Assembly (NCBI RefSeq): GCF_009727155.1
Contig: NZ_WNWM01000002.1
Location: forward strand, 620,001-684,000
Length of the DNA: 64,000 nucleotides
Origin: Pseudoduganella dura
GTDB lineage: Bacteria; Pseudomonadota; Gammaproteobacteria; Burkholderiales; Burkholderiaceae_D
Direction of reading: 5' to 3'
The position numbers and the translations under genes were made by a program. The notes beneath the pieces were generated by a model. It saw only the letters and a list, made by a program, of their open reading frames with translations. It was not told where the DNA came from and did not search any database. Below, in pieces: positions 1 through 64,000 of the stretch; the first letter of the stretch is position 1, and each line of letters opens with the position of its first letter.

Positions 1-2
1 CG

Positions 3-545
3 TGCCGCGAAGGCGTGTGCGGTTCGGATGCGATGAACGTCAACGGCAAGAACCGCCTGGCGTGCACGACGAACCTGAACGAACTGGTCGAACCGATCAT
101 CCTGCGCCCGCTGCCGGGCCTGCCGGTGATCCGCGACCTGATCGTGGACATGACGCAGTTCTTCAAGCAGTACGAATCGATCAAGCCGTTCCTGATCAAC
201 GAATCGATCCCGCCGGAGAAGGAACGCCTGCAGACGCCGGCCGAGCGCGAAGAGCTCGACGGCCTGTACGAGTGTATCCTGTGCGCGTGCTGCTCGACGT
301 CGTGCCCGTCGTTCTGGTGGAACCCGGACAAGTTCGTGGGTCCGGCCGGCCTGCTGCAGGCCTACCGCTTCATCGCCGACTCGCGCGACGAAGCCACCGG
401 CCAGCGCCTGGACGATCTGGAAGATCCGTACCGCCTGTTCCGCTGCCACTCGATCATGAACTGCGTGGACGTGTGCCCGAAGGGCCTGAACCCGAACCGC
501 GCGATCGGCAAGATCAAGGAACTGATGGTTCGCCGCGCGATCTAG
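3..545 (+). CDS. sdhB: succinate dehydrogenase iron-sulfur subunit, 3' part
   Basis: Iron-sulfur subunit of respiratory complex II; it passes electrons from the flavoprotein SdhA to the membrane quinone. The window opens inside the gene, so about 50-60 N-terminal residues are missing. Visible are the end of the [2Fe-2S] motif ([12 protein letters not shown]), the [4Fe-4S] ligand run [12 protein letters not shown] and the [3Fe-4S]/[4Fe-4S] motif [14 protein letters not shown], all with intact cysteines. The stop TAG is followed within 30 bases by a strong terminator. In related beta-proteobacteria sdhE and gltA usually follow sdhB; here a histidine kinase follows, so this sdh operon ends at sdhB. 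Confidence 0.97.
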
Positions 546-572
546 AAGCCGCGCACGCGGGATACCGCAATG

Positions 573-617
573 AAAAAGCCGGGGTGAACGCGCAATGCGT
601 TTGCCCCGGCTTTTTTT
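573..617 (+). terminator. intrinsic terminator after sdhB
   Basis: Arms AAAAAGCCGGGG and CCCCGGCTTTTTTT pair around an 18-19 base loop and end in a run of seven T. It lies 28 bases after the sdhB stop. The A-rich 5' arm makes it potentially bidirectional. Confidence 0.9.
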
Positions 618-798
618 CGGCTGGTGCCGGCAATGGACGAGCTGGAACCATGACATTCTTCGGCACCTTGCCCCCTTCCCTGCAGACCCGGTGGGCGATA
701 TACAGCCGGCCCTGTTGGGGCGTCTGCCTCCTGTATTTTCGGTTAGTTGCAAATTGACCGCTGCGCTTCGGCAGTGGCAGGCATGCGAGAATTTACCG

Positions 799-2901
799 AT
801 GAAAAATCCCGCATCGGCCCTCTTTTCCGGCCATGGCGAAGTGCGTTCCCTGCTGCGCAAGCGGGACTGGAGCGGCTTTCCGTTCGGCCCGCCGGAACGA
901 TGGCCGCCGATCGTGCGGCAGACCATCGACATGCTGCTCCATACCCCGGCGCCGATGAGTTTCCTGTGGGGCGACGACCTTCTGTATTTCTACAACGATG
1001 CCTACACGGCGATCCTGGCCGACAAGCATCCCGCGGCGCTGGCCGGGCCATTGTGGGAAAACTGGCACGAGCACCAGGACGAGTTTGCCCCCATCGTGCG
1101 CAAGGCGCAGGATGGCGAAGCCTGCATTCTCACCGACATGCCATTCCCGGTCGCCCGCGGCGGCACGCTGCAGCAGGGTTATTTCACCTATACCCTGCTG
1201 CCGGTGTTCGATGCGGCCGGCGGCGTGACCGGCATTCTCGCGATCACGATCGAAACCACCATGCGGGTATTGTCGAACCGCCGGCAGGAATTCCAGCTGG
1301 GCCTTGCCGACCTGGTGCGCCCGCTCACCGATCCCCACGAAGTGATCGCCAGGGCCAGCGAGCTTCTGGGCCGGTGCCTCGCGGCGGACCGCGTGGTCTA
1401 CGCCCTGGTGGACGACACGGGCGACACGGCGACCATCGAACGGGACTGGACCAGCGGCAGGCTGCCGACGATGGCGGGCAGCTTTTTCCACCTGGACGAA
1501 TTCGGCCCCGCGCTGGCCGACGCCGTGCGCGCCGGAACGTCGCTGGTGCTGGGCGACGTCAAGGCGGACGAGCGCTCCGCCGCTTTCGCGAAAGCGTACA
1601 CGGACCTCGGCCTGCAGGCCGTGCTGGTGATCCCGTTGATGAAACAGGGGCGCCTGCGCGCGCTGCTCAACGTGCATCACGTGGAACCCCATGCATGGAC
1701 CCGTGTCGACGTGGACATCGCGGAAGACATGGCGGACCGCACCTGGTCGGCCGTGGAAAGTGCGCGCTCGCAGGCCGAGCTGCGCGAGGCGGACCGGCGC
1801 AAGGACGAGTTCCTGGCCATGCTGGCCCATGAATTGCGCAATCCGCTGGCACCGATCGGCGCGGCCGCCGAGCTGCTGCAGCACGGCAAGCTCGACGAGG
1901 CCAGCGTGTTGCGCACCAGCCAGGTCATCGGCCGCCAGGTGCGGCACATGACCAGCCTGGTGGACGACCTGCTCGACGTGTCGCGCGTCACGCGCGGCCT
2001 CGTCGAACTGCGCATGGACCGGCTCGACCTGCGCCATATCGTGACCGAAGCGATCGAGCAGATCACGCCGCTGATCCGGGCCCGGCGGCACCACCTGGCC
2101 CTGGCCCTGCCGCCGGATGCGCCCATCGTGCTGGGGGACAGGAAACGACTGGTGCAGGTGCTGGCCAACCTGCTCAACAACGCGGCCAAGTACACCGACG
2201 AAGGCGGGCATATCGGCGTGGAAACGGATGTGCGCGACGACCATGTGCTGGTGCATGTCGTCGACAACGGCATCGGCATGACGCCGGAACTGGCGCGCCG
2301 CGCCTTCGACCTGTTTTCGCAGGCGGAGCGCTCGTCCGACCGCTCGCTCGGCGGCCTGGGGCTGGGCCTGGCACTGGTGAAAAGCCTGATCGAGCTGCAC
2401 CATGGCACGGTGCACTGCCGCAGCGACGGCCCGGGCAAAGGGAGCACGTTCACCGTCTGCCTGCCCCGTGCCGAACCGGAACCGGCCGGCCGCGCGCCCA
2501 TCGGCGGGAAAGAGCCCGACCCGTCGCGCACCGGCGGACCGCTGCGCATCATGGTGGTGGATGACAATGTCGACGCGGCATCGATGCTGGCCATGCTCCT
2601 CGAAGCGGCCGGCCACCAGGTGCTGGTCGAACATTCGCCGCTGCAGGCGCTGGCCCGCAGCCGCGCCGAGGCGCCGCGCGTGTTCCTGCTCGATATCGGC
2701 CTGCCGCAGATGGATGGCTACGAACTGGCCAGGCGCCTGCGGGCCCAGCCGGAAACGGCCGGCGCGCTGCTGATCGCCGTCACCGGCTACGGCCAGGACA
2801 GCGACCGGGCCCAGACCGCCGCCGCCGGCTTCGATCACCATCTGGTCAAGCCGGTCGATTTGCCGCAGCTGTACAGGCTGCTCGCCCGCGTGGCACCGTA
2901 G
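799..2901 (+). CDS. hybrid sensor histidine kinase with C-terminal receiver
   Basis: 700-aa cytoplasmic hybrid kinase. I start it at ATG 799 because the longer open frame begins inside the sdhB terminator; the Shine-Dalgarno here is weak. Order: PAS-like region (about 15-160), GAF domain (about 170-330), HisKA with AHELRNP and phospho-acceptor His344, HATPase with an N box ([10 protein letters not shown]), DNGIGM and GLGLGLAL, then a receiver with acceptor Asp632 ([13 protein letters not shown]) and a conserved Lys near the end. All catalytic motifs look intact. There is no transmembrane segment, so the signal is probably intracellular or a small molecule bound by PAS/GAF. No partner regulator lies next to it. 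The ligand is unknown. Confidence 0.93.
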
Positions 2902-2961
2902 CCGGCTGCATCCGCGCAAATGACCGCCCCGCCTTCCCTGCCCGGCCTCGGGGCTGGATCC

Positions 2962-3135
2962 TCAGTGGCGGAACATCCGCTCCACGTGGCTCATGTCGAA
3001 CACGGGCTGCTGGCTGGCGACGAGGTCCGCTATCGCGCTGGCCGGCCGTGGCGGTTCGTCGGAAGGCGCGTTGACCGTGCCGAAGGCTGCCGCCAACGCG
3101 CTGCCGGCACAGAGAATGCATTTGATCAGGGTCAT
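2962..3135 (-). CDS. small exported peptide, 57 aa, unknown function
   Basis: Short reading frame supported by a strong ribosome site: GGAGG lies six bases before the ATG. The N-terminus (MTLIKCILCAGSALAAAFGT) looks like a signal peptide, followed by a Pro-rich polar stretch and an acidic/basic tail ending in MFRH. The mature part would be only about 35 residues. It is convergent with the hybrid kinase and lies upstream of the protease on the same strand, separated by that gene's terminator. I recognise no family. Confidence 0.6.
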   Translation of the reverse strand: MTLIKCILCAGSALAAAFGTVNAPSDEPPRPASAIADLVASQQPVFDMSHVERMFRH

Positions 3136-3283
3136 GTCTGCCTCCGCTATCGTTATAAGGCGGCCTTTGCAACCGCTCTGACTTCAGAGTAGTCCCCGCA
3201 CGGCAGGAAGGAAAGCCCATATTGGCGATAGCAGGTATCTGTCGGACGAATGCAACTCTTGTTCTCTCCAGCAAACGTTTTCA

Positions 3284-3318
3284 GAAGGAAAAACGCCCCG
3301 GCCGCGCGGCAGCCGGGG
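3284..3318 (-). terminator. intrinsic terminator after the metzincin gene
   Basis: Read on the minus strand: arm CCCCGGC, nine-base loop, arm GCCGGGG, then CG and a T tract. It sits about 60 bases past the stop of the leftward protease gene. A T-rich 3' side exists only on the minus strand. Confidence 0.75.
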
Positions 3319-3379
3319 AGTACGAATGCCATTGCAACGCGCCGGCATGCGGCGAACGGCCGTGTCGGCTGCCCGAGGC

Positions 3380-4216
3380 CTAGCTGGTGCGCAGCAGCGC
3401 CGTCAGTGCCACCAGGCGGTCCGCCTCCTGCGCTTCATGGTAGGGCCGCATCAGGCGCACCGGCGTGCCGTTGATTTCCCGTAGCTGCCCGCTCCACGCG
3501 CCCTCGTACAGCAGCTTCAGGTCGCGCCGGTCGGCATCCGTCATCGTGCTGGCGGCACCATAGTTCATGATGCTGAACGGCTTGCTGGCGTCGTGCTCGC
3601 CGAAAACCTCGGAAGGCCAGCGGGTTTCGCTGATGAGCGCGAAGAAATGGCGCAAGCCGAACACGTGCCCCAGTTCATGGGCCATCGTTTCGACCTGCTC
3701 CGTCTCGTCGAGCTCGAAGAATTTCGGGTAGATCTTCAGTTCGTGCCTGCCGGGATCGGGGAAGAACGCGCTGGCCAGCACGCAGCCGCTGACGGAGCAG
3801 CGGTCCGCCTCGCGGATGGCGATCTCGAAATCGTAGGCGTCATCCCGTTCGGAGAGCTTGACGGGAGCGCCCTCGCCCCATTGCTCGACGCCTTTGCCCA
3901 GCAGGAGCCGCACCGCCGCGGCCGCGGCATCGGGCTGCTCGAACGCTTCCAGCGAAAACTGGTTGAAGCGCCAGCGCAGCGTGACATCCCTGCCCCATAA
4001 CGGAATGAATCCTTCGCTGGCATCGACCAGCAGGTCGAGCTTGGACGCGCCGCGCGGGCGCTCGTGGCCGCGCGAATCCGTCGCGCACACCGCCTTGTAC
4101 TTGCCGTAGACATGTACCGCCGTCCCGGCGAGAGCCGGCTGTTTCCCGGCCCACCGGAACGCTTCCCGGTCCACCGACGGATAGACCGCGTCGCCGTTCG
4201 TCTCGTTCTGCCCCAT
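3380..4216 (-). CDS. metzincin-type zinc metalloprotease (M10/matrixin-like)
   Basis: 278-aa protein with the extended zinc motif HELGHVFGLRH (residues 180-190) and a Met-turn SIMNYG (215-220), the signature of metzincins. The start at 4216 is set by a strong GGAGGG site six bases upstream. No signal peptide is visible, so export would need another route, or the enzyme acts inside. The pre-catalytic half (1-150) shows no clear propeptide cysteine switch. It is divergent from the TonB-dependent receptor, with a perfect dyad between them. Substrate unknown. Confidence 0.85.
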   Translation of the reverse strand: MGQNETNGDAVYPSVDREAFRWAGKQPALAGTAVHVYGKYKAVCATDSRGHERPRGASKLDLLVDASEGFIPLWGRDVTLRWRFNQFSLEAFEQPDAAAAAVRLLLGKGVEQWGEGAPVKLSERDDAYDFEIAIREADRCSVSGCVLASAFFPDPGRHELKIYPKFFELDETEQVETMAHELGHVFGLRHFFALISETRWPSEVFGEHDASKPFSIMNYGAASTMTDADRRDLKLLYEGAWSGQLREINGTPVRLMRPYHEAQEADRLVALTALLRTS

Positions 4217-4355
4217 TGTTCCCTCCGTCCTGGCTGGTTTTACGTCGTCCCGCCAGGGCGCCATTCCGCAGGCGCGCCGAGCGGGTTCACTTTAATTATC
4301 GGCCGCTTTCCGGCGCCTGCAATCGCTTTCCCTTCCTCGCATGCCGGAAGCGGGA

Positions 4356-4377
4356 ATCGTGGCAAAAATGCCACGAT
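4356..4377. promoter_or_regulatory. perfect 22-bp dyad, putative operator
   Basis: Arms ATCGTGGCA and TGCCACGAT are exact inverted repeats around AAAA. The site lies between the divergent protease (start 4216) and TonB receptor (start 4490), 113 bases before the receptor. There is no T tract, so it is not a terminator. It could bind a dimeric regulator of either gene; the regulator is unknown. Confidence 0.5.
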
Positions 4378-4489
4378 CCGCAGGCTGGCTTGCATCGCGT
4401 CCAGGACATTCCAGCGGACGCTACTTAAATAAAAGTAATTAACAAGGAGGTCACAATTGACTCCTATGCTCCGGGACTGACGTTTCCCA

Positions 4490-7084
4490 ATGTACAACTG
4501 GAGCAAAAACTTGATCGAGAAAAAAATGGCGCTCGCGATCGGCTGCGCACTCGGAGCGCTGTACGTGTTTTCCACTCCGGTGCTGGCGCAGGACCCATCG
4601 CAGGAGCCGGCACAGGCAAGCCAGGCCCCTGCGCCGCCCGACTCCCGGACCGCTCCTCAAGCCGATCCACAAGGAAAGCCGCAGGCCGATCGGCAGGCAG
4701 CCAACCAGGCCGATTCCCAGGTCGTGGTCGTCACCGGTTCGGCCCGTCCGCAACGGCGCTTCGATGTTTCCTACGCCGTGAATGCGCTGTCGCAAGCCGA
4801 AGTGCAGAAGCTCGCGCCGCTGAACATGGCCGACCTGCTGGGCAAGCTGCCGGGCATCCAGGTCGAGGCCACCGGCGGCGAAGTGCAGAACGTGACGCGG
4901 GTGCGGGGCATTCCCACCGATGACGGCTATGCCTTGTTCCAGCAGGACGGCCTGCCGCTGATGACGGAGATCAACGGCTTCTTCTTCCGCGGCGACAGCA
5001 TGAACCGCTACGACCTGATGACGAAGACCATCGAGGTGGTGCGCGGCGGCCCCGCGCCGATCTACGCCAGCCAGGCCGCGGCCATCGTCAACAGCACCAC
5101 GGTGACCGGCACGGAGACCACCCGCGGCAAGGCCCAGGTGACGGTCGGCACCACGGGCCTCAGGCGCATCGATGCCTACCAGGCCGGCAAGATCGACGAC
5201 CGCACCTTCTATGCGATCGGCGGCTTCGTGCGCGAGGATGACGGCCACCGCGACAACGGCTTCCCGAACGACCGCGGCGGCCAGATCCGGGCGAACATCA
5301 AGCGCGTGACCGACGCGGGCACGTGGAAGCTGAGCGCTAATTTCCTGAACGACCATAACGTGTTCTACCTGCCGATCCCGGTGGCCGATCCGCGCAATCC
5401 CGGCGTGTCGCTCGATCCGTACATCGATTATTTCAAGGGCACGATGAACTCGCCGGCGCTGCGCAACGTCAGCCAGAAGTACCTCGACGGGTCCGATGCG
5501 CTGCAATCGAGCCGGCGCGACCTGGCAAATGGCCGGCACCTGCGCTTCGGCAATATCGGTTTGCAATACGACGGCGAACTGGGGCCGTGGCAGGTGGCGG
5601 CCAAAGCGGGTTTCACGAAGGGCACGCTCGATTTCGACGCCTTCTATTCGACGTCGAACCCGGCCGACGCGACGACGTTCGCCAACGGTTTCCTCGCGGC
5701 CGCCAGGTCCGCGTTCGGCGCGGTGGACCGCCTCGGCTATGCGCTGTCGGGCACCGGCGGCCAGGCCTACGATCCGGCGTCCGCCTCCGGCCTCGTCATG
5801 CAGGGGCAGTACCGCGCCCTCGCCTCGGATTTCCACTCGAACCAGGTGGACCTGAACGTCACGCGCAACTTCCGGACCGGCCTGGGCAGCCACGATGTGA
5901 AAGCGGGCTTCTACGGCAGCACCTATGGCGCCACCAGCCGGTCGGTCTACAACGACATGCTGATCGAGGTGCAGGGCCAGCCGCGCACGCTCGACCTGCT
6001 GGCCTATTCGGCTTCGGGCGCCGTGCTCGGCTCGGTCACGGACAACGGCGTGCTGCGCTACACCACCACGCTGAACGGCGGCGACGTGGATGCCCGGATG
6101 GGCGCGCTGTACCTGAACGATACCTGGGATATTTCCGACCGGCTGCGCCTCGACGCCGGCGTGCGCACCGAGCGCTACAAGTACGACGGTCATGCGCTGC
6201 TGACGGAGGCGGCAAACCTGGGCGACGCGGCCACGCTGGCCGACAACAACACGCGCGCCTTCACCGGCGCGCGCCAGGCACACGTGATCAAGCCGCACAC
6301 CACGAACTGGACGGTGGGCGCGAACTACGACTTTTCCACGCGGTTCGGCGGCTATGCCCGTGCTTCCCACCTCGAAGTGCCGCCGACGATGCAGGTGGCC
6401 TCGTCGGTCGACCCGCTCGTGCTGACGACGAAGGCGAACCAGTACGAAGCCGGCTTCAAGGCCACGTTCGGCCGTTCCTACCTGTACGTGACAGGCTTCT
6501 ACACGCAGTTCGATCCATTGAACGCTTCGTTCGTGGCGTTCAACCCCGTTACGGGGCGCAACGACCAGACCGTGCCGTTCTTCGGCAAGGCCGTCATCCG
6601 CGGCGCCGAGATCGACGGCGCATGGCACCTGGCGAAACGCCTCGTCGTCAACGCTTCGCTGACCTTCCAGGACCCCGAATACCGCAACTTCGTCAGCGCC
6701 ACGGGCGCCGACCCCTCGCGAGTGGTCGGCAACCAGATCGTCCGCGAACCGAGAGTGTTCGGCAATATCCGCCCGAGCTACAGCTTCAGCGTGGGCGACA
6801 ACGTCGTCGACGTCTCCGGCAGCTATGCTTACACGGGCAAGCGCTACGTCGACCTGTTCAATGCCACCGCGCTGCCTTCGTATCGCTCGGTGGGCGCCGG
6901 CATCCTCGTCACGCGCGGCGACTGGCAATTCCAGCTTGCTGGCGACAACCTGACGAACGCGAAAGGCCTCACCGAAGGCAACCCGCGTACCGATACCCTG
7001 GCGGGCCAGGGCAGCAACGTGGCGATCTACGGCCGGCCGGTGTTCGGGCGCAGCGCACGCCTGATGGTGAGCAAAGCATGGTGA
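4490..7084 (+). CDS. TonB-dependent outer membrane receptor
   Basis: 864-aa outer-membrane receptor that would import a ligand with TonB/ExbBD energy. It has an N-terminal signal segment ending around TPVLA, then a low-complexity Gln/Ala/Pro stretch (about 35-75), a plug domain (from VVVVTGSARP through VRGIPTDDGYALF) and a beta-barrel with a C-terminal aromatic residue (SKAW). A good ribosome site (AAGGAGG, 4443-4449) lies 40 bases upstream of the ATG. It fits a seven-codon leader frame at 4457-4480 better than the receptor itself, so coupled translation is possible. The receptor stop lies 27 bases before the ydcF-like gene. Ligand unknown; no siderophore genes nearby. Confidence 0.92.
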   Translation: MYNWSKNLIEKKMALAIGCALGALYVFSTPVLAQDPSQEPAQASQAPAPPDSRTAPQADPQGKPQADRQAANQADSQVVVVTGSARPQRRFDVSYAVNALSQAEVQKLAPLNMADLLGKLPGIQVEATGGEVQNVTRVRGIPTDDGYALFQQDGLPLMTEINGFFFRGDSMNRYDLMTKTIEVVRGGPAPIYASQAAAIVNSTTVTGTETTRGKAQVTVGTTGLRRIDAYQAGKIDDRTFYAIGGFVREDDGHRDNGFPNDRGGQIRANIKRVTDAGTWKLSANFLNDHNVFYLPIPVADPRNPGVSLDPYIDYFKGTMNSPALRNVSQKYLDGSDALQSSRRDLANGRHLRFGNIGLQYDGELGPWQVAAKAGFTKGTLDFDAFYSTSNPADATTFANGFLAAARSAFGAVDRLGYALSGTGGQAYDPASASGLVMQGQYRALASDFHSNQVDLNVTRNFRTGLGSHDVKAGFYGSTYGATSRSVYNDMLIEVQGQPRTLDLLAYSASGAVLGSVTDNGVLRYTTTLNGGDVDARMGALYLNDTWDISDRLRLDAGVRTERYKYDGHALLTEAANLGDAATLADNNTRAFTGARQAHVIKPHTTNWTVGANYDFSTRFGGYARASHLEVPPTMQVASSVDPLVLTTKANQYEAGFKATFGRSYLYVTGFYTQFDPLNASFVAFNPVTGRNDQTVPFFGKAVIRGAEIDGAWHLAKRLVVNASLTFQDPEYRNFVSATGADPSRVVGNQIVREPRVFGNIRPSYSFSVGDNVVDVSGSYAYTGKRYVDLFNATALPSYRSVGAGILVTRGDWQFQLAGDNLTNAKGLTEGNPRTDTLAGQGSNVAIYGRPVFGRSARLMVSKAW

Positions 7085-7110
7085 ACACGGCAAAAGCGGG
7101 CAAGGAAACA

Positions 7111-8274
7111 ATGACGCGGATCAGCAGGCATTTCATTCTCGCGGCGGCACTGGCCGTCGCCCTTCCCTCCTTTTGCGCCCACGCCGCGCCGGTCAGGGAC
7201 GGGTACTGGGCGCTGATGGCGAACCAGCTGTTCCCCACGCTCGCCGGCATCAGGGGCGCGCCCCCGCAAGGCCTGGCAACGGTGCTGGACACCCGCAGGA
7301 AGCGCATCGATGCATGCGAGGGTGCGTCGAAGTGCCTGTTCCTCGCGTCCACCTGGACCGACGATGAAATGGACGCCGTGGCGCGCGCCGTGCCGTCGGG
7401 CTCGGCCGCACCGTCGAGGCCGCCGATGGCCGACGACGGGGTCAAGGCCCAGGTGGTGCGCGAATTGCGAGGGCTGAACGCGATCCTGCAGGTCTATGGC
7501 TTCGGTACCGAGCCGCGCTACCCGAAGATCGACGGCCCGGTCGAGAAGCCCGGCAGCGAAGAGTTCAAGGCCCTGGTGGCGGACGCCATCTGGCTGGCCG
7601 GGGCGTCGCGCAACGATCCGGGGATGGGCCTGGATCCGAGCATGCCGCTGGCGATCGCCCTCATCGACGTCAACGAGCGGCGCGACGCGGTGGCCTTCGA
7701 GCCGCTCGACAAGGCGCACAACGCGGCGGCATTCGCGCTGGCGCGCGGCATCGACTGGAAGCGCCACAGGTACACGGCGATCATCATCCCGGGCGTGGGG
7801 CCGGAAAACCCGACGATCGCGCTGAGCGCGCGCGGCAAGCTGCACCTGCGGCTGGCCGCCAGCCGCTTCGCGGACGGCGATGCGGCATTCATCATCGTCA
7901 GCGGCGCGGCCGTGCATCCGAAGGATTCGCGCTTCAACGAAGCGGTCGAGATGCGCAAGGTGCTGGTCGAGCGCTACGGCATTCCGGCCGAGCGCATCGT
8001 CATCGAACCGTATGCCCGCCATACGACCACGAACCTGCGCAACGCCACGCGGCGGCTGGTCGCCATGGGCGCGCCGATCGACCGCCCCACGCTGATCGTC
8101 GCCAACGCCAGCCAGAGCCGCTACATCGAAAGCCCCGAGTTCGCCGCCCGCAATCCGGCTGAGCTGGGCTACCAGCCCGGCACCGTCGGCGCGCGCCTGT
8201 CGCCTTACGAGCTCGAGTTCGTGCCGTCGCCGCGGTCGCTGCGCGTCGACCCGTGGGACCCGCTGGATCCCTGA
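7111..8274 (+). CDS. exported DUF218/YdcF-like protein
   Basis: 387-aa protein. The start at 7111 is chosen for its AAGGAAACA ribosome site and because it yields a clean signal peptide (MTRISRHFILAAALAVALP, cleavage near CAHA-AP); an ATG at 7078 overlapping the receptor stop also exists. The C-terminal half (about 215-340) is a DUF218 domain (ElyC/SanA/YdcF family): IIIPGVGPENP, FIIVSGAAVHP, the RYGIPAERI segment and a late NATRRL helix. This family is linked to envelope metabolism, with no firm reaction. It probably shares a transcript with the TonB receptor, suggesting a role with the same ligand. Confidence 0.85.
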   Translation: MTRISRHFILAAALAVALPSFCAHAAPVRDGYWALMANQLFPTLAGIRGAPPQGLATVLDTRRKRIDACEGASKCLFLASTWTDDEMDAVARAVPSGSAAPSRPPMADDGVKAQVVRELRGLNAILQVYGFGTEPRYPKIDGPVEKPGSEEFKALVADAIWLAGASRNDPGMGLDPSMPLAIALIDVNERRDAVAFEPLDKAHNAAAFALARGIDWKRHRYTAIIIPGVGPENPTIALSARGKLHLRLAASRFADGDAAFIIVSGAAVHPKDSRFNEAVEMRKVLVERYGIPAERIVIEPYARHTTTNLRNATRRLVAMGAPIDRPTLIVANASQSRYIESPEFAARNPAELGYQPGTVGARLSPYELEFVPSPRSLRVDPWDPLDP

Positions 8275-8396
8275 AGCAACTGCCGCCGCTGCGTGCGACT
8301 GGCGTCGCGCGTGGCGCGCGGGCCGGCTCGCAGGCCACCGCCAGCGCCACGTCCATCGTGCCGATCGGCCGTCATGCGGGGCGTCGCTATCAAGAT

Positions 8397-8410
8397 ATGA
8401 TCCGCATCAA
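8397..8410. promoter_or_regulatory. FNR/Anr-like box upstream of the PHB block
   Basis: ATGAT-CCGC-ATCAA matches the FNR/Anr consensus TTGAT-N4-ATCAA at 9 of 10 defined bases. It lies about 120 bases before the phaB remnant, first gene of the phaB-usp-phaC block. Oxygen-limited control of stress/PHB genes would fit. The other 240 bases of this gap (8275-8530) show no gene. Confidence 0.45.
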
Positions 8411-8530
8411 ATTTACTGCGAATATCGTAACAGCCAGGCGCCCGAGTTGCGCCACGACAGCGCGGTCGCCGTATCCTGCATTACCGGCCGCCCCGATGGC
8501 GCGACGGGCATCAACTCCACAGGAGCACAC

Positions 8531-8896
8531 ATGGGCAGGGTAGCGATCGTGACGGGCGGCACACGCGGCCTGGGCGAAGCCATCCCGGTGGCCTTGCAGG
8601 AAGCCGGCAACCGCGTGGCGGCCGTGTATCACAACAACGAGGAAGCGGCGGCCGCGTTCGCCGACCGACACCGCATTCCCGTCTTTTGCTGGGATGTCGG
8701 CGACTTCGATGCCTGTGCGCGCGGCGTGGCCGGCGTCGATCGCGCGCTCGGCCCGGTCAACATCCTGGTCAACAATGCCGGCGTTACCCGCGATGCGATG
8801 CTGCACAGGATGACACCGGAGCAATGGTCGGCCGTGCTGCACACCAACCTCGGCTCAATGTTCAACATCGCCCGCAGCCGCTGTCGCCTACACTGA
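8531..8896 (+). pseudogene. phaB: acetoacetyl-CoA reductase, truncated 5' remnant
   Basis: The intact enzyme (about 246 aa) reduces acetoacetyl-CoA to 3-hydroxybutyryl-CoA with NADPH for PHB synthesis. Only 121 codons remain. The Rossmann start (MGRVAIVTGGTRGLGEA), NNAGVTRDAMLH and the MTPEQWSAVLHTN stretch are recognisable, then homology stops at FNIARS and the frame ends in six unrelated residues. The active-site Ser and YxxxK, in the missing half, are absent in every frame downstream. A ribosome site (AGGAG) is still present. It lies 25 bases before the stress protein gene, so a deletion joined them. A functional copy presumably exists elsewhere. Confidence 0.85.
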
Positions 8897-8921
8897 AAGC
8901 AGTCAACCGCCGGAGCCCATC

Positions 8922-9758
8922 ATGTACAAGACCATCGTGGTGCATGTCGACGACAGTCCCCAATTCAAGCCGAGGCTCGCGATGGCGGCAGCGCTGGCAT
9001 CGGCGCACGGCGGCCACCTGGTCGGCAGCGCCGTGACCGGCATCACGCAGCACGACTTCGTCATGCTCGGCACGTCGCCGCTGATGGCGCTGCCGGACGA
9101 CGGCTTCGACGTGCTGCGCAGCAGCGCCGGCGACCAGCTGCTCGGGTTCGCCACCGAAGCCGGCCGGCTGGGCGTGGCTTCCTGGGAACAGCGCATGATC
9201 GAGGACGATGCCGCCAATGCCCTGCTGCTCGAATCGCGCTATGCCGACCTGCTGGTGCTCAGTCCCGGCACCCCCGCCGGATCGCGCCTGCGGCTGACGG
9301 CCGACCTGCCTGAATACGTGGCCCTGCACAGCGCACGGCCGGTCCTGGTGGTGCCGCCCGACCATGCGGACACCGACCTGGCCGGCACCATCGTCATCGG
9401 CTGGGATGCCGGCATGGAGGCGACCCGCGCGGTCGCCGGCGCACTGCCGCTGCTGCTGCGTGCCCGGTCGGTGCTGGTGGCGGTGGTCAATCCCGACGGG
9501 ATGGCCGGGCGCCATGGCGAGCAGCCCGGCGCGGACCTGGCCACCTACCTGGCGCGCCACGGCGCGACGGTGGAAATCGTGCCCGAGCACAGCAACGCAC
9601 CCGTGGCCGCCACGCTCGTGGGACTGGCGCGCGACGCGGGCGCGAACCTGCTGGTGACCGGCATCTACGGCCACAGCCGCTACCGCGAGTGGTTCGCCGG
9701 CGGGGTCAGCCGCGACCTGCTGAAGAACGTCAGCGTGCCCCTGTTGCTGGCGCACTGA
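8922..9758 (+). CDS. tandem universal stress protein
   Basis: 278-aa cytoplasmic protein with two UspA-like domains. The first starts YKTIVVHVDD; the second starts near residue 150 (GTIVIGWDAG) and carries a nucleotide-binding loop GIYGHSRYREWFAGGVSR of the G-x2-G-x9-G type. The start has GGAG at the right distance. It lies 25 bases after the phaB remnant and 36 before phaC, so probably one operon. Tandem Usp proteins are often made under oxygen limitation or starvation; the FNR-like box at 8397 fits this. Confidence 0.9.
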   Translation: MYKTIVVHVDDSPQFKPRLAMAAALASAHGGHLVGSAVTGITQHDFVMLGTSPLMALPDDGFDVLRSSAGDQLLGFATEAGRLGVASWEQRMIEDDAANALLLESRYADLLVLSPGTPAGSRLRLTADLPEYVALHSARPVLVVPPDHADTDLAGTIVIGWDAGMEATRAVAGALPLLLRARSVLVAVVNPDGMAGRHGEQPGADLATYLARHGATVEIVPEHSNAPVAATLVGLARDAGANLLVTGIYGHSRYREWFAGGVSRDLLKNVSVPLLLAH

Positions 9759-9794
9759 CATGCACGCCCCCGGCGCCCGGTACCGGAGGCCGCC

Positions 9795-11585
9795 ATGACG
9801 CGCAAGCCCCTCTCCAGCTACTGCGCCTACCAGCCCGAAGGCAGCGCCTGGCAAGGCGGGCCGCTGCACGAAGTGCCTGGCCGCGCTACGGAAAACGCCG
9901 CCGCGGACCTGTTCCTGAACGGCCTGCTGGCCGGGCTGACCAGCTCGATCTCGCCCGCGGCGCTCGCCACCGCGTGGTTCGACTGGGTGTGCCACCTGAT
10001 GCTGGCACCGTCGAAGGCACAGGAGCTGGCCGTGCAGGGCGCGGCGGGAGCGGTCAGCTGGCTCGGCTATGCCGCCCGCGCAGCCATGCCCGCCGCCGAC
10101 CCGGCGCGCATCATCGAACCGCTGGCGCAGGACCGCCGCTTCGCCGACCCCGCGTGGCAGCGCTGGCCATGGAACGTGATGTCGCAGGGCTTCCTGATCC
10201 AGCAGCAATGGTGGCACCACGCCACGTCTGGCGTGCGCGGGGTATCGCGCCACCACAGCGAGGTAGTCACATTCACGGCGCGCCAGCTGCTCGACTGCGT
10301 GGCGCCATCGAATTTCGTGCTGACCAACCCGGTGGTGCAGGCGGCCACGCTGCGCTCGGCGGGCACCAACCTCGTGTCGGGCGCGGTGCGCGCCGCCAGG
10401 GATACCGCACGGGCGCTGTCCGGCATGCGGCCCGACAGCGCCTACGTGCCGGGCCGCGATGTGGCCGTCACGCGCGGCACCGTCGTGCTGCGCAACGAGC
10501 TGATCGAGCTGCTGCGCTACGACCCGGCGACGCCGCAGGTGCACGCGACTCCGCTGCTGATCGTGCCGGCATGGATCATGAAGTACTACATCCTCGACCT
10601 GTCGCCGCACAATTCCCTGGTGCGTTACCTGGTGGGCAAGGGCCACACGGTGTTCATGATCTCGTGGAAGAATCCCGCCGCGACCGACCGCGGGCTCGGC
10701 ATGGACGATTACCGCAGGCTCGGCGTGATGGCCGCGCTCGATGCGGTGTGCGTGGAGACCGGCGCCGAACGCGTCAACGCCTGCGGCTATTGCCTGGGCG
10801 GCACGCTGCTGGCCATCGCAGCCGCGGCCATGGCGCGCGACCACGATGCCCGGCTGGCCAGCATCACGCTGCTTGCCGCGCAAACCGATTTCAACGAGCC
10901 GGGCGAACTGTCGCTGTTCGTCGACGAAAGCGAGGTCAGCTACCTGGAGGCGGCCATGTGGTCCACCGGCTACCTCGACACGCGGCAGATGGCCGGCGCC
11001 TTCCAGGTGCTGCGCTCGAACGACCTGATCTGGTCGCGGCGCCTCAAGCATTACCTGCTGAACCAGGAAGACCGCGACAGCGACCTGATGGCCTGGAATG
11101 CGGATGCGACCCGCATGCCCTACCGCATGCATTCCGAGTACCTGCGCCGGCTGTTCCTGAACAACGACCTCGCCAACGGCCGCTACCTGGTCGGCGGGCG
11201 GGCGGTCGCGCTGACCGACATCGATGCGCCCATCTTTGCCGTGGGCACGCTGACCGACCACGTGGCACCCTGGCGCTCGGTCTACAAGATCGTGCTGCTC
11301 AGCGATACCGAGGTGACGTTCCTGCTCACTTCCGGCGGCCACAATGCCGGCGTGGTGGCGCCGCCGGAAGACGGCGCCGCCCGCTCGTACCAGGTCGCCA
11401 CGCATGCGCAGGACACGGCCTTCATCGATGCCGACACCTGGCACCGCTGCGTGCCCGCCGCGCATGGCTCCTGGTGGCCCGAGTGGGAGGGCTGGCTGGC
11501 GGCGCACGCCGGCCCGCTGATGCGGCATCCACCGGCCGGGGCGACGCTCGATGCCGCCCCGGGCCGCTACGTGCTCCAGCCGTGA
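9795..11585 (+). CDS. phaC: poly(3-hydroxyalkanoate) synthase
   Basis: 596 aa, normal for a class I-like PHA synthase. It polymerises 3-hydroxyacyl-CoA into storage polyester at the granule surface. The lipase-like box GYCLGG holds the catalytic Cys333. The C-terminal part carries VGTLTDHVAPWRSVYK (catalytic Asp) and SGGHNAGVV (catalytic His). The N-terminal PhaC domain includes the WWHHATSGVRGVS region. A strong GGAGG ribosome site precedes the ATG. Unlike canonical phaCAB operons, it follows a stress protein and a dead phaB. The phasin lies 45 kb away. Confidence 0.93.
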   Translation: MTRKPLSSYCAYQPEGSAWQGGPLHEVPGRATENAAADLFLNGLLAGLTSSISPAALATAWFDWVCHLMLAPSKAQELAVQGAAGAVSWLGYAARAAMPAADPARIIEPLAQDRRFADPAWQRWPWNVMSQGFLIQQQWWHHATSGVRGVSRHHSEVVTFTARQLLDCVAPSNFVLTNPVVQAATLRSAGTNLVSGAVRAARDTARALSGMRPDSAYVPGRDVAVTRGTVVLRNELIELLRYDPATPQVHATPLLIVPAWIMKYYILDLSPHNSLVRYLVGKGHTVFMISWKNPAATDRGLGMDDYRRLGVMAALDAVCVETGAERVNACGYCLGGTLLAIAAAAMARDHDARLASITLLAAQTDFNEPGELSLFVDESEVSYLEAAMWSTGYLDTRQMAGAFQVLRSNDLIWSRRLKHYLLNQEDRDSDLMAWNADATRMPYRMHSEYLRRLFLNNDLANGRYLVGGRAVALTDIDAPIFAVGTLTDHVAPWRSVYKIVLLSDTEVTFLLTSGGHNAGVVAPPEDGAARSYQVATHAQDTAFIDADTWHRCVPAAHGSWWPEWEGWLAAHAGPLMRHPPAGATLDAAPGRYVLQP

Positions 11586-11843
11586 CGTGCGCGGTGGCCG
11601 TCTTCGGTGCGTGGCACCTTGGACAGCACCGCATTTCTCGCGCCGAAGCGGGCCGCCGGATCCGCCGGCGGCATGGCACCGGGTGCCGGCAACGCGGGCC
11701 GCCGGACCGCCCCCGCTCCGCGCAACGGCCACGCCACTTCCGTCGCTTGCAAAATCTCATTATGATGTCGAAAAGACAGCTCGCAACGCTTCGTGCTCCA
11801 TTCCCTGCAGGCATTCCCGATACGATCTTTCATGGAGACGAGT

Positions 11844-12941
11844 ATGGATCGTGGTGAAACAAGCGACCCCGGCATACAAGCGCCGGCGGAAACATTCGTT
11901 GCTTTGCTACCAGCCGTCATGCATGCCTGGGAAAACCGGGTGACCGCCGAGGTACCCGTTGCGAAGGACCTGGATGCGTCGATCCTGGCTGGCGCCCTGC
12001 CCTTGATCCATGAAACCCTGGCCGAGGCGTTGTCGGGCGGCGACGCCATGGTCGTCGGCGGCAGCACGCTCGGCGCGGCGCACGGGCGCGAACGGGCGCT
12101 GATGACCGGCTACCGGCCTTGCGACCTCATCCACGAACTGCAGATCTTCCGCGATGTGATCCTGGATACCGCGGAACTCGGCGGCGTGCGTTTCAGCCAG
12201 GACCAGCGGGCGCTCGTGCGATGCCTGACCGACGGGATCGCCCGTGACAGCCTGAACGGCCACAGCCAGGTCCGCGAACAGGAGCGCAAGCAGTTCAGCG
12301 CCGCGCTGTCGCGCGATGTGCGAAACCTGCTGAACGTGGTTGGCGTAACGGCCCAGCTGATCGGGCAAAAGGCGCACGATCCCGGCATTGCCAGCATGAC
12401 CGCGCGGATCACCGGCAAGATCGGCGAAGCCGACGCCATGCTGCAGAACGTGACGAACGAAGCCTCCCTGACCAGGACGCTGAAGCTGAAACTGACGATC
12501 GGCCAGGTGAGCCTGTTTCCGTTGATCGAACAGGTCCGCATCGACTTCCAGGATGCCCCGCCGGCGATCAGGATCCGCAGCGACCGCATCGAGGGCTACT
12601 GGAGCTGGGCGACGATGGACAGCGCGCTGCGCGACCTGGTCATCCTTGCCAGGCAGTTCGGCGCGCCGACGGGCGAGATCGTCATCGCGGCGAAAGTCGA
12701 TTTCGGACGATTGTTCCTGTCGGTCCATGACGCCAGTTTTTTCCTGGGCGCCGATGAAATCGGGGCGCTGTTCGGAAACCCCGACCGGTATGGCGACGGG
12801 GATGCCGCCCGCACCGGCCTGTCGTCCGTAAGGGAGGTGGCGGAAAGCCATGGCGGATCGCTGGTCGTGCGCAGCTCCGCATCGTCGGGCACGACGTTCA
12901 CCATCAACATACCGCTCGATGCGCGCCCCTACGTCCAATGA
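11844..12941 (+). CDS. degenerate sensor histidine kinase-like protein
   Basis: 365-aa protein starting at ATG 11844 (GGAGA six bases upstream). The N-terminal 130 residues resemble an RsbRD-type sensor. A HisKA-like helix follows (FSAALSRDVRNLLN), where Arg157 stands where the phospho-acceptor His should be. The N box (DSALRDLVILARQ) lacks the Asn that binds ATP-Mg. The C-terminal G2-like motif (GLSSVREVAESHGGSL) survives. It therefore probably does not autophosphorylate and may act as a binding scaffold or an ATPase-dead modulator. It is followed by a DUF5335 gene 170 bases on. Confidence 0.8.
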   Translation: MDRGETSDPGIQAPAETFVALLPAVMHAWENRVTAEVPVAKDLDASILAGALPLIHETLAEALSGGDAMVVGGSTLGAAHGRERALMTGYRPCDLIHELQIFRDVILDTAELGGVRFSQDQRALVRCLTDGIARDSLNGHSQVREQERKQFSAALSRDVRNLLNVVGVTAQLIGQKAHDPGIASMTARITGKIGEADAMLQNVTNEASLTRTLKLKLTIGQVSLFPLIEQVRIDFQDAPPAIRIRSDRIEGYWSWATMDSALRDLVILARQFGAPTGEIVIAAKVDFGRLFLSVHDASFFLGADEIGALFGNPDRYGDGDAARTGLSSVREVAESHGGSLVVRSSASSGTTFTINIPLDARPYVQ

Positions 12942-13111
12942 TGCCCGGCCGTGCGGACGGCGCACGGCGAACCAAACGCGCGGCCGCGCATCCAACGGGC
13001 AGATGCAGGAAACTGGTGGAATTACCGTCGCGGCATCGACCGGGAACGGGCCCCCGGCCGAAACGCGCGGAACCATCGGCCAGACCGCCCCATTTCGCCT
13101 GGAGAACAGCC

Positions 13112-13450
13112 ATGAGCACGACCATCAAGCTTGAAAGAACCGACTGGAAATCGTACTTCGACACCGTTGCCCGGGAGCTGGCGGGAAAGCAGGTCGAGAT
13201 AGAAATCGCTTCGCTGGACATCGGCAGCCAGGTCGCCGCCCGGTGGCTGCCTGCGCTGGGCGTGACCTACGACGAGAAAAACGACCTGCTGGCCGTGATC
13301 GCGGAAGGCCTGGACCACATGATCAGCCATCCGCGCGAGGTGTTTGTCGAAAGCGAAGGGGGCGAACTGCGGTCGATCAATGCGATCGACGCCGAGGGTG
13401 CGAGCCAGATCATCCGGTTCAGGGACCCGCCTGCGCCGCCGGCGGCATGA
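13112..13450 (+). CDS. DUF5335-like small protein
   Basis: 112-aa acidic soluble protein with no signal or membrane segment; GGAGAA lies seven bases before ATG. The order IEIASLDIGSQ, then LGVTYDEKNDLLAV and GLDHMISHPREVFV, resembles the DUF5335 family, whose function is unknown. The family call is from memory of the pattern, not a search. It sits 170 bases after the degenerate kinase on the same strand and converges on the FKBP gene. Confidence 0.65.
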   Translation: MSTTIKLERTDWKSYFDTVARELAGKQVEIEIASLDIGSQVAARWLPALGVTYDEKNDLLAVIAEGLDHMISHPREVFVESEGGELRSINAIDAEGASQIIRFRDPPAPPAA

Positions 13451-13516
13451 CGCTGGCACCATGCCGCACGGATGGCGGCATGGCGATCGCATTCCTGTCG
13501 CACGCCGGCCGCAGGC

Positions 13517-13981
13517 TTACTTCACGTCCAGCAGCTCGACCTCGAAGTTCAGCGTGGCGTTCGGTGGAATCGGGCCCGCGCCGCCCTCGCCGTAACCCAT
13601 GCTGGCAGGAACGATCAGCGTGCGCTTGCCGCCCACCTTCATGCCCTGCACCCCTTCGTCCCAGCCCTTGATGACCTGGCCGGCGCCGAGCTGGAAGCTG
13701 AACGGGCCGCGGCCGATCGACGAATCGAATTTATCGCCGCGCTGCTGCGGCGCGGCAGGCACGTACAGCCAGCCCGTGTAGTTGACGACGGCGGTCGTGC
13801 CGGCCACCGCTTCCTTGCCCGTGCCGGCCACGGTATCGATCTTCTGGAACGCCACGGGGGCGGCCGCCGGCACGGCGGCGGCGGACGGGTCGGCGGCGGG
13901 CGGCGTCTTGGCGCGGTCGCAGCCGGCCAGCGCCAGCGCGAGGGTCAGGCCGATAATGGAGGTGGAGAGCAGCTGTTTCAT
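13517..13981 (-). CDS. FKBP-type peptidyl-prolyl isomerase lipoprotein
   Basis: 154 aa. Catalyses cis-trans isomerisation of prolyl bonds, probably in the periplasm. It begins with a lipoprotein signal and lipobox LALAGC (Cys21), then an Ala/Pro linker, then one FKBP domain (about 50-154) with [29 protein letters not shown] and a C-terminal [11 protein letters not shown]. The start was placed at 13981, which gives the lipoprotein signal; the longer open frame upstream has no support. Confidence 0.93.
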
Positions 13982-14301
13982 GGGTTCTTTCGTGGTGATT
14001 GTGCGGATGCCGCGCAGCATACAGGGTGCGTGGGCTTGTGCCAATATCGCGCTGTGCGGCGGGCGCCGCTGGTTGCCCGGGTACGCCGGTCCGATGCCGT
14101 GTGGCATGAGCCAACGCAGCCATGGCGCGGTGAAGACACACGCCGCTGCATCCCCGCGCCGCCGGCCGGGTTTCGCATCGTTGCCAGCTCGGCATGCCTG
14201 TATCGATATGTCACCGTCTGTCGTGGGTTGGTCACGCAGCTTGCGGATACGGGCACGCCGGTTAAGCTGGGTGCACACCAACCGTTGCAGGCGGAGGCGC
14301 A
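13982..14301. other. 320-base divergent intergenic region
   Basis: It separates the leftward FKBP gene from the rightward acyltransferase gene and must hold both promoters. I see no convincing coding frame. A short dyad ATGCC-GTGT-GGCAT lies at 14095-14108. A GGAGG site serves the acyltransferase. Confidence 0.5.
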
Positions 14302-15552
14302 ATGGACAATCCGGTACACGCAACCGGCCAGCGGATGCCGCACGACAGTGCCCCTGCCGATGCCCAGCGGCTGTACTTCCTGGACTGGATACGGATCTGC
14401 GCATTTTGCGTACTGGTCTGCTTCCATACGGGCCTCTACTACGGACCGTGGGCATGGCACGTGAAAAGCGCATACGCCGGCCCGGCGATCGAACCCCTGC
14501 TGCTGCTGACGTCGCCGTGGCGGATGTCCCTGCTGTTCCTGGTCAGCGGCGCGGCCTCCGGCTTCCTGTTGAGCAAGGCATCGGATGCGAAGTTCCTGCG
14601 CGAACGCACGTCGCGCCTGCTCGTACCGCTCGTGTTTGGCATGGCCGTCGTCGTGCCGCCGCAATCGTATTGCGAAGCCATCGAAAAGATGGGTTACAAC
14701 GGCAGCTACCTGGATTTCCTGCAGCGCTACCTGTGGGCCGATCCGGGCTTCTGCCCAGGCGGGGATTGCCTGGCATCACCTGGCTGGAACCACCTGTGGT
14801 TCGTCGCCTACCTGTGGGTCTATACGGTTGCGCTGTCGTTCACTGTGGCCATCGCCGGGCGCGAACGCCTGGAGCGCGCGGGGCGGTGGCTGTGCGGCAT
14901 GCTGGCGGGCTGGCGCGCCGTCGTCCTGCCCGCCACCGCGATCGCCGTGGCACGCGCGGCGTTGTTCCCACGGTTCGGCGATACCCATGCCCTGGTCGAC
15001 GACTGGTATAACCACGCGGTTTATTTTCCGATCTTCCTGCTCGGCGCACTGGTGGCCGGGCAGCACCGCTTCTGGAACGAAGCCGCGCGCCTGCGTTTTG
15101 CCGCGCTGGCCCTGGCCCTGGGCGGATGGGCCGCCCTGGTCTGCCTGCATGCGCTGCCAGCCGAAGCGCGCGACGGCCCCCGCTTCCTGCTGGCCATGGC
15201 ATGCGTGCGCGGCACCTGCCAATGGTGCACCATCCTGGCGGTCTGCGGTTTTGCCTGCCGCCATCTGAATATCGACGGGCCAGCGCGGCGCTATCTGACC
15301 GGGGCGGTCTTTTGCATCTACATCGTGCACCAGACACTGATCGTGGTACTCGCGACGGCCCTCAAACCACTGTCCATCGCGCCTTTCACGGAGGCCGGCG
15401 TGATCGTCGTGCTGACGTTCGTGGGCAGTTTCGCCATGTTCGAAGCGATACGGCGCATGGCGGTATTGCAGCCATTTTTCGGCGTATCGCCGTCCAGGGC
15501 CGCCATGGCGGTACGGGAACGTGCCACCGAAGCGCGGATCGCCGGCCGATGA
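14302..15552 (+). CDS. acyltransferase 3 family membrane protein
   Basis: 416-aa multi-pass inner-membrane protein of the acyltransferase-3 family (OpgC/OafA relatives), which transfers acetyl or succinyl groups to envelope glycans. The N-terminal [16 protein letters not shown] segment carries the family His after the first helix, followed by [12 protein letters not shown] and [10 protein letters not shown], then about eight more hydrophobic helices. A GGAGG site precedes the ATG. The acceptor is unknown. It stands alone, followed by a solute-binding protein gene. Confidence 0.88.
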
Positions 15553-15630
15553 TGGTGGCGGCAAGCGCTGGCGCGCGCGCCGTCCGGCAGCTCAACATTA
15601 CAATCATGGCAATCAACTTTGAAAGCCGCC

Positions 15631-16797
15631 ATGCCACCCTGCCCCGCCATCCGCCCCCTTGCCTGCTGGGCCGCCGTTTCAGCCGTGCTGATGTTCTCCG
15701 CCGGCGCCCGCGCCCAGACCGTCGTGAAGATCGGTACCGCGTCGCCGCTGTCCGGTCCCGGCGCGCACCAGGGCAAGGATATCGAGAACGGCGCCCGCAT
15801 GGCGATCGACGACCTCAACGCCAAGGGCATCGTCATCGGCGGCAAGAAGGTCAACTGGGTACTGCTTCCGGAAGACGATGCCAGCGACCCGAAATCGGGC
15901 ACGGCCGTGGCGCAGAAACTCGTCGATGCCCGCGTGGCCGCCGTGGTCGGCCACCTGAACTCGGGCACCACGGTGCCGGCATCGAAGATCTACGCCACCG
16001 CGGGCATTCCGCAGATCTCGCCGGCCGCCACCACGCCGGTGTACACGCACCAGGGGCTCAAGACCGCGTTCCGCGTGGTGGCCAACGACAACCTGATCGG
16101 CCGCACGCTGGCCACCTATTCGCTGAACACGCTGAAGGCGCAGCGCATCGCCGTCATCGACGACCGCACGGCGTTCGGCCAGGGCCTGGCGGACGAATTC
16201 GCCAAGGGGGTGCGCGCCGCGGGCGGCAAGGCGGCGATCGTCAGCCGCCAGTTCACCAGCGACAAGGCGGTGGACTTCAACGCCATCCTCACGCAGATCC
16301 GCGGCAAGAAGCCGGACGTGATCTTCTACGGCGGCATGGATGCCGTGGCCGGCCCGATGCTCAAGCAGATGAAGACGCTGGGGATCGACGCGAAGCTGGT
16401 ATCCGGCGACGGCATCTGCTCGGACCGCCTGCCGCTGCTGGCCGGCGACGCGCTGGGCGACGACAGGGTGGTGTGCGTAGTGGCCGGCGGCATCGACGGC
16501 CCGCAGGAAGCCAGCAACGCGGCGTTCGACGAGCGCTACCGCCAGCGCTTCAAGCTGCCGGTGGAATCCTACGCCCCGTACGCCTACGACGCCGTGATGA
16601 CCATCGCCACGGCGATGCAGGCGGCAAAGTCCACCGCGCCGGCAACGTTCCTGCCGGCGCTGTCGAAAGTCCGGTACCAGGGCATCACGGGGACGATTGC
16701 ATTCGATGCGAACGGCGATTTGCGCGATGCGGCGATGACGATGTTCACCTACCGGCAGGGCAGGAAGGTGAAGCTGCAGGTGGTGCGCGGGCGCTAA
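15631..16797 (+). CDS. branched-chain amino acid-type ABC solute-binding protein
   Basis: 388-aa periplasmic binding protein of the LivJ type: signal peptide (to about AGARAQ), then KIGTASPLSGPGAHQGKDIE and the two-lobed fold with VVGHLNSG, IPQISPAATTP and FYGGMDAVAGPMLK. It would hand amino acids or similar small acids to an ABC permease. No LivHMGF genes are adjacent, so it is an orphan using a permease elsewhere or acting as a sensor. I start it at ATG 15631; the upstream TTG at 15619 is less likely. Confidence 0.9.
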   Translation: MPPCPAIRPLACWAAVSAVLMFSAGARAQTVVKIGTASPLSGPGAHQGKDIENGARMAIDDLNAKGIVIGGKKVNWVLLPEDDASDPKSGTAVAQKLVDARVAAVVGHLNSGTTVPASKIYATAGIPQISPAATTPVYTHQGLKTAFRVVANDNLIGRTLATYSLNTLKAQRIAVIDDRTAFGQGLADEFAKGVRAAGGKAAIVSRQFTSDKAVDFNAILTQIRGKKPDVIFYGGMDAVAGPMLKQMKTLGIDAKLVSGDGICSDRLPLLAGDALGDDRVVCVVAGGIDGPQEASNAAFDERYRQRFKLPVESYAPYAYDAVMTIATAMQAAKSTAPATFLPALSKVRYQGITGTIAFDANGDLRDAAMTMFTYRQGRKVKLQVVRGR

Positions 16798-16803
16798 TTT
16801 CCC

Positions 16804-18141
16804 CTATTTGGAGATTCGCAGAATGGCCGACGCCAGCTTCGAGAAACACGGCGTCAGGTCGGCATCGGTGGCCGCGTAACAGTACATGCCCACAGGCTGC
16901 GCCGGCTTGTAGCAGCGCGACGGGCCTTCGGGCACGTTGGCCATGCATTTCAGGAAGGCTTCGTTGTTTTCGCCGTTGTAACCACTGCTGTCTTTCAGCG
17001 AAGCCCCCAGCCCCAGCGTGAAAACAAAGATTTTTTCCTCGCGCGCCTTGGCTGCCACGGCCTCCGCCAGGTTATAGGCTGCCGCATTGATATTCTTTTT
17101 GAGCATGTCCGTGCTGCCGATGTCGTCCGTCACGGTGCGCGGCCCGCCTCCGGCAAGGCGAAACTCGCGTTTCGCCAGTTCATTACCTGGATTGTGCGCG
17201 TTGTACCAGGCCGAAAGTGTTTTCGCCGGATTGTTCCTGAGCTTGCAGTAATAGTCGCTGATTTCACTGTTGGTCTCGGTCAGGCTCCACAGGCCACTAC
17301 CGGTACTCTGGATGCTGCCCGCCTTGGTGCAAAGCCCAGGGTTGGCGTGCGCCTGGTAGGTTCCCAGGCCGGTCGGTTGGCCGTCCGAAAAGAACACGAT
17401 CACGCGCATCGCCGAGCGCTTTGCCAGCGGTATCAGATTGAGCTGCTCGCGCGCATTCCACAGGCCTTCCACCGACGAAGTACCGCCTTCGAAGTCGTAG
17501 CTTCCGATGGCGGACACCATCGCCGCGCGGTTGAAACCGCGGGTATCCGTGGAGATCGCGCGGTCGATGCTCGCGCCAGCGGCAAAGCTGATCAGGCCCA
17601 CGCGGTCTTGTGTCACGTTGAACTTGTTCAGGAAACTGATGGCGGACTTCTGCACCGTGGGTGCCGAGCCATCGACTGCCAGCGATCCCGACCTGTCCAC
17701 CACCAGGGCCATGTCCAGGTCGCGACGGATCGTCTGCGCGGTGGCCACCGGGTTCATCGACGTGAACCCCAGCAATTGCATCAGCGACACCGGCATCGGC
17801 GCCTTGGCGGCGATGTCGATGGTGACCGTGCCGGCGCTGAAGGTCACGGTCTTTTCCGTGATCGTCGGCTTCGACGACAGGTAGCCCTGGGGGATATTGG
17901 CGGCAAAGAACTGGTCCGCCGCGGTTTGCGCACTGGCGCGCTGCGCTTCCTGCGTGTTCCCGTCCGTGACGGCGCGGGCCGCGGCCAATGCGGCCGAGTC
18001 CACTGCCGCGTTGAGCCGGGCCTTGACCATGTAGGCCAGCCCGCTGTCGACGACCAGGCCGGCCACGGCCAGAAGGACCAGCAATGCCACGGCGACCATG
18101 ATGGTGACAGCGCCGCGCTGCCGTTGAAGGATGGGCGTCAT
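16804..18141 (-). CDS. tadG: TadG-like pseudopilin with von Willebrand A domain
   Basis: 445 aa. The N-terminal TadE/G-type region (RGAVTIMVAVALLVLLAVAG) is a prepilin-like hydrophobic segment, followed by a coiled helix and then a VWA domain (about residue 150 on) with MIDAS motif DRSGS and a late FTLGLGASL strand. In Tad systems TadG-like proteins sit at the inner membrane/periplasm and are needed for pilus assembly. The ATG overlaps the preceding gene's stop by one base (TGATG), so the two are translationally coupled. It closes a leftward three-gene unit. Confidence 0.9.
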   Translation of the reverse strand: MTPILQRQRGAVTIMVAVALLVLLAVAGLVVDSGLAYMVKARLNAAVDSAALAAARAVTDGNTQEAQRASAQTAADQFFAANIPQGYLSSKPTITEKTVTFSAGTVTIDIAAKAPMPVSLMQLLGFTSMNPVATAQTIRRDLDMALVVDRSGSLAVDGSAPTVQKSAISFLNKFNVTQDRVGLISFAAGASIDRAISTDTRGFNRAAMVSAIGSYDFEGGTSSVEGLWNAREQLNLIPLAKRSAMRVIVFFSDGQPTGLGTYQAHANPGLCTKAGSIQSTGSGLWSLTETNSEISDYYCKLRNNPAKTLSAWYNAHNPGNELAKREFRLAGGGPRTVTDDIGSTDMLKKNINAAAYNLAEAVAAKAREEKIFVFTLGLGASLKDSSGYNGENNEAFLKCMANVPEGPSRCYKPAQPVGMYCYAATDADLTPCFSKLASAILRISK

Positions 18142-18722
18142 CAGAAAATCGTCATCGAGTAAAGGTCGGGCCCGAACACGGGCAGGTTGAAGCTGCCGGT
18201 CAGCAGCATGTCGAACTTGTAGAACGTCTCGACCACGTACACCACCTCGCCGTCGTCGAGCTTGCCCTGCATGATGGCCGACGACGGGCGGTTCTTGCTG
18301 GTGATGTCGGCGCACAGGGCAACCAGCCAGGCATTGCAGCCATACACCCTGCTCGCCGGCGCATACTTGCTGATGTCGTAGCCGAGCTTGCGCGCAGTGT
18401 CGTTCCAGCGGTACTGGTCGAGTATGACATTGCCCGTGGCCGTGCCCATCACGCGCGTGATGTACACCATGCCCCGCTTGTTCACGTCCAGCGGCGGCGC
18501 GCTGGCCATCAGCGCGTAGATGATGTCCTGGCTGCCGGTCTCCAGCGACGTGTTGCCGCGCGCGACAAGGTTGGCCCCTTCGCGGCTCAGGTTGACCATG
18601 ATGACGTTGGCCTGCAGCGCACGGCCGCCGTCGACCATGACGAACAGCAGGAACAGCAGCAGCGGCAACAGCATGGCGAATTCCACGGCGGCCAGGCCGT
18701 GCTGCCGGATGCGGGGCGTCAC
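18141..18722 (-). CDS. tadF: TadE/TadF-like pseudopilin
   Basis: 193 aa, starting at a GTG that overlaps the previous stop (GTGA). The N-terminus HGLAAVEFAMLLPLLLFLLF has the TadE-like pattern with Glu before a hydrophobic run, cleaved by the Tad prepilin peptidase. Two later Cys (YGCNAWLVALC) may form a disulfide in the periplasm. It is the middle gene of the tadE-tadF-tadG unit. The choice of TadF over a second TadE is positional. Confidence 0.85.
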   Translation of the reverse strand: MTPRIRQHGLAAVEFAMLLPLLLFLLFVMVDGGRALQANVIMVNLSREGANLVARGNTSLETGSQDIIYALMASAPPLDVNKRGMVYITRVMGTATGNVILDQYRWNDTARKLGYDISKYAPASRVYGCNAWLVALCADITSKNRPSSAIMQGKLDDGEVVYVVETFYKFDMLLTGSFNLPVFGPDLYSMTIF

Positions 18723-19183
18723 TGGAATGCCTCGTTGCGCATCGTCGCCGCCACGGCGAACCGGTATTTGCCATCGGTGAAGAAGGCAGAGATCAGCGGC
18801 GTCGCCACGGTCCACGAGCAATCGAGCCGCAGCACGACGATGTCGCCGGCGCTGCCGAACATGCCGCTGCCGTAGTCGGCCTCCTCGTATGCCTTGCCGT
18901 TGACGGAAATTTTGGGCGTCACCTTGGCGTACATGCCGGTCGAGCTGTCGCGGATCTTCTGGATGATGGCGGCGTAGCGCTGCTGGTCGGCCGTGTTCGG
19001 ATCCAGGTTCTTCTGCCCCGTGACCGCATAGCGGGCGCCTTCGCGCACCGCGTACTGCATCGTCAGCGTCGCGAAGAACATCGTGCCGAACTCGACAAGT
19101 GCGAGCAGCATCAGCAGGAAGACCGGCATGACGATCGCCATTTCAACGACTGTGGCGCCAGATTGACGGCTTTTGGTATTCAT
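18719..19183 (-). CDS. tadE: TadE-like pseudopilin
   Basis: 154 aa. The N-terminus QSGATVVEMAIVMPVFLLML is a classic TadE signal with the conserved Glu, processed by CpaA/TadV. The remainder is a periplasmic domain with REGARYAVTG. The ATG at 19183 is the first of the leftward pseudopilin unit; its ribosome site is weak. It is divergent from the sensor kinase gene 138 bases away, so the intergenic region probably holds promoters for both arms of the Tad locus. Confidence 0.9.
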   Translation of the reverse strand: MNTKSRQSGATVVEMAIVMPVFLLMLLALVEFGTMFFATLTMQYAVREGARYAVTGQKNLDPNTADQQRYAAIIQKIRDSSTGMYAKVTPKISVNGKAYEEADYGSGMFGSAGDIVVLRLDCSWTVATPLISAFFTDGKYRFAVAATMRNEAFQ

Positions 19184-19321
19184 TATGAAAGTTTGACGAA
19201 ATCGGAGCGCAAAATGCGGTAAGCTTGCGATTCTACATGGCAATATTCTTTGCGGCAGAGTTTTAAAACCACGGTTCCCTGCCGCTGTCGGGCCCGCACA
19301 ACGAAGAGTTAACTTCTGGGC

Positions 19322-21016
19322 ATGCTTGGAGACTTGTCGCGGATTTCCGCCGCTGGCGCGCACGCCGCCAGCCCCCTGCCGGCGAAGGCCGGCATCACGC
19401 CGGACGCCGAAGCCTGGATGGTGTTCGGCATGCGCATGCTGCTGGCCGTTTCGGCGCTGCTCACGCTGTACATCGGACGCGGCGACCTGATTGCCGAAGG
19501 GCGCTGGACCTGGCTGGTGTTTTTCGCCTACGCGGTGCACAGCCTGGTCCTGCTGGCCGTCGCACGCATCCGCGCGGGCTTCTGGCACGGCCCCGCCATC
19601 TACTGGGCCGATATCGGCTGGTATGGCCTGATGGTGTTTTCCACCGGCGGCGCAGCCAGCCCGTTCTTCTCGTTCTTCTTCTTTGCGATCCTGGCCGCCT
19701 CGTTCCGGCGCGGCTTCGACGACGGCGCCCGCCTCACGCTCGGCGCGGCAGTGGTGGTCACGGTATCGGTGCTGGGCGTGCAGGGGCTGGTGTCGCTGCA
19801 ACTGCTGCTGCTGCGCGCCACGTTCGTGCTGGCGCTGGGCTACATGATCGCCTGGTGGGGCGGCCTGGCCGTGGACCAGCGGCGGCGGCTGGCGCTGCTG
19901 CGCGATGTCAGCCGCCTGTCCAATCCGCGCTTCGGCGTGCAGCACACGCTCGACTCGCTGATGGACAAGATCCTGCGCTTCTACGGCGGCACCACCTGCG
20001 TGCTGCTGATGCAGGATGCCGGCGGCAGCTGGATGCTGAACACGGTGCATCACCCCTCCTCCGCCCGTCCGATCGGCAGGAACCGGATGCGCGAGGACGC
20101 CGTGCAACCGCTGCTGGCACTGGAAGAAGGCGCCACCATCCTGTACCGCGGCCTCGGCCGGGCGCTGTTCCCGGCGCGGGCCGCGCGTTTCGCTGCCCGC
20201 GAAGGCGTCTGGAACGACATCGATCCGGGCGTCTGCGAGGGAATCGCCGACCTGCTCGACACCGGCTCGTTCATCAGCGCCGCGCTGCCGCTGCGCAAGG
20301 GCGCCGGCCGCATCTTCGTCACGTCGGAACAAAGGCTGCGCCGTGCCGATGCCACATTCCTGAGCCATATCGTGCAGCAGGCGTTTCCCGTCATCGAAAC
20401 CATCGACCTGCTGGACCGGCTGGCATCCGAAGCGGCGTTCCGCGAGCGCCAGACCATCGCGCGCGACTTGCACGACAACACGATCCAGCCCTACATCGGC
20501 TTGCGCCACGCCGTGGCGGCGATCCGCAACGGGGCCGGCGACGGCAATGCCGTGACGCCGGAGCTCGACCGCCTGCTCGACATGTGCACCGAGGTGATCG
20601 GCGACATGCGCCAGTTCGCGCACCGCTTCCGCAACGGCCGCCAGGAAGAACCGGAACTGCTGATCGCATTGCGCCGCCATGCCGGCAAGGTGCGCTCGTT
20701 CTTCGACGTGGACGTCACCCTCGAAGCGCGGCATGCGCCCGTCATCAGCGACCGCATGGCCGCCGAAGTGTTCCAGGTGGTGAGCGAAGGCCTCAGCAAC
20801 ATCTGCAAGCACACCCACGCGCGCAGCGCCCACGTGCGCATGGGCCTCGACGACGGCCAGCTGGCGATCGACATCGCCAATCCGGTCGACGGCGGCGCGC
20901 CCTGCGCGGCCTTCCTGCCGCTGTCGATCGCCGAACGCGTGGCGGCACTGGGCGGGCAGCTGGCCGTGGAACCGTCGGCGTACCAGACGCTGCTGCGCGT
21001 GCGCCTGCCGCTTTGA
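19322..21016 (+). CDS. NarX/DegS-type sensor histidine kinase
   Basis: 564 aa. About five N-terminal transmembrane helices (35-190), then a GAF-like cytoplasmic region (205-360) and a HisKA_3 dimerisation domain with RDLHDNTIQPYIGLRH (phospho-acceptor His384), then an HATPase with SEGLSNICKHTHA. The final G box is poorly conserved. It is followed 58 bases later by a LuxR-type regulator, its likely partner. Placement between the tadE unit and flp suggests it controls pilus expression. Confidence 0.9.
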   Translation: MLGDLSRISAAGAHAASPLPAKAGITPDAEAWMVFGMRMLLAVSALLTLYIGRGDLIAEGRWTWLVFFAYAVHSLVLLAVARIRAGFWHGPAIYWADIGWYGLMVFSTGGAASPFFSFFFFAILAASFRRGFDDGARLTLGAAVVVTVSVLGVQGLVSLQLLLLRATFVLALGYMIAWWGGLAVDQRRRLALLRDVSRLSNPRFGVQHTLDSLMDKILRFYGGTTCVLLMQDAGGSWMLNTVHHPSSARPIGRNRMREDAVQPLLALEEGATILYRGLGRALFPARAARFAAREGVWNDIDPGVCEGIADLLDTGSFISAALPLRKGAGRIFVTSEQRLRRADATFLSHIVQQAFPVIETIDLLDRLASEAAFRERQTIARDLHDNTIQPYIGLRHAVAAIRNGAGDGNAVTPELDRLLDMCTEVIGDMRQFAHRFRNGRQEEPELLIALRRHAGKVRSFFDVDVTLEARHAPVISDRMAAEVFQVVSEGLSNICKHTHARSAHVRMGLDDGQLAIDIANPVDGGAPCAAFLPLSIAERVAALGGQLAVEPSAYQTLLRVRLPL

Positions 21017-21074
21017 ACGCCCTGCATTTCCCCATGCCGATATTCCCCATACCGATACGACACCCGGAGGAACC

Positions 21075-21728
21075 ATGACCATCCGCATCATGCTGGTCGA
21101 CGACCACAAGACCATGCTGTGGGGCCTGGAACGGCTGATCCAGGCCGAGGCGCCGGCGTTCGCGCTGGTCGCCAGCGCCAGCGACGCGCCCGAAGCGACC
21201 GCGCTGTGCGCGCTGCATGCGCCCGATATCGTGCTGCTGGACCTGGACCTGAAGGGCAGCAGTTCGCTCGATATCCTGCCCGCGCTGCTGGCCAACGGCA
21301 CGACACGGGTGGTGATCCTTTCCGCCAACCGCGACCACGCCACGCTGGCCAGCGCCGTCAAGCTGGGCGCGCGCGGCGTGGTGAGCAAGGAATCGCCCAC
21401 CGAGGACGTGCTGGCCGCGGTGCGCAAGGTGCACGGCGGCGAACTGTGGCTCGACCAGCCGCTGATGCAGGCCCTCCTCGGGCAGCTGGTGGCGCCGGCA
21501 CCGAAGGCGAACCCGGAAGCGCAGCGCATCGCCTCGCTGACGGCGCGCGAACGCGAGGTGATCGGCATGATCGTGCAGGGCAACGGCGCACTGAACAAGG
21601 AACTGGCCGAACGCGCCTTCATCTCCGAGCGCACGCTGCGCAACCACCTGACGGCCATCTACCAGAAGCTCGACGTGGCCAACCGCCTCGAACTGTACAT
21701 GTATGCCACGCGCCACGGCCTGGACTGA
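21075..21728 (+). CDS. LuxR-type (NarL family) response regulator
   Basis: 217 aa. Receiver domain (1-120) with acidic pair Asp9-Asp10, phospho-acceptor Asp56 (IVLLDLDLKG), Ser and Lys (VVSKES); C-terminal LuxR helix-turn-helix (LTAREREVIGMIVQG, RTLRNHLTAIYQKL). A strong ribosome site (CGGAGGAA) precedes the ATG. Paired with the upstream HisKA_3 kinase; likely DNA targets are the flp and tadE promoters. Confidence 0.93.
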   Translation: MTIRIMLVDDHKTMLWGLERLIQAEAPAFALVASASDAPEATALCALHAPDIVLLDLDLKGSSSLDILPALLANGTTRVVILSANRDHATLASAVKLGARGVVSKESPTEDVLAAVRKVHGGELWLDQPLMQALLGQLVAPAPKANPEAQRIASLTAREREVIGMIVQGNGALNKELAERAFISERTLRNHLTAIYQKLDVANRLELYMYATRHGLD

Positions 21729-21898
21729 ACCGGCATGGGCGCTCGCGCGTGGGACATATGTCCTACGCCGGGCCGGCTCAACGTACCAGGCAAAAGGGGA
21801 GGTTTGACGGATGCGCGGTGCCGGGCGGCTGCGTACGATGCTGTTCATGCGCTGCGCAACGATTCACGCGGCGCGACGGCAACCGAACTGGAGCGGAC

Positions 21899-22033
21899 GT
21901 GTACGACAAGGAAGAAATCCCGGAACAGCAGTACGAACGCACGGGCAATCCCATCATGTCGCATGTCGTGCTGACGGTTCTCGTTGCGGTCGTCGGCTTC
22001 ATCGCGGTCCTGGCCGCATGGACTGGCGCATGA
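21899..22033 (+). CDS. 44-aa single-pass membrane protein
   Basis: Small frame starting at GTG 21899 with GGAG six bases upstream. The polar N-terminal 20 residues (YDKEEIPEQQYERTGNP) are acidic; residues 21-41 (SHVVLTVLVAVVGFIAVLAA) form one membrane helix. It lies 32 bases before flp on the same strand, inside the Tad regulatory/pilin segment. No family recognised. It may be a pilus accessory or regulatory peptide. Confidence 0.55.
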   Translation: MYDKEEIPEQQYERTGNPIMSHVVLTVLVAVVGFIAVLAAWTGA

Positions 22034-22065
22034 GCACCGACCAACCTCACTACAAAGGACACACC

Positions 22066-22230
22066 ATGCAATTCATCAAGAACTTCATCAAGGAAGAAGA
22101 CGGCGTCACGGCAATCGAATACGCGCTGATCGCCGCAGTGCTGGCCGGCGTGATTTCCGCCGCGTTCACCAGCGTCGGCACCGGCCTGGCAGCGGCCTTT
22201 ACCAAGATCATCAACAAGATCGGCGCCTGA
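22066..22230 (+). CDS. flp: Flp/Fap major pilin
   Basis: 54-aa prepilin, the structural subunit of the Tad (type IVc) pilus. Short leader (MQFIKNFIKEEDG), then the Flp motif TAIEYALIAAVLAGVIS with the Glu-Tyr pair after the cleavage site. The ribosome site AAAGGA precedes the ATG. A near-perfect terminator follows 40 bases after the stop, consistent with a highly expressed pilin transcript that partly ends before cpaA. Confidence 0.95.
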   Translation: MQFIKNFIKEEDGVTAIEYALIAAVLAGVISAAFTSVGTGLAAAFTKIINKIGA

Positions 22231-22269
22231 TCACCTGACCATCGGCCCGCCCGCTTGGCGCGGCCCCAG

Positions 22270-22300
22270 TCCGGAACGGGTTCGCCCGTTCCGGATTTTT
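22270..22300 (+). terminator. intrinsic terminator after flp
   Basis: Perfect 11-bp stem (TCCGGAACGGG / CCCGTTCCGGA) closed by a TTCG tetraloop and followed by TTTTTATTTT. It isolates flp from cpaA, allowing pilin to be made in excess over the assembly machinery. Confidence 0.95.
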
Positions 22301-22326
22301 ATTTTGCAACCGGGCGTTCATTGACA

Positions 22327-22896
22327 ATGCTGCCATCCCAGCTCCCCCTCCTGCTGCTGCTCGCGCTGCTCGGCCTGGCCGTGTGGCACGACCTGCGCGC
22401 GCGCCGCATTCCCAATGCCGTCGTGTTCCCCGGCGCGTTGCTGGGGCTGGCGCTGCACGCGGTGCTGCCGGCGGGCGCCGGGCTGTTCGGCACGCCGATG
22501 GGCAGCCTGGGGCTCGCTTCCGCGCTGGGCGGCCTGGCCCTGGGCCTGGCCTTCCTGATGCCGATGTACGCGCTGCGCCTGATGGGCGCCGGCGACGTGA
22601 AGCTGCTGGCGATGGTGGGCGCCTTCGTCGGCGCCGGCAATATCCTCGCCGTCACCGTCGCCACGCTGCTGGCCGGCGGCGTGCTCGCAGTGGCGGTGGC
22701 GGCACGACAGGGCATCGTGAAACGGGTGCTGAGCAATACCTGGCAAACGGTGCTGCATGCGGGCCTGAGCGGGCTGGCCGGCGGTATCGCCCTGCCCGCC
22801 GCCGCCAGCGGGCGCCTGCCGTATGCCGTGGCGATCGCCGGCGGCACGCTGGCGTGCGTGCTGTGGCTGCGCGTGCACGGGGAGCTGCCGCTGTGA
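22327..22896 (+). CDS. cpaA: Tad prepilin peptidase
   Basis: 189-aa type IV prepilin-like aspartic peptidase (CpaA/TadV) that cleaves Flp and TadE-type leaders. Catalytic aspartates are Asp22 (WHDLRARRIPN) and Asp90 in the GAGDVK motif. Five to six membrane helices. The start is placed at ATG 22327 because it gives an immediate hydrophobic helix. Its stop overlaps the next gene start (GTGA). Confidence 0.93.
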   Translation: MLPSQLPLLLLLALLGLAVWHDLRARRIPNAVVFPGALLGLALHAVLPAGAGLFGTPMGSLGLASALGGLALGLAFLMPMYALRLMGAGDVKLLAMVGAFVGAGNILAVTVATLLAGGVLAVAVAARQGIVKRVLSNTWQTVLHAGLSGLAGGIALPAAASGRLPYAVAIAGGTLACVLWLRVHGELPL

Positions 22897-24320
22897 GCGA
22901 AGCGATGCCAGGGCCGGCCGACGCTCGCGCGCCGCGCACCGTCGAAGATACCGGCCTGTCCTTCCTGTTCCTGGCTGAACTGGTGGCGAAGGTGCTGCAC
23001 CAGCGCGGCCAGCTGCGCCTGCCTGAACTGGCATCGCACCTGAAGCTCAACGTCGGCGTGATCGATCCGCTGATCGTGTTCCTGCGCGCCGAAAAGCTGT
23101 GCGAAGTGGTGCGCGTGGGCAACAGCGGCACCGATGCCGATCTTTCCTACCTGCTGACGGAAGCGGGTCGCCAGCGCGCCGCGGCGGCGCTGGGCCGCAA
23201 CGCCTATGCCGGCCCGGCGCCCGTGACCCTGGCCGCCTACACCGCGCAGGTGCAGGCGCAAAGCGTGGCCGGCGTGCACGTCACGCGCGCGCGCATGGCA
23301 ACGATATTCGACGGCATCGTGGTCAACCCGCGCGTGCTGGCGCAGCTGGGCTCGGCGATGAATTCCGGCCGCGCGCTGTTCCTGCACGGCCTGGCCGGCA
23401 GCGGCAAGACCTACCTGGCCGAGCGCCTGCGCAACCTGTTGACCGGCACCATCGCCGTGCCCCACGCGGTGATGGTGGACGGCGAAGTGATTCCGTTCTT
23501 CGACAGCGTGCAGCACCAGCAGGAAGGCGGCACGGCAGGGAGCACAGTCAGCAGCACGATCAGCAGCACAACGCCGGGCGCTACCAGCGGCAGCATGGCG
23601 TTCGCCAGCGCCGGCTTCGACCGCGGCAGCGCGCCGGACATGCGCTGGGTGCGCGGCGTGCGCCGCCCCGCCGCGCTGGCCGGCGGCGAACTGACGCTGG
23701 ACATGCTCGACCTGCGCTTCGATCCGAATACCCGCCTCTACCAGGCCCCCCCGCACCTGAAATCGAACAACGGCATCTTCATCATCGACGACCTGGGCCG
23801 CCAGCGCTGCTCGCCGGAAGCACTGATGAACCGCTGGATCGTGCCGATGGACCGCAACGTCGATTACCTGACGCTGCATACCGGCCACACGTTCCAGGTG
23901 CCGTTCGACGTGATCGTGGTGTTTTCCTCGAACTTCGTGCCGCACCGGCTGTCCGACGGCGCCTTCCTGCGCCGGCTGGGCTACAAGATCGAGGTGCCGC
24001 CGGCATCCGAAGCCGAGTACGAACGGCTGTTCCGCCAGGCCTGCGCGCAGGCCGGCGTGGCGTTCGACGCCGGCGTTTTCGCCTATCTGCTGGCCTGTCA
24101 CCGCGAGCGCGGCATGCCGCTGCTGGCATGCCACCCGCGCGACCTGGTGCGGCAGCTGCGCGACCTGGCCCGCTACGAGGACCGCGTCCCCGAACTGACC
24201 CGCCAGACACTGGACTGGGCCTGGGACAACTATTTTGCCGCCGACAGCCAGCAGGGCTGCGCGCCGGAGCTGGACCGCCGCGACCGCGGCACGAATGTGA
24301 ACGGATTGGAGAACGATTGA
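22893..24320 (+). CDS. AAA-type ATPase with N-terminal winged helix, in the tad operon
   Basis: 475 aa. Residues 20-95 look like a winged-helix domain (GQLRLPELASHL, LTEAGR). Walker A is GLAGSGKT (166-173); a Walker B-like IFIIDD lies near 285. A Ser/Thr-rich low-complexity insert (about 212-235) splits the ATPase core. The GTG start overlaps the cpaA stop by four bases and the stop overlaps cpaB (TGATG), so it is coupled on both sides. It is distinct from CpaE and CpaF, both present downstream. Its role is not known to me; a regulatory or remodelling ATPase for the pilus is an inference. Confidence 0.8.
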   Translation: MSEAMPGPADARAPRTVEDTGLSFLFLAELVAKVLHQRGQLRLPELASHLKLNVGVIDPLIVFLRAEKLCEVVRVGNSGTDADLSYLLTEAGRQRAAAALGRNAYAGPAPVTLAAYTAQVQAQSVAGVHVTRARMATIFDGIVVNPRVLAQLGSAMNSGRALFLHGLAGSGKTYLAERLRNLLTGTIAVPHAVMVDGEVIPFFDSVQHQQEGGTAGSTVSSTISSTTPGATSGSMAFASAGFDRGSAPDMRWVRGVRRPAALAGGELTLDMLDLRFDPNTRLYQAPPHLKSNNGIFIIDDLGRQRCSPEALMNRWIVPMDRNVDYLTLHTGHTFQVPFDVIVVFSSNFVPHRLSDGAFLRRLGYKIEVPPASEAEYERLFRQACAQAGVAFDAGVFAYLLACHRERGMPLLACHPRDLVRQLRDLARYEDRVPELTRQTLDWAWDNYFAADSQQGCAPELDRRDRGTNVNGLEND

Positions 24321-25168
24321 TGAGAAATTCCAGATCATTGCTGATCATCGGCGTGGCGCTGTTCCTGGCGCTGGCCGCGGTGCTGGTCGCCGCCAAGTGG
24401 ATGGGCGAACAGGGCACAGCCGGCACCCGCGTGGCGGTGGCGGCCGCCGACATCGGCCAGGGCAGCCGCCTTGCCGCCGCCAGCGTGCAGCTGGTGGACT
24501 GGCCGTCCGGCTCGATCCCGCCGGGCGCCATCACTGACCCCAAGCTGCTCGTCGACCGCGTGACGCGCGCCGATATCGGCCGCGGCGAACCCTTGCTGGA
24601 ATCGAAGCTGGCGCCACCGGGCACCACCGGCGGCCTGTCCGCCGTGGTGGCAGCCGGCAAGCGCGCCATGACCGTGCGCGTGAACGACGTGGTCGGCGTG
24701 GCCGGCTTCGCGCTGCCGGGCAACTATGTCGACATCCTCGTCAACATGCAGGGCATGGCGGGCGATGCCGGCAGGACCGAGGGCTCGATCTCGAAGATCG
24801 TGCTGGAGCGCATCCTGGTGCTGGCCGTGGCGCAGGAATCGAACCGCGACGACACCAAGCCGCGCGTGGTCAACGCCGTGACGCTGGAACTGGCGCCGGA
24901 ACAGGTGGAAAAGCTCGACCTGGCGCGCAGCATCGGTTCGCTGTCGCTGGTGCTGCGCAACCAGGTGGACCCGCAGCCGGCCAATACCGGCGGCGCCACG
25001 CGCGAATCCGTGCTGGGCCTGCCGCCGGCGAAACCGGCGGCGCCCCCCGTGCGCGAAGCCGCTCCTGCTCCGGCGCCCGTGCGCGCCGCCGCTCCCGCTC
25101 CTGCACGCCGGACCGAAGGCGTGCTCGTGATCCGCGGCCTCGACGCCGCCCCGCAAGCCACCAACTGA
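24320..25168 (+). CDS. cpaB: Flp pilus assembly protein CpaB/RcpC
   Basis: 282 aa. One N-terminal membrane helix, then a SAF domain (about 35-105, VAAADIGQGSRLAAASVQLVDW) and an RcpC-type domain (GKRAMTVRVNDVVGVAGFALPGN). The C-terminal 60 residues are Ala/Pro-rich. It acts in the periplasm with the secretin. Its ATG overlaps the upstream stop. Confidence 0.93.
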   Translation: MRNSRSLLIIGVALFLALAAVLVAAKWMGEQGTAGTRVAVAAADIGQGSRLAAASVQLVDWPSGSIPPGAITDPKLLVDRVTRADIGRGEPLLESKLAPPGTTGGLSAVVAAGKRAMTVRVNDVVGVAGFALPGNYVDILVNMQGMAGDAGRTEGSISKIVLERILVLAVAQESNRDDTKPRVVNAVTLELAPEQVEKLDLARSIGSLSLVLRNQVDPQPANTGGATRESVLGLPPAKPAAPPVREAAPAPAPVRAAAPAPARRTEGVLVIRGLDAAPQATN

Positions 25169-25176
25169 AGGCCATC

Positions 25177-26628
25177 ATGAAGCATCTTCCCCATAACACC
25201 CTGCTGGCCGCCGCCCTCGCCCTGGCGACGGGCGCCAGCCTGGCCGCCGCACCGGACTGCTTCGACCTGCGCGGCCATGCCGACGGCACGCAGCGCCTGG
25301 ACCTGGTGCGCGGCAAATCGGTGCTGAAGCGTTTCTGCACGCCGGCCTCGCAGGTCACCGTCGGCGCGCCGGACATCGCCAACGTGGTCGTGCCCAACGC
25401 CAGCGAAGTCGTCATCGTGGCGCGCAGCGTGGGCACCACGAACCTGATCGTCTCCACCCGCGAAGGCCGCTCGACGGTGTTCGACATCGCCGTGGCCATC
25501 GACACCTCGCCGCTGCGCGTGCAGTTCGACAAGCTGTTCCCGGCCGAGAAGGATATCCAGATCGGCAGCACCGGCAACACGCTGATCCTGTCCGGCATGG
25601 TGAGCGACTCGGCGATGGCGAGCCAGCTGATCGCGCTCGCGACGGCGTTCCAGGAAAGCGCGATGGCATCGGCCGGCGCTTCCACCGCCGCGGGCTCGCC
25701 GCCCGCCAGCGGCGTGGGCGCGAGCGCGGGCGCGGCACTGGCCAGCGCCGCGGCACCGGCCACTGGCAGCCCGAAAGTACTGAACATGCTGCAGGTGGCG
25801 GCACCGCAGCAGGTACTGCTGGAGGTGAAGATCGCCGAGGTATCGAAATCGCTGGTCGACCAGCTGGGCGCCAGCCTGGGATATTCGAAGACCAACGGCA
25901 GCTGGACCTACGGCATCCTGTCGAGCCTGCTATCCGAGACGAGCAGCACGCTGGGCGCCGTCAAGAGCGCCGGCACCAAGCTCATGGTCGACGGCCAGAA
26001 GCGCGACGGCCTGGTGAAGATCCTGGCCGAGCCGACCGTGATGGCGATCAGCGGCCAGGAAGCCAGCTTCCTGGCCGGCGGCAAGATCTTCATCCCGGTG
26101 GCGCAGAGTTCCGCGACCGGCACGAACACGATCACGCTGGAAGAGAAGGAATACGGCGTGGCCGTGAAATTCATGCCGACCGTGCTGGCGGGCGGGCGCA
26201 TCAACCTGCGCGTGGCGCCGGAAGTGTCGGAACTGAACCGCGAAGGCATCGGCATCACCAGTTCCACGTCGACCGCCACGGCGATCCTGCCGTCGTTCAC
26301 GACGCGGCGCGCCAGCACCACGGTGCAGCTGCAGGATGGCGAGAGCTTCGCCATCGGCGGCCTGATCCGCAATAACGTGACCAGCGACATCAAGCGGTTC
26401 CCGTTCCTGGGCGACGTGCCCGTGCTCGGCACGCTGTTCCGCAGCAGCGAATTCCAGAACGACCGCACCGAGCTGGTGTTCATCGTGACGCCGCACCTGG
26501 CCAAGCCGCTGCCGGCCGCCCCGCGCCTGCCGACCGACGAATACGTGCAGCCGACCCGCGCCCAATTCCTGATCGGCGGCCAGCACGAAGGCAAGGCCCC
26601 GGCCGCAACATCGAAGGAGCAGCCATGA
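25177..26628 (+). CDS. cpaC: Tad secretin CpaC/RcpA
   Basis: 483 aa. Outer-membrane secretin ring through which the Flp pilus passes. Signal peptide, then a pilus-assembly N-domain (SVLKRFCTPASQVTVG), a BON-like segment, an Ala/Ser-rich linker (about 165-195) and the secretin domain (VLLEVKIAEVSKSLVDQLG to FLGDVPVLGTLFRS, FIVTPHL). Stop overlaps the next ATG (ATGA). Confidence 0.95.
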   Translation: MKHLPHNTLLAAALALATGASLAAAPDCFDLRGHADGTQRLDLVRGKSVLKRFCTPASQVTVGAPDIANVVVPNASEVVIVARSVGTTNLIVSTREGRSTVFDIAVAIDTSPLRVQFDKLFPAEKDIQIGSTGNTLILSGMVSDSAMASQLIALATAFQESAMASAGASTAAGSPPASGVGASAGAALASAAAPATGSPKVLNMLQVAAPQQVLLEVKIAEVSKSLVDQLGASLGYSKTNGSWTYGILSSLLSETSSTLGAVKSAGTKLMVDGQKRDGLVKILAEPTVMAISGQEASFLAGGKIFIPVAQSSATGTNTITLEEKEYGVAVKFMPTVLAGGRINLRVAPEVSELNREGIGITSSTSTATAILPSFTTRRASTTVQLQDGESFAIGGLIRNNVTSDIKRFPFLGDVPVLGTLFRSSEFQNDRTELVFIVTPHLAKPLPAAPRLPTDEYVQPTRAQFLIGGQHEGKAPAATSKEQP

Positions 26629-26894
26629 TCCCTACCCGCACCACCGCCGTCGTACTGGCGGTTCTTGCCGCAACCGTTTCCACGACCGGCTGCGCCGGCC
26701 AGGAGCGCTCGGGCACCGGCACCAGCGTGCGCGCCATCATGGCCAGCCAGATGCTGCCGCCGCAACCGCGGGCCCAGGCCGGCACGGAGGCCGCCACGGC
26801 GGTGGCCGGCTATGCCAACTACCAGCGCTCGTACGTGACGCCGACGCCGCAGGCCGACAGCGCCATGATCGGCTCCGGCATCAGCGGCAAATAA
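26625..26894 (+). CDS. small lipoprotein in the CpaD/RcpB slot
   Basis: 89 aa with a lipoprotein signal and lipobox STTGC (Cys23). The mature part is polar, Gln/Ala/Thr-rich, with no domain I recognise. It occupies the place where cpaD or rcpB (secretin pilotin-like lipoproteins) stands in other Tad loci but is much shorter. Coupled to cpaC by an ATGA overlap and 17 bases before cpaE. A pilotin role is inferred from position only. Confidence 0.75.
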   Translation: MIPTRTTAVVLAVLAATVSTTGCAGQERSGTGTSVRAIMASQMLPPQPRAQAGTEAATAVAGYANYQRSYVTPTPQADSAMIGSGISGK

Positions 26895-26911
26895 GCAGAT
26901 AGGGAAAAACC

Positions 26912-28084
26912 ATGAAAATCGCAGTCCTGTCGCGCGACGAGCGCCACCTGATCGAAGTGGCGCGCCAGCTGCGCGCCCGCCCCGGCGCCGACGAGGTGGA
27001 CATGATCGCCGGCACGCCGGCGCGCCTGACCACGCTGGCCGACGACGCCGTGCCGGACGTGCTGGTGGTGGACCAGCCGCGCGCGGACGAAGGCGAGCTC
27101 GACCAGCTCGAGCGGCTCGGCCACCTGTTCCCGCGCATGTCCTTCATCGTGCTGACGGGCGACCTGTCGCAGGAATTCCTGCTGCGCGCCATGCGCGCCG
27201 GCGTGCGCGAGGTGTTGCCGGCCAACCCGGCGGCCGCCGCGCTGGCGCAGGCGCTCGACCGCGTCGCCGAAAAGCTCGGCACGCAGGGCGGCGCCAACGG
27301 CAAGGTACTGGCCTTCATCTCCTGCAAGGGCGGCAGCGGCTCGACCTTCCTGGCCACCAACCTGGCCTATGCGCTGTCGGCCGGCGGCAACAAGCGCGTG
27401 GCGCTGATCGACATGAACCTGCAGTTCGGCGACGCTTCGCTGTTCGTTTCCGACATCAAGCCGCTGGCCACGCTGTCCGACGTGGCCTCGCAGATCCACC
27501 GCCTCGATCCGTCGTTCCTGGCCTCGAGCATGGTCAGCGTGACGCCGAACTACAGCGTGCTGGCCGCGCCGTCCGACCCGGCGCACGCCAGCGACGTGAA
27601 GCCCGAGCATATCGACGCCATCGTCAAGCTGGCGCGCCGCCAGTACGACTTCATCGTGCTCGACGTGGGCCGCAGCCTCGACCCGGTGAGCATCCGCGCG
27701 CTCGACCACGCCGACACGATCTACCCCGTGCTGCAGATGACGCTGCCCTACATCCGCGACGGCAAGCGCCTGTTGAACGTGTTCCGCAACCTGGACTACG
27801 GCAAGGACAAGGTCGAGCTGATCGTCAACCGGCATGACAGAAACAGCGATATCCAGTTGAAGGATCTCGAGGAAGCGTTCGACACGCCGATCCTGCGCAC
27901 AATGCCGAACCACTACGACGCCGCGGCGAAATCCGTCAACCAGGGCGTGCCGGTCACGCGCCTGGCGCCGGACAGCCCGCTCTCGATCGCGCTCGAAGAC
28001 ATGGCGCGCGACCTGACCGGCGCCGCCGCACCCCGGCAGGCCGCCGGCCTGATGTCGCGCCTGTTCGGCCGCCGCGCCGCCTGA
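26912..28084 (+). CDS. cpaE: Tad assembly protein CpaE/TadZ
   Basis: 390 aa. N-terminal atypical receiver domain (1-125), then a MinD/ParA-like ATPase. Its deviant Walker A is KGGSGST, with Ser where the second Lys of KGGxGKT usually stands, as in known TadZ proteins. Localises the pilus machine, often at a pole. Preceded by a good ribosome site and followed by cpaF 48 bases later. Confidence 0.92.
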   Translation: MKIAVLSRDERHLIEVARQLRARPGADEVDMIAGTPARLTTLADDAVPDVLVVDQPRADEGELDQLERLGHLFPRMSFIVLTGDLSQEFLLRAMRAGVREVLPANPAAAALAQALDRVAEKLGTQGGANGKVLAFISCKGGSGSTFLATNLAYALSAGGNKRVALIDMNLQFGDASLFVSDIKPLATLSDVASQIHRLDPSFLASSMVSVTPNYSVLAAPSDPAHASDVKPEHIDAIVKLARRQYDFIVLDVGRSLDPVSIRALDHADTIYPVLQMTLPYIRDGKRLLNVFRNLDYGKDKVELIVNRHDRNSDIQLKDLEEAFDTPILRTMPNHYDAAAKSVNQGVPVTRLAPDSPLSIALEDMARDLTGAAAPRQAAGLMSRLFGRRAA

Positions 28085-28132
28085 CCGGCGCATTGTCCAA
28101 AGTACTGACCAGGATCCTGACGGAACACCACG

Positions 28133-29491
28133 ATGAACATGCCCTCCACTTCCCTGCGCGAACGCCTCGGCAACGGCACGCCGCGACCCACCGCCCAGCG
28201 CGGCGCCATCGACAACCGCGCCTATCACCAGCTCAAGAGCCGCATCCACGAAGCCCTGCTGGACCGGATCGACCTGGAAAGCATGCAGCGGCTGACGCAG
28301 GACCAGATCCGCCAGGAACTGCGCCTGCTGGTTGAGCGGCTGCTCGAGGAAGAAATGGTGGTGATCAACGATGCCGAGCGCAAGACGCTGACGCGCGACA
28401 TCCAGAACGAGATGCTGGGCTTCGGCCCGCTCGAGCCGCTGCTGGAAGATCCCACCGTGTCCGACATCCTCGTCAACACGCACAAGCAGGTCTACGTGGA
28501 ACGGCGCGGCCGCCTGGAACTGACCGACGTGACGTTCACCGACGATGCGCACCTGATGAAGATCATCGACAAGATCGTCTCGCGCGTGGGCCGCCGCATC
28601 GATGAATCGAGCCCGATGGTCGACGCCCGCCTGCCGGACGGCTCGCGCGTGAACGCCATCATCCCGCCGCTGGCGATCGACGGTCCGGTGATGTCGATCC
28701 GGCGCTTCTCGGCCGACCCGCTGCGCCTGGCCGACCTGGTGGCCTACGGCAGCATGACGGCCGACATGGCCGAGGTGCTGCAGGGGCTGGGCAAGGCCAA
28801 GATGAACATCCTGATCTCGGGCGGCACCGGCAGCGGCAAGACCACGATGCTGAACGTGATCTCCGGCTTCATCAACCAGACCGAGCGCATCGTGACGGTG
28901 GAAGACGCCGCCGAGTTGCAATTGCAGCAGCCGCACGTGGTGCGCCTGGAAACGCGCCCGCCGAACATCGAGGACAAGGGCGAGGTCACGCAGCGCGCGC
29001 TGGTGCGCAATGCGCTGCGGATGCGCCCCGACCGCATCATCCTGGGCGAGGTGCGCGGCGCCGAGGCGCTGGACATGCTGGGCGCGATGAACACGGGCCA
29101 CGAAGGCTCGATGGCGACGATCCACGCCAACACGCCGCGCGACGCGCTCACGCGGCTGGAAAACATGGTGAGCATGGCCGCCGCCACGCTGCCGCCGAAG
29201 GCGATGCGCCAGCAGATCAGCTCCGCGGTCGGCGTGGTGGTACAGGTGTCGCGCCTGACGGACGGCAAGCGCAAGGTGCTGTCGATTTCCGAGGTGACCG
29301 GCATGGAAGGCGACGTGATCACGATGCAGGAAGTGTTTTCGTACAAGCAGACCGGCGTGGCCGACGACGGCACGGTGATCGGCCACTTCTCCGCCAGCGG
29401 CGTGCGGCCCCGGTTCGCCGAGCGGCTGCGCACGTTCGGCGTGACGCTGTCGCCCCACGTGTTCGAGCCGCGCATGGAGCCGGCCCGATGA
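28133..29491 (+). CDS. cpaF: Tad secretion ATPase CpaF/TadA
   Basis: 452-aa hexameric GspE-family ATPase powering Flp pilus extension and retraction. Walker [10 protein letters not shown], Asp box ([10 protein letters not shown]), Walker B region (RIILGEVRG) and His box ([11 protein letters not shown]) are intact. The N-terminal helical domain spans 1-90. Its stop overlaps tadB (ATGA). Confidence 0.96.
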
Positions 29492-30462
29492 ACGCCACGT
29501 TCGCGCTGTTCGTCGTGCTGCTGTTCTCGGCCGTGATGCTGCTGGTATGGGGCGTCTGGACCGGCTGGGCGGCGCACCGCAACCCCGAGGCGGAGCGCGT
29601 GTCGCGCCGGCTGCGCGGCATCATCGGCGGCGAGGCGCGCCAGTCGGACGTGACCATCGTCAAGGAGCGCCGGCTCAGCGACAGCGCCGATCTCGATACG
29701 CTGCTGCGCCGCCTGCCCGGCACGCGCCGGCTGGACCGCATGCTGGTGCAGGCCGGCGTGCAGTTCCTGGTGGCGCGGCTGCTGGCCTTCTGCGCCGCCG
29801 GCGGCATGGCGGGCTTGCTGCTGGCGGCGTTGCTCGGCTTGCCGGGCCCGGCCTTGCCGGTGGCCGCCGCAGCGCTCGCCAGCCTGCCGCTGCTGTACCT
29901 GGCGCGCGCCCGGGACCGACGGCTGGCCCGCTTCGAGCACCAGTTGCCGGAAGCGCTGGACATGATGAGCCGCGCGATGCGCGCCGGCCATGCCTTTCCG
30001 ACCGCGCTGAAGCTGGCGGGCGACGAGTCGGCCGCCCCGCTGGGCACGGAATTCAGGGCCGCGTTCGACGAAGTCAATTTCGGCATCGGCATGGGCGATG
30101 CCCTGAACAACCTGGCGCAGCGCGTGCCCAGCATGGACCTGCAGTACTTCGTGGTGGCCGTGCTGATCCAGCGCGAAACGGGCGGCAACCTGACCGAGCT
30201 GCTGGCATCGATCAGCGCCATCATCCGCGACCGCCACCGGCTGCTGGGCCAGGTGCGCGTGCTGTCCGCCGAGGGCCGGCTGTCGGCCTGGATCCTGTGC
30301 CTGCTGCCGTTCGGCGCCGGCGCGATGATGTACGCGGTCAATCCCGCGTCGATGAGCGTGCTGGCGACGGATCCCGCGGGCCGCCAGATGGTGGGCATGG
30401 CGGCGCTGATGATGGTGATCGGCGTGCTGGCCATGCGCAAGATCATCCGCATCCGGATTTGA
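29488..30462 (+). CDS. tadB: Tad inner-membrane platform protein TadB
   Basis: 324 aa with two N-terminal and two C-terminal membrane helices flanking a GspF domain ([35 protein letters not shown]). Works with TadC as the platform driven by CpaF. Start overlaps cpaF; tadC follows after four bases. Confidence 0.94.
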
Positions 30463-30466
30463 AACG

Positions 30467-31396
30467 ATGAACAATCAACAGATACTGATCCTGGCCGCCG
30501 TGTTCGTGCTGATCTTCGGCGCCGCAGCGCTGGCGATGGTGGTGCTCACCAGCGACCCGATGAAGCACCGCCTGTCGGCGCTCGACGAACGCGAGGCCAT
30601 TGCCCGCGAGCCCGCGCGCGACTGGCTGCGGCGCCTGTCGCAACTTGCCGCGCCGCTGGCGAAACTGTCGGTGCCCGCCGAAGGGTGGGAAAACTCGCCG
30701 GTACGGCTGCGCTTCATCAACGCCGGCTGGCGCGGCGCGTCCACGCCCGGCCTGTTCCACGCCTGCAAGACGGCGCTGACGGCCGGCCTGCCGCTGGCCA
30801 CCTGGCTGCTGCTGGGAGACGATCCCCAGCGTGCCGGCAGCACCACCTTCCTGAGCCTGGCGGTTGCCGCGGCATGCGGCTACTACGCGCCGGATATCCT
30901 GCTCAAGCGCCGGATCGCCCACCGCCAGCGGGAGATCTTCGAAACCTTCCCCGATGCGCTGGACCTGATGACGGTGTGCGTGGAAGCCGGCCTGGCGATG
31001 GATGCCGCGCTGGCCCGCGTGGGCGCGGAAATCGGCCTGAAAAGCCCCGTGCTGGCCGAGGAGCTGCAACTGGTGACGCTGGAACTGCGCGCCGGCAACG
31101 CCAAGGACAAGGCGCTGCGCAACCTGGCGCTGCGCACCGGCGTGGAAGACGTGGACGCGCTGGCCAAGATGCTGATCCAGGCCGACCGTTTCGGCACCAG
31201 CGTGGGGGTAGCGCTGCGGATCCAGTCGGAGCAGCTGCGCACGCGGCGGCGCCAGCTCGTCGAAGAGCGCGCGGCGAAGATCGGCACGAAACTGCTGTTC
31301 CCGCTGATCTTCTTCATCTTTCCCGCGCTGCTGGTGGTGTTGCTGGGACCGTCGATATTGCAGATCCAGAAGGCGCTGGCGCAGATGGCGGCATGA
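30467..31396 (+). CDS. tadC: Tad inner-membrane platform protein TadC
   Basis: 309 aa. GspF domain ([32 protein letters not shown]) between membrane helices. Last gene of the rightward tad unit. A GC-rich hairpin (31399-31424) without a T tract follows and may slow transcription before the convergent M48 gene. No tadD (TPR) gene follows. Confidence 0.93.
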
Positions 31397-31424
31397 ACGG
31401 GGCGGGGGCTGGGGTGCCCCGCCC

Positions 31425-32339
31425 TCAGTCCTGGAGAAGACGCCTCTTGCGTTCGCCGAGCGATGGATGCGTATCGAATACGCCGACACCCGCCGGCTCC
31501 GTATCGGTAAACAACGACAGCGCATCGATCATTGCCGCCCTGGAGGTCAACGCGGCGCCCGCCGCGTCAGCTGCGAATTCCCGCTCGCGGCTGTATGCAT
31601 GGAAGCCCCATTCCAGCAGCCAGTTCAAGACCAGATAGCCGGCGACGATCAGCAGCGGCCACTTGGCGATCCTTGCCAGCACCTCGAACCAGCCGAGCAG
31701 CTGTCCGGCGATCGCGGACATTCCCTGCACGAAACCGGTTACGGCAGCCAGGACCATGGTAAGAGCCAGCACCCATGGCCATATCATGCGGAACATATCG
31801 CGGATTGCGCCAGACAAGAGCCATGGGTAGAAACGCACGGCCTCGTTGAAAGCCAGGATGAAGACCTTGTTGCGGGAGTCGCCGTTCCTGAGATGCGCAA
31901 TTTCATGGGCAGCGATCGCGAGCAGCTGGCGTTGGCTCGCCGATGCGATCAGCGTGCTCGAGAAGGCAATGAGCGCCCTGCCCCGACGGACCGATGAAAT
32001 GGCGAATGCATTGGCATCCTCCGCCGGGTACTGTCCAATCCGCACATCGCCATCGGTCTCCTTCAGCAATCCGTTCACCCGGCTTGCCACTGCCTCGTTC
32101 GCTGTCACGTTGTACTTCTTCCACACCATCTCGATCGGGTCATGGAAGAAGCGGATCGCGACCAATAATGGAAGCCCGGCCACTACCAGGAATGGCCCGG
32201 CTATTTCCAGCACATCACGATGCACGAATCCATGCTGGCCGAGGCCCATCGCCAGCATGGAAAGCAGGAGCGCGGACAGCGAGCACCCCAACAGGTATTT
32301 CGCCATGCGTGGATACCATTGATGCAGTTCCTTCGCCAT
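31425..32339 (-). CDS. M48-family membrane metalloprotease (HtpX-like)
   Basis: 304 aa. Two N-terminal helices, then the catalytic zinc motif HEIAH (145-149) on the cytoplasmic side, a further pair of helices (170-235), and the third zinc-ligand region REREFAADAAG (about 254). C-terminal THPSLGERKRRL is typical of the family. HtpX-like enzymes degrade damaged membrane proteins. The start is ATG 32339; a GTG directly upstream is also in frame. Confidence 0.9.
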   Translation of the reverse strand: MAKELHQWYPRMAKYLLGCSLSALLLSMLAMGLGQHGFVHRDVLEIAGPFLVVAGLPLLVAIRFFHDPIEMVWKKYNVTANEAVASRVNGLLKETDGDVRIGQYPAEDANAFAISSVRRGRALIAFSSTLIASASQRQLLAIAAHEIAHLRNGDSRNKVFILAFNEAVRFYPWLLSGAIRDMFRMIWPWVLALTMVLAAVTGFVQGMSAIAGQLLGWFEVLARIAKWPLLIVAGYLVLNWLLEWGFHAYSREREFAADAAGAALTSRAAMIDALSLFTDTEPAGVGVFDTHPSLGERKRRLLQD

Positions 32340-32510
32340 CACCAGTCCCCTCGAACGCTATCGGTTGCCTTCTATAAAAAGACTGCCAATCCCGCCGAAG
32401 TACCAATCCGCGCACTCCGCCGCAAGGCGAGTATAGCGTGCCGGTGAATCGCGAATATCCTTCACAAACTACCGAACAGACAGTCGGGCAGGCGCCGGGC
32501 GCGCCGGCCG

Positions 32511-34214
32511 TTACGCCGAAAGCCGCCCGCCGGTTCTTACCGCCCTGGCGCTCCCGCGCAGGCGGAAGCTGCCGACGGCCTGCGACAGGCCGGCCGCCTG
32601 TTCGCGCAGGCTTTCGGCCGCCGCCGCGGCCTGTTCGACCAGCGCCGCGTTCTGCTGGGTGATCGAATCCATCATGCTGACGGCGCGGTTGACTTCGCCG
32701 ATGCCGGTGCTCTGCTCGGCACTGGCGCTGGTGATGCCGGCCATGATGCCTTCGAGCTGGCGCACCGCCTGGACCACCTGGTTCATCGTCTTGCCCGCCT
32801 CGTCGGCCATGCGCGCGCCCTGCTCCACCGTGCCGGCCGAATCGCCGATCAGTTCCTTGATTTCACGCGCCGCCGCCGCGCTGCGCTGCGCCAGGTTGCG
32901 CACCTCGGATGCCACCACGGCAAAGCCGCGCCCCTGTTCGCCGGCGCGCGCCGCTTCCACGGCGGCATTGAGCGCCAGGATATTGGTCTGGAAAGCGATG
33001 CCGTCGATCACGCTGGTGATGTTGCCGATGCGGGTCGAGCTTTCGCGGATCGCGCCCATGGTGCCGACCACCTTCGCCACCACGTCGCCGCCCTGCGCGG
33101 CGATCGACGAGGCGTTCGCCGCCAGCCGGTTCGCCTCGCCCGCGTCGCTGGCATTGCGCTGCACGGTCTGGGTCAGCGTTTCCATCGTGCTGGCGGTCTG
33201 CTGCAGGGAACTGGCCTGCGATTCGGTGCGCTCCGACAGGTCGGCATTGCCGCGCGCGATCTCGCCGGTGGCCACCGCCATCTCGTCGGTGCTCGTATGG
33301 ATCTTGCCGATCATGCCGGCCAGGTTGCCGTTGATGGTGGCGATGGCGCGCATCAGGATGCCCACCTCGTCGTCGCGGCCCGCCCCGAACTCTTCGGTCA
33401 GGTCGCCCTGCGCGATCCTGGCGGCGGACGCGGTGGCGCTGGCGAGGTTGCGCCGGATATACCGGTACACCAGCAGCAGGCACAGCACGGTGCCGCCCAC
33501 GGACATTGCCAGCAGCGCCACCGCCAGCGCGAAGGCGGCGCGCGTCTCCCCTTCGGCCCGTGCCACCGATGCCGCCGTGCGGGCATCGAGCATGGCGAGG
33601 AATTCGTTCAGCGGCTGCATGATGCGGGCCTTGTTTCGGTGGTACGCGGCGTCGTGCATGATGCGGCGCGCCATCTCCGGGTCCGGCGCATCCTTGCGGG
33701 TGAAATTGCCGTTGCCGTCGTCGAACAGGCCCTTGACGGCGTTCATCGCGATCACTTCGGTCTTCACCAGGCCATCGGAATTGGCCTGCGCCTCCTTCAG
33801 CTTGGCGAATTCCCCTTCGGTGAAGCCGGCCTGCTTCATCAGCTCCTGCAACGCGACCGACCGGCCCGACGATGGCGGCACGGGCAGGCCGCCGGCCACG
33901 AAGTCCCAGTAGATGCGTCCGTAGTTTTCCGGCCGCGGCTTGGCGCCGTTGCGGATATCGAGGATATCCATGTACTGCCGTTCATACGTCGCTTCGCCGG
34001 AGACCACGTAGGTGCGGGCCAGCCGCGTCAGGTCGTCGGAACTTTGCCGCAGTTCGTCGGCCAGCAGGTACGACTGGTAACGCCCCTGGCTGGCCGCCGT
34101 GGCGGCGGCCTGCTTGTCCGATACGCGCAGCAGCGCCCACAGGGTGAGCGCCGCCAGCAGCAGCGCGAGGAGGAACGTGGCAATAAAGGCTTGCTTGATA
34201 GACAGATGACGCAT
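32511..34214 (-). CDS. methyl-accepting chemotaxis protein
   Basis: 567 aa. N-terminal membrane helix, periplasmic four-helix-type sensor (about 35-190), second helix (190-215), HAMP, then a signalling domain with the conserved hairpin tip [20 protein letters not shown] and methylation helices. No C-terminal NWETF-like pentapeptide, so it relies on other receptors for CheR/CheB docking. Ligand unknown. The gap to the M48 gene (32340-32510) shows nothing else. Confidence 0.94.
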
Positions 34215-34372
34215 GACAGGCTCGCTGAAGCTGATGGTACGTGATACCCATCGTCAACGGTAACGTCATCGATGAAAGCATGTCCAGCGAATGCTGGCGA
34301 AGCGTGCCATTGCGATATGGGATTGTCGGATGTGGTGTACACAGTTGGCAAGGCGGCATGGACTGTCAGGCA

Positions 34373-34387
34373 ATAGTGCGGCACTAT
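34373..34387. promoter_or_regulatory. 15-bp dyad upstream of the TIR-SIR2 gene
   Basis: ATAGTG-CGG-CACTAT, exact arms around three bases, ending 47 bases before the TIR-SIR2 start. It is placed like an operator overlapping the promoter. The rest of the 220-base gap (34215-34434) carries no gene. Confidence 0.4.
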
Positions 34388-34434
34388 CACTTATACGCCG
34401 CAGTCCTCCGTTATTAGCCGATATAGGATGCGTA

Positions 34435-35778
34435 ATGAAAGTCTTCCTCAGTTACAGCAAGGGCGACAAGCGGGTCGTCGATGACATCGCGGCTACGCTG
34501 CAATCGTTCGGTCACGACGTCGAAGACTCGGGATTGAACCGTGAACCACGCGACAAGCCATTGCTGGAAGCTGTTGATTCGGCTGATGCGGTCATTCCCG
34601 TCATCAGCGAGCATGCATTCCGTTCAAAGCGCGTGCAAAATGAATTTTCCGTCATCGCGCTTGCCCGTGCCACGGGGAAGCGCGATCAGGCGATCGTGCC
34701 GATCGTTCTGGACAAGTCACCTATCCCGAATTACTTCACAGAGTGGCAGGCGATCGATTTTTCGTCGAGCGTCGAGCAGTCGTTGAAGCGCCTGAAAGAC
34801 GCCTTGACGCCGGATGGATCGGAAGATGCCGGAAATGTCACAACGGCATCGGCGGAAGTTGCTACCAAGGCCGATGAGCACAGCAAACAGGTCGAGACTT
34901 TGCGTCGCGCCTTGCGCGCGGGCGCGTTGACCTTGATGTGCGGCGCCGGTACGTCCGTTGCTGCCGGCATACCGGTCTGGAACGCACTGCTGCTGAAGCT
35001 ACTGGGCTCGATGATGCAGCGCCTGTCGAAGGATCATGCGATCGCTCTGACGGAACACGCGGCACAGGAGTTCCTGTCGCGCACCGATGCTTCGGCGCTA
35101 ATCCTGGGCAAATACCTGAAAACCAACCTCGGCGGGGATTTCACGTCGGAAGTAAGAGACGTCCTGTATTCCACCAGCCCGGCAGGTTCACCGCTCATTG
35201 ACAGCATCGTCGAACTTGCCCGCCCCCAGCGCGACAGTCGTGCGCTGGACTCGATCATCACCTTCAATTTCGATGCATTATTCGAAGAAAATCTGACACG
35301 CAATAATATCAACAACAAGTCGATTTTTTCCGAGGCGATCAAGCATGAATCGTGCGAGCTGCCGATTTATCATGTCCACGGTTTCCTCCCACGCAAAGGG
35401 CCGGTCGATACAGCGGGCCTTGTATTCAGCGAAGACGCATATCATAGTCAGTTCATCGACCCGTTCAGCTGGTCGAATCTTATCCAGCTCAACAAACTGA
35501 CACAGAACACCTGCCTGTTCGTCGGCATCAGCCTCACGGACCCGAACATGCGTCGTCTGCTGGATGTCGCCTGGCGCAAGAACGCCGAAAAAACGCTGCC
35601 GCATTTCATCATCAAGCTGGCTCCAAGGCAGCATTCCGCACTCGACCAACGCATCCTTCGCATCCTCGAGGAACAGGATGCCAACGGGCTGGGCCTGAAC
35701 GTCATCTGGATCAATGACTACACGGAGATCCCGGGCTTGCTGCTCCAGATTGCCGCCCGTACGGGCATTGCCGCCTAG
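34435..35778 (+). CDS. TIR-SIR2 fusion protein, putative anti-phage NADase
   Basis: 447 aa, starting at ATG 34435 (AGGA seven bases upstream). Residues 1-125 form a TIR domain: VFLSYSKGDK, the SADAVIPVISEHAF strand-loop and QNEF, whose Glu70 sits where TIR NADases have their catalytic Glu. Residues 155-415 form a SIR2 domain of the defence type: MCGAGTSVAAGIPVW (NAD loop, 168-182), ITFNFDALFEE (Asn278), HVHGFLP (catalytic His315) and LFVGISLTDPNMRRLLD. In type I Thoeris these two activities are on separate proteins (ThsB makes a signal; ThsA, SIR2-SLOG, depletes NAD). Here they are fused and no SLOG domain is evident. The gene stands alone between housekeeping genes. Function is inferred from domains. 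Confidence 0.85.
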   Translation: MKVFLSYSKGDKRVVDDIAATLQSFGHDVEDSGLNREPRDKPLLEAVDSADAVIPVISEHAFRSKRVQNEFSVIALARATGKRDQAIVPIVLDKSPIPNYFTEWQAIDFSSSVEQSLKRLKDALTPDGSEDAGNVTTASAEVATKADEHSKQVETLRRALRAGALTLMCGAGTSVAAGIPVWNALLLKLLGSMMQRLSKDHAIALTEHAAQEFLSRTDASALILGKYLKTNLGGDFTSEVRDVLYSTSPAGSPLIDSIVELARPQRDSRALDSIITFNFDALFEENLTRNNINNKSIFSEAIKHESCELPIYHVHGFLPRKGPVDTAGLVFSEDAYHSQFIDPFSWSNLIQLNKLTQNTCLFVGISLTDPNMRRLLDVAWRKNAEKTLPHFIIKLAPRQHSALDQRILRILEEQDANGLGLNVIWINDYTEIPGLLLQIAARTGIAA

Positions 35779-35935
35779 TGTGGTGAATCATAAATTCGTT
35801 GATTAATAAATTTGACGAAATCGTCTCAAGACAAGGCGGAAATGTACGGTAAGGCCGGGGCCTTTCCGTGCATTTTCAACGCAGTATTGGGGCGATTCTC
35901 GTCGGATTTATTCAACGAATTTGTGATTCGGCACA
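35779..35935. mobile_element. 157-bp palindromic MITE-like element
   Basis: The terminal 24 bases are inverted repeats with three mismatches (TGTG at both outer ends, ATTCGTTGA at the inner end of each arm); pairing continues inward with gaps. A second inner stem (AAATGTACGG..AAGGCC with GGCCTTTCCGTGCATTT) makes nearly the whole element a hairpin. CTAG flanks both sides (35775-35778, 35936-35939), a four-base duplication like that of IS5-group elements. No transposase. The left CTAG contains the TAG stop of the TIR-SIR2 gene. Confidence 0.7.
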
Positions 35936-36010
35936 CTAGTGCCTCTGCGATTTGTATGTACACGATGCGTGCGTAGAAGGCCAGCGCGTTGCCCGTTGTT
36001 AGGCCGATCA

Positions 36011-36121
36011 TCGCCAGTACCGGAACCGGACGCCGTGTCCATGCTGCTGGCGGGGCTGGCCGTGGTGGTCGCTGCCGCGCGGCGGCGCGGCCGCCGGTAT
36101 CGGCCCGCCCTGCCCGGCTGA
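36011..36121 (+). pseudogene. PEP-CTERM gene remnant (sorting tail only)
   Basis: The frame reads SSPVPEPDAVSMLLAGL then a hydrophobic run and ARRRGRR before the stop: a PEP-CTERM sorting signal (VPEP motif, helix, basic tail). The rest of the protein is missing; upstream lies only the MITE and the TIR-SIR2 gene. This is the leftover 3' end of an exosortase substrate gene, cut off by the insertion events to its left. It converges on the glycosyltransferase gene. Confidence 0.65.
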
Positions 36122-36122
36122 T

Positions 36123-37181
36123 TCAGGCTGCCAGGCATTCCCGGTACACCGCGAGATACGACGCCGCGGCCTTTTCCCACGTGAAGCGCAGCGCATGCGC
36201 GCGCGCCCGCCGGGCCCCGTCCTCGCCGGCGAAGCGTGCCAGCCCGGCGCCAAGCACTTCGCCCATGTGGTCCGGGTCGAAGTTGTCGAAGTAGCAGGCC
36301 GCATCGCCGCCCACCTCCGGCAGGCTGGTGAAGCGCGACAGGAACACCGGGCGGCCGTGGTGCATCGCCTCGATCGCCGGCAGGCCGAAGCCTTCGGCGA
36401 GCGAGGGAAACAGGAACGCCTCGCAGTGCGCGTAATACCAGTCCCGGTCGGCCTGGCTGACCGGGCCGGTCACCGCGACCTGGCCGGAGACGCCATGGCG
36501 CGCCGCCTCGTCCAGGATTTTTTGCCGGTAGTCCTCCTTGATCACGCCGGCGATGACCAGCGTGTAGTCGGTCTTGCGCAGCAACGGCACCAGCACATGG
36601 AAGTTCTTCTTCGGGCAGACCATCCCGACCGTGAACAGGAATGGGCCCGGCGGCACGAAGCGCGGCTGGTGACCGGCGGGCGCATGACCCGCATCGACCC
36701 CGTTGTAGATGACCGACACCTTGTCGCCGGCTTCCGGAAAGTGGCGCAGGATGTCCGCCTTGACGAATTCCGAAATCGCCACCACGCGGTCGACGCCGGC
36801 GATCCGCCTGGCCATCCTGCGCAGGTACTTCGCGAGCTTCCGGCTGCCCGCCGGCTGTTCATGCACCTGGTTCAGGTCGTGCACCGTCATCACCTTCGCG
36901 GCGCGCACCCGCTCCGGGCCGAAGCGGCAATACTGGTCGGCGAAGTGGACTACGTCGAAACGGGCGTTGCGCGGGAAGTACCAGCGGTGATGCTTGCGGT
37001 GGCGCACATAGGATGCCTGCCCGCCCAGGAAACCGTCCTGCGCCGGATAGACGTAGGCGCTCAGGTCGAAACTGCCCTGCCCCTGCTTTACCAGTTGCTG
37101 CCCAAGGCTCCTGCCGAAGGTATGCAGACCGGTGTTTGCATGGCGCATCGAGTCGAGGGTGATCAGCAGCCCCGGTGTCAT
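36123..37181 (-). CDS. GT4-family glycosyltransferase
   Basis: 352 aa. The family-4 glycosyltransferase core is clear: TVGMVCPKKNFHVLV (nucleotide-sugar region) and AFLFPSLAEGFGLPAIEAMHHG with the EGFGLP motif (ExFGxxxxE). It transfers a sugar from a nucleotide donor, probably in LPS or capsule assembly. The ATG at 37181 overlaps the stop of the GT9 gene (ATGA), so both are coupled. Acceptor unknown. Confidence 0.9.
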   Translation of the reverse strand: MTPGLLITLDSMRHANTGLHTFGRSLGQQLVKQGQGSFDLSAYVYPAQDGFLGGQASYVRHRKHHRWYFPRNARFDVVHFADQYCRFGPERVRAAKVMTVHDLNQVHEQPAGSRKLAKYLRRMARRIAGVDRVVAISEFVKADILRHFPEAGDKVSVIYNGVDAGHAPAGHQPRFVPPGPFLFTVGMVCPKKNFHVLVPLLRKTDYTLVIAGVIKEDYRQKILDEAARHGVSGQVAVTGPVSQADRDWYYAHCEAFLFPSLAEGFGLPAIEAMHHGRPVFLSRFTSLPEVGGDAACYFDNFDPDHMGEVLGAGLARFAGEDGARRARAHALRFTWEKAAASYLAVYRECLAA

Positions 37182-38227
37182 CGGCGCACTTCCATGATGC
37201 CGCTGCCGGCGTTGCCGGCCGCCGCGCGGCCGCGCCAGGCGAATACCGCCTCCGCGACCTGGCCGGCGCTGATCGCCTGCATGCAGGCGCAATCCTGCGC
37301 ACCGGTGCAGCTGTCGCACGCCCGTTCGGCGCTCAGCGAAGCGGCATTCGTGCCGAGCGCCCCCCAGCGCGTGATGTCGATCGGCTGGATCGGCGGGAAC
37401 AGGCCAAGCGTGTTGCGTCCCAGCGCGGCCGAAATGTGCAGCGGCCCGGTGCCGCTCGCGATCAGCCCGTCCGCCGTGCCGATCATCGATACGAGCCCGC
37501 GCAGGTCGCAGCGGCCGCACAGGTTGCGCACGTTCGGGCTGGCCAGCAGTGCCGCGCCATCGCGGGCGAGCAGTTCGCCCTCGGCACGGCTGCCGGTGAG
37601 CCAGATCGCGATGCCGGGATCGGCGCGCAGCATCGCGGCGAGTTCCGCATAGCGCTCCAGCGGCCATTCGCGGCCATTGCCGTTGGACTTTGGATGCAGG
37701 ATCAGGTTGAAGGGCGCGGCGCCGAACAGGTCATCGGTTTCGGGCAGGCGCGGCGCATGCAAGCCGTACAAGGGGCTGATTTCCGCCAGGCTCGGCACAT
37801 GATCGATCCCGAGCGGCTTCAACAATGCGAAGTTGAGCTGGGCTTCGTGCAGGCGCGAGCGCACCCGGCTGAAGTGTGCCAGGCGATTGCAGGTGAACCA
37901 GTGGTACACGCGGTGGCTGCTGCCCACGCGGTTGGGAACGTTGGCGCGCCGCGCCGCGCGGCTCAGGGCACGATCCGGGAACGCAAAGATGACGGTGTCG
38001 TAATTCTCGTCCTTCAGCAACTGGTCGAAGTCCAGCGTTTCCACCGCAAGCGCCCGGTCGATGAAGCGGCAGCAGGCAACCACCGGCGCGGCATAGCCGC
38101 GGCACAGCATGTCGATCTTCACGCCGGGAATCAACTGCTTGAGATACCCTGCCAGCGGCAGAGTCAGCACGACGTCGCCTATATTATCGGTGCGACAAAT
38201 GAGAATACGTGACAGGGCGGGAGGCAT
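37178..38227 (-). CDS. GT9-family (heptosyltransferase-like) glycosyltransferase
   Basis: 349 aa, ADP-heptose:LPS heptosyltransferase family. LICRTDNIGDVVLTLPLAGYLK is the N-terminal GT9 motif; LILHPKSNGNGREWPLERYAEL and GLIASGTGPLHISAALG form the donor site; a Cys cluster (CDSCTGAQDCACM) lies near the C-terminus. First gene of a two-gene leftward unit for envelope glycans. Confidence 0.9.
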   Translation of the reverse strand: MPPALSRILICRTDNIGDVVLTLPLAGYLKQLIPGVKIDMLCRGYAAPVVACCRFIDRALAVETLDFDQLLKDENYDTVIFAFPDRALSRAARRANVPNRVGSSHRVYHWFTCNRLAHFSRVRSRLHEAQLNFALLKPLGIDHVPSLAEISPLYGLHAPRLPETDDLFGAAPFNLILHPKSNGNGREWPLERYAELAAMLRADPGIAIWLTGSRAEGELLARDGAALLASPNVRNLCGRCDLRGLVSMIGTADGLIASGTGPLHISAALGRNTLGLFPPIQPIDITRWGALGTNAASLSAERACDSCTGAQDCACMQAISAGQVAEAVFAWRGRAAAGNAGSGIMEVRR

Positions 38228-38801
38228 TACCGGAATTTTGAAATATCTTTTTGGCGTTCGTTAAAATGGCGGGGCACCCATGCGAACGGTTCGGGCCTGG
38301 TTCGGGCTGATAAAGCGTTCCGTACCTGGGCCGGAAAGCGGTGGTTAATATATCGCTTTTGAGATGTATTCGCCACAAATACTCAAAGGCAATAACAATT
38401 CGTGGCCTTCGCGGCGTGGGCATGACCACGATGCCGGGCATTCTCCCGTGGACAACGCTGGCCGGCGCCCGGCTCCGGCCACCACGCAGGCGATAGCGGA
38501 TACCCTGGCCCGCGGCGGAATCGGCGGCTGCCATCGCGTTGCCCGTCGTTTCGTACCGTTTCGTATCGTTTCGTGCAGTGTCGTTTCGCGCCATCCAGTG
38601 CTGTTTCGTTTCGTTCCGTGACTATATACGCAAAGCCGGCGCGCCTGTCGCAGACCAGGCCGTCATTTTACCCGGCCTTACCGCCTTTTACGCCGGGCCG
38701 CGGACGAAAAGATTCTGCCACACATATATGACGCGGCCATTTCGCCTGCAGCGTTCCGGCGCCATTCGCCAGGCGGCTGGCTCCGCGGATTGCACGGCCG
38801 G
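38228..38801. other. 574-base intergenic region upstream of the glycosyltransferases
   Basis: No convincing gene. It holds the promoter for the leftward glycosyltransferase pair (AT-rich stretch around 38340-38400) and the phased GTTTCG repeats at 38548-38622. Short open frames across it are driven by the repeat and have no family likeness. Confidence 0.5.
38548..38622. repeat. phased GTTTCG(T) short repeats
   Basis: Units GTTTCGTACC, GTTTCGTATC, GTTTCGTGCA, GTTTCGCGCC, GTTTCGTTTC and GTTCCGTGAC start at 38548, 38558, 38568, 38583, 38603 and 38613. Steps of 10, 10, 15, 20 and 10 bases put most copies on one face of the helix. It may be a cooperative protein-binding array or a slippage product. 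Confidence 0.6.
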
Positions 38802-40412
38802 TCACCGCTCACCCTCCGCGACCGGCGTGCCGGCGGGACTCGCGTCGGTGGCGGCCATCGCGGCGAGCGCCGCCACGACATCGTCGCGGTGCTGGGGCTT
38901 GCCGAACATCCAGCCTTGCGCCAGCTGGACACCGCGCTCGCGCAGGTAGTCGGCCTGGGCCAACGTCTCGATGCCTTCGGCAACCATCGCCAGCTCCATC
39001 GCGGTCGCCATCGCGATGATATGGCCGACCACCTGGTTGGTCGGGGCGCAGGTGCCGATCGCCTCGATGAACGAGCGGTCGATCTTCAGGAAATCGACCC
39101 GCAACGACTCCAGGTACGAAAGCCCGGCATAACCGGTGCCGAAATCGTCGATGGCGACGCCGATACCGCGCTCGCGCAGCGCGCCGATGACCGGTTGCGC
39201 CGCCCCGAGGTCGAGGGTGCCCCGCTCGGTGATCTCGACGATCAGGTTGGCGGCCTTGACGCTGCCGCGCGCGAACATCGCGTCGAACAGGCCGACGATC
39301 GCGTCGGAATGGAGGTCGCTCGGCGAGAGGTTCAGCGCCACATGGAATGCCGGGCGTATCGCCAGGAAGTGCCGCATGTCCTGCTCCACCAGCTGCAGTA
39401 CCCGTTCGGTCAACCGGGCGATGGTACCCGTCTGCTCGGCGATCGGGATGAACAGGTCGGGGCCGATCAGTTCCCCGGTGGCCCGCCGCCACCGCAGCAG
39501 CGCCTCGACCCCGACCCAGCAGCCAGATCGCAGGTCCACGACAGGCTGGTACAGCAGGAAGAACTCGTCATGGCGCAAGGCTGCGCGCAGCGCGGCGGCC
39601 AGCGACGCCTGGCGCCGCACCAGCAGCAGCATCGCGGCCGCCATGCCTGCGCCGGCGACCACGCCGGCGGGAACCAGCCGCAACGCGATCGCATCGCGCC
39701 GCGCCCGCACATCGGCAAGCGGCAGGGCCGCCACGCCCGCGGTCGGGGTGCTCGCCGAGCGCACCATGGCAACGAGGTACGGCCCGTCGGCGAACGTGGC
39801 TTGTTCCCGGCTGCCCAGGCGCGCCACCCAGGCCCGGTCGATAAAACCCCTTGCCATCGTGATCGGCTCGTCCGGACGGCGCTCGACATGCAGCACGGCC
39901 AGCGACATGCCGGCGCCGGCACTGCCGCCATCGAGCGGCAGGTCGCTGTGGAACAGCACGGCAAAGCCGTCGCGTTCGATCGCCATCAATGGACTGGTGC
40001 TTCTATCGTCGAAGGGGATGCGCGAGTAGATCAGCAGCCCGTTCGATGCCCGGAGCGTGTGGGTACCCAGCGAAAAGGCGCCGGCACCCAGGGAAGAGCA
40101 CCGCATTACGCCGTCGCGCACGTGGCCGATCGCCTTGATGTAGGTCGAGGTCAGGATGACGCGGCGCATCTGTCCCTGCGCCGCGGCGGAACAGGGTTCG
40201 CCGTTGAAACGGGCCAGCTGGCGCATGCCGGCCAGCGACTGCTGCACCAGTTCGTCCGACCTGCGCAGCATCGCCCGCGCGTAGCCCAGGGCCGATCCGG
40301 CCTGTTCCAGCCAGGCCTGGCGCTGCGCTTCCCGCCACGCCAGCCATGGCGGTGCCAGCAACGCGACCACCGCGGCGAGCAGCGCGCATGCGAACATGAA
40401 CCGTCTGGTCAT
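38802..40412 (-). CDS. CSS-motif EAL-domain c-di-GMP phosphodiesterase
   Basis: 536 aa. Two membrane helices (6-26 and about 240-260) enclose a periplasmic CSS-motif sensor with Cys in NGEPCSAAA and in VMRCSSLG; in E. coli PdeC-type enzymes these cysteines link to redox state. The cytoplasmic EAL domain (about 275-530) keeps VEALLRWRR, the LNLSPSDL Asn, VEITERG, AIDDFGTGYAGLSYL and FLKIDRSFI, so it should hydrolyse c-di-GMP. The start is placed at 40412 (GGGACAGG upstream). A paralogue lies divergently 318 bases away. Confidence 0.92.
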   Translation of the reverse strand: MTRRFMFACALLAAVVALLAPPWLAWREAQRQAWLEQAGSALGYARAMLRRSDELVQQSLAGMRQLARFNGEPCSAAAQGQMRRVILTSTYIKAIGHVRDGVMRCSSLGAGAFSLGTHTLRASNGLLIYSRIPFDDRSTSPLMAIERDGFAVLFHSDLPLDGGSAGAGMSLAVLHVERRPDEPITMARGFIDRAWVARLGSREQATFADGPYLVAMVRSASTPTAGVAALPLADVRARRDAIALRLVPAGVVAGAGMAAAMLLLVRRQASLAAALRAALRHDEFFLLYQPVVDLRSGCWVGVEALLRWRRATGELIGPDLFIPIAEQTGTIARLTERVLQLVEQDMRHFLAIRPAFHVALNLSPSDLHSDAIVGLFDAMFARGSVKAANLIVEITERGTLDLGAAQPVIGALRERGIGVAIDDFGTGYAGLSYLESLRVDFLKIDRSFIEAIGTCAPTNQVVGHIIAMATAMELAMVAEGIETLAQADYLRERGVQLAQGWMFGKPQHRDDVVAALAAMAATDASPAGTPVAEGER

Positions 40413-40435
40413 CCTGTCCCGATATCGAATGTTGT

Positions 40436-40450
40436 TGGCACGTCCCTTGC
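40436..40450 (+). promoter_or_regulatory. sigma-54 (-24/-12) promoter
   Basis: TTGGCACGTCCCTTGC starting at 40435 matches the RpoN consensus TGGCACG-N4-TTGC, with GG and GC exactly ten bases apart. It points right, toward the CSS-EAL gene at 40731, giving a leader of about 270 bases. The remainder of this 318-base divergent gap (40413-40730) holds no gene I can see. Confidence 0.6.
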
Positions 40451-40730
40451 GACTGAATACGCAGTATAAGACCGCAGCGTTTGCCGGGCCGCGCGGGACC
40501 GGCGCCACGGGTGCGGCCGCCGGCAGCGATGACGGCGCAATGCGTGATTCCCGTACTGCAGGACAATGCGGCCGTCGGCAGATTGCCGGAGGAAACTTTC
40601 ACAAGCCCGGGTAACGGCGCCACATTTCATTCGGACAGGCACGGTTTTTAACAGGGACGCGATCCGGCAGGCGTAGACTTGCACATGACAAGTTCCAATA
40701 CGTTCGCCAACCTGTCGCCGTGAGGAATCG

Positions 40731-42326
40731 ATGAAGAACCGCGTCATGCTGGCCTGTGCGTCGCTTGCGATGATCGCCGCGGTCGGCGTGCCGCCCTGGC
40801 TGGCATGGGGCGAGGCGAAACGGCAGGCCTACCATGCCGAAGCGGATCTTGCGCTCGGCTATGCGCGCGACCTGCTGCGGCGCAGCGACGAGACGGCCCG
40901 CCAGGCGCTCAGCGGCGCGGAGCAGTTGTCGCGCTCCGGCTTCCCGCCCTGCTCCCCGGCGTCCCAGGCGCTGATGCGCAAGATCGACCTGACCTCGACC
41001 TATATCCAGGCGATCGGCCATGTCCGCGACGGCAAGCTGGCCTGCTCGTCGATGAGCGACGACGCGGCATCGCTGGGAACGCGCTCGTTCCGCTCTTCGA
41101 CGGGCGTCATCTTCCACACCGGCGTGCCGTTGGGAGACGATACCGCCAGTCCGCTGGTCGGCATACAGAGCGGCGCGTTCGTTGCGCTGTTCCACCGCGA
41201 GCTACCGCTGGATACGTGGACGGCGGTGCCGGACGTCTCGCTGGCCGTGATGCACCTGGAAATGCGCCTGGACGAAGCGCCGGTGGCGCATCGCGGCCAT
41301 GTCGACCGCCGGTGGCTCGCGGCGCTGGGCACCCGGCGCGCGGTCACCTTCTTCACCGACAGCCACCTGGTCGCCGTGGTGCGCTCGCAGCCGTACTTGA
41401 CCGCCGCGGTCGCGGCAGTACCAGTTTCCTACCTGCACCAGCGGACGCGCAGCGTGGCGCTGCGCCTGGTACCCGCCGGCATGCTGGCCGAGCTCGCGCT
41501 GGCCGCGGCGATCGTGCTCCTTGCCCGCCAGCAGATGTCGCTGGGCAGCGCCTTGCGCCAGGGTCTGCGAAACGATGAATTCTTTCTCGCCTATCAGCCC
41601 ATCATCAATCTGAAGACCGGCCGCTGGGTGGGCGCGGAAGCCCTGCTGCGCTGGCGCAGGGCGAACGGCGAACTGATCGGGCCGGACCTGTTCATTCCCG
41701 TCGCGGAACAGACCGGAACGATCGGCAAGCTGACCGAACGCGTGCTGGAACTCGTCCATCGCGATGTCGGCGACTTTCTCGCCAACCATCCCACGTTCCA
41801 CATCGCCCTGAACGTGTCGGCATCGGACCTGAGCTCGCCGGCCATCCTGGCGCGCCTCGATCACTTGCTGGCCAGCACCGGTGCCCGGCCGTCGAACCTG
41901 CTCGTGGAAGTCACGGAGCGGGCGCTGCTGGACCTGGCGTCCGCAAAGCCCGTCATTGCCGCGCTGCGGGCAAGCGGCATCGAAGTGGCGGTCGACGATT
42001 TCGGTACCGGCTATTCCGGCCTGTCCTACCTGGAATCGCTCGATCTCGACCTGCTGAAAATCGACCGCTCCTTCATCGAAGCGATCGGCACCCAGGCGCC
42101 GACCAACCAGGTGGTCCAGCACATCATCGGCATGGCACGCACCATGGGGCTGCGCATGATCGCGGAAGGTGTCGAAGCCGATGCCCAGGCAGCCTACCTG
42201 GCCGAAAGCAACGTGCAGTACGCACAGGGCTGGCTATTTGCAAAAGCCATGCCCTGGCGCGAGCTGCGCACGGCGCTCGACCGGCATGCCGTGGGCCAGC
42301 TCCGTGCGGCGGCGAACATGCGCTGA
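40731..42326 (+). CDS. CSS-motif EAL-domain c-di-GMP phosphodiesterase (paralogue)
   Basis: 531 aa, same build as the divergent neighbour: N-terminal helix, periplasmic CSS domain (FPPCSPASQ and LACSSMSDD), second helix near 245-265, EAL domain with AEALLRWRR, LNVSASDL, VEVTERALL, VDDFGTGYSGLSYLESL and LLKIDRSFI. Catalytic residues look complete. TGAGGAATCG precedes the ATG. Likely controlled from the sigma-54 site upstream. Together the pair looks like a diverged duplication. Confidence 0.93.
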   Translation: MKNRVMLACASLAMIAAVGVPPWLAWGEAKRQAYHAEADLALGYARDLLRRSDETARQALSGAEQLSRSGFPPCSPASQALMRKIDLTSTYIQAIGHVRDGKLACSSMSDDAASLGTRSFRSSTGVIFHTGVPLGDDTASPLVGIQSGAFVALFHRELPLDTWTAVPDVSLAVMHLEMRLDEAPVAHRGHVDRRWLAALGTRRAVTFFTDSHLVAVVRSQPYLTAAVAAVPVSYLHQRTRSVALRLVPAGMLAELALAAAIVLLARQQMSLGSALRQGLRNDEFFLAYQPIINLKTGRWVGAEALLRWRRANGELIGPDLFIPVAEQTGTIGKLTERVLELVHRDVGDFLANHPTFHIALNVSASDLSSPAILARLDHLLASTGARPSNLLVEVTERALLDLASAKPVIAALRASGIEVAVDDFGTGYSGLSYLESLDLDLLKIDRSFIEAIGTQAPTNQVVQHIIGMARTMGLRMIAEGVEADAQAAYLAESNVQYAQGWLFAKAMPWRELRTALDRHAVGQLRAAANMR

Positions 42327-42369
42327 ACAGTGCGACCCGCGCACGATTGAAGTTGCATTAAATTAAATT

Positions 42370-42398
42370 TTGACAAACGCTTAAGAGTCGCTTAACTT
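42370..42398 (+). promoter_or_regulatory. possible sigma-70 promoter of the PEP-CTERM gene
   Basis: TTGACA at 42370-42375 is a perfect -35. The best -10 at a 16-17 base spacing is weak (TTAACT). Two CGCTTAA copies lie between them. It is 40-70 bases before the PEP-CTERM start. Confidence 0.4.
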
Positions 42399-42438
42399 AT
42401 AGGCTCTTGGTACCGATAACCCTTCGACGAGGTAATGC

Positions 42439-42927
42439 ATGAAATTGAAATCCATCGTACTGGCAGCTGCGCTGCTGCCCGCCTTCGGCTCCGCTTTCGC
42501 CGATGACTTCACCGTGGACCTGATCGGCGGTCCGAACGTGTGGTCCGCACATCTGGGCGCCACCCACACCACCGGTGCTTTCTCCGACACGTTCACGTTC
42601 AGCAACTACAGCGCCGACAACGGCACCGTATTCGCCAGCCTGATCAACACCGCAACGACGTGGAGCGACCTGTCGTTCGACACCGTGACGCTGAACGGTG
42701 TGAACATCTCCACGGGCGATATCGGCCCACTGTCGATCGCTGCAATCCTGGGCCAGAACGTCACGGGTCCTCTGACCCTGGCGGTCAGCGGTACGGTCAC
42801 CGGCCAGGTTGCCAGCTACGGCGGCGACTTCAACGTGACGACCCCGGTTCCAGAACCAGCTACCTACGGTATGCTGGCTGGCGGCCTGGCCGTGCTGGCT
42901 TTCGCAGCACGTCGCCGCAAGCAGTAA
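42439..42927 (+). CDS. FxDxF-type PEP-CTERM protein
   Basis: 162-aa exported protein. Signal peptide (MKLKSIVLAAALLPAFGSAFA), a Thr/Ser/Asn-rich beta domain with FSDTFTF (the FxDxF motif), then a PEP-CTERM tail: VPEP, a hydrophobic helix and ARRRKQ. An exosortase would cut the tail and deliver the protein to the cell surface or matrix. GAGG six bases upstream; a strong terminator follows. Codon use suggests good expression. Confidence 0.93.
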   Translation: MKLKSIVLAAALLPAFGSAFADDFTVDLIGGPNVWSAHLGATHTTGAFSDTFTFSNYSADNGTVFASLINTATTWSDLSFDTVTLNGVNISTGDIGPLSIAAILGQNVTGPLTLAVSGTVTGQVASYGGDFNVTTPVPEPATYGMLAGGLAVLAFAARRRKQ

Positions 42928-42943
42928 TCCACACCCGCATCAC

Positions 42944-42972
42944 CAAAAAAAGGCGCTTCGGCGCCTTTTTTC
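42944..42972 (+). terminator. intrinsic terminator after the PEP-CTERM gene
   Basis: AAAAAAAGGCGC-TTCG-GCGCCTTTTTTT: six-bp GC stem with TTCG loop, flanked by A and T tracts, so it can work in both directions. Confidence 0.95.
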
Positions 42973-43023
42973 ATGGTCCGACGATCCATGCCCCCTGATC
43001 CGAGACAGAAACCGCTGGCGCAC

Positions 43024-43041
43024 CGACCTTCTAGATGGTAG
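43024..43041. promoter_or_regulatory. putative TetR operator (autoregulatory)
   Basis: CGACCTTCTAGATGGTAG ends ten bases before the tetR ATG. It shares ACC, TAG and GGTAG at the same spacing with the palindrome at 43672 (12 of 18 identical). Confidence 0.5.
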
Positions 43042-43050
43042 GCTACTGCC

Positions 43051-43623
43051 ATGAACACATCGGAATCCATCCTGGCCTGCGCCCGTCAACTGATCGCCGC
43101 GGGCGGCTATAACGGCTTCAGCTATGCCGATATCGCCGATACCGTCGGCATCCGGAAGCCCAGCATTCATCATCATTTCCCCACCAAGGTCGATCTGGTG
43201 CGCACGCTCGTGACGCAATATCGGGAAGCCGCCCAGGCCGCTATCGAGGAGCTCGAGCGCCACGTGAAGCACCCGGCCGGACAGCTGCGCGCATACGTTG
43301 GATATTGGGAAGCATGCATCGGCGACGCCAGCGCGCCCTTCTGTATCTGCGCCCTGCTGGCGGGCGAAATGCCCTTGCTGCCGGAACAGGTGGCAGCCGA
43401 GGTACGTGCGCATTTCCGCTTCCTGTCGACATGGCTGACATCGGTATTGGAACGCGGTGCGGCGGAACAGGCCTTCCGGCTTGCCCAACCTGCGCGCACC
43501 GAAGCGGAAGTATTGATGGCAGCCGTCCATGGCGCGATGCTTTCAGCGCGTGCTTATGGCGACGCCGGCGTGTTCAGCACTGTCATGCATGCCCACCTGG
43601 CGCGCCTGGCAACCTTGCCCTAA
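43051..43623 (+). CDS. TetR-family transcriptional repressor
   Basis: 190 aa. N-terminal helix-turn-helix (GFSYADIADTVGIRKPSIHHHFPTK, about 23-47) and an all-helical ligand domain. Cysteines CIGDASAPFCIC near residue 90 could sense oxidants or thiol-reactive compounds. It is flanked by two copies of one operator motif, before itself and before the downstream membrane protein, so it probably represses both. A terminator separates the two genes. Confidence 0.92.
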   Translation: MNTSESILACARQLIAAGGYNGFSYADIADTVGIRKPSIHHHFPTKVDLVRTLVTQYREAAQAAIEELERHVKHPAGQLRAYVGYWEACIGDASAPFCICALLAGEMPLLPEQVAAEVRAHFRFLSTWLTSVLERGAAEQAFRLAQPARTEAEVLMAAVHGAMLSARAYGDAGVFSTVMHAHLARLATLP

Positions 43624-43628
43624 CCGTT

Positions 43629-43660
43629 GCGGGCCGCATTTTCCGGCCCGCGTTTTTTTT
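43629..43660 (+). terminator. intrinsic terminator after tetR
   Basis: Eight-bp stem GCGGGCCG / CGGCCCGC with a seven-base loop, followed by G and eight T. Confidence 0.92.
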
Positions 43661-43671
43661 GCATCATCAGC

Positions 43672-43689
43672 CTACCAATTAGTCGGTAG
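43672..43689. promoter_or_regulatory. putative TetR operator before the membrane protein gene
   Basis: CTACCAATTAGTCGGTAG is an imperfect palindrome (CTACC / GGTAG ends with TA at the centre) 27 bases before ATG 43717, and the closest match in the area to the site upstream of tetR. Confidence 0.55.
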
Positions 43690-43716
43690 TCTGCAATCAC
43701 CCCTGGAGCCATCATC

Positions 43717-44292
43717 ATGAGTCTTACTTCACCCGTTTCGCCCGATCAGCTCGGCCAAGAGCGGTGGCTGCGTCTGTACTATGCCACCCGCGCGGCATTC
43801 AGCCTGGCGTGGGTGGTTGCCGCATTGACGGCCGGGCAGCATGTCCCTGCAATCGCTGCCGCCCTGCTGGTCTGCTATCCGGCATGGGATGCCCTCGCCA
43901 ATGCGATCGATGCCCGGCGTAGCGGCGGCATGGCATATAACCGCACGCAGGCTGCGAACATCGTCGCCAGCGCGGCGACGGCACTGGCCCTGCTGTTCGT
44001 GCTGCCGGACATGCATCGGGTGCTGGCCATCTTCGGTGCCTGGGCCATCGTTGCCGGCCTGCTCCAGCTCGCGACGGCACTGCGGCGCTGGAAGCAGGCC
44101 GGTGCCCAATGGACGATGGTGCTCAGTGGAGCCCAGTCTGCCCTCGCGGGCACCTTCTTCATCGTCCAGGCACAAGGGGCTGCAACGCCGTCGATCCTGA
44201 CCGTGACCGGTTATGCGGGATTCGGCGCCGTGTATTTCCTCGTGTCGGCAGTGTGGCTGCATGCCGGCGCCTGGCGCCGCAAGCCCGGCTGA
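43717..44292 (+). CDS. TetR-controlled membrane protein, DUF308/HdeD-like
   Basis: 191 aa with about six membrane helices arranged in short pairs (AAFSLAWVVAALTAG, AALLVCYPAWDAL, ASAATALALLFVL, AIVAGLLQLATAL, LSGAQSALAGTFFIV, GFGAVYFLVSAVWL), like HdeD/DUF308 proteins. No enzymatic motif. The operator upstream ties it to the TetR gene, so it may answer a toxic compound or membrane stress. Confidence 0.8.
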   Translation: MSLTSPVSPDQLGQERWLRLYYATRAAFSLAWVVAALTAGQHVPAIAAALLVCYPAWDALANAIDARRSGGMAYNRTQAANIVASAATALALLFVLPDMHRVLAIFGAWAIVAGLLQLATALRRWKQAGAQWTMVLSGAQSALAGTFFIVQAQGAATPSILTVTGYAGFGAVYFLVSAVWLHAGAWRRKPG

Positions 44293-44475
44293 AGCACCCG
44301 GGCCGGGCATTTCCCGGGGCATGAATTCCCGAGGTGGCACGCAGCACATTGCAAAAGACCACGCGCCGTTCGCATCGGTACGCCATGGGCAGCGGTACAC
44401 GATTCAACGCGCCTCGCGCTTCCGGCATTACAAATGGCTTACAATATAAGCGATATCAATTATTGAAAGCTCATA

Positions 44476-45513
44476 ATGCAGCGATATGCAGTAGGTTTAA
44501 TCGGCTATGGCCTGGGCGGGTCGGTCTTCCATGCGCCAATGATCGCAGCCGTTCCGGGGTTCAGGCTGGCCCGCATCGCAAGCCGTCGCGCCGGTCCCGA
44601 TGTGCTGCAAGCGTATCCCGGGGTGGGGCTGGACGACACCCCGCAGGCCCTGCTGGACGATCCGGCGATCGACCTGGTGGTGGTCTGCACGCCGAACGCC
44701 AGCCATTTCGAACTGGCCAGGGCCGCTCTCCAGGCCGGCAAGCACGTGGTGGTCGACAAGCCGTTCGTGCTGTCGTCCGCCGAGGGCGACGAGCTGGTGG
44801 CGCTGGCGCGGGCCGCCGGCCTGCGGCTCAGCGTCTACCAGAACCGCCGCTGGGATGGCGATTTCCTCACGCTGCGCCGGTCGGTGGAATCGGGCGAACT
44901 GGGCGCCGTCCACACGTACCGCGCGCACTTCGACCGCTATGCGCCACAGGTGAAGGACCGCTGGAAGGAACGCGCGCAGCCGGGCGCCGGCGTGCTGTGG
45001 GACCTGGGCTCCCACCTGATAGACCAGGCGCTGCAGCTGTTCGGCAAGCCGTGCTCGGTCACGGCCCACCTGTCGATACAGCGCGAAGGCGCCGAGGTCG
45101 AGGATGCCTTCGAGCTCCTGCTGGACCACGGCGGTTGCCGGACGGTGCTCCATGCCGGCGCGCTGGTGCGTGCTCCTGGCCCGCGCTACGAAGTGCATGG
45201 CACGCTGGGCAGCTTCGTCAAGTACGGCATCGATTCCCAGGAAGACGCGCTGAAACAGGGCAAGCGACCCGGCGACGCCGGCTGGGGCCATGACGACCCG
45301 GCCAGCTACGCCGCCATTACCGGCGCGGACGGCACGCGGCGCGTCGTCGAAACCGTTCCCGGCGCCTACGAATCGTTCTATCGCGGCGTTTACCACGCCA
45401 TCGCGGACGGCGCGGAAGTCCCCGTCAAGGCGCAAGACGCGGTGGACGTGATACGGGTGATCGAACTGGCCTTGCGCAGCCATCGCGAGCGCCGCACCAT
45501 CGATTTCGCGTGA
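44476..45513 (+). CDS. Gfo/Idh/MocA-family oxidoreductase
   Basis: 345 aa NAD(P)-dependent sugar or inositol dehydrogenase type (like E. coli YdgJ). N-terminal Rossmann fold GLIGYGLGGSVFHAPMIAAV, VVVCTPNASHFELA, and the DKPF loop whose Lys is catalytic; C-terminal substrate domain with GVLWDLGSHLIDQAL (His). The next gene starts 11 bases on, and a DeoR regulator follows, so this is probably a small carbohydrate operon. Confidence 0.93.
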   Translation: MQRYAVGLIGYGLGGSVFHAPMIAAVPGFRLARIASRRAGPDVLQAYPGVGLDDTPQALLDDPAIDLVVVCTPNASHFELARAALQAGKHVVVDKPFVLSSAEGDELVALARAAGLRLSVYQNRRWDGDFLTLRRSVESGELGAVHTYRAHFDRYAPQVKDRWKERAQPGAGVLWDLGSHLIDQALQLFGKPCSVTAHLSIQREGAEVEDAFELLLDHGGCRTVLHAGALVRAPGPRYEVHGTLGSFVKYGIDSQEDALKQGKRPGDAGWGHDDPASYAAITGADGTRRVVETVPGAYESFYRGVYHAIADGAEVPVKAQDAVDVIRVIELALRSHRERRTIDFA

Positions 45514-45524
45514 GGATGCCAGCC

Positions 45525-46004
45525 ATGCACGAAGACCATGCCGCCCTGCTGCAGGACCTGGCGCTGCAGGAGCAGCAATTGCAGTTTGCCGCCTTCTCGA
45601 ACGCCGATGCGCTCCGGCTCGGCCTGCTGCTCGTCGAGCGGGCCGCCGCGACGGGCGCGGCCGTGACGGTCGACATCACCCGCAACGGCCACTGCCTGTT
45701 CCACCACGCCATGGCCGGCACCTCGCCGGACAATGCCGACTGGATACGCCGCAAGAACAACGTGGTGCACCGCTACGGCCGCAGCTCCTGGCACGTGGGT
45801 ACCCGGTACCGCAGCAAGGGCAAGACCTTCGAGGCCGACAGCGGCGCCGACCTTGGCGACTTCGCGGCCCATGGCGGCGCGTTCCCGCTGATTATCCGGG
45901 ACACGGGCGTGATCGGCACGGTGACCGTGTCCGGCCTGCCGCAAAAGGAAGACCATGCGCTGGTCACGTCGGTCCTGCGCGAGTACCTGGACGGCCGGCC
46001 ATGA
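45525..46004 (+). CDS. HbpS-like heme-degrading domain protein (UPF0303)
   Basis: 159 aa, single domain of the UPF0303/Haem_degrading type (LQEQQLQFAAFSNADALRLG, NNVVHRYGRSSW, HGGAFPLIIRDTGVIGTVTVSGL). Start at ATG 45525 is set by GAGG nine bases upstream. Some family members bind heme or cobalamin; in operons with sugar dehydrogenases the role is unclear. Stop overlaps the DeoR start (ATGA). Confidence 0.88.
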   Translation: MHEDHAALLQDLALQEQQLQFAAFSNADALRLGLLLVERAAATGAAVTVDITRNGHCLFHHAMAGTSPDNADWIRRKNNVVHRYGRSSWHVGTRYRSKGKTFEADSGADLGDFAAHGGAFPLIIRDTGVIGTVTVSGLPQKEDHALVTSVLREYLDGRP

Positions 46005-46777
46005 ACGCGGAGGGCCCGCTGCCGCAGCCCAGGCGGCTGGACGCGATCTGCGAGTACCTGGACCGGCATTACCGCATCGGCATCGAGGACATCTGCCGCC
46101 TGTATGGCGTGACGCGCGATACGGCACGCCGCGATGTGATGCGGCTCGATGCGGACGGCCGCGTCATGCGCGTGCGCGGCGGCGCCGTGCTCCCGCCCCG
46201 GGGACGCCACGTGCAGCGCTACGCCGAGCGCGCGGACACAGCGGCCGCGAAACAGGCGATCGGAGCGGCGGCGGCGGCGCTGGTCCGCGACGGCGACCGG
46301 GTGCTGTTCGACACCTCCACCACCGTGGTCGAGGTGGCGCGCGCGGTGGCGGCATCGCCGCTGCATGCCGTGACCAATTCGATCGACATCGCCGAGGCCC
46401 TCGGCGGGCGCGACGGCGTGGAACTGCACCTCACGGGCGGCCGCTTCAATCCGTGGCAGCGCAGCCTCGAAGGCGCGCAGGCCCGGCTGGGCCTGGCGCA
46501 ATTCCAGTTCGACAAGCTGTTCCTCGGCGCCTGCGCCATCGGCCCGCAGGGCCTGACCTGCCCGTCCGACGAGGAAGCGTCCCTCAAGGGGGCGATGCTG
46601 CGCCAGGCTGCCCAGGTGATCGTGGTGGCCGATGCCGCCAAGTTCGGCAAGGCCTTCATGCACCGCCTGTGCGATTTCGAGGCGATCGATGTGCTGGTCA
46701 CCGACCAGCCGCTGCCCGGGTTACTGGAGGAAACGCTGGCCGCCCTGGGCGTGCACGTGATCATCGCGGCGGGATGA
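46001..46777 (+). CDS. DeoR-family transcriptional regulator
   Basis: 258 aa. N-terminal DeoR helix-turn-helix (RIGIEDICRLYGVTRDTARRDVMRLDADGRVMRVRGGA) and the sugar-phosphate sensor domain (FDTSTTVVEVARAV, LTGGRFNPWQRSLEG, VVADAAKFGK). It probably represses the oxidoreductase operon it ends, with a sugar phosphate as inducer. Confidence 0.93.
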   Translation: MNAEGPLPQPRRLDAICEYLDRHYRIGIEDICRLYGVTRDTARRDVMRLDADGRVMRVRGGAVLPPRGRHVQRYAERADTAAAKQAIGAAAAALVRDGDRVLFDTSTTVVEVARAVAASPLHAVTNSIDIAEALGGRDGVELHLTGGRFNPWQRSLEGAQARLGLAQFQFDKLFLGACAIGPQGLTCPSDEEASLKGAMLRQAAQVIVVADAAKFGKAFMHRLCDFEAIDVLVTDQPLPGLLEETLAALGVHVIIAAG

Positions 46778-46799
46778 GCGTCCGGCCCGCCGGCGTGGA

Positions 46800-46975
46800 C
46801 TACATCTTCAACCCCAGCACGCCGACCAGCCGGTTCAGGTCCCCTTCCTCCCGGAGGATTTCGGCAATCAGCTCGGGCAGCGGCATGCTGACTGGTGCGG
46901 GACGCCGGACACCGCGTCTTCCAGGTTGATGATGGCCGTGCCGCCGGGGTAATATTCGCGATCCGTGATCGGAGG
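46800..46975 (-). pseudogene. frameshifted C-terminal remnant of an unknown gene
   Basis: Two leftward fragments read like protein: REYYPGGTAIINLEDAVSGV and, one frame over, MPLPELIAEILREEGDLN continuing to GVLGLKM and a stop at 46800. A one-base change near 46890 would join them. Nothing upstream continues the gene; the cyclase gene begins at 46984 on the other strand. Family not recognised. Confidence 0.3.
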
Positions 46976-46983
46976 GAACCGCC

Positions 46984-47589
46984 ATGAACGACTGGATCGA
47001 CCTTACCCGCAAGCTCGACAAGGACCTGCGGATCTACGAGGACGGGGCCTACAGGGATCCGCCGTTCGTCGCTGAACGCTGGGCGCAGCGCGCCACGGAA
47101 GGTTTCGAGGTATGGCGGCTGATGCTGGGCACGCAGACGGGCACCCACATCGATGCGCCCTGCCACTTCGCCGATGGCGGCGCCACGCTGGACCAGTTGC
47201 CTGCCGGCGCGTGCGTGGGCACCTACCGGCTGGTCACGGCGGAGAGCCTCGCCGATCCGGACTTCCGCCCCGGCTGGGCCGGCGAGACCCACCTGCTGCT
47301 CGATGCTCGCGCGCCGTTCCGGGCCGCGCCCGAAGCCATCGATGCCCTGCTGGCTTTACCGCCGCCGATGATCGTCATGGTCGGCAACCTGCGCGTCGCT
47401 CACGACGACCCGTTGTGGTTTCACCAGCGCGTGGCCGAAGCGGGGAAATACCTCGCGGAAGACACGCTGGAAGACATCGGCGAGCTGGCGCCCGCCGGCG
47501 ACATCGTCGCCCTGCCCCTGCGGCTGGCGGGCGTGAGCGGTTCACCCGCCCGCGTGATGGTCAGGGCGGGTGCGGGCGGGCAGGCGTGA
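46984..47589 (+). CDS. cyclase-family metal-dependent hydrolase, possible kynurenine formamidase
   Basis: 201 aa. The metal-binding motif TGTHIDAPCHF (about 53-63) is the HGTHxDxPxH signature of the cyclase/KynB family. Good ribosome site (GGAGGGAACC). In beta-proteobacteria kynB, kynU and kynA form one block that turns tryptophan into anthranilate. Here no kynB lies with kynU-kynA, and this gene sits next to kynR instead. The N-terminal region differs clearly from typical KynB, so the activity (N-formylkynurenine hydrolysis) is an inference. Confidence 0.75.
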   Translation: MNDWIDLTRKLDKDLRIYEDGAYRDPPFVAERWAQRATEGFEVWRLMLGTQTGTHIDAPCHFADGGATLDQLPAGACVGTYRLVTAESLADPDFRPGWAGETHLLLDARAPFRAAPEAIDALLALPPPMIVMVGNLRVAHDDPLWFHQRVAEAGKYLAEDTLEDIGELAPAGDIVALPLRLAGVSGSPARVMVRAGAGGQA

Positions 47590-47626
47590 CCGGCCGGTAG
47601 CGGGCGCGCCGCCGGTTGCACGTCGG

Positions 47627-48106
47627 TCAGGCGTCGTGCTGCAGCAGCCCCGCACCGAGCACGCTCGATTCCCCCAGGTTGCGCAGCACCATGTGCGAGC
47701 GGATGTCGAGCACGCCGGGCAGCTTGTACAGCTTGTCCATCACGAAGTCGGAATAGTGCTTCAGGTTGCGGGCGCGCACCCGCAGCATGTAGTTGGCCTC
47801 GCCCGTGACGACGAACGAGGCGATTACCTCTTCCCATTGGCCCAGCGCGCCGACGAACTGCTCGTGCCACTGGTCGACGTCGCGCCGCATCGTGATCATC
47901 ACGAACGCCTCCACATCCAGTCCCAGCAGTTCCGCATCGAGGCGGGCCGTGTAACCCTTGATGATGCCCGCGCTTTCCAGCAGGCCCACCCTGCGCAGGC
48001 AGGCCGACGGCGACAGGAACACCTTCTCGGCCAGCTTCAGGTTGCTCAGGCGGCCATCCTGCTGCAGTGCGCGCAGGATGTTCAGATCGACCACGTCCAG
48101 CTTCAT
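47627..48106 (-). CDS. kynR: Lrp/AsnC-family regulator of kynurenine genes
   Basis: 159 aa. AsnC helix-turn-helix (DLNILRALQQDGRLSNLKLAEKVFLSPSACLRRVGLLESAG) and RAM ligand domain (ASFVVTGEANYMLRVRARNL). It is divergent from kynU with a palindrome in the gap, the arrangement of KynR in Pseudomonas, where kynurenine is the effector. The gene symbol rests on position. Confidence 0.85.
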   Translation of the reverse strand: MKLDVVDLNILRALQQDGRLSNLKLAEKVFLSPSACLRRVGLLESAGIIKGYTARLDAELLGLDVEAFVMITMRRDVDQWHEQFVGALGQWEEVIASFVVTGEANYMLRVRARNLKHYSDFVMDKLYKLPGVLDIRSHMVLRNLGESSVLGAGLLQHDA

Positions 48107-48129
48107 TGAAATATTTTCGTGTTAATTCA

Positions 48130-48141
48130 TCGAATATTCGA
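48130..48141. promoter_or_regulatory. palindrome in the kynR-kynU intergenic region
   Basis: TCGAATATTCGA, a perfect 12-bp palindrome in an AT-rich tract 24 bases before kynR. Lrp-type proteins bind such AT-rich dyads; a likely KynR site. Confidence 0.45.
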
Positions 48142-48300
48142 ATAATAAATCAATATGGCGATTTTTTGCGCCTCTCTTTGCAGCAAAAAACCATGGCGCC
48201 TGCCCTAGAATATCTCCAGCGGTCACGCGCACCGCTCGCCTGACGCGTGTCCCATACCACGGTCATCCCCTCCACTTCTCTCACCACGGAAATCCGCCTG

Positions 48301-49563
48301 ATGATTACCGAACAAGACTGCCTGGCCCTCGACGCCGCCGATCCGCTGGCCGCCTGCCGGAGCGAATTCGCGCTGCCCGAAAATGTGGTCTACCTCGACG
48401 GCAACTCGCTGGGCGCACGCCCGAAGGCAGCCCTGGAACGCGCCAGGCAGGTGATCGCCGCCGAGTGGGGCGATGACCTGATCCGTAGCTGGAACACGGC
48501 CGGCTGGTACGACCTGCCGGGCCGCCTGGGAGCGCTGCTGGCGCCGCTGCTCGGCGCCGAAGCGGACGAGGTGGTGGTCACCGATTCCACGTCGGTCAAC
48601 CTGTTCAAGGCGCTGGCGGCGGCGCTGAGGATGCAGGCCGCCGATCCGGTGCGCGCCGGGCGCCGCGTCATCATCACCGAGCGCGACAACTTCCCCAGCG
48701 ATATCTACATGGCCGAGGGCCTGCTGGGCTGGCTCGACCGCGGCTACGAGCTGCGCCTGCTCGACTCCTGGTCCGATCTGCCGGCGGCACTGGCCGGCGC
48801 GGCCGGCCAGCAGGTCGCAGCCGTGATGCTCACCCATGTCAACTACCGCACCGGCCGCATGTTCGACATGGCCGCCACCACCGCGCGGATCCACGCCGCC
48901 GGCGCGCTGGCGATCTGGGATCTGGCGCACTCGGCCGGCGCAGTCGACGTGGCGCTGAACGCGGCCAATGCCGACTTCGCCGTCGGCTGCACCTACAAGT
49001 ACCTGAACGGCGGCCCCGGCGCGCCGGCCTTCATCTGGGTGCCGCGGCGCCACCATGCGCAGTTCTCGCAGCCGCTGACGGGCTGGTGGACCCACCGCGA
49101 GCCGTTCGCCATGCAGCCGGGCTACGCGCCGGCGCCGGGCATCCGGCGCGCGCTGTGCGGCACGCAGCCGGTGGTCTCGCTGGCGCTGGTCGAGTGCGGC
49201 CTGGCCATCTTCCAGCGGGTATCGATGGCGGCGCTGCGCCGCAAGTCGCTGGCGCTGTCGGACCTGTTCCTGTCGCTGCTCGAACAGCATTGCGCGGCGC
49301 ATCCGCTGGAGCTGATCACGCCGCGCGCCCACGCCGACCGGGGCAGCCAGGTCAGCGTGACGCATCCGCACGGCTACGCGGTCATGCAGGCCCTGATCGC
49401 GCGGGGCGTGATCGGCGACTACCGCGAACCCCGGGTGATGCGCTTCGGCTTCACGCCCCTGTACACGGGCTACCAGGACGTGTGGCGCGCGGTGATGATC
49501 CTGAAGGACATCCTCGACCGGAGCGATTATCAGGTCGACGCCCGGCGCAGCGCGGTGACCTGA
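48301..49563 (+). CDS. kynU: kynureninase
   Basis: 420 aa, PLP enzyme that cleaves kynurenine to anthranilate and alanine. [13 protein letters not shown] at the N-terminus, substrate loop [23 protein letters not shown] and the PLP Lys233 in [11 protein letters not shown] are all present. Start at ATG 48301 (GGAA upstream), matching family length. kynA follows 45 bases on. Confidence 0.95.
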
Positions 49564-49608
49564 GCGCAATCCGAGCGCAATCCGATCCGATACGAAGGAA
49601 AGAACATC

Positions 49609-50484
49609 ATGCAATGCCCGTTTTCCCAAGGTGCGGCCACGCCGGCCACGGCCCAGGCCCAGGCGCCCGATTACCACGGCGCCCAGCTCGACTTCAGCCG
49701 TGACATGAGCTATGGCGACTACCTGTCGCTCGATACGATCCTCGGCGCCCAGCACCCGCTGTCGCCGGACCACAACGAGCTGCTGTTCATCGTGCAGCAC
49801 CAGACCAGCGAATTGTGGATGAAGCTGATGCTCCACGAGCTGCACGGCGCGCGCGGCAATATCGCCGGCGGCCAGCTGCCGGCGGCAATGAAGATGCTGG
49901 CCCGGGTGGCCGCCATCATGAACCAGCTGGTGCATGCCTGGGACGTGCTGGCCACCATGACGCCGCCCGAGTACTCGGCGATCCGCCCCTACTTGGGCGC
50001 CTCGTCGGGCTTCCAGTCGCACCAGTATCGCGAGATCGAATTCCTGTTGGGGAACAAGAATGCCACGCACCTGCAGGTGCACCGGCACAAGCCGGCCGCG
50101 CACGCGGCGCTCGACAGCGCGCTGCGACAGCCGTCGATCTATGACGAGGCCATCATGGCGATGGCGCGTGGCGGCCTGGCGGTCGATGCGGCGCGCCTCG
50201 ACGGTCCGTGGGACCGGCCGGTGCGTTCGGACGCGTCGGTGAAGGCGGCATGGACCATGGTGTACCGGAACACCGGGCAGTACTGGCCCCTGTACGAACT
50301 GGCCGAGAAGCTGGTCGACCTCGAAACGGCGTTCCGGCTGTGGCGCTTCCGCCATGTGACGACGGTGGAACGGGTGATCGGCTTCAAGGCCGGCACCGGC
50401 GGCACGGAGGGTGTCGGCTACCTGCGCAAGATGCTCGACGTGGTGCTGTTCCCGGAACTGTTCGAGCTGCGCACCGAACTGTGA
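49609..50484 (+). CDS. kynA: tryptophan 2,3-dioxygenase
   Basis: 291 aa heme enzyme opening the tryptophan indole ring to N-formylkynurenine. [37 protein letters not shown] (active-site His), [20 protein letters not shown] and [11 protein letters not shown] are all conserved. Last gene of the kynU-kynA unit. Confidence 0.96.
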
Positions 50485-50538
50485 CCGGCCACCGGCGCCG
50501 TGTGAACCGGCAAGGTTGCAGCACCGCCCTGGACAGGG

Positions 50539-52212
50539 CTAAACGGGCAGCACGGCTTCCACCGAAGAGACCTGGCACCGGATATCGCCATCGCGAAATG
50601 CCCAGGTATCCCGGCCGGCCGCCTTGGCGCCGTAAAGCGCTTCGTCGGCAACCTTCAGCAGGTTATCGGCTGAAATTTTTCCGGCACTGAACGCCACGCC
50701 GACCGTGGTGGTGACCGCCAGCGGACCCGCGCCGCAGACGAACGGTTCCCGGATGGTATCGAGGAGCTTTTCCATCATCGGTGCCACCCGCGATTCGCTA
50801 TCGATGTTCTCGAAAATGATGACAAACTCGTCGCCCGCAAGCCGCGCGATGGTGTCGACCTCTCGAACACTGCCGAGCAATCGCCGCGCAAACTCGCACA
50901 GCACCTGGTCGCCTGTCGCATGGCCGAACGTGTCGTTGATCCGCTTGAAGTGATCGACATCGAGGAAGGCGAGCACCAGGCCCGTATGGGACCGCCGTGC
51001 GCGGGCAAGTGCCGCCGGCAGTTCGGCTTCGAACATGCGCCGGTTATGCAAGCCGGTGAGCGTGTCGGTACGGCTCAACAATGCCAGCCGGTGCTCGGCT
51101 TCGCGGCGTTGCTGCGACAGTGCGAAAAATGCCCTGCTGAGGCTGCCGACCTCGTCCGAACGCACCGAGTCCAGCACATCGATATCCGCGGTGCCCGCGA
51201 CGAGCATGTCGACACGCCGGTGCAATCGACCGAGGGGACGCAGGAAAACGGATGCAAGGTAAAAGCCGGCCGCCGTGGCCAGCAGGGTTACCGCGGCAGT
51301 CGACATCCGGGCAGCGCTTTCGCCTTGCCGCAACGGCGCGAACGCTTCGGCCACCGGGTAGACCACGGTGAGTGTCCACCCGGTACGGCGCAGGTGCGTC
51401 GCTGCGATCAGCGCCGATCGCCCTTCCTTGGTCACCCCCTCGGTCCAGCCCTCGAATCCTGAAAGCGCGCGCCGCGTCACTTCGGTGACACCGCCCGGCT
51501 CCCGCCAGACGTTGTGCAGCACACGGGATGCGTCGGGATGATAGATGATCGTGCCACGCTGGTCGATCAGGTAGAAATAGGCGGAAGGACCCGGCCGGGC
51601 AGCTAGGAACTGCCCCATGAAACGGGCATTCACCAGGCTGAGCGCGCCGCCCAGGACGAACATCACATCGCCGTTGGCGCCGATGACCGGTTCGGTCAGC
51701 ACGATGGACGGCTTGCCCGACAACGGACTGCGAAACGGCGGCGAAATAACGCCCTCCCGGGTGTCCACGGTTTCCCGGAACGTTCTGGTGTTTGCCGCCG
51801 TCGTATCGCCGACGCCACGCCGGTTCGCCAGGTTTGCGATGACGCTGCCGGCACGGTCGAACACGACGACGTTATCGAATTCGTCGCGCAATACGGCATG
51901 CTGTTCCAGCAACGGCTGGAGACCGGCGGACCGCAGGCCCGGTACGCGCGCGGCATCTTCCGCGATCGCTCTCAACAGCACACGCCGGTCGCTGACCTGC
52001 TGGTCGAGTGCGGCGGCGGCGCTTGCCAGCAGGGCAACCTGCTGCTCGCCGACCAGGGCACGCATCTGTCGCTCCATCGGGTACAGGACGGCCAGCGACG
52101 CCAGCAACGCCGACGCGAGCGCAAGCACGCTGACCAGGAGGGCGATGCGTGCTTTCAGCGTGCGGGGAAGAATATGCATGGCTATCGCGCGCAGGAGAAC
52201 CCGGCCGATCAC
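50539..52212 (-). CDS. diguanylate cyclase with periplasmic Cache sensor
   Basis: 557 aa. Membrane helix (about 22-45), dCache-type periplasmic domain (50-300; FRETVDTREGVISPPF, YFYLIDQRGTIIYHP), second helix (305-325), HAMP and GGDEF domain. The signature is AGDEF (first Gly replaced by Ala, usually still active), with DVDHFKRINDTFGHATGDQ intact. An inhibitory RxxD precedes it poorly. GTG start overlaps the receiver gene's stop (GTGA), so the two are co-translated. Confidence 0.9.
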   Translation of the reverse strand: MIGRVLLRAIAMHILPRTLKARIALLVSVLALASALLASLAVLYPMERQMRALVGEQQVALLASAAAALDQQVSDRRVLLRAIAEDAARVPGLRSAGLQPLLEQHAVLRDEFDNVVVFDRAGSVIANLANRRGVGDTTAANTRTFRETVDTREGVISPPFRSPLSGKPSIVLTEPVIGANGDVMFVLGGALSLVNARFMGQFLAARPGPSAYFYLIDQRGTIIYHPDASRVLHNVWREPGGVTEVTRRALSGFEGWTEGVTKEGRSALIAATHLRRTGWTLTVVYPVAEAFAPLRQGESAARMSTAAVTLLATAAGFYLASVFLRPLGRLHRRVDMLVAGTADIDVLDSVRSDEVGSLSRAFFALSQQRREAEHRLALLSRTDTLTGLHNRRMFEAELPAALARARRSHTGLVLAFLDVDHFKRINDTFGHATGDQVLCEFARRLLGSVREVDTIARLAGDEFVIIFENIDSESRVAPMMEKLLDTIREPFVCGAGPLAVTTTVGVAFSAGKISADNLLKVADEALYGAKAAGRDTWAFRDGDIRCQVSSVEAVLPV

Positions 52213-52592
52213 GCGGCAAGCGCGGAAGCGCTGGCGTACACGACCCGCAGGATGGCGGCAATCCGCGACGGCTTCGGCAGATGGCAGTCGAATCCCGCAT
52301 CCCGCACCTGCGCCAGCGTCCTGGCATCATCCAGCGCGCTATAGGCAACGAGGTACGGCTGCGCCAGGGGCATCGCGCGCAATGCGCGCGCCACCGCATA
52401 GCCGTCCATGCCGGGCATGCGGAGATCGAGCAGAACGACATCGGGTGCGAAGGTTTCCGCCAGCGCTATCGCCCGCGTTCCGTCATGGACCGCCTGCGCG
52501 GCCATCCCGTACAGCGAAAGCAGCTCGGCCAACGCGTCGGCCGAATCGGCATGGTCGTCGACAACGAGAACACGTAAGGAGGAAAGCGGCAT
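52209..52592 (-). CDS. stand-alone receiver domain protein
   Basis: 127 aa, CheY-like. LRVLVVDDHADSAD (acidic pocket), VVLLDLRMPGMDGY (acceptor Asp), AYSALDD and a late PKPS Lys. No output domain. Coupled to the diguanylate cyclase by a four-base overlap, so it may control that enzyme through phosphotransfer from an unlinked kinase. Confidence 0.9.
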   Translation of the reverse strand: MPLSSLRVLVVDDHADSADALAELLSLYGMAAQAVHDGTRAIALAETFAPDVVLLDLRMPGMDGYAVARALRAMPLAQPYLVAYSALDDARTLAQVRDAGFDCHLPKPSRIAAILRVVYASASALAA

Positions 52593-53120
52593 GCCAGGGT
52601 TCCGAAGGTAGTCACTTGAGAGTGAAGTTGCAATCGGCGTTGGCTGGGCCGGAATGACGGGAAATCAACTGAACGATGAAAAAGCAGCAAGGCGAATTTC
52701 CCTACGTCAAGTTTATAGCAGGCGCTTCGCAAGCGCCATGGAAAACGCGAAAGTGTTGGGTAGATGCCTCGTGGTTAAAGCGCATCATCGGCGTATCCAG
52801 TTCGGCCAAGTCCCGGCTGCAAGGCAGCGGCCCGTACGGCGCATGCGTTCCGGGCGAGCGAAGCGCGCAGGTCGCCTGGCACGCCCCTGTACCTGCCCTC
52901 TCACTTGCTGGCAGGGCTCCGTACCCATTCGCCGGCGGCGCGCTCCAGCATTGCATGCGCATGCTCCGCAAGCACCATCTTTAACTCCACGCCTTAACCT
53001 CACGCCATTAACCTTGATTAACCTCGATTAACTCGGCTGCGGGCTTCGCCTGGCCTACAGTATTTTCGGAACGCCATCGACGGCGTACGTCCCGATACCC
53101 CCGACCTTTTGGAGAAAACC
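52593..53120. other. 528-base intergenic region
   Basis: Between the leftward receiver gene and the rightward hydrolase pair. No convincing gene: the open frames lack coding bias and family likeness. The last 140 bases carry TTAAC repeats and the hydrolase promoter region. Confidence 0.5.
52981..53032. repeat. TTAAC short direct repeats upstream of the hydrolases
   Basis: TTAAC recurs at 52981, 52994, 53008, 53018 and 53028; the last three are 10 bases apart with the unit TTAACCTTGA / TTAACCTCGA. They end 88 bases before the first hydrolase start, a position suited to an activator array. Confidence 0.55.
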
Positions 53121-54029
53121 ATGACACAAGCCGATTCGATCGACCGGAGCGATGCCTCGCGCCGGGCAGTGCCGGTCATCCACTACAAGAAGGTGAAGAT
53201 CGATGGCGTGAATGTGTTTTACCGGGAAGCGGGGCCGGCAGAGGCGCCCGTTCTGTTGCTGCTGCACGGGTTCCCGACCTCCTCGCACATGTTCCGCAAC
53301 CTGATTCCCCTGCTTGCCGACCGCTACCGTGTCATCGCGCCGGATTATCCGGGCTATGGCCAGAGCGATGCACCCGACCGGTCCGGATTCGACTACACAT
53401 TCGCCAACCTGGCCGATATCGTCGACAAGCTCACCGTCGCGCTGGAAGCGACGCGCTACAGCATGTATGTGATGGATTACGGCGCCCCGATCGGTTACCG
53501 GCTCGCACTGAAGCATCCCGAACGGGTCCAGGCGCTGATTGTCCAGAACGGCAATGCCTATACCGAAGGCCTCGCTGCATTCTGGGATCCGATCAAGGCC
53601 TACTGGGCGGATCGTTCGCCGGCAAAGCGCGAGGCGCTTGCCCACCTCGTCACGCTCGAACTGACGAAGTTCCAGTACACGGATGGCGTCAGCGATATTT
53701 CCCGGATCAGCCCGGACAACTGGGTGGTCGACCAGGCACTGCTCGACCGGCCCGGCAATCGCGAGATCCAGCTCGACCTGCTGGGCGACTATGGTTCGAA
53801 CGTGCCGCTGTACCCGGATTTCCAGGCGTTCTTCCGCGAGCACCGTCCGCCCACGCTGATCGTCTGGGGCAAGAACGACATCATCTTCCCGGAACCGGGC
53901 GCCCATCCCTACCTTCGCGACCTTCCCGACGCGGAATTGCATATCCTCGACACGGGGCACTTCGCGCTGGAAGACAAGCTCGACGTGATCGCGCCGCTGA
54001 TGCGCGACTTCCTCGATCGCAACCTGTGA
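53121..54029 (+). CDS. alpha/beta hydrolase with Asp nucleophile (haloalkane dehalogenase/epoxide hydrolase-like)
   Basis: 302 aa cytoplasmic enzyme. Oxyanion [12 protein letters not shown] (49-60), nucleophile elbow VMDYGAPIG with Asp119 in place of Ser, acid near Asp253 and catalytic His280 (DTGHFALED). Asp as nucleophile marks dehalogenase or epoxide hydrolase-like members rather than esterases. GGAGAAAA sits before ATG 53121. A close paralogue follows 73 bases later. Substrate unknown. Confidence 0.88.
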
Positions 54030-54102
54030 ACCGGCAGCCATGAAGCCGGCACCCGCCACCTGCCTGCAACACACCGCTGAAACACGCCTGCCAGGAGCCG
54101 AC

Positions 54103-55047
54103 ATGAGCACGCCCCCGATCGCCAGGTCCGCGACCCGGCACCGCACGGCGCGGGTCGCCGGCCTCGATATCTTCTACCGCGAGGCGGGGCCCGACGATAC
54201 GCCGGTCGTCGTCCTCCTTCACGGCTTTCCCAGTTCCTCGCACATGTACCGCAACCTGATACCGGCGCTGGCGGACCGTTATCGCGTCATCGCGCCGGAC
54301 CTGCCCGGCTTCGGCCTGTCGGCAATGCCGTCGCCCGAGGCGTTCGCCTACGGCTTTGCATCGTTCGCGGCCGTCGTGGACGAACTGCTCGCCGGGCTGG
54401 GCGCCAGCCGTTACACGCTCTATGTGATGGATTATGGCGCGCCGGTCGGCTTTCGCCTGGCACTGGCGCATCCGGAACGTGTCACGGCGCTGATCGTCCA
54501 GAACGGCAACGCCTACGAGGCGGGCATGGGCGATTTCTGGACCTCGACGCGCGCGCTGTGGGCCGACAACAGCGAAGCCAACCGCAATGCCATGCGCCCC
54601 TTCCTGACGATCGACGGCACGCGCTTCCAGTATGTCACCGGGGTGAAGGAGATCGACCGGATCGATCCCGCCGCATGGGTACACGATCAGTTCTTCCTCG
54701 ATCGTCCCGGCAGCAAGGAGATCCAGCTCGACATCATTTTCGACTATCGCACCAACGTCGCGCTGTATCCCGAGTTCCACCGCTATTTCCGGGAATTCCA
54801 GCCACCCGCGCTGATCCTGTGGGGTGTCGACGATCCGATCTTCCTGCCGGAGGGCGCGCAGGCGTTCCTGCATGACCTTCCCCATGCGGAACTGCACCGC
54901 TTTGACACGGGACACTTCGCGCTCGAGGACAAGGCCGATGACATGGTGCCGTTGATACGCCGGTTTCTCGAAAAAAACCTGCAGGGCCGGGCCGCCGGGC
55001 GGCCGCCCGCGAAGGAGGATGACGGGACGGCATACCCCGCGGGCTGA
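54103..55047 (+). CDS. alpha/beta hydrolase with Asp nucleophile (tandem paralogue)
   Basis: 314 aa, same motifs as the upstream gene: HGFPSSSHMYRN, VMDYGAPVG with nucleophile Asp110, DTGHFALED. An extra polar C-terminal tail of about 20 residues (after FLEKNL). Start at ATG 54103 is set by AGGAG. The pair looks like a local duplication and probably shares one transcript, perhaps with complementary substrate ranges. Confidence 0.88.
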   Translation: MSTPPIARSATRHRTARVAGLDIFYREAGPDDTPVVVLLHGFPSSSHMYRNLIPALADRYRVIAPDLPGFGLSAMPSPEAFAYGFASFAAVVDELLAGLGASRYTLYVMDYGAPVGFRLALAHPERVTALIVQNGNAYEAGMGDFWTSTRALWADNSEANRNAMRPFLTIDGTRFQYVTGVKEIDRIDPAAWVHDQFFLDRPGSKEIQLDIIFDYRTNVALYPEFHRYFREFQPPALILWGVDDPIFLPEGAQAFLHDLPHAELHRFDTGHFALEDKADDMVPLIRRFLEKNLQGRAAGRPPAKEDDGTAYPAG

Positions 55048-55076
55048 AAGCGGCGGCCTGCGCAGCTGCCCGTTCT

Positions 55077-56426
55077 TCAGGGTCCGGCGTCCTGCCGGAG
55101 GCGTGGAAACGTCAGTTCGAACATGCTGCCCTGCCCCTCCCCGGGGCTGGCCGCGCGCACCTGCCCCCCGTGAAGTTCCATCAGGCTCCTGACCAGTGCC
55201 AGCCCGAGCCCGAGGCCGCCGTGCTGGCGTTCCGACGCGGGCTTGGCCTGCACGTACAGGTCGAACAGGCGGGGCATCAACGCGGCAGGGATGCCGATGC
55301 CGTTGTCGGTGACGGTTGCAAAGACCCGGCCTTCCCGCAGGCCGACCGCGACGTCGATCCTGCCGCCATCGGGCGTGTAGCGGATGGCGTTGCTGACCAG
55401 GTTGCACACGATCTGGATCAGGCGCGTGCGGTCGCCGTCGACGAGGCAGCGGTCCCGCGCCGGCGCGAAGGTGATGACATGGTGCTTGCGCAGCGCCGCC
55501 GGCGTGATCTGTTCGATGGCGGCTGTCACCACGTCATGCATGTCCACCTGCGTCTTCACGATCGACAGGAGGCCCTGCCCCACGCGCGAGACGTCCAGCA
55601 GGTCTTCGACCAGGCGCTCCATGTGGCGGATTTGCCGGGTGATCAGATCACCGATGGCGGAAGTCTGCTCGACAGTGGCGAGCCGGTTCTTCAGCAGATG
55701 CGCCGCCATTCCCGCGGCCGACAGCGGCCCGCGCAGTTCGTGGCTCAGGATCGACAGGAATTCGTTTTTCTGCCGGTCGGCGTCCTGCAGCGCGTCGGCC
55801 TTCTCGTTGAGCTGATGATTCAGCGCCTGCACCTGCGTATTGGTCGTTTCCAGGCAGCGCGACATCACCACCAGTTCATCCTGGCGCTCCTGCAGCGCGG
55901 CCAGGGCGTCGGTCAATTCCCGGTTCTGCTGGTGCGCTTCGCACAGGGCGACATTGTTGGGAAGAGACAGGCGCGTCACCGCGTCCGCCATTGCAAGCGG
56001 CTTCATCGGCAATGGCCCGGGGAGGCTTTTCCTGAGCAGTACGTGGGTACCGGTCGCGCCGGTCGTGATCTCGCAGCGGTCCATCAGCCGGGCCGCGGCG
56101 TGCAGGCCGCCACGGCCCTGGGCCGACGACGCATCCCTGGCATGGAAGCGTTCGGCCTTGTCGATGCCCGGGCCGCTGTCCTCGATCTCGATCACGAACG
56201 CGCAGCCATCCGTTTCATCGATCGAGAAGCGCACTCTCCCGCGCCGCGCGTAGTTGTAGGCATTGCGGGCGATTTCCGACACGGCGGTGCCGATGCGGGC
56301 CTGGTCCTGAACGCTGAATCCCGACAGCGCGGCGATCTGGCGTGCACGCTGACGTGCTGCGATTACATCGGTTTCAGTATTGACGACGCCGGTAAGGATC
56401 GGATGGATTTTCAGGCAAACCGTCAT
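55077..56426 (-). CDS. RsbW-like ATPase fused to a histidine kinase
   Basis: 449 aa. Residues 10-140 form an RsbT/RsbW-type serine kinase-like ATPase (IGTAVSEIARNAYNYARRG, IEDSGPGI); then a coiled coil (175-215), HisKA with SILSHELRGP (His229) and a second full HATPase ([28 protein letters not shown]). No membrane segment. Two GHKL ATPase modules in one protein is uncommon. The start is uncertain: ATG 56426 or GTG 56468, neither with a good ribosome site. Confidence 0.82.
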   Translation of the reverse strand: MTVCLKIHPILTGVVNTETDVIAARQRARQIAALSGFSVQDQARIGTAVSEIARNAYNYARRGRVRFSIDETDGCAFVIEIEDSGPGIDKAERFHARDASSAQGRGGLHAAARLMDRCEITTGATGTHVLLRKSLPGPLPMKPLAMADAVTRLSLPNNVALCEAHQQNRELTDALAALQERQDELVVMSRCLETTNTQVQALNHQLNEKADALQDADRQKNEFLSILSHELRGPLSAAGMAAHLLKNRLATVEQTSAIGDLITRQIRHMERLVEDLLDVSRVGQGLLSIVKTQVDMHDVVTAAIEQITPAALRKHHVITFAPARDRCLVDGDRTRLIQIVCNLVSNAIRYTPDGGRIDVAVGLREGRVFATVTDNGIGIPAALMPRLFDLYVQAKPASERQHGGLGLGLALVRSLMELHGGQVRAASPGEGQGSMFELTFPRLRQDAGP

Positions 56427-56574
56427 GGGAGGAAAAATGGCAATGGGACAGGTCGATGCGAAGGCCACCGAGTCGCGTGCAATGGCAAGATGAATCTTGC
56501 CTGGGAGATTGACCGGTGTTCACGCGAACGTCGCATGATACCCCAGTTTTCATGCACAATTTCCATTAGGAACT

Positions 56575-56608
56575 TTTATTGATTGATTTTATTGATGACT
56601 TTATTGAT
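56575..56608. repeat. three TTTATTGAT direct repeats
   Basis: Exact copies start at 56575, 56588 and 56600, in an unusually AT-rich patch about 250 bases before the phasin gene and just upstream of the leftward kinase. Could bind IHF or a similar bending protein. Confidence 0.45.
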
Positions 56609-56722
56609 TGCGCCAGTGCCGGTCATTCGCGGATTTCGAACTTCCCACGGTGGCGATATGGCCACCAGCTCGCAATCCGGGAGCGCATCGTCCTGCACTC
56701 CGCCATATTCCGCCTCGTAAAA

Positions 56723-56738
56723 TTGGTGCACTGCACAA
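56723..56738. promoter_or_regulatory. possible PhaR site
   Basis: TTGGTGCACTGCACAA contains TGCAC twice, just upstream of the -35. TGC-rich dyads of this sort bind the PHB-sensing repressor PhaR upstream of phasin genes in related species. Inference by resemblance. Confidence 0.4.
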
Positions 56739-56746
56739 AAATATCC

Positions 56747-56774
56747 TTGACATCACCCAGCGAACCGTTAGACT
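56747..56774 (+). promoter_or_regulatory. sigma-70 promoter of the phasin gene
   Basis: TTGACA (56747-56752), 16-base spacer, TAGACT (56769-56774). Transcription would start near 56782, about 70 bases before the phasin ATG. Confidence 0.5.
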
Positions 56775-56854
56775 CGCTTATGTTGCATCGCACAATTCCG
56801 ATCCGGAGCCGATCACAAAAGCTCCATCACAACACTATCCAAATGGAGAAATAC

Positions 56855-57421
56855 ATGTTTTCGATTCCTCAGCAATTTTCCAACGCCACCAAAACCCATT
56901 TCGAAAGCCAGTTCGCGGTCTTTTCCGCCCTGACCAGCCAGGCATTCGAAGGCGTCGAAAAACTGGCCGGCCTGAACCTCGCTGCCGCCAGGACATCCCT
57001 GGAAGATTCGTCTTCCACCGCCAGGCAGTTGCTGTCGGCCAGGGATCCGAAAGCGTTCTTCTCGCTGAGCGCCGCCCAGGCCCGGCCGGCTGCCGAAAAA
57101 GCGGTGGCTTACGCGCGCCAGGTGTCGTCGATCACGTCCGGCACCGCTGCCGGACTGTCGAACGTGGCCAAAGCGCAATTTTCGGAAACAAACCGCAAGG
57201 TGCTCTCGCTGGTGGACGAAGCCGGCAAGAACGCTCCGGCCGGCAGTGCAAACGTTGTCGCCCTGTTCAAATCCGCACTGGGCAACGCCAGCGCCGGCTA
57301 CGAGCAGCTCACCCTGACGGCGAAACAGGCATCGGACGCGATCGAAGCCAACGTGAACACCGCTGTCGGCCAGTTCACCTCGGCCGTCACGAACGGTCCG
57401 GCCGCTGCTGCTTCCAGATAA
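56855..57421 (+). CDS. phaP: phasin
   Basis: 188 aa PHB granule-coating protein. Helical, Ala-rich and without membrane segments; FESQFAVFSALTSQAFEGVEKLAGLNLAAARTSLEDS is the family's amphipathic helix. GGAGAAA seven bases before ATG. Unlinked to phaC (45 kb away). A GC dyad without T tract (57427-57444) follows. Confidence 0.92.
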   Translation: MFSIPQQFSNATKTHFESQFAVFSALTSQAFEGVEKLAGLNLAAARTSLEDSSSTARQLLSARDPKAFFSLSAAQARPAAEKAVAYARQVSSITSGTAAGLSNVAKAQFSETNRKVLSLVDEAGKNAPAGSANVVALFKSALGNASAGYEQLTLTAKQASDAIEANVNTAVGQFTSAVTNGPAAAASR

Positions 57422-57484
57422 TCGGTTGCCGGCCCAGGCCGGCATCAGTCGCCTAGCATCGGCAAACAGCGGCAACGAATGCTG

Positions 57485-60400
57485 CTATGCCCTGCCGTAC
57501 TCCGCCATGGCGCCGGCATAGGGCAGCGACAGGGTGACCGTCGTGCCGGTGCCGGGCGTGGAACGGATCCGCAATACGCCACCCGCCTCGGCCGCCCGTT
57601 CGTTCATGCCGGCGATACCCCAGTGGCCCGCGCGGCCCGAGCGCAGCATCTCCGCGTCGATGCCGTCGCCATCGTCGGCAACCGACAGTTCCAGCTCCTC
57701 CGCCCCGTAGGCCAGCCGCACCGCGATGTCGCGGGCACCGGCATGCCGGCACGCATTGCGCACGGCCTCGATCGCGATGCTCGTGCACGCATGCGCCGCC
57801 TCGGCCGACAACGCCCTGGGGTTGCCCGTGTGGGCGAAGCCGCAGCGCGGCGCGCCCTGCTCTTCGCAGACCTGCGCCAGCACGGCAGCCAGCTGCGCCG
57901 GCAATCCGTTCGCGGCCGGCGCCGTTTGCCGCAGGCCCTGGACGCGGTCGCGGGCCTCGGCCAGCACGGCGTCGGCCCGCTCCAGCGTGGCGGCCAGCGA
58001 CGCGCGCAGCGGATCGGCCGCCGGCATGCGCTCGGTGGTCGCGTGCACGCGCAGCACCAGGCCCTGCACGCTCTGCAGCAGCGTGTCGTGCAGCTCGCGC
58101 GCGATGCGCTCGCGTTCGGCGTTGCGCGTGCGCTCCAGGGCCAGCAGGCGGCGGGCATGCAGGCGCAGGCGATAACGGTAGAGGCCCCACAGGCCCAGCA
58201 AGGCCAGCGCGCCGCACGCCAGCTTGAACCACACCGTCTGCACCACCGTCGGCGGAACATGCACGGGCAAGCCGGCGCCTGGCGGGCTGGAGGCGCCGGC
58301 GCCGTTCACTGCCTGGACCACGAAGCGGAAATCGCCCGGCGGGAGGCCGGTGTAGGCCGCTTCCGTGGCGCGGCCGGCCTGCTGCCATGCCCGGTCGTAT
58401 CCTTCCAGCCGGTAGCGGTAGCGGATGCGCGCCGCCATGTCCGTGGATGGGGTGGCGAACCGGAACGAGACCCGGCCGGGATCGGGCGGCAGGTGCACCG
58501 CCAGCGCTGGGTCGTGCTCCCGGCCGTCGGCCGTCACGTGCAGCAGCGTGGGCGCCGCCGGCACCGGCTCCTGCCGCATGGCGGCCGGATCGAGCCAGAA
58601 CACCCGCCGCTTCGTCGAGACCCAGATCCGGCCATCCGCCGCGCGCACGATCGAATTGTTGAACAAGGGGCGGGCGCGGCCAGCCACGCCCTCGCCCTCG
58701 TCGAACACGCGGGCAGGCACCGTGCCGTTTGCCCGCAGCGCGGCGGCGGGCAGGAGCACCAGACCGGCAGCGCCGTTCAGCCACAGGCCCTCGGGCGCGC
58801 CGACGCCTCCGGCCAGGCCGGCCACCGCATCGGCCGGCGCGGTCCGCACGGGTACGAAGCGGTTGCCGGAAAGGCGCGACAAGCCATCGGTGCCGCCGGC
58901 CCAGATCGCCCCGCCGTATTCGGCCAGCACGCTGACCCGGCCGGCGGCGAGCCCCTGCGCGGCGCCATACAGGGTGACGGCGCCGCCCTCGACCAGGGCG
59001 ACCTGGTTGTCCTCGTAGCCGATCCATACGCGGCCCCGGCTGTCTTGCAGCACGGCGATCGGCGTCTTGCGCCCGCCTTCGGGCAGCGCGGGATGGCGCT
59101 GCCACGCGCCGTTCGCGTGGCGCAGCACGCCACGGCCGCTGGAAACAAGCCAGACGGCTCCGCCACGTTCGACGGCAACGGCGCGGATATTGTCCGCCGG
59201 CGCCACGTCGGCCGGATAGGCGACTTCCGCCAGCAGCCGGCTACCGTCGGCCGACAGGTGCCGCAACGCGTCCTTCGTCGCCTGCCAGATGGTGCCGTCC
59301 TGCGCGGCGGCCATCGCCTGCGCGCCGGCACCCGCCGGTAGCGCGCGCACGGTGCCGTCGCCTTCGATCCGCCATGAGCCATTGCCGTCGGCGATGAAAA
59401 CACCGCCGCCGGCCGCCGCGAGCAGGCGCGCCCGGTACGGCGTCGGCAGGCGCGCCTCGACGGCATTGGCGGCGCGGAAGCGGTCCAGCCCGCCGCTGGT
59501 CGCCACCCAGACATTGCCCTGCGCGTCTTCCATCAGGCAATGCACGACATTGCCCGTCAATCCCCGCGCCATCGTGAACAGTTCGGTACCCGGCGCGTAG
59601 CCGCCGCCGGGGCGATCGTCCGCACGCAACGGATCGGTATGCCGCAGCAGGCCGGCCACATCGTCGAACCACAGTGCCCCGCTGCTGTCGGCCAGCATGC
59701 TGCCGCTGACGGGACCGCGCTGCCGGAACACCCAGCGATCGGCATGGGCATACCCGGCCAGGCTGTCGAGAGCGCGGATGCCCCGCTGCTCCAGGTACCA
59801 CACGGGGCCGCGGCCGGATTGCGACGGCGGCTGGCGCGTGGACGGCCCGGGAATGGCGGGTTCGAAGCGGTCTCTTCCCGGCCGGCGCAGGGACAGGCCC
59901 TGTTCGGTAAACGCGGCCACCGTACCGTCCGCATGCACGAACACGGAAGCGACCTTGCGCGCCGTGAAGCCCTGCGCCGGCCCCATGCGCTGCCAGCGGG
60001 CGCCGTCGAAGTACGCCAGCCCGCCGATCCCCGCAGCCCACAGCCGCTTGCCATCGCCGGCGAACGACCAGATGGCGCCCGCCGGCAGTCCGTCCGCGGT
60101 ACCCCAGTTGCGCACCTTGCCCGCATGGTAGTGGCTGATGCCGCCGAACATCCAGCCGATCCACAGCCCGCCGGCGCCGTCCGACTGCAGCGTGTAGACG
60201 GACCGGTCGGGGAAACGGGCCGCGCCCGCCGGTTGTACGCTGGTAAAACGCAGGCCATCGAACCGCCACAGCCCTTCCGACGTGCCGAGCCACATCCATC
60301 CATCGGTCGTCTGCGCCATCGCGGTGATGTTGTCGGGAACGCCGTCGCGCTGCGTCCACGCCACGTGTTCGAGCTGGTCGAGCGTGCGCGCCGGCGCGGC

Positions 60401-60496
60401 CGGCAGGTGCGACGGCAGCAGGCTGCAGGCCGCGAACAGGCAGGCCAGCAGGGAATGAATGAGATCTGGAAGTCGCCGGTGGCGGTCGGATGGCAC
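57485..60496 (-). CDS. beta-propeller (two-component regulator propeller) sensor histidine kinase
   Basis: About 1003 aa. Signal or anchor segment (IHSLLACLFAACSLLPSHLP), two periplasmic seven-bladed propellers made of reg_prop repeats (WMWLGTSEGLWRFDG, LWIGWMFGGISHYH, VWVATSGGLDRF), a Y_Y_Y domain (RYRYRLEGYDRAW), one membrane helix (about 760-780) and HisKA_3 (RELHDTLLQSVQG, His803) with HATPase (DDGDGID, GIAGMNERA). Such proteins sense polymers or sugars outside. Start at GTG 60496 is tentative; the frame stays open upstream. No response regulator adjoins. Confidence 0.88.
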   Translation of the reverse strand: MPSDRHRRLPDLIHSLLACLFAACSLLPSHLPAAPARTLDQLEHVAWTQRDGVPDNITAMAQTTDGWMWLGTSEGLWRFDGLRFTSVQPAGAARFPDRSVYTLQSDGAGGLWIGWMFGGISHYHAGKVRNWGTADGLPAGAIWSFAGDGKRLWAAGIGGLAYFDGARWQRMGPAQGFTARKVASVFVHADGTVAAFTEQGLSLRRPGRDRFEPAIPGPSTRQPPSQSGRGPVWYLEQRGIRALDSLAGYAHADRWVFRQRGPVSGSMLADSSGALWFDDVAGLLRHTDPLRADDRPGGGYAPGTELFTMARGLTGNVVHCLMEDAQGNVWVATSGGLDRFRAANAVEARLPTPYRARLLAAAGGGVFIADGNGSWRIEGDGTVRALPAGAGAQAMAAAQDGTIWQATKDALRHLSADGSRLLAEVAYPADVAPADNIRAVAVERGGAVWLVSSGRGVLRHANGAWQRHPALPEGGRKTPIAVLQDSRGRVWIGYEDNQVALVEGGAVTLYGAAQGLAAGRVSVLAEYGGAIWAGGTDGLSRLSGNRFVPVRTAPADAVAGLAGGVGAPEGLWLNGAAGLVLLPAAALRANGTVPARVFDEGEGVAGRARPLFNNSIVRAADGRIWVSTKRRVFWLDPAAMRQEPVPAAPTLLHVTADGREHDPALAVHLPPDPGRVSFRFATPSTDMAARIRYRYRLEGYDRAWQQAGRATEAAYTGLPPGDFRFVVQAVNGAGASSPPGAGLPVHVPPTVVQTVWFKLACGALALLGLWGLYRYRLRLHARRLLALERTRNAERERIARELHDTLLQSVQGLVLRVHATTERMPAADPLRASLAATLERADAVLAEARDRVQGLRQTAPAANGLPAQLAAVLAQVCEEQGAPRCGFAHTGNPRALSAEAAHACTSIAIEAVRNACRHAGARDIAVRLAYGAEELELSVADDGDGIDAEMLRSGRAGHWGIAGMNERAAEAGGVLRIRSTPGTGTTVTLSLPYAGAMAEYGRA

Positions 60497-60603
60497 GGAA
60501 CGTTCTGAAAGACAATCGGCGGGCGCAGTATAGCAACCTGCGGGGCGCCGTTGTTCGTCGGGAACAAGGCGCACGAGGTGCAGCCGCCAGCTCGTGATCG
60601 GTA

Positions 60604-61740
60604 TCACGTCTGGCCGGGAGCCCGTTTCAGGGTGAATTCGGTGATCTCGGCCGGCACGCCGAGGCGGATCGGGAAGCCGTTCCACAGCCCGGTGCCGTTG
60701 CTGACGTACAGCCACATCCCGCCGACGCTGTACCGGCCCGAGACATAGCCCCCGTTGGCGCGCTTCACCACCTCGTCGATGCCGCGCACCATGCCGCCGT
60801 GGGTATGCCCCGACAGCTGGACGTCCACGCCCGCGCGGGCATTGGCTTCCACTTCGATCGGCTGGTGGCTCAGGAGAATGACGGGAAACGCCGGCGCGGC
60901 GCCCTGCAATGCGCGCGCCGTATCGGGCCCCGCCATGTCGAAGCGGGATGCCACCCGGTCGGCGACGCCGGCCACGGTCATCCGGCTGCCTCCGTGGTCG
61001 ACGACGGCATGGCGGTTGACCAGCACCGTCATGCCCAGGCGTTCGAACTCGCGCGTCCAGCGCTCCGCGCCAAAGTAATACTCGTGGTTGCCGAGGCTGG
61101 CGATGACGCCGTGCCGGGCGCGCAGGCCGGCCAGCGGCGCGATATCGCCCTCGCGGGCCTGCGGCGTGCCGTCGATCAGGTCGCCGCTGATCACGATCAG
61201 GTCCGGCCGCAGCGCATTGGTGCGCCCGACCACCTGGCGCACCCAGCCGGCATCCATCAGGCGGCTGATATGCAGGTCGCTCAACTGCACCATGCGCAAG
61301 CCGTCCAGGCCGGGCGGCAGGTCGCGGATCGCCAGTTCCACCCGCCGCACTTCCGGCACCCCGATCGCCTGGTACACCCCGACGCCCGACAGCAGGGCCG
61401 CAATGGTGAACATGGCATAGCGCAAGCGTGGCATGAACGTGTGTTCGACGGCGCGTCCCCGGCGCAGCGCCCACGCCACGAACAGACCCAGGTCGACAAG
61501 CAAACTCATAATCGACAGCAGCAGCCAGGCGCAGTACAGAAGGCCCAGCAATATCACGAAGGGGCGGGGAATCTCCGGCGAGAACATCGTGCCGAAATAC
61601 CATTTCTGGATCTGGTGGTGCTGGCAGACCAGGAATACCGCCAGCGCCAGCGCGATGCGGGCAGCGCGCCCCAGCGGCAGCGGGACGATCAGGCGCAGGA
61701 CAAAGTAGATGAAGGCGAGATACAGGTAGGGAAAGAACAC
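60604..61740 (-). CDS. membrane metallophosphoesterase
   Basis: 378 aa. Four N-terminal membrane helices (to about 130), then a calcineurin-like domain with all metal motifs: LSDLHIS, SGDLIDG, LGNHEYYFG, LSHQP, SGHTHGG. It probably hydrolyses a lipid-linked phosphate such as UDP-diacylglucosamine-type substrates or cyclic nucleotides. I start it at GTG 61740 (MFFPYLYLAF), which matches the family; ATG 61851 is the alternative. Confidence 0.87.
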   Translation of the reverse strand: MFFPYLYLAFIYFVLRLIVPLPLGRAARIALALAVFLVCQHHQIQKWYFGTMFSPEIPRPFVILLGLLYCAWLLLSIMSLLVDLGLFVAWALRRGRAVEHTFMPRLRYAMFTIAALLSGVGVYQAIGVPEVRRVELAIRDLPPGLDGLRMVQLSDLHISRLMDAGWVRQVVGRTNALRPDLIVISGDLIDGTPQAREGDIAPLAGLRARHGVIASLGNHEYYFGAERWTREFERLGMTVLVNRHAVVDHGGSRMTVAGVADRVASRFDMAGPDTARALQGAAPAFPVILLSHQPIEVEANARAGVDVQLSGHTHGGMVRGIDEVVKRANGGYVSGRYSVGGMWLYVSNGTGLWNGFPIRLGVPAEITEFTLKRAPGQT

Positions 61741-62019
61741 AGCGTGAAGGCTCTCGTCTGTCGTTGAATTGCGCAATGATAGCCTGATGAGCTGGTGGAC
61801 GTATCGCACCGGCCTGCCGTTGCCGGAACTTGTCGGGTGCAGCTCCAGCATTGTCGGAAGTGGCGCCCGGACGCATTTTTCTCCCGTGGACCTGCGGCCT
61901 GGCCAGGCATGCATCGCGTCGTTAGTGTTGTACAGCCCGTCTAAAAAAGTCCTGGCGGCAACATGAGAGGCGCGACCGGCGTACAATAAAATTTCCCAAG
62001 ATCTATTTTAGTGTTTCAT

Positions 62020-63384
62020 ATGAAACTATCTCATCCCGGCGAACCGCAGGTGGCGTCGTTGCAATTATCCGAACTGATCGGAGCCCTGAGCTACGCGCTC
62101 GATATCACGGAAGGCCAGCCCGCGGGGCATTGCGTGCGCGCCTGCTGGATCGCCATGGCAATCGGCCGTCGCATGAACCTGGGCGAGCATGAATTATGGG
62201 AACTCTATTACGCGGTGCTGCTGAAGGATCTCGGATGCAGCAGCAATGCCGCGCGCATCTGCGAGTTGTACATGACGGACGACCTGTCGTTCAAGCGCGA
62301 CTTCAAGACCATCGGCACAGGACTGCCTCAAGTGCTGGCCTTCGTGCTGTCGCACACCGGGCTGAAAGCCGGCCTGGCCGAGCGCTTCCGCGGCATCCTG
62401 ACGATCCTGCGCGACGGGAAGCGCATCACCGACGAACTGATTGCCACGCGCTGCCAGCGCGGCGCCGACATCGCGCGGCTGCTGCGCTTCTCCGACGGCG
62501 TGGCCGCAGGCATCTACAGCCTGGATGAGCACTTCGACGGTGGCGGCCGGCCCGACGGCCTGGCAGGCGCCGCGATTCCCATGTACGCCCGCATCGCCCT
62601 GCTTGCGCAGGTGATCGATGTATTCCACACGGCGGACGGGCGGGATGCCGCCTTACGCGAGGTTCACGCACGCGCCGGCCAATGGTTCGATCCGGACCTG
62701 GTGGCCGCTTTCGATGATGTCGCAACGGACAACGCGTTCTGGACCGTGCTGGCCTCCCCCGATGTGGATATGACAGTCAGGTTGCTGGAGCCTGCGGGCA
62801 AGGCCGTCCCCCTGGACGACGACTACCTGGACGACATCGCTGCCGCATTCGGCCAGGTGGTGGACTCGAAAAGCCCTTACACGAGCGGGCATAGCGCCCG
62901 CGTGGCGTTGTACACGGACCTGATCGCCGAGCAGATGGGCATGTCCGCCGAACGCCGGCGCTGGCTGCGCCGCGGCGCACTGCTGCACGACGTGGGAAAG
63001 CTCGGCGTCAGCAACAGCGTGCTCGACAAGGCCGGTTCCCTGGACCGTGCCGAGTGGGATGCGGTGCGCCAGCATGCCCAGTACACGGAGACGATCCTGG
63101 GCCGCATCGGCGCCTTCCGTGAACTGGCCCATATCGCCGGTGCGCACCACGAAAAGCTCGACGGCACCGGCTATCCGCGAGGGCTCTCCAGCGCGGAAAT
63201 CGGCCTGGAAACGCGCATCATCACCACCGCGGACATCTTCGATGCCATTACCGCCGAACGACCCTACCGTGGCGCGATCGCTGTGCCGCAGGCGCTTGAA
63301 ATGATGGGCAAGACCGTCGGCACGGCACTGGACCCCGCATGTTATGAAGCGCTGTGCAAGGCGGTGGCGCAACTGCCTGCCTAG
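62020..63384 (+). CDS. tandem HD-GYP domain protein, first domain degenerate
   Basis: 454 aa cytoplasmic protein. The first HD-GYP copy (30-260) keeps GHCVRACWIAMAIGRRM and DEHFDGGGRPDGL, but its HD doublet is KD (VLLKDLG). The second (about 275-450) is complete: HSARVALYTDLI, LLHDVGKLG (His323-Asp324), AHHEKLDGTGYP (about 375-386). The second should hydrolyse c-di-GMP; the first may bind ligand and regulate. No start site with a good Shine-Dalgarno; a GTG nine bases earlier is possible. Confidence 0.88.
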   Translation: MKLSHPGEPQVASLQLSELIGALSYALDITEGQPAGHCVRACWIAMAIGRRMNLGEHELWELYYAVLLKDLGCSSNAARICELYMTDDLSFKRDFKTIGTGLPQVLAFVLSHTGLKAGLAERFRGILTILRDGKRITDELIATRCQRGADIARLLRFSDGVAAGIYSLDEHFDGGGRPDGLAGAAIPMYARIALLAQVIDVFHTADGRDAALREVHARAGQWFDPDLVAAFDDVATDNAFWTVLASPDVDMTVRLLEPAGKAVPLDDDYLDDIAAAFGQVVDSKSPYTSGHSARVALYTDLIAEQMGMSAERRRWLRRGALLHDVGKLGVSNSVLDKAGSLDRAEWDAVRQHAQYTETILGRIGAFRELAHIAGAHHEKLDGTGYPRGLSSAEIGLETRIITTADIFDAITAERPYRGAIAVPQALEMMGKTVGTALDPACYEALCKAVAQLPA

Positions 63385-63399
63385 TTCCCCCAATCACGG

Positions 63400-63444
63400 G
63401 CAGGCCCTCGCCGCAAGCCTGCAAGGGTTGTGGCGAGGGCCTGC
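63400..63444. repeat. 13-bp inverted repeat between convergent genes
   Basis: GCAGGCCCTCGCC at 63400-63412 pairs exactly with GGCGAGGGCCTGC at 63432-63444, around a 19-base loop. No T tract on either side. Possibly a bidirectional pause or RNA-stability hairpin. Confidence 0.55.
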
Positions 63445-63513
63445 AGCTGCCGGTGCGGGTGGTCGACACGCCCGCCGCGCGACGGGCCCTGGCAGCAAGA
63501 GCCGATGCCGCGG

Positions 63514-64000
63514 TCAGCGGCGGCGGACTAAGCGGCGCGTGGCCATCAGCAGCAGCATGCCCGTGCCCAGCATGGCCAGCGAACCCGGCTCGGGCACGGC
63601 GGTCACCGTGGCGAAGGCACCGTCGGCGCCGACGGCGGTGCCGGCACCCGGCTGCAGGTCGAACGTGACAAGGTCGCCCGTGCCGGCCAGGTAGCCGAAC
63701 TGCTCGTCGAGCAACGCGACCACCAGCGACGTTCCCGCGCCTGCCGGTGCTACGTCGAACGCCACGTCGAACGCCAGCAGGCCGCCCAATTGCAGCCACT
63801 GGCCGTATTCGTTCCAGCCGCTGCCGTTACCGATCGCCAGCGCCGAAGCGAGGCTGCCGGAAACGTCGCCATCGGCCAGGGTGGCGCCGCCGGTGTCGCC
63901 GGTAAAGCCGCTGAAGCCAGTGAGCGTGGCGCGCGCCGGGCCGGCGTTGGCCAGGCCTGTGAACAGGAAGTCCAGCCAGCCATGCCTGCCGGCCAGCGAC
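63514..64000 (-). CDS. PEP-CTERM protein, C-terminal part
   Basis: The gene runs off the right end; 162 C-terminal residues are visible, with no start codon in the window. Features: HGWLDFLFTGLANAGPA, GFSGFTGDTGGATLADGDV, LLDEQFGYLAGTGDLVTFDL, then VPEPGSLAMLGTGMLLLM and ATRRLVRRR: a PEP-CTERM sorting tail. It resembles secreted beta-rich PEP-CTERM proteins of Massilia relatives and needs an exosortase. Confidence 0.85.
   Translation of the reverse strand, partial: SLAGRHGWLDFLFTGLANAGPARATLTGFSGFTGDTGGATLADGDVSGSLASALAIGNGSGWNEYGQWLQLGGLLAFDVAFDVAPAGAGTSLVVALLDEQFGYLAGTGDLVTFDLQPGAGTAVGADGAFATVTAVPEPGSLAMLGTGMLLLMATRRLVRRR

Follow-up and report, generated by a model that had tools for sequence, protein, structure and literature searches.

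The window analysed here, a stretch of 64,000 nucleotides from Pseudoduganella dura, contains a gene whose product joins an N-terminal TIR domain to a C-terminal SIR2 domain. The uninterrupted frame encodes 447 amino acids plus the stop codon. An in-frame ATG is also present upstream at 34291, but the relatives start at the residue encoded at 34435. The following features were assigned:

34435..35778, plus strand: TIR-SIR2 fusion gene (open frame, Pfam matches, 15 colinear full-length relatives)
34441..34794, plus strand: TIR domain, residues 3-120 (Glu70 kept, Trp of the WxxxE motif replaced by Arg66, GDN segment missing)
34810..34890, plus strand: variable linker, about residues 126-152 (0 of 29 columns invariant over residues 126-154; low model confidence at 128-145)
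34891..35775, plus strand: SIR2_2 NADase-type domain, about residues 153-447 (Asn278, His315, GAGTS motif, near-invariant segment SEDAYHSQFIDPFSWSNLIQLN at 332-353)
35775-35939, no strand assigned: MITE-like element of 165 bp (32-nt inverted ends, each end with CTAG; copies at seven genomic places with 84-100% identity)

Both domains exceed their Pfam gathering cut-offs, TIR_2 (PF13676) at residues 3-120 with 57.5 bits against 28 and SIR2_2 (PF13289) at residues 273-398 with 60.3 bits against 24.5. In the predicted structure of the 447-aa protein the SIR2 part fits the folds of ThsA, KomC and DSR2, and the TIR part fits the TIR folds of SPARTA; the mean pLDDT of the model is 76, with values below 50 at residues 34-40, 128-145 and 330-343. 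The first-pass annotation had read the gene as a TIR-SIR2 fusion on one chain and had proposed an HMM search for the two families and a structure prediction as checks. The search confirms that reading, the model is consistent with it, and Glu70, Asn278 and His315 are found in the translation at the positions given there. These catalytic residues were placed by sequence alignment. The best PADLOC matches of the protein are partial ones to ThsA models, followed by Dsr1, and no NCBIfam model exceeds its cut-off.

Asn278 falls in the same column as the Asn of the TNYD motif in ThsA and KomC, and His315 in that of KomC residue 146, which is changed in the PDB entry 9xvc (H146N). Both residues are kept in all 18 distinct full-length proteins of the family, and their reading as the SIR2 catalytic residues is supported by the aligned columns. 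By fold and residues the C-terminal domain is of the ThsA/KomC/DSR2 type, and we infer that it acts as an NADase. The segment SEDAYHSQFIDPFSWSNLIQLN is nearly invariant in the family, yet residues 330-343 are among those with the lowest model confidence; this loop is possibly mobile and used in activation. The same genome encodes a second SIR2 defence candidate (L038, C2:932162-932788), an open frame of 942 aa whose SIR2 match is of the ThsA type (E 1.3e-39).

In Thoeris, TIR and SIR2 communicate via a small messenger. ThsA of type I Thoeris consists of SIR2 followed by a C-terminal SLOG (STALD) domain, whereas the protein of the window carries an N-terminal TIR domain and its chain ends with SIR2. 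No SLOG match was obtained in the Pfam search of the protein, in agreement with the first-pass annotation, and the ThsA model of 478 positions matches the gene only up to position 277. A separate, adjacent ThsB gene is likewise missing, as no other TIR frame was found in the window between 24001 and 46000 at E 0.01. What is shared with type I Thoeris is the putative SIR2 NADase with its catalytic Asn and His. By these tests, all made on the sequence, the system is not Thoeris, because it has no SLOG domain and no ThsB gene nearby, and the earlier label "Thoeris-like" has to be dropped as a statement of membership.

Other known SIR2 and TIR systems differ as well. KomC, the SIR2-domain NADase of the KomBC complex, is a chain of 264 amino acids without TIR, nearly all of it aligning with the SIR2 part alone. 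In DSR1 and DSR2 the SIR2 domain is followed by a large C-terminal sensor; DSR2 chains have about 1000 residues and Dsr1 models more than 1200 positions, and this further part is absent from the 447-aa protein, in which SIR2 is C-terminal and which reaches 19.6 bits with the NCBIfam Dsr1 model against a cut-off of 1400. The TIR-APAZ proteins of SPARTA carry APAZ where the window protein carries SIR2; TIR and SIR2 fill the chain, leaving no APAZ as in SPARTA or SPARSA, and the PADLOC Aga_TIR models match residues 48-155 only. The sirtuin tree of PMC12700824 contains SIR2_2 proteins labelled with TIR, which may or may not be of this family; according to the legend (Extended Data Fig. 2) TIR is one of the additional domains present in the same protein, and the label comes without a function. 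A search with partial literature coverage gave no paper under the compound names TIR-SIR2 or SIR2-TIR; seven papers have the wording "TIR and SIR2", PMC10952713 among them.

The fusion is not restricted to Pseudoduganella. A scan of genome contigs revealed 17 loci, 15 of them colinear over both domains (39-55% identity) and two over SIR2 only, from Planctomycetota, Pseudomonadota, Thermodesulfobacteriota, Bacteroidota, Chlorobium, Armatimonadota and Bacillota. Within the bacterial family of the window's genome a match is present in five of 294 genomes, at full length in three (the window's own, G166 and G081), and a draw of 369 genomes from the class gave two with a match, the window's genome and one in which the match is partial. 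TIR is not always joined to the SIR2 core, which in Ammoniphilus forms a separate 319-aa protein, in a stretch where no TIR frame was found, and in a Klebsiella plasmid protein (L023 7425-8939) lies behind an N-terminal part of about 180 aa that matches no Pfam family; L017 begins near a contig end, and its lack of TIR is unsure. Protein matches were found in 17 plasmid records, none covering 80% of the protein, with no DNA match, and in a single record of a phage collection, a distant partial SIR2 match. In a SIR2 relative on a Lysinibacillus plasmid (L024 7935-8969) the matches are spread over several frames, and the gene looks broken.

Three full-length relatives (L055, L056 and L057) were identified when viral contigs were scanned with the family alignment; two further viral scans gave no additional relatives. 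TIR-SIR2 is a widespread family and a lasting fusion, which is also found on phage contigs. In L056 and L057 the gene is the next listed gene directly after a phrog_4 CI-like repressor gene on the same strand; in L055 one ORF of 159 aa lies between the same-strand phrog_4 repressor-like gene and the TIR-SIR2 gene. Among the further PHROGs matches are an endolysin in L055 and, in both L056 and L057, a CII-like regulator and a replication nickase. The arrangement resembles that of 186/P2-like prophages. Phages of this kind are known for defence cargo, according to an excerpt of PMC9122126.

With moderate confidence we regard the protein as a single-gene anti-phage abortive-infection protein, in which SIR2 would be the NADase effector and TIR the sensing or assembly module. 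It is most likely a receptor and effector in one protein and as such a variant of the SIR2 NADase defence proteins. The two halves evolve differently: the TIR identity is lower than the SIR2 identity in all 153 pairs of the 18 proteins, with means of 34.1% and 55.8%. A putative phage component would be met by the fast-evolving N-terminal TIR. By analogy with known systems, the TIR domains may cluster on this trigger, the clustered TIRs may drive the SIR2 domains into an active assembly, and that assembly would destroy NAD+ and lead to abortive infection. The models for these steps come from excerpts of three reports. ThsB1 joins a complex with a phage capsid protein and still confers immunity when mutated in its catalytic site (PMC12578639); clustering on a portal protein activates SpbK (PMC12847820); filament formation appears to be needed for the activity of ThsA, Avs5 and FAM118 (PMC12700824). 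That sensing and killing could be coupled directly, with no diffusible signal, had already been suggested from the lack of a SLOG domain, and this suggestion gains support here.

The neighbourhood bears on a first alternative, which we judge unlikely but the best of those considered. The protein could be the effector of a multi-gene TIR system, in which separate ThsB-like TIR proteins sense the phage and recruit or signal to TIR-SIR2 via TIR-TIR contacts or a messenger; the window copy would then be an orphan or have its partner TIR gene far away. In the window the gene stands by itself. It lies between a chemotaxis-receptor gene and glycosyltransferase genes, named from their ORFs, no defence gene was seen beside it when the neighbouring window ORFs were read by eye, and the one other TIR_2 match of the genome, which would suit a distant partner, is located about 4.2 Mb along the contig. 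The situation is different in G166, a genome of the same genus. Its gene is found among four genes matching ThsB models of PADLOC, a SLOG cluster 3 gene, and integrase and AlpA genes (L036 4746-12470), with a PDC-M50A gene directly before it and the nearest ThsB gene one gene further up. No SLOG-type ThsA was seen in this region, and the only other ThsA-model match of the G166 genome is a 1200-aa frame on another contig, which speaks for this alternative. The description of the gene as standing alone is therefore correct for the window copy and wrong for the family in general. In Halomonas (L011) a coiled-coil TIR gene on the same strand ends 21 bp upstream of TIR-SIR2. However, other TIR genes are present in only four of the 17 genomic full-length loci (L001, L011, L015 and L036), some stretches being short, and a search of the L055, L056 and L057 stretches gave no second TIR frame.

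The remaining neighbours are mixed. A TmtA match adjoins TIR-SIR2 in L015, where the TIR gene, which carries an AlbA domain, follows further along, and Gabija gajA and gajB matches lie about 2.2 kb downstream in L012. PADLOC was also run (1e-10) on 58 neighbours, taken from 15 further loci or gene positions. The matches listed (25 of 66 families) include models for a CBASS cyclase, ThsB/PDC-S66, PD-T4-6, mad3/mad6 and Aga_REase, each in one member; those of the kinase-like type, PD-T4-6 for example, may lack specificity. Most of the 58 neighbours are therefore not recognised defence genes. Within the window, the divergent genes at 38802-40508 (minus strand) and 40731-42326 (plus strand) are similar to each other and read, in the ORF list, like paralogous EAL-type signalling proteins.

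A second alternative, which we consider improbable, is a one-chain Thoeris: the fused TIR would sense the phage and convert NAD+ into an ADP-ribose product with a local effect on the SIR2 domain of the same chain, so that both domains would be enzymes. Whether this applies depends on the TIR half. Glu70 falls in the column of the WxxxE glutamate of the family alignment. The motif itself is real, because the TIR of a typical family member aligns at WxxxE with AbTIR and other bacterial TIR structures, and 11 of the 18 proteins keep the Trp and with it the intact motif; these observations favour the alternative. In the window protein, however, the Trp is replaced by Arg66 and the BB-loop region lacks its GDN segment. 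Both changes had been overlooked when full TIR catalysis was read from Glu70 alone, and that claim is not upheld. In addition, no SLOG or other known messenger-binding domain was found by Pfam search or structure comparison.

The Trp is lost in seven of the 18 proteins, being R in the window protein and in L008, L in L015, S in L020, P in L055, T in L056 and Y in L057. The Glu is lost in two, L008 (Q) and L057 (K), which both keep the SIR2 residues. According to the residue table of the 18 proteins, 13 retain the G[DE]N motif in the BB-loop region; the five without it are the window protein, L008 and those from phage contigs (L055, L056 and L057). The TIR halves of the three phage proteins are the most divergent of the set, with about 23-24% mean identity to the rest, and single columns are less sure there. 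The set leaves out L003 as a near copy of L002, L013 as a near copy of L012, and L019, which is the same gene as L008; L016, L017 and L023, which match without the TIR part, were counted apart, and L021, L022, L024, L025 and L026 were left out of the residue counts. On the best tree the Trp losses require four changes (bootstrap 3-5); if only the well-supported branches are counted, a single change is required. How many of the losses were independent is uncertain, because only four of 18 inner branches are well supported.

In excerpts of two papers a Trp mutant of AbTir shows reduced NADase activity and less cyclic product (PMC10937652, PMC11374754), and the equivalent mutant of TcpC is reported to stay active (PMC11374754). 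The change of Trp66 to Arg speaks against a cyclisation by this TIR. Some NADase activity of the domain is possible, as Glu70 is kept, but judging from its motifs it is probably not, or only weakly, catalytic, and would therefore not be a messenger synthase. Part of the family, this protein probably included, seems able to do without TIR catalysis; in most members it may matter, as 11 of the 18 keep the Trp.

The DNA around the gene bears on its origin. Its GC content is 0.566 against 0.666 for the window, which agrees with the lower GC noticed before; only about 1% of stretches of 1344 bp are as low, and those overlap the gene. From the GC content and the sporadic occurrence we infer that the gene arrived by horizontal transfer. 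An upstream dyad operator had been proposed as well. The best upstream palindrome (34372-34388) was equalled or beaten in 178 of 300 shuffles, and the repeat search reported no inverted pair there; this candidate was rejected as no better than chance. The sole promoter-like site in 34150-36150 is on the minus strand. The mobile element said to lie adjacent to the gene is present as a repeat, namely the MITE-like element with its seven copies, of which three, the window copy included, show the strict end pattern at both ends. As the left CTAG contains the TAG stop codon, the element lies right where the gene ends and does not alter the protein.

The right flank was sought in 74 genomes of the genus, and 66 gave some match, mostly partial. 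The glycosyltransferase region (window about 36128-38250) is present at full length in six other genomes, the window sequence to its left in none of these six loci, and the chemotaxis gene has weak matches (71-74%) in three of five longer stretches, on the other side. These comparisons therefore give no clean empty site and no exact insertion boundaries. The only direct repeat in 34200-36100 is one weak 14-nt pair. That the gene does not serve defence at all, and either encodes an NAD-processing protein of regulation or metabolism or is decaying, would suit the lack of defence genes beside the window copy, the diverging TIR half and the element at the stop codon, but is very improbable in view of the intact frame, the strong constraint on SIR2 across phyla, the position on phages and the sporadic occurrence.

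The single-protein receptor and effector is thus the reading that we prefer. Its extension to the whole family is tentative: such proteins could be one-protein immune switches, in which a TIR domain turned, perhaps repeatedly, into a non-catalytic receptor fused to a SIR2 NADase. They would be a bacterial example of a TIR wired to a sirtuin with no messenger in between, relatives would carry a different N-terminal module or none on this SIR2 core, and 186/P2-type prophages would use them as a weapon against superinfection. TIR and SIR2 are two common NAD-consuming immune domains, and their fusion without a messenger receptor, in which several members have lost the TIR catalytic motif and all 18 keep the SIR2 residues, makes the idea of a TIR as a pure receptor for a SIR2 effector directly testable; the natural members without the Glu, L008 and L057, are ready-made test pieces. 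In an excerpt of PMC12700824, FAM118B, a human relative of this SIR2 group, is reported to be needed for Toll-like-receptor responses, and the link between TIR and SIR2 is therefore of wider interest.
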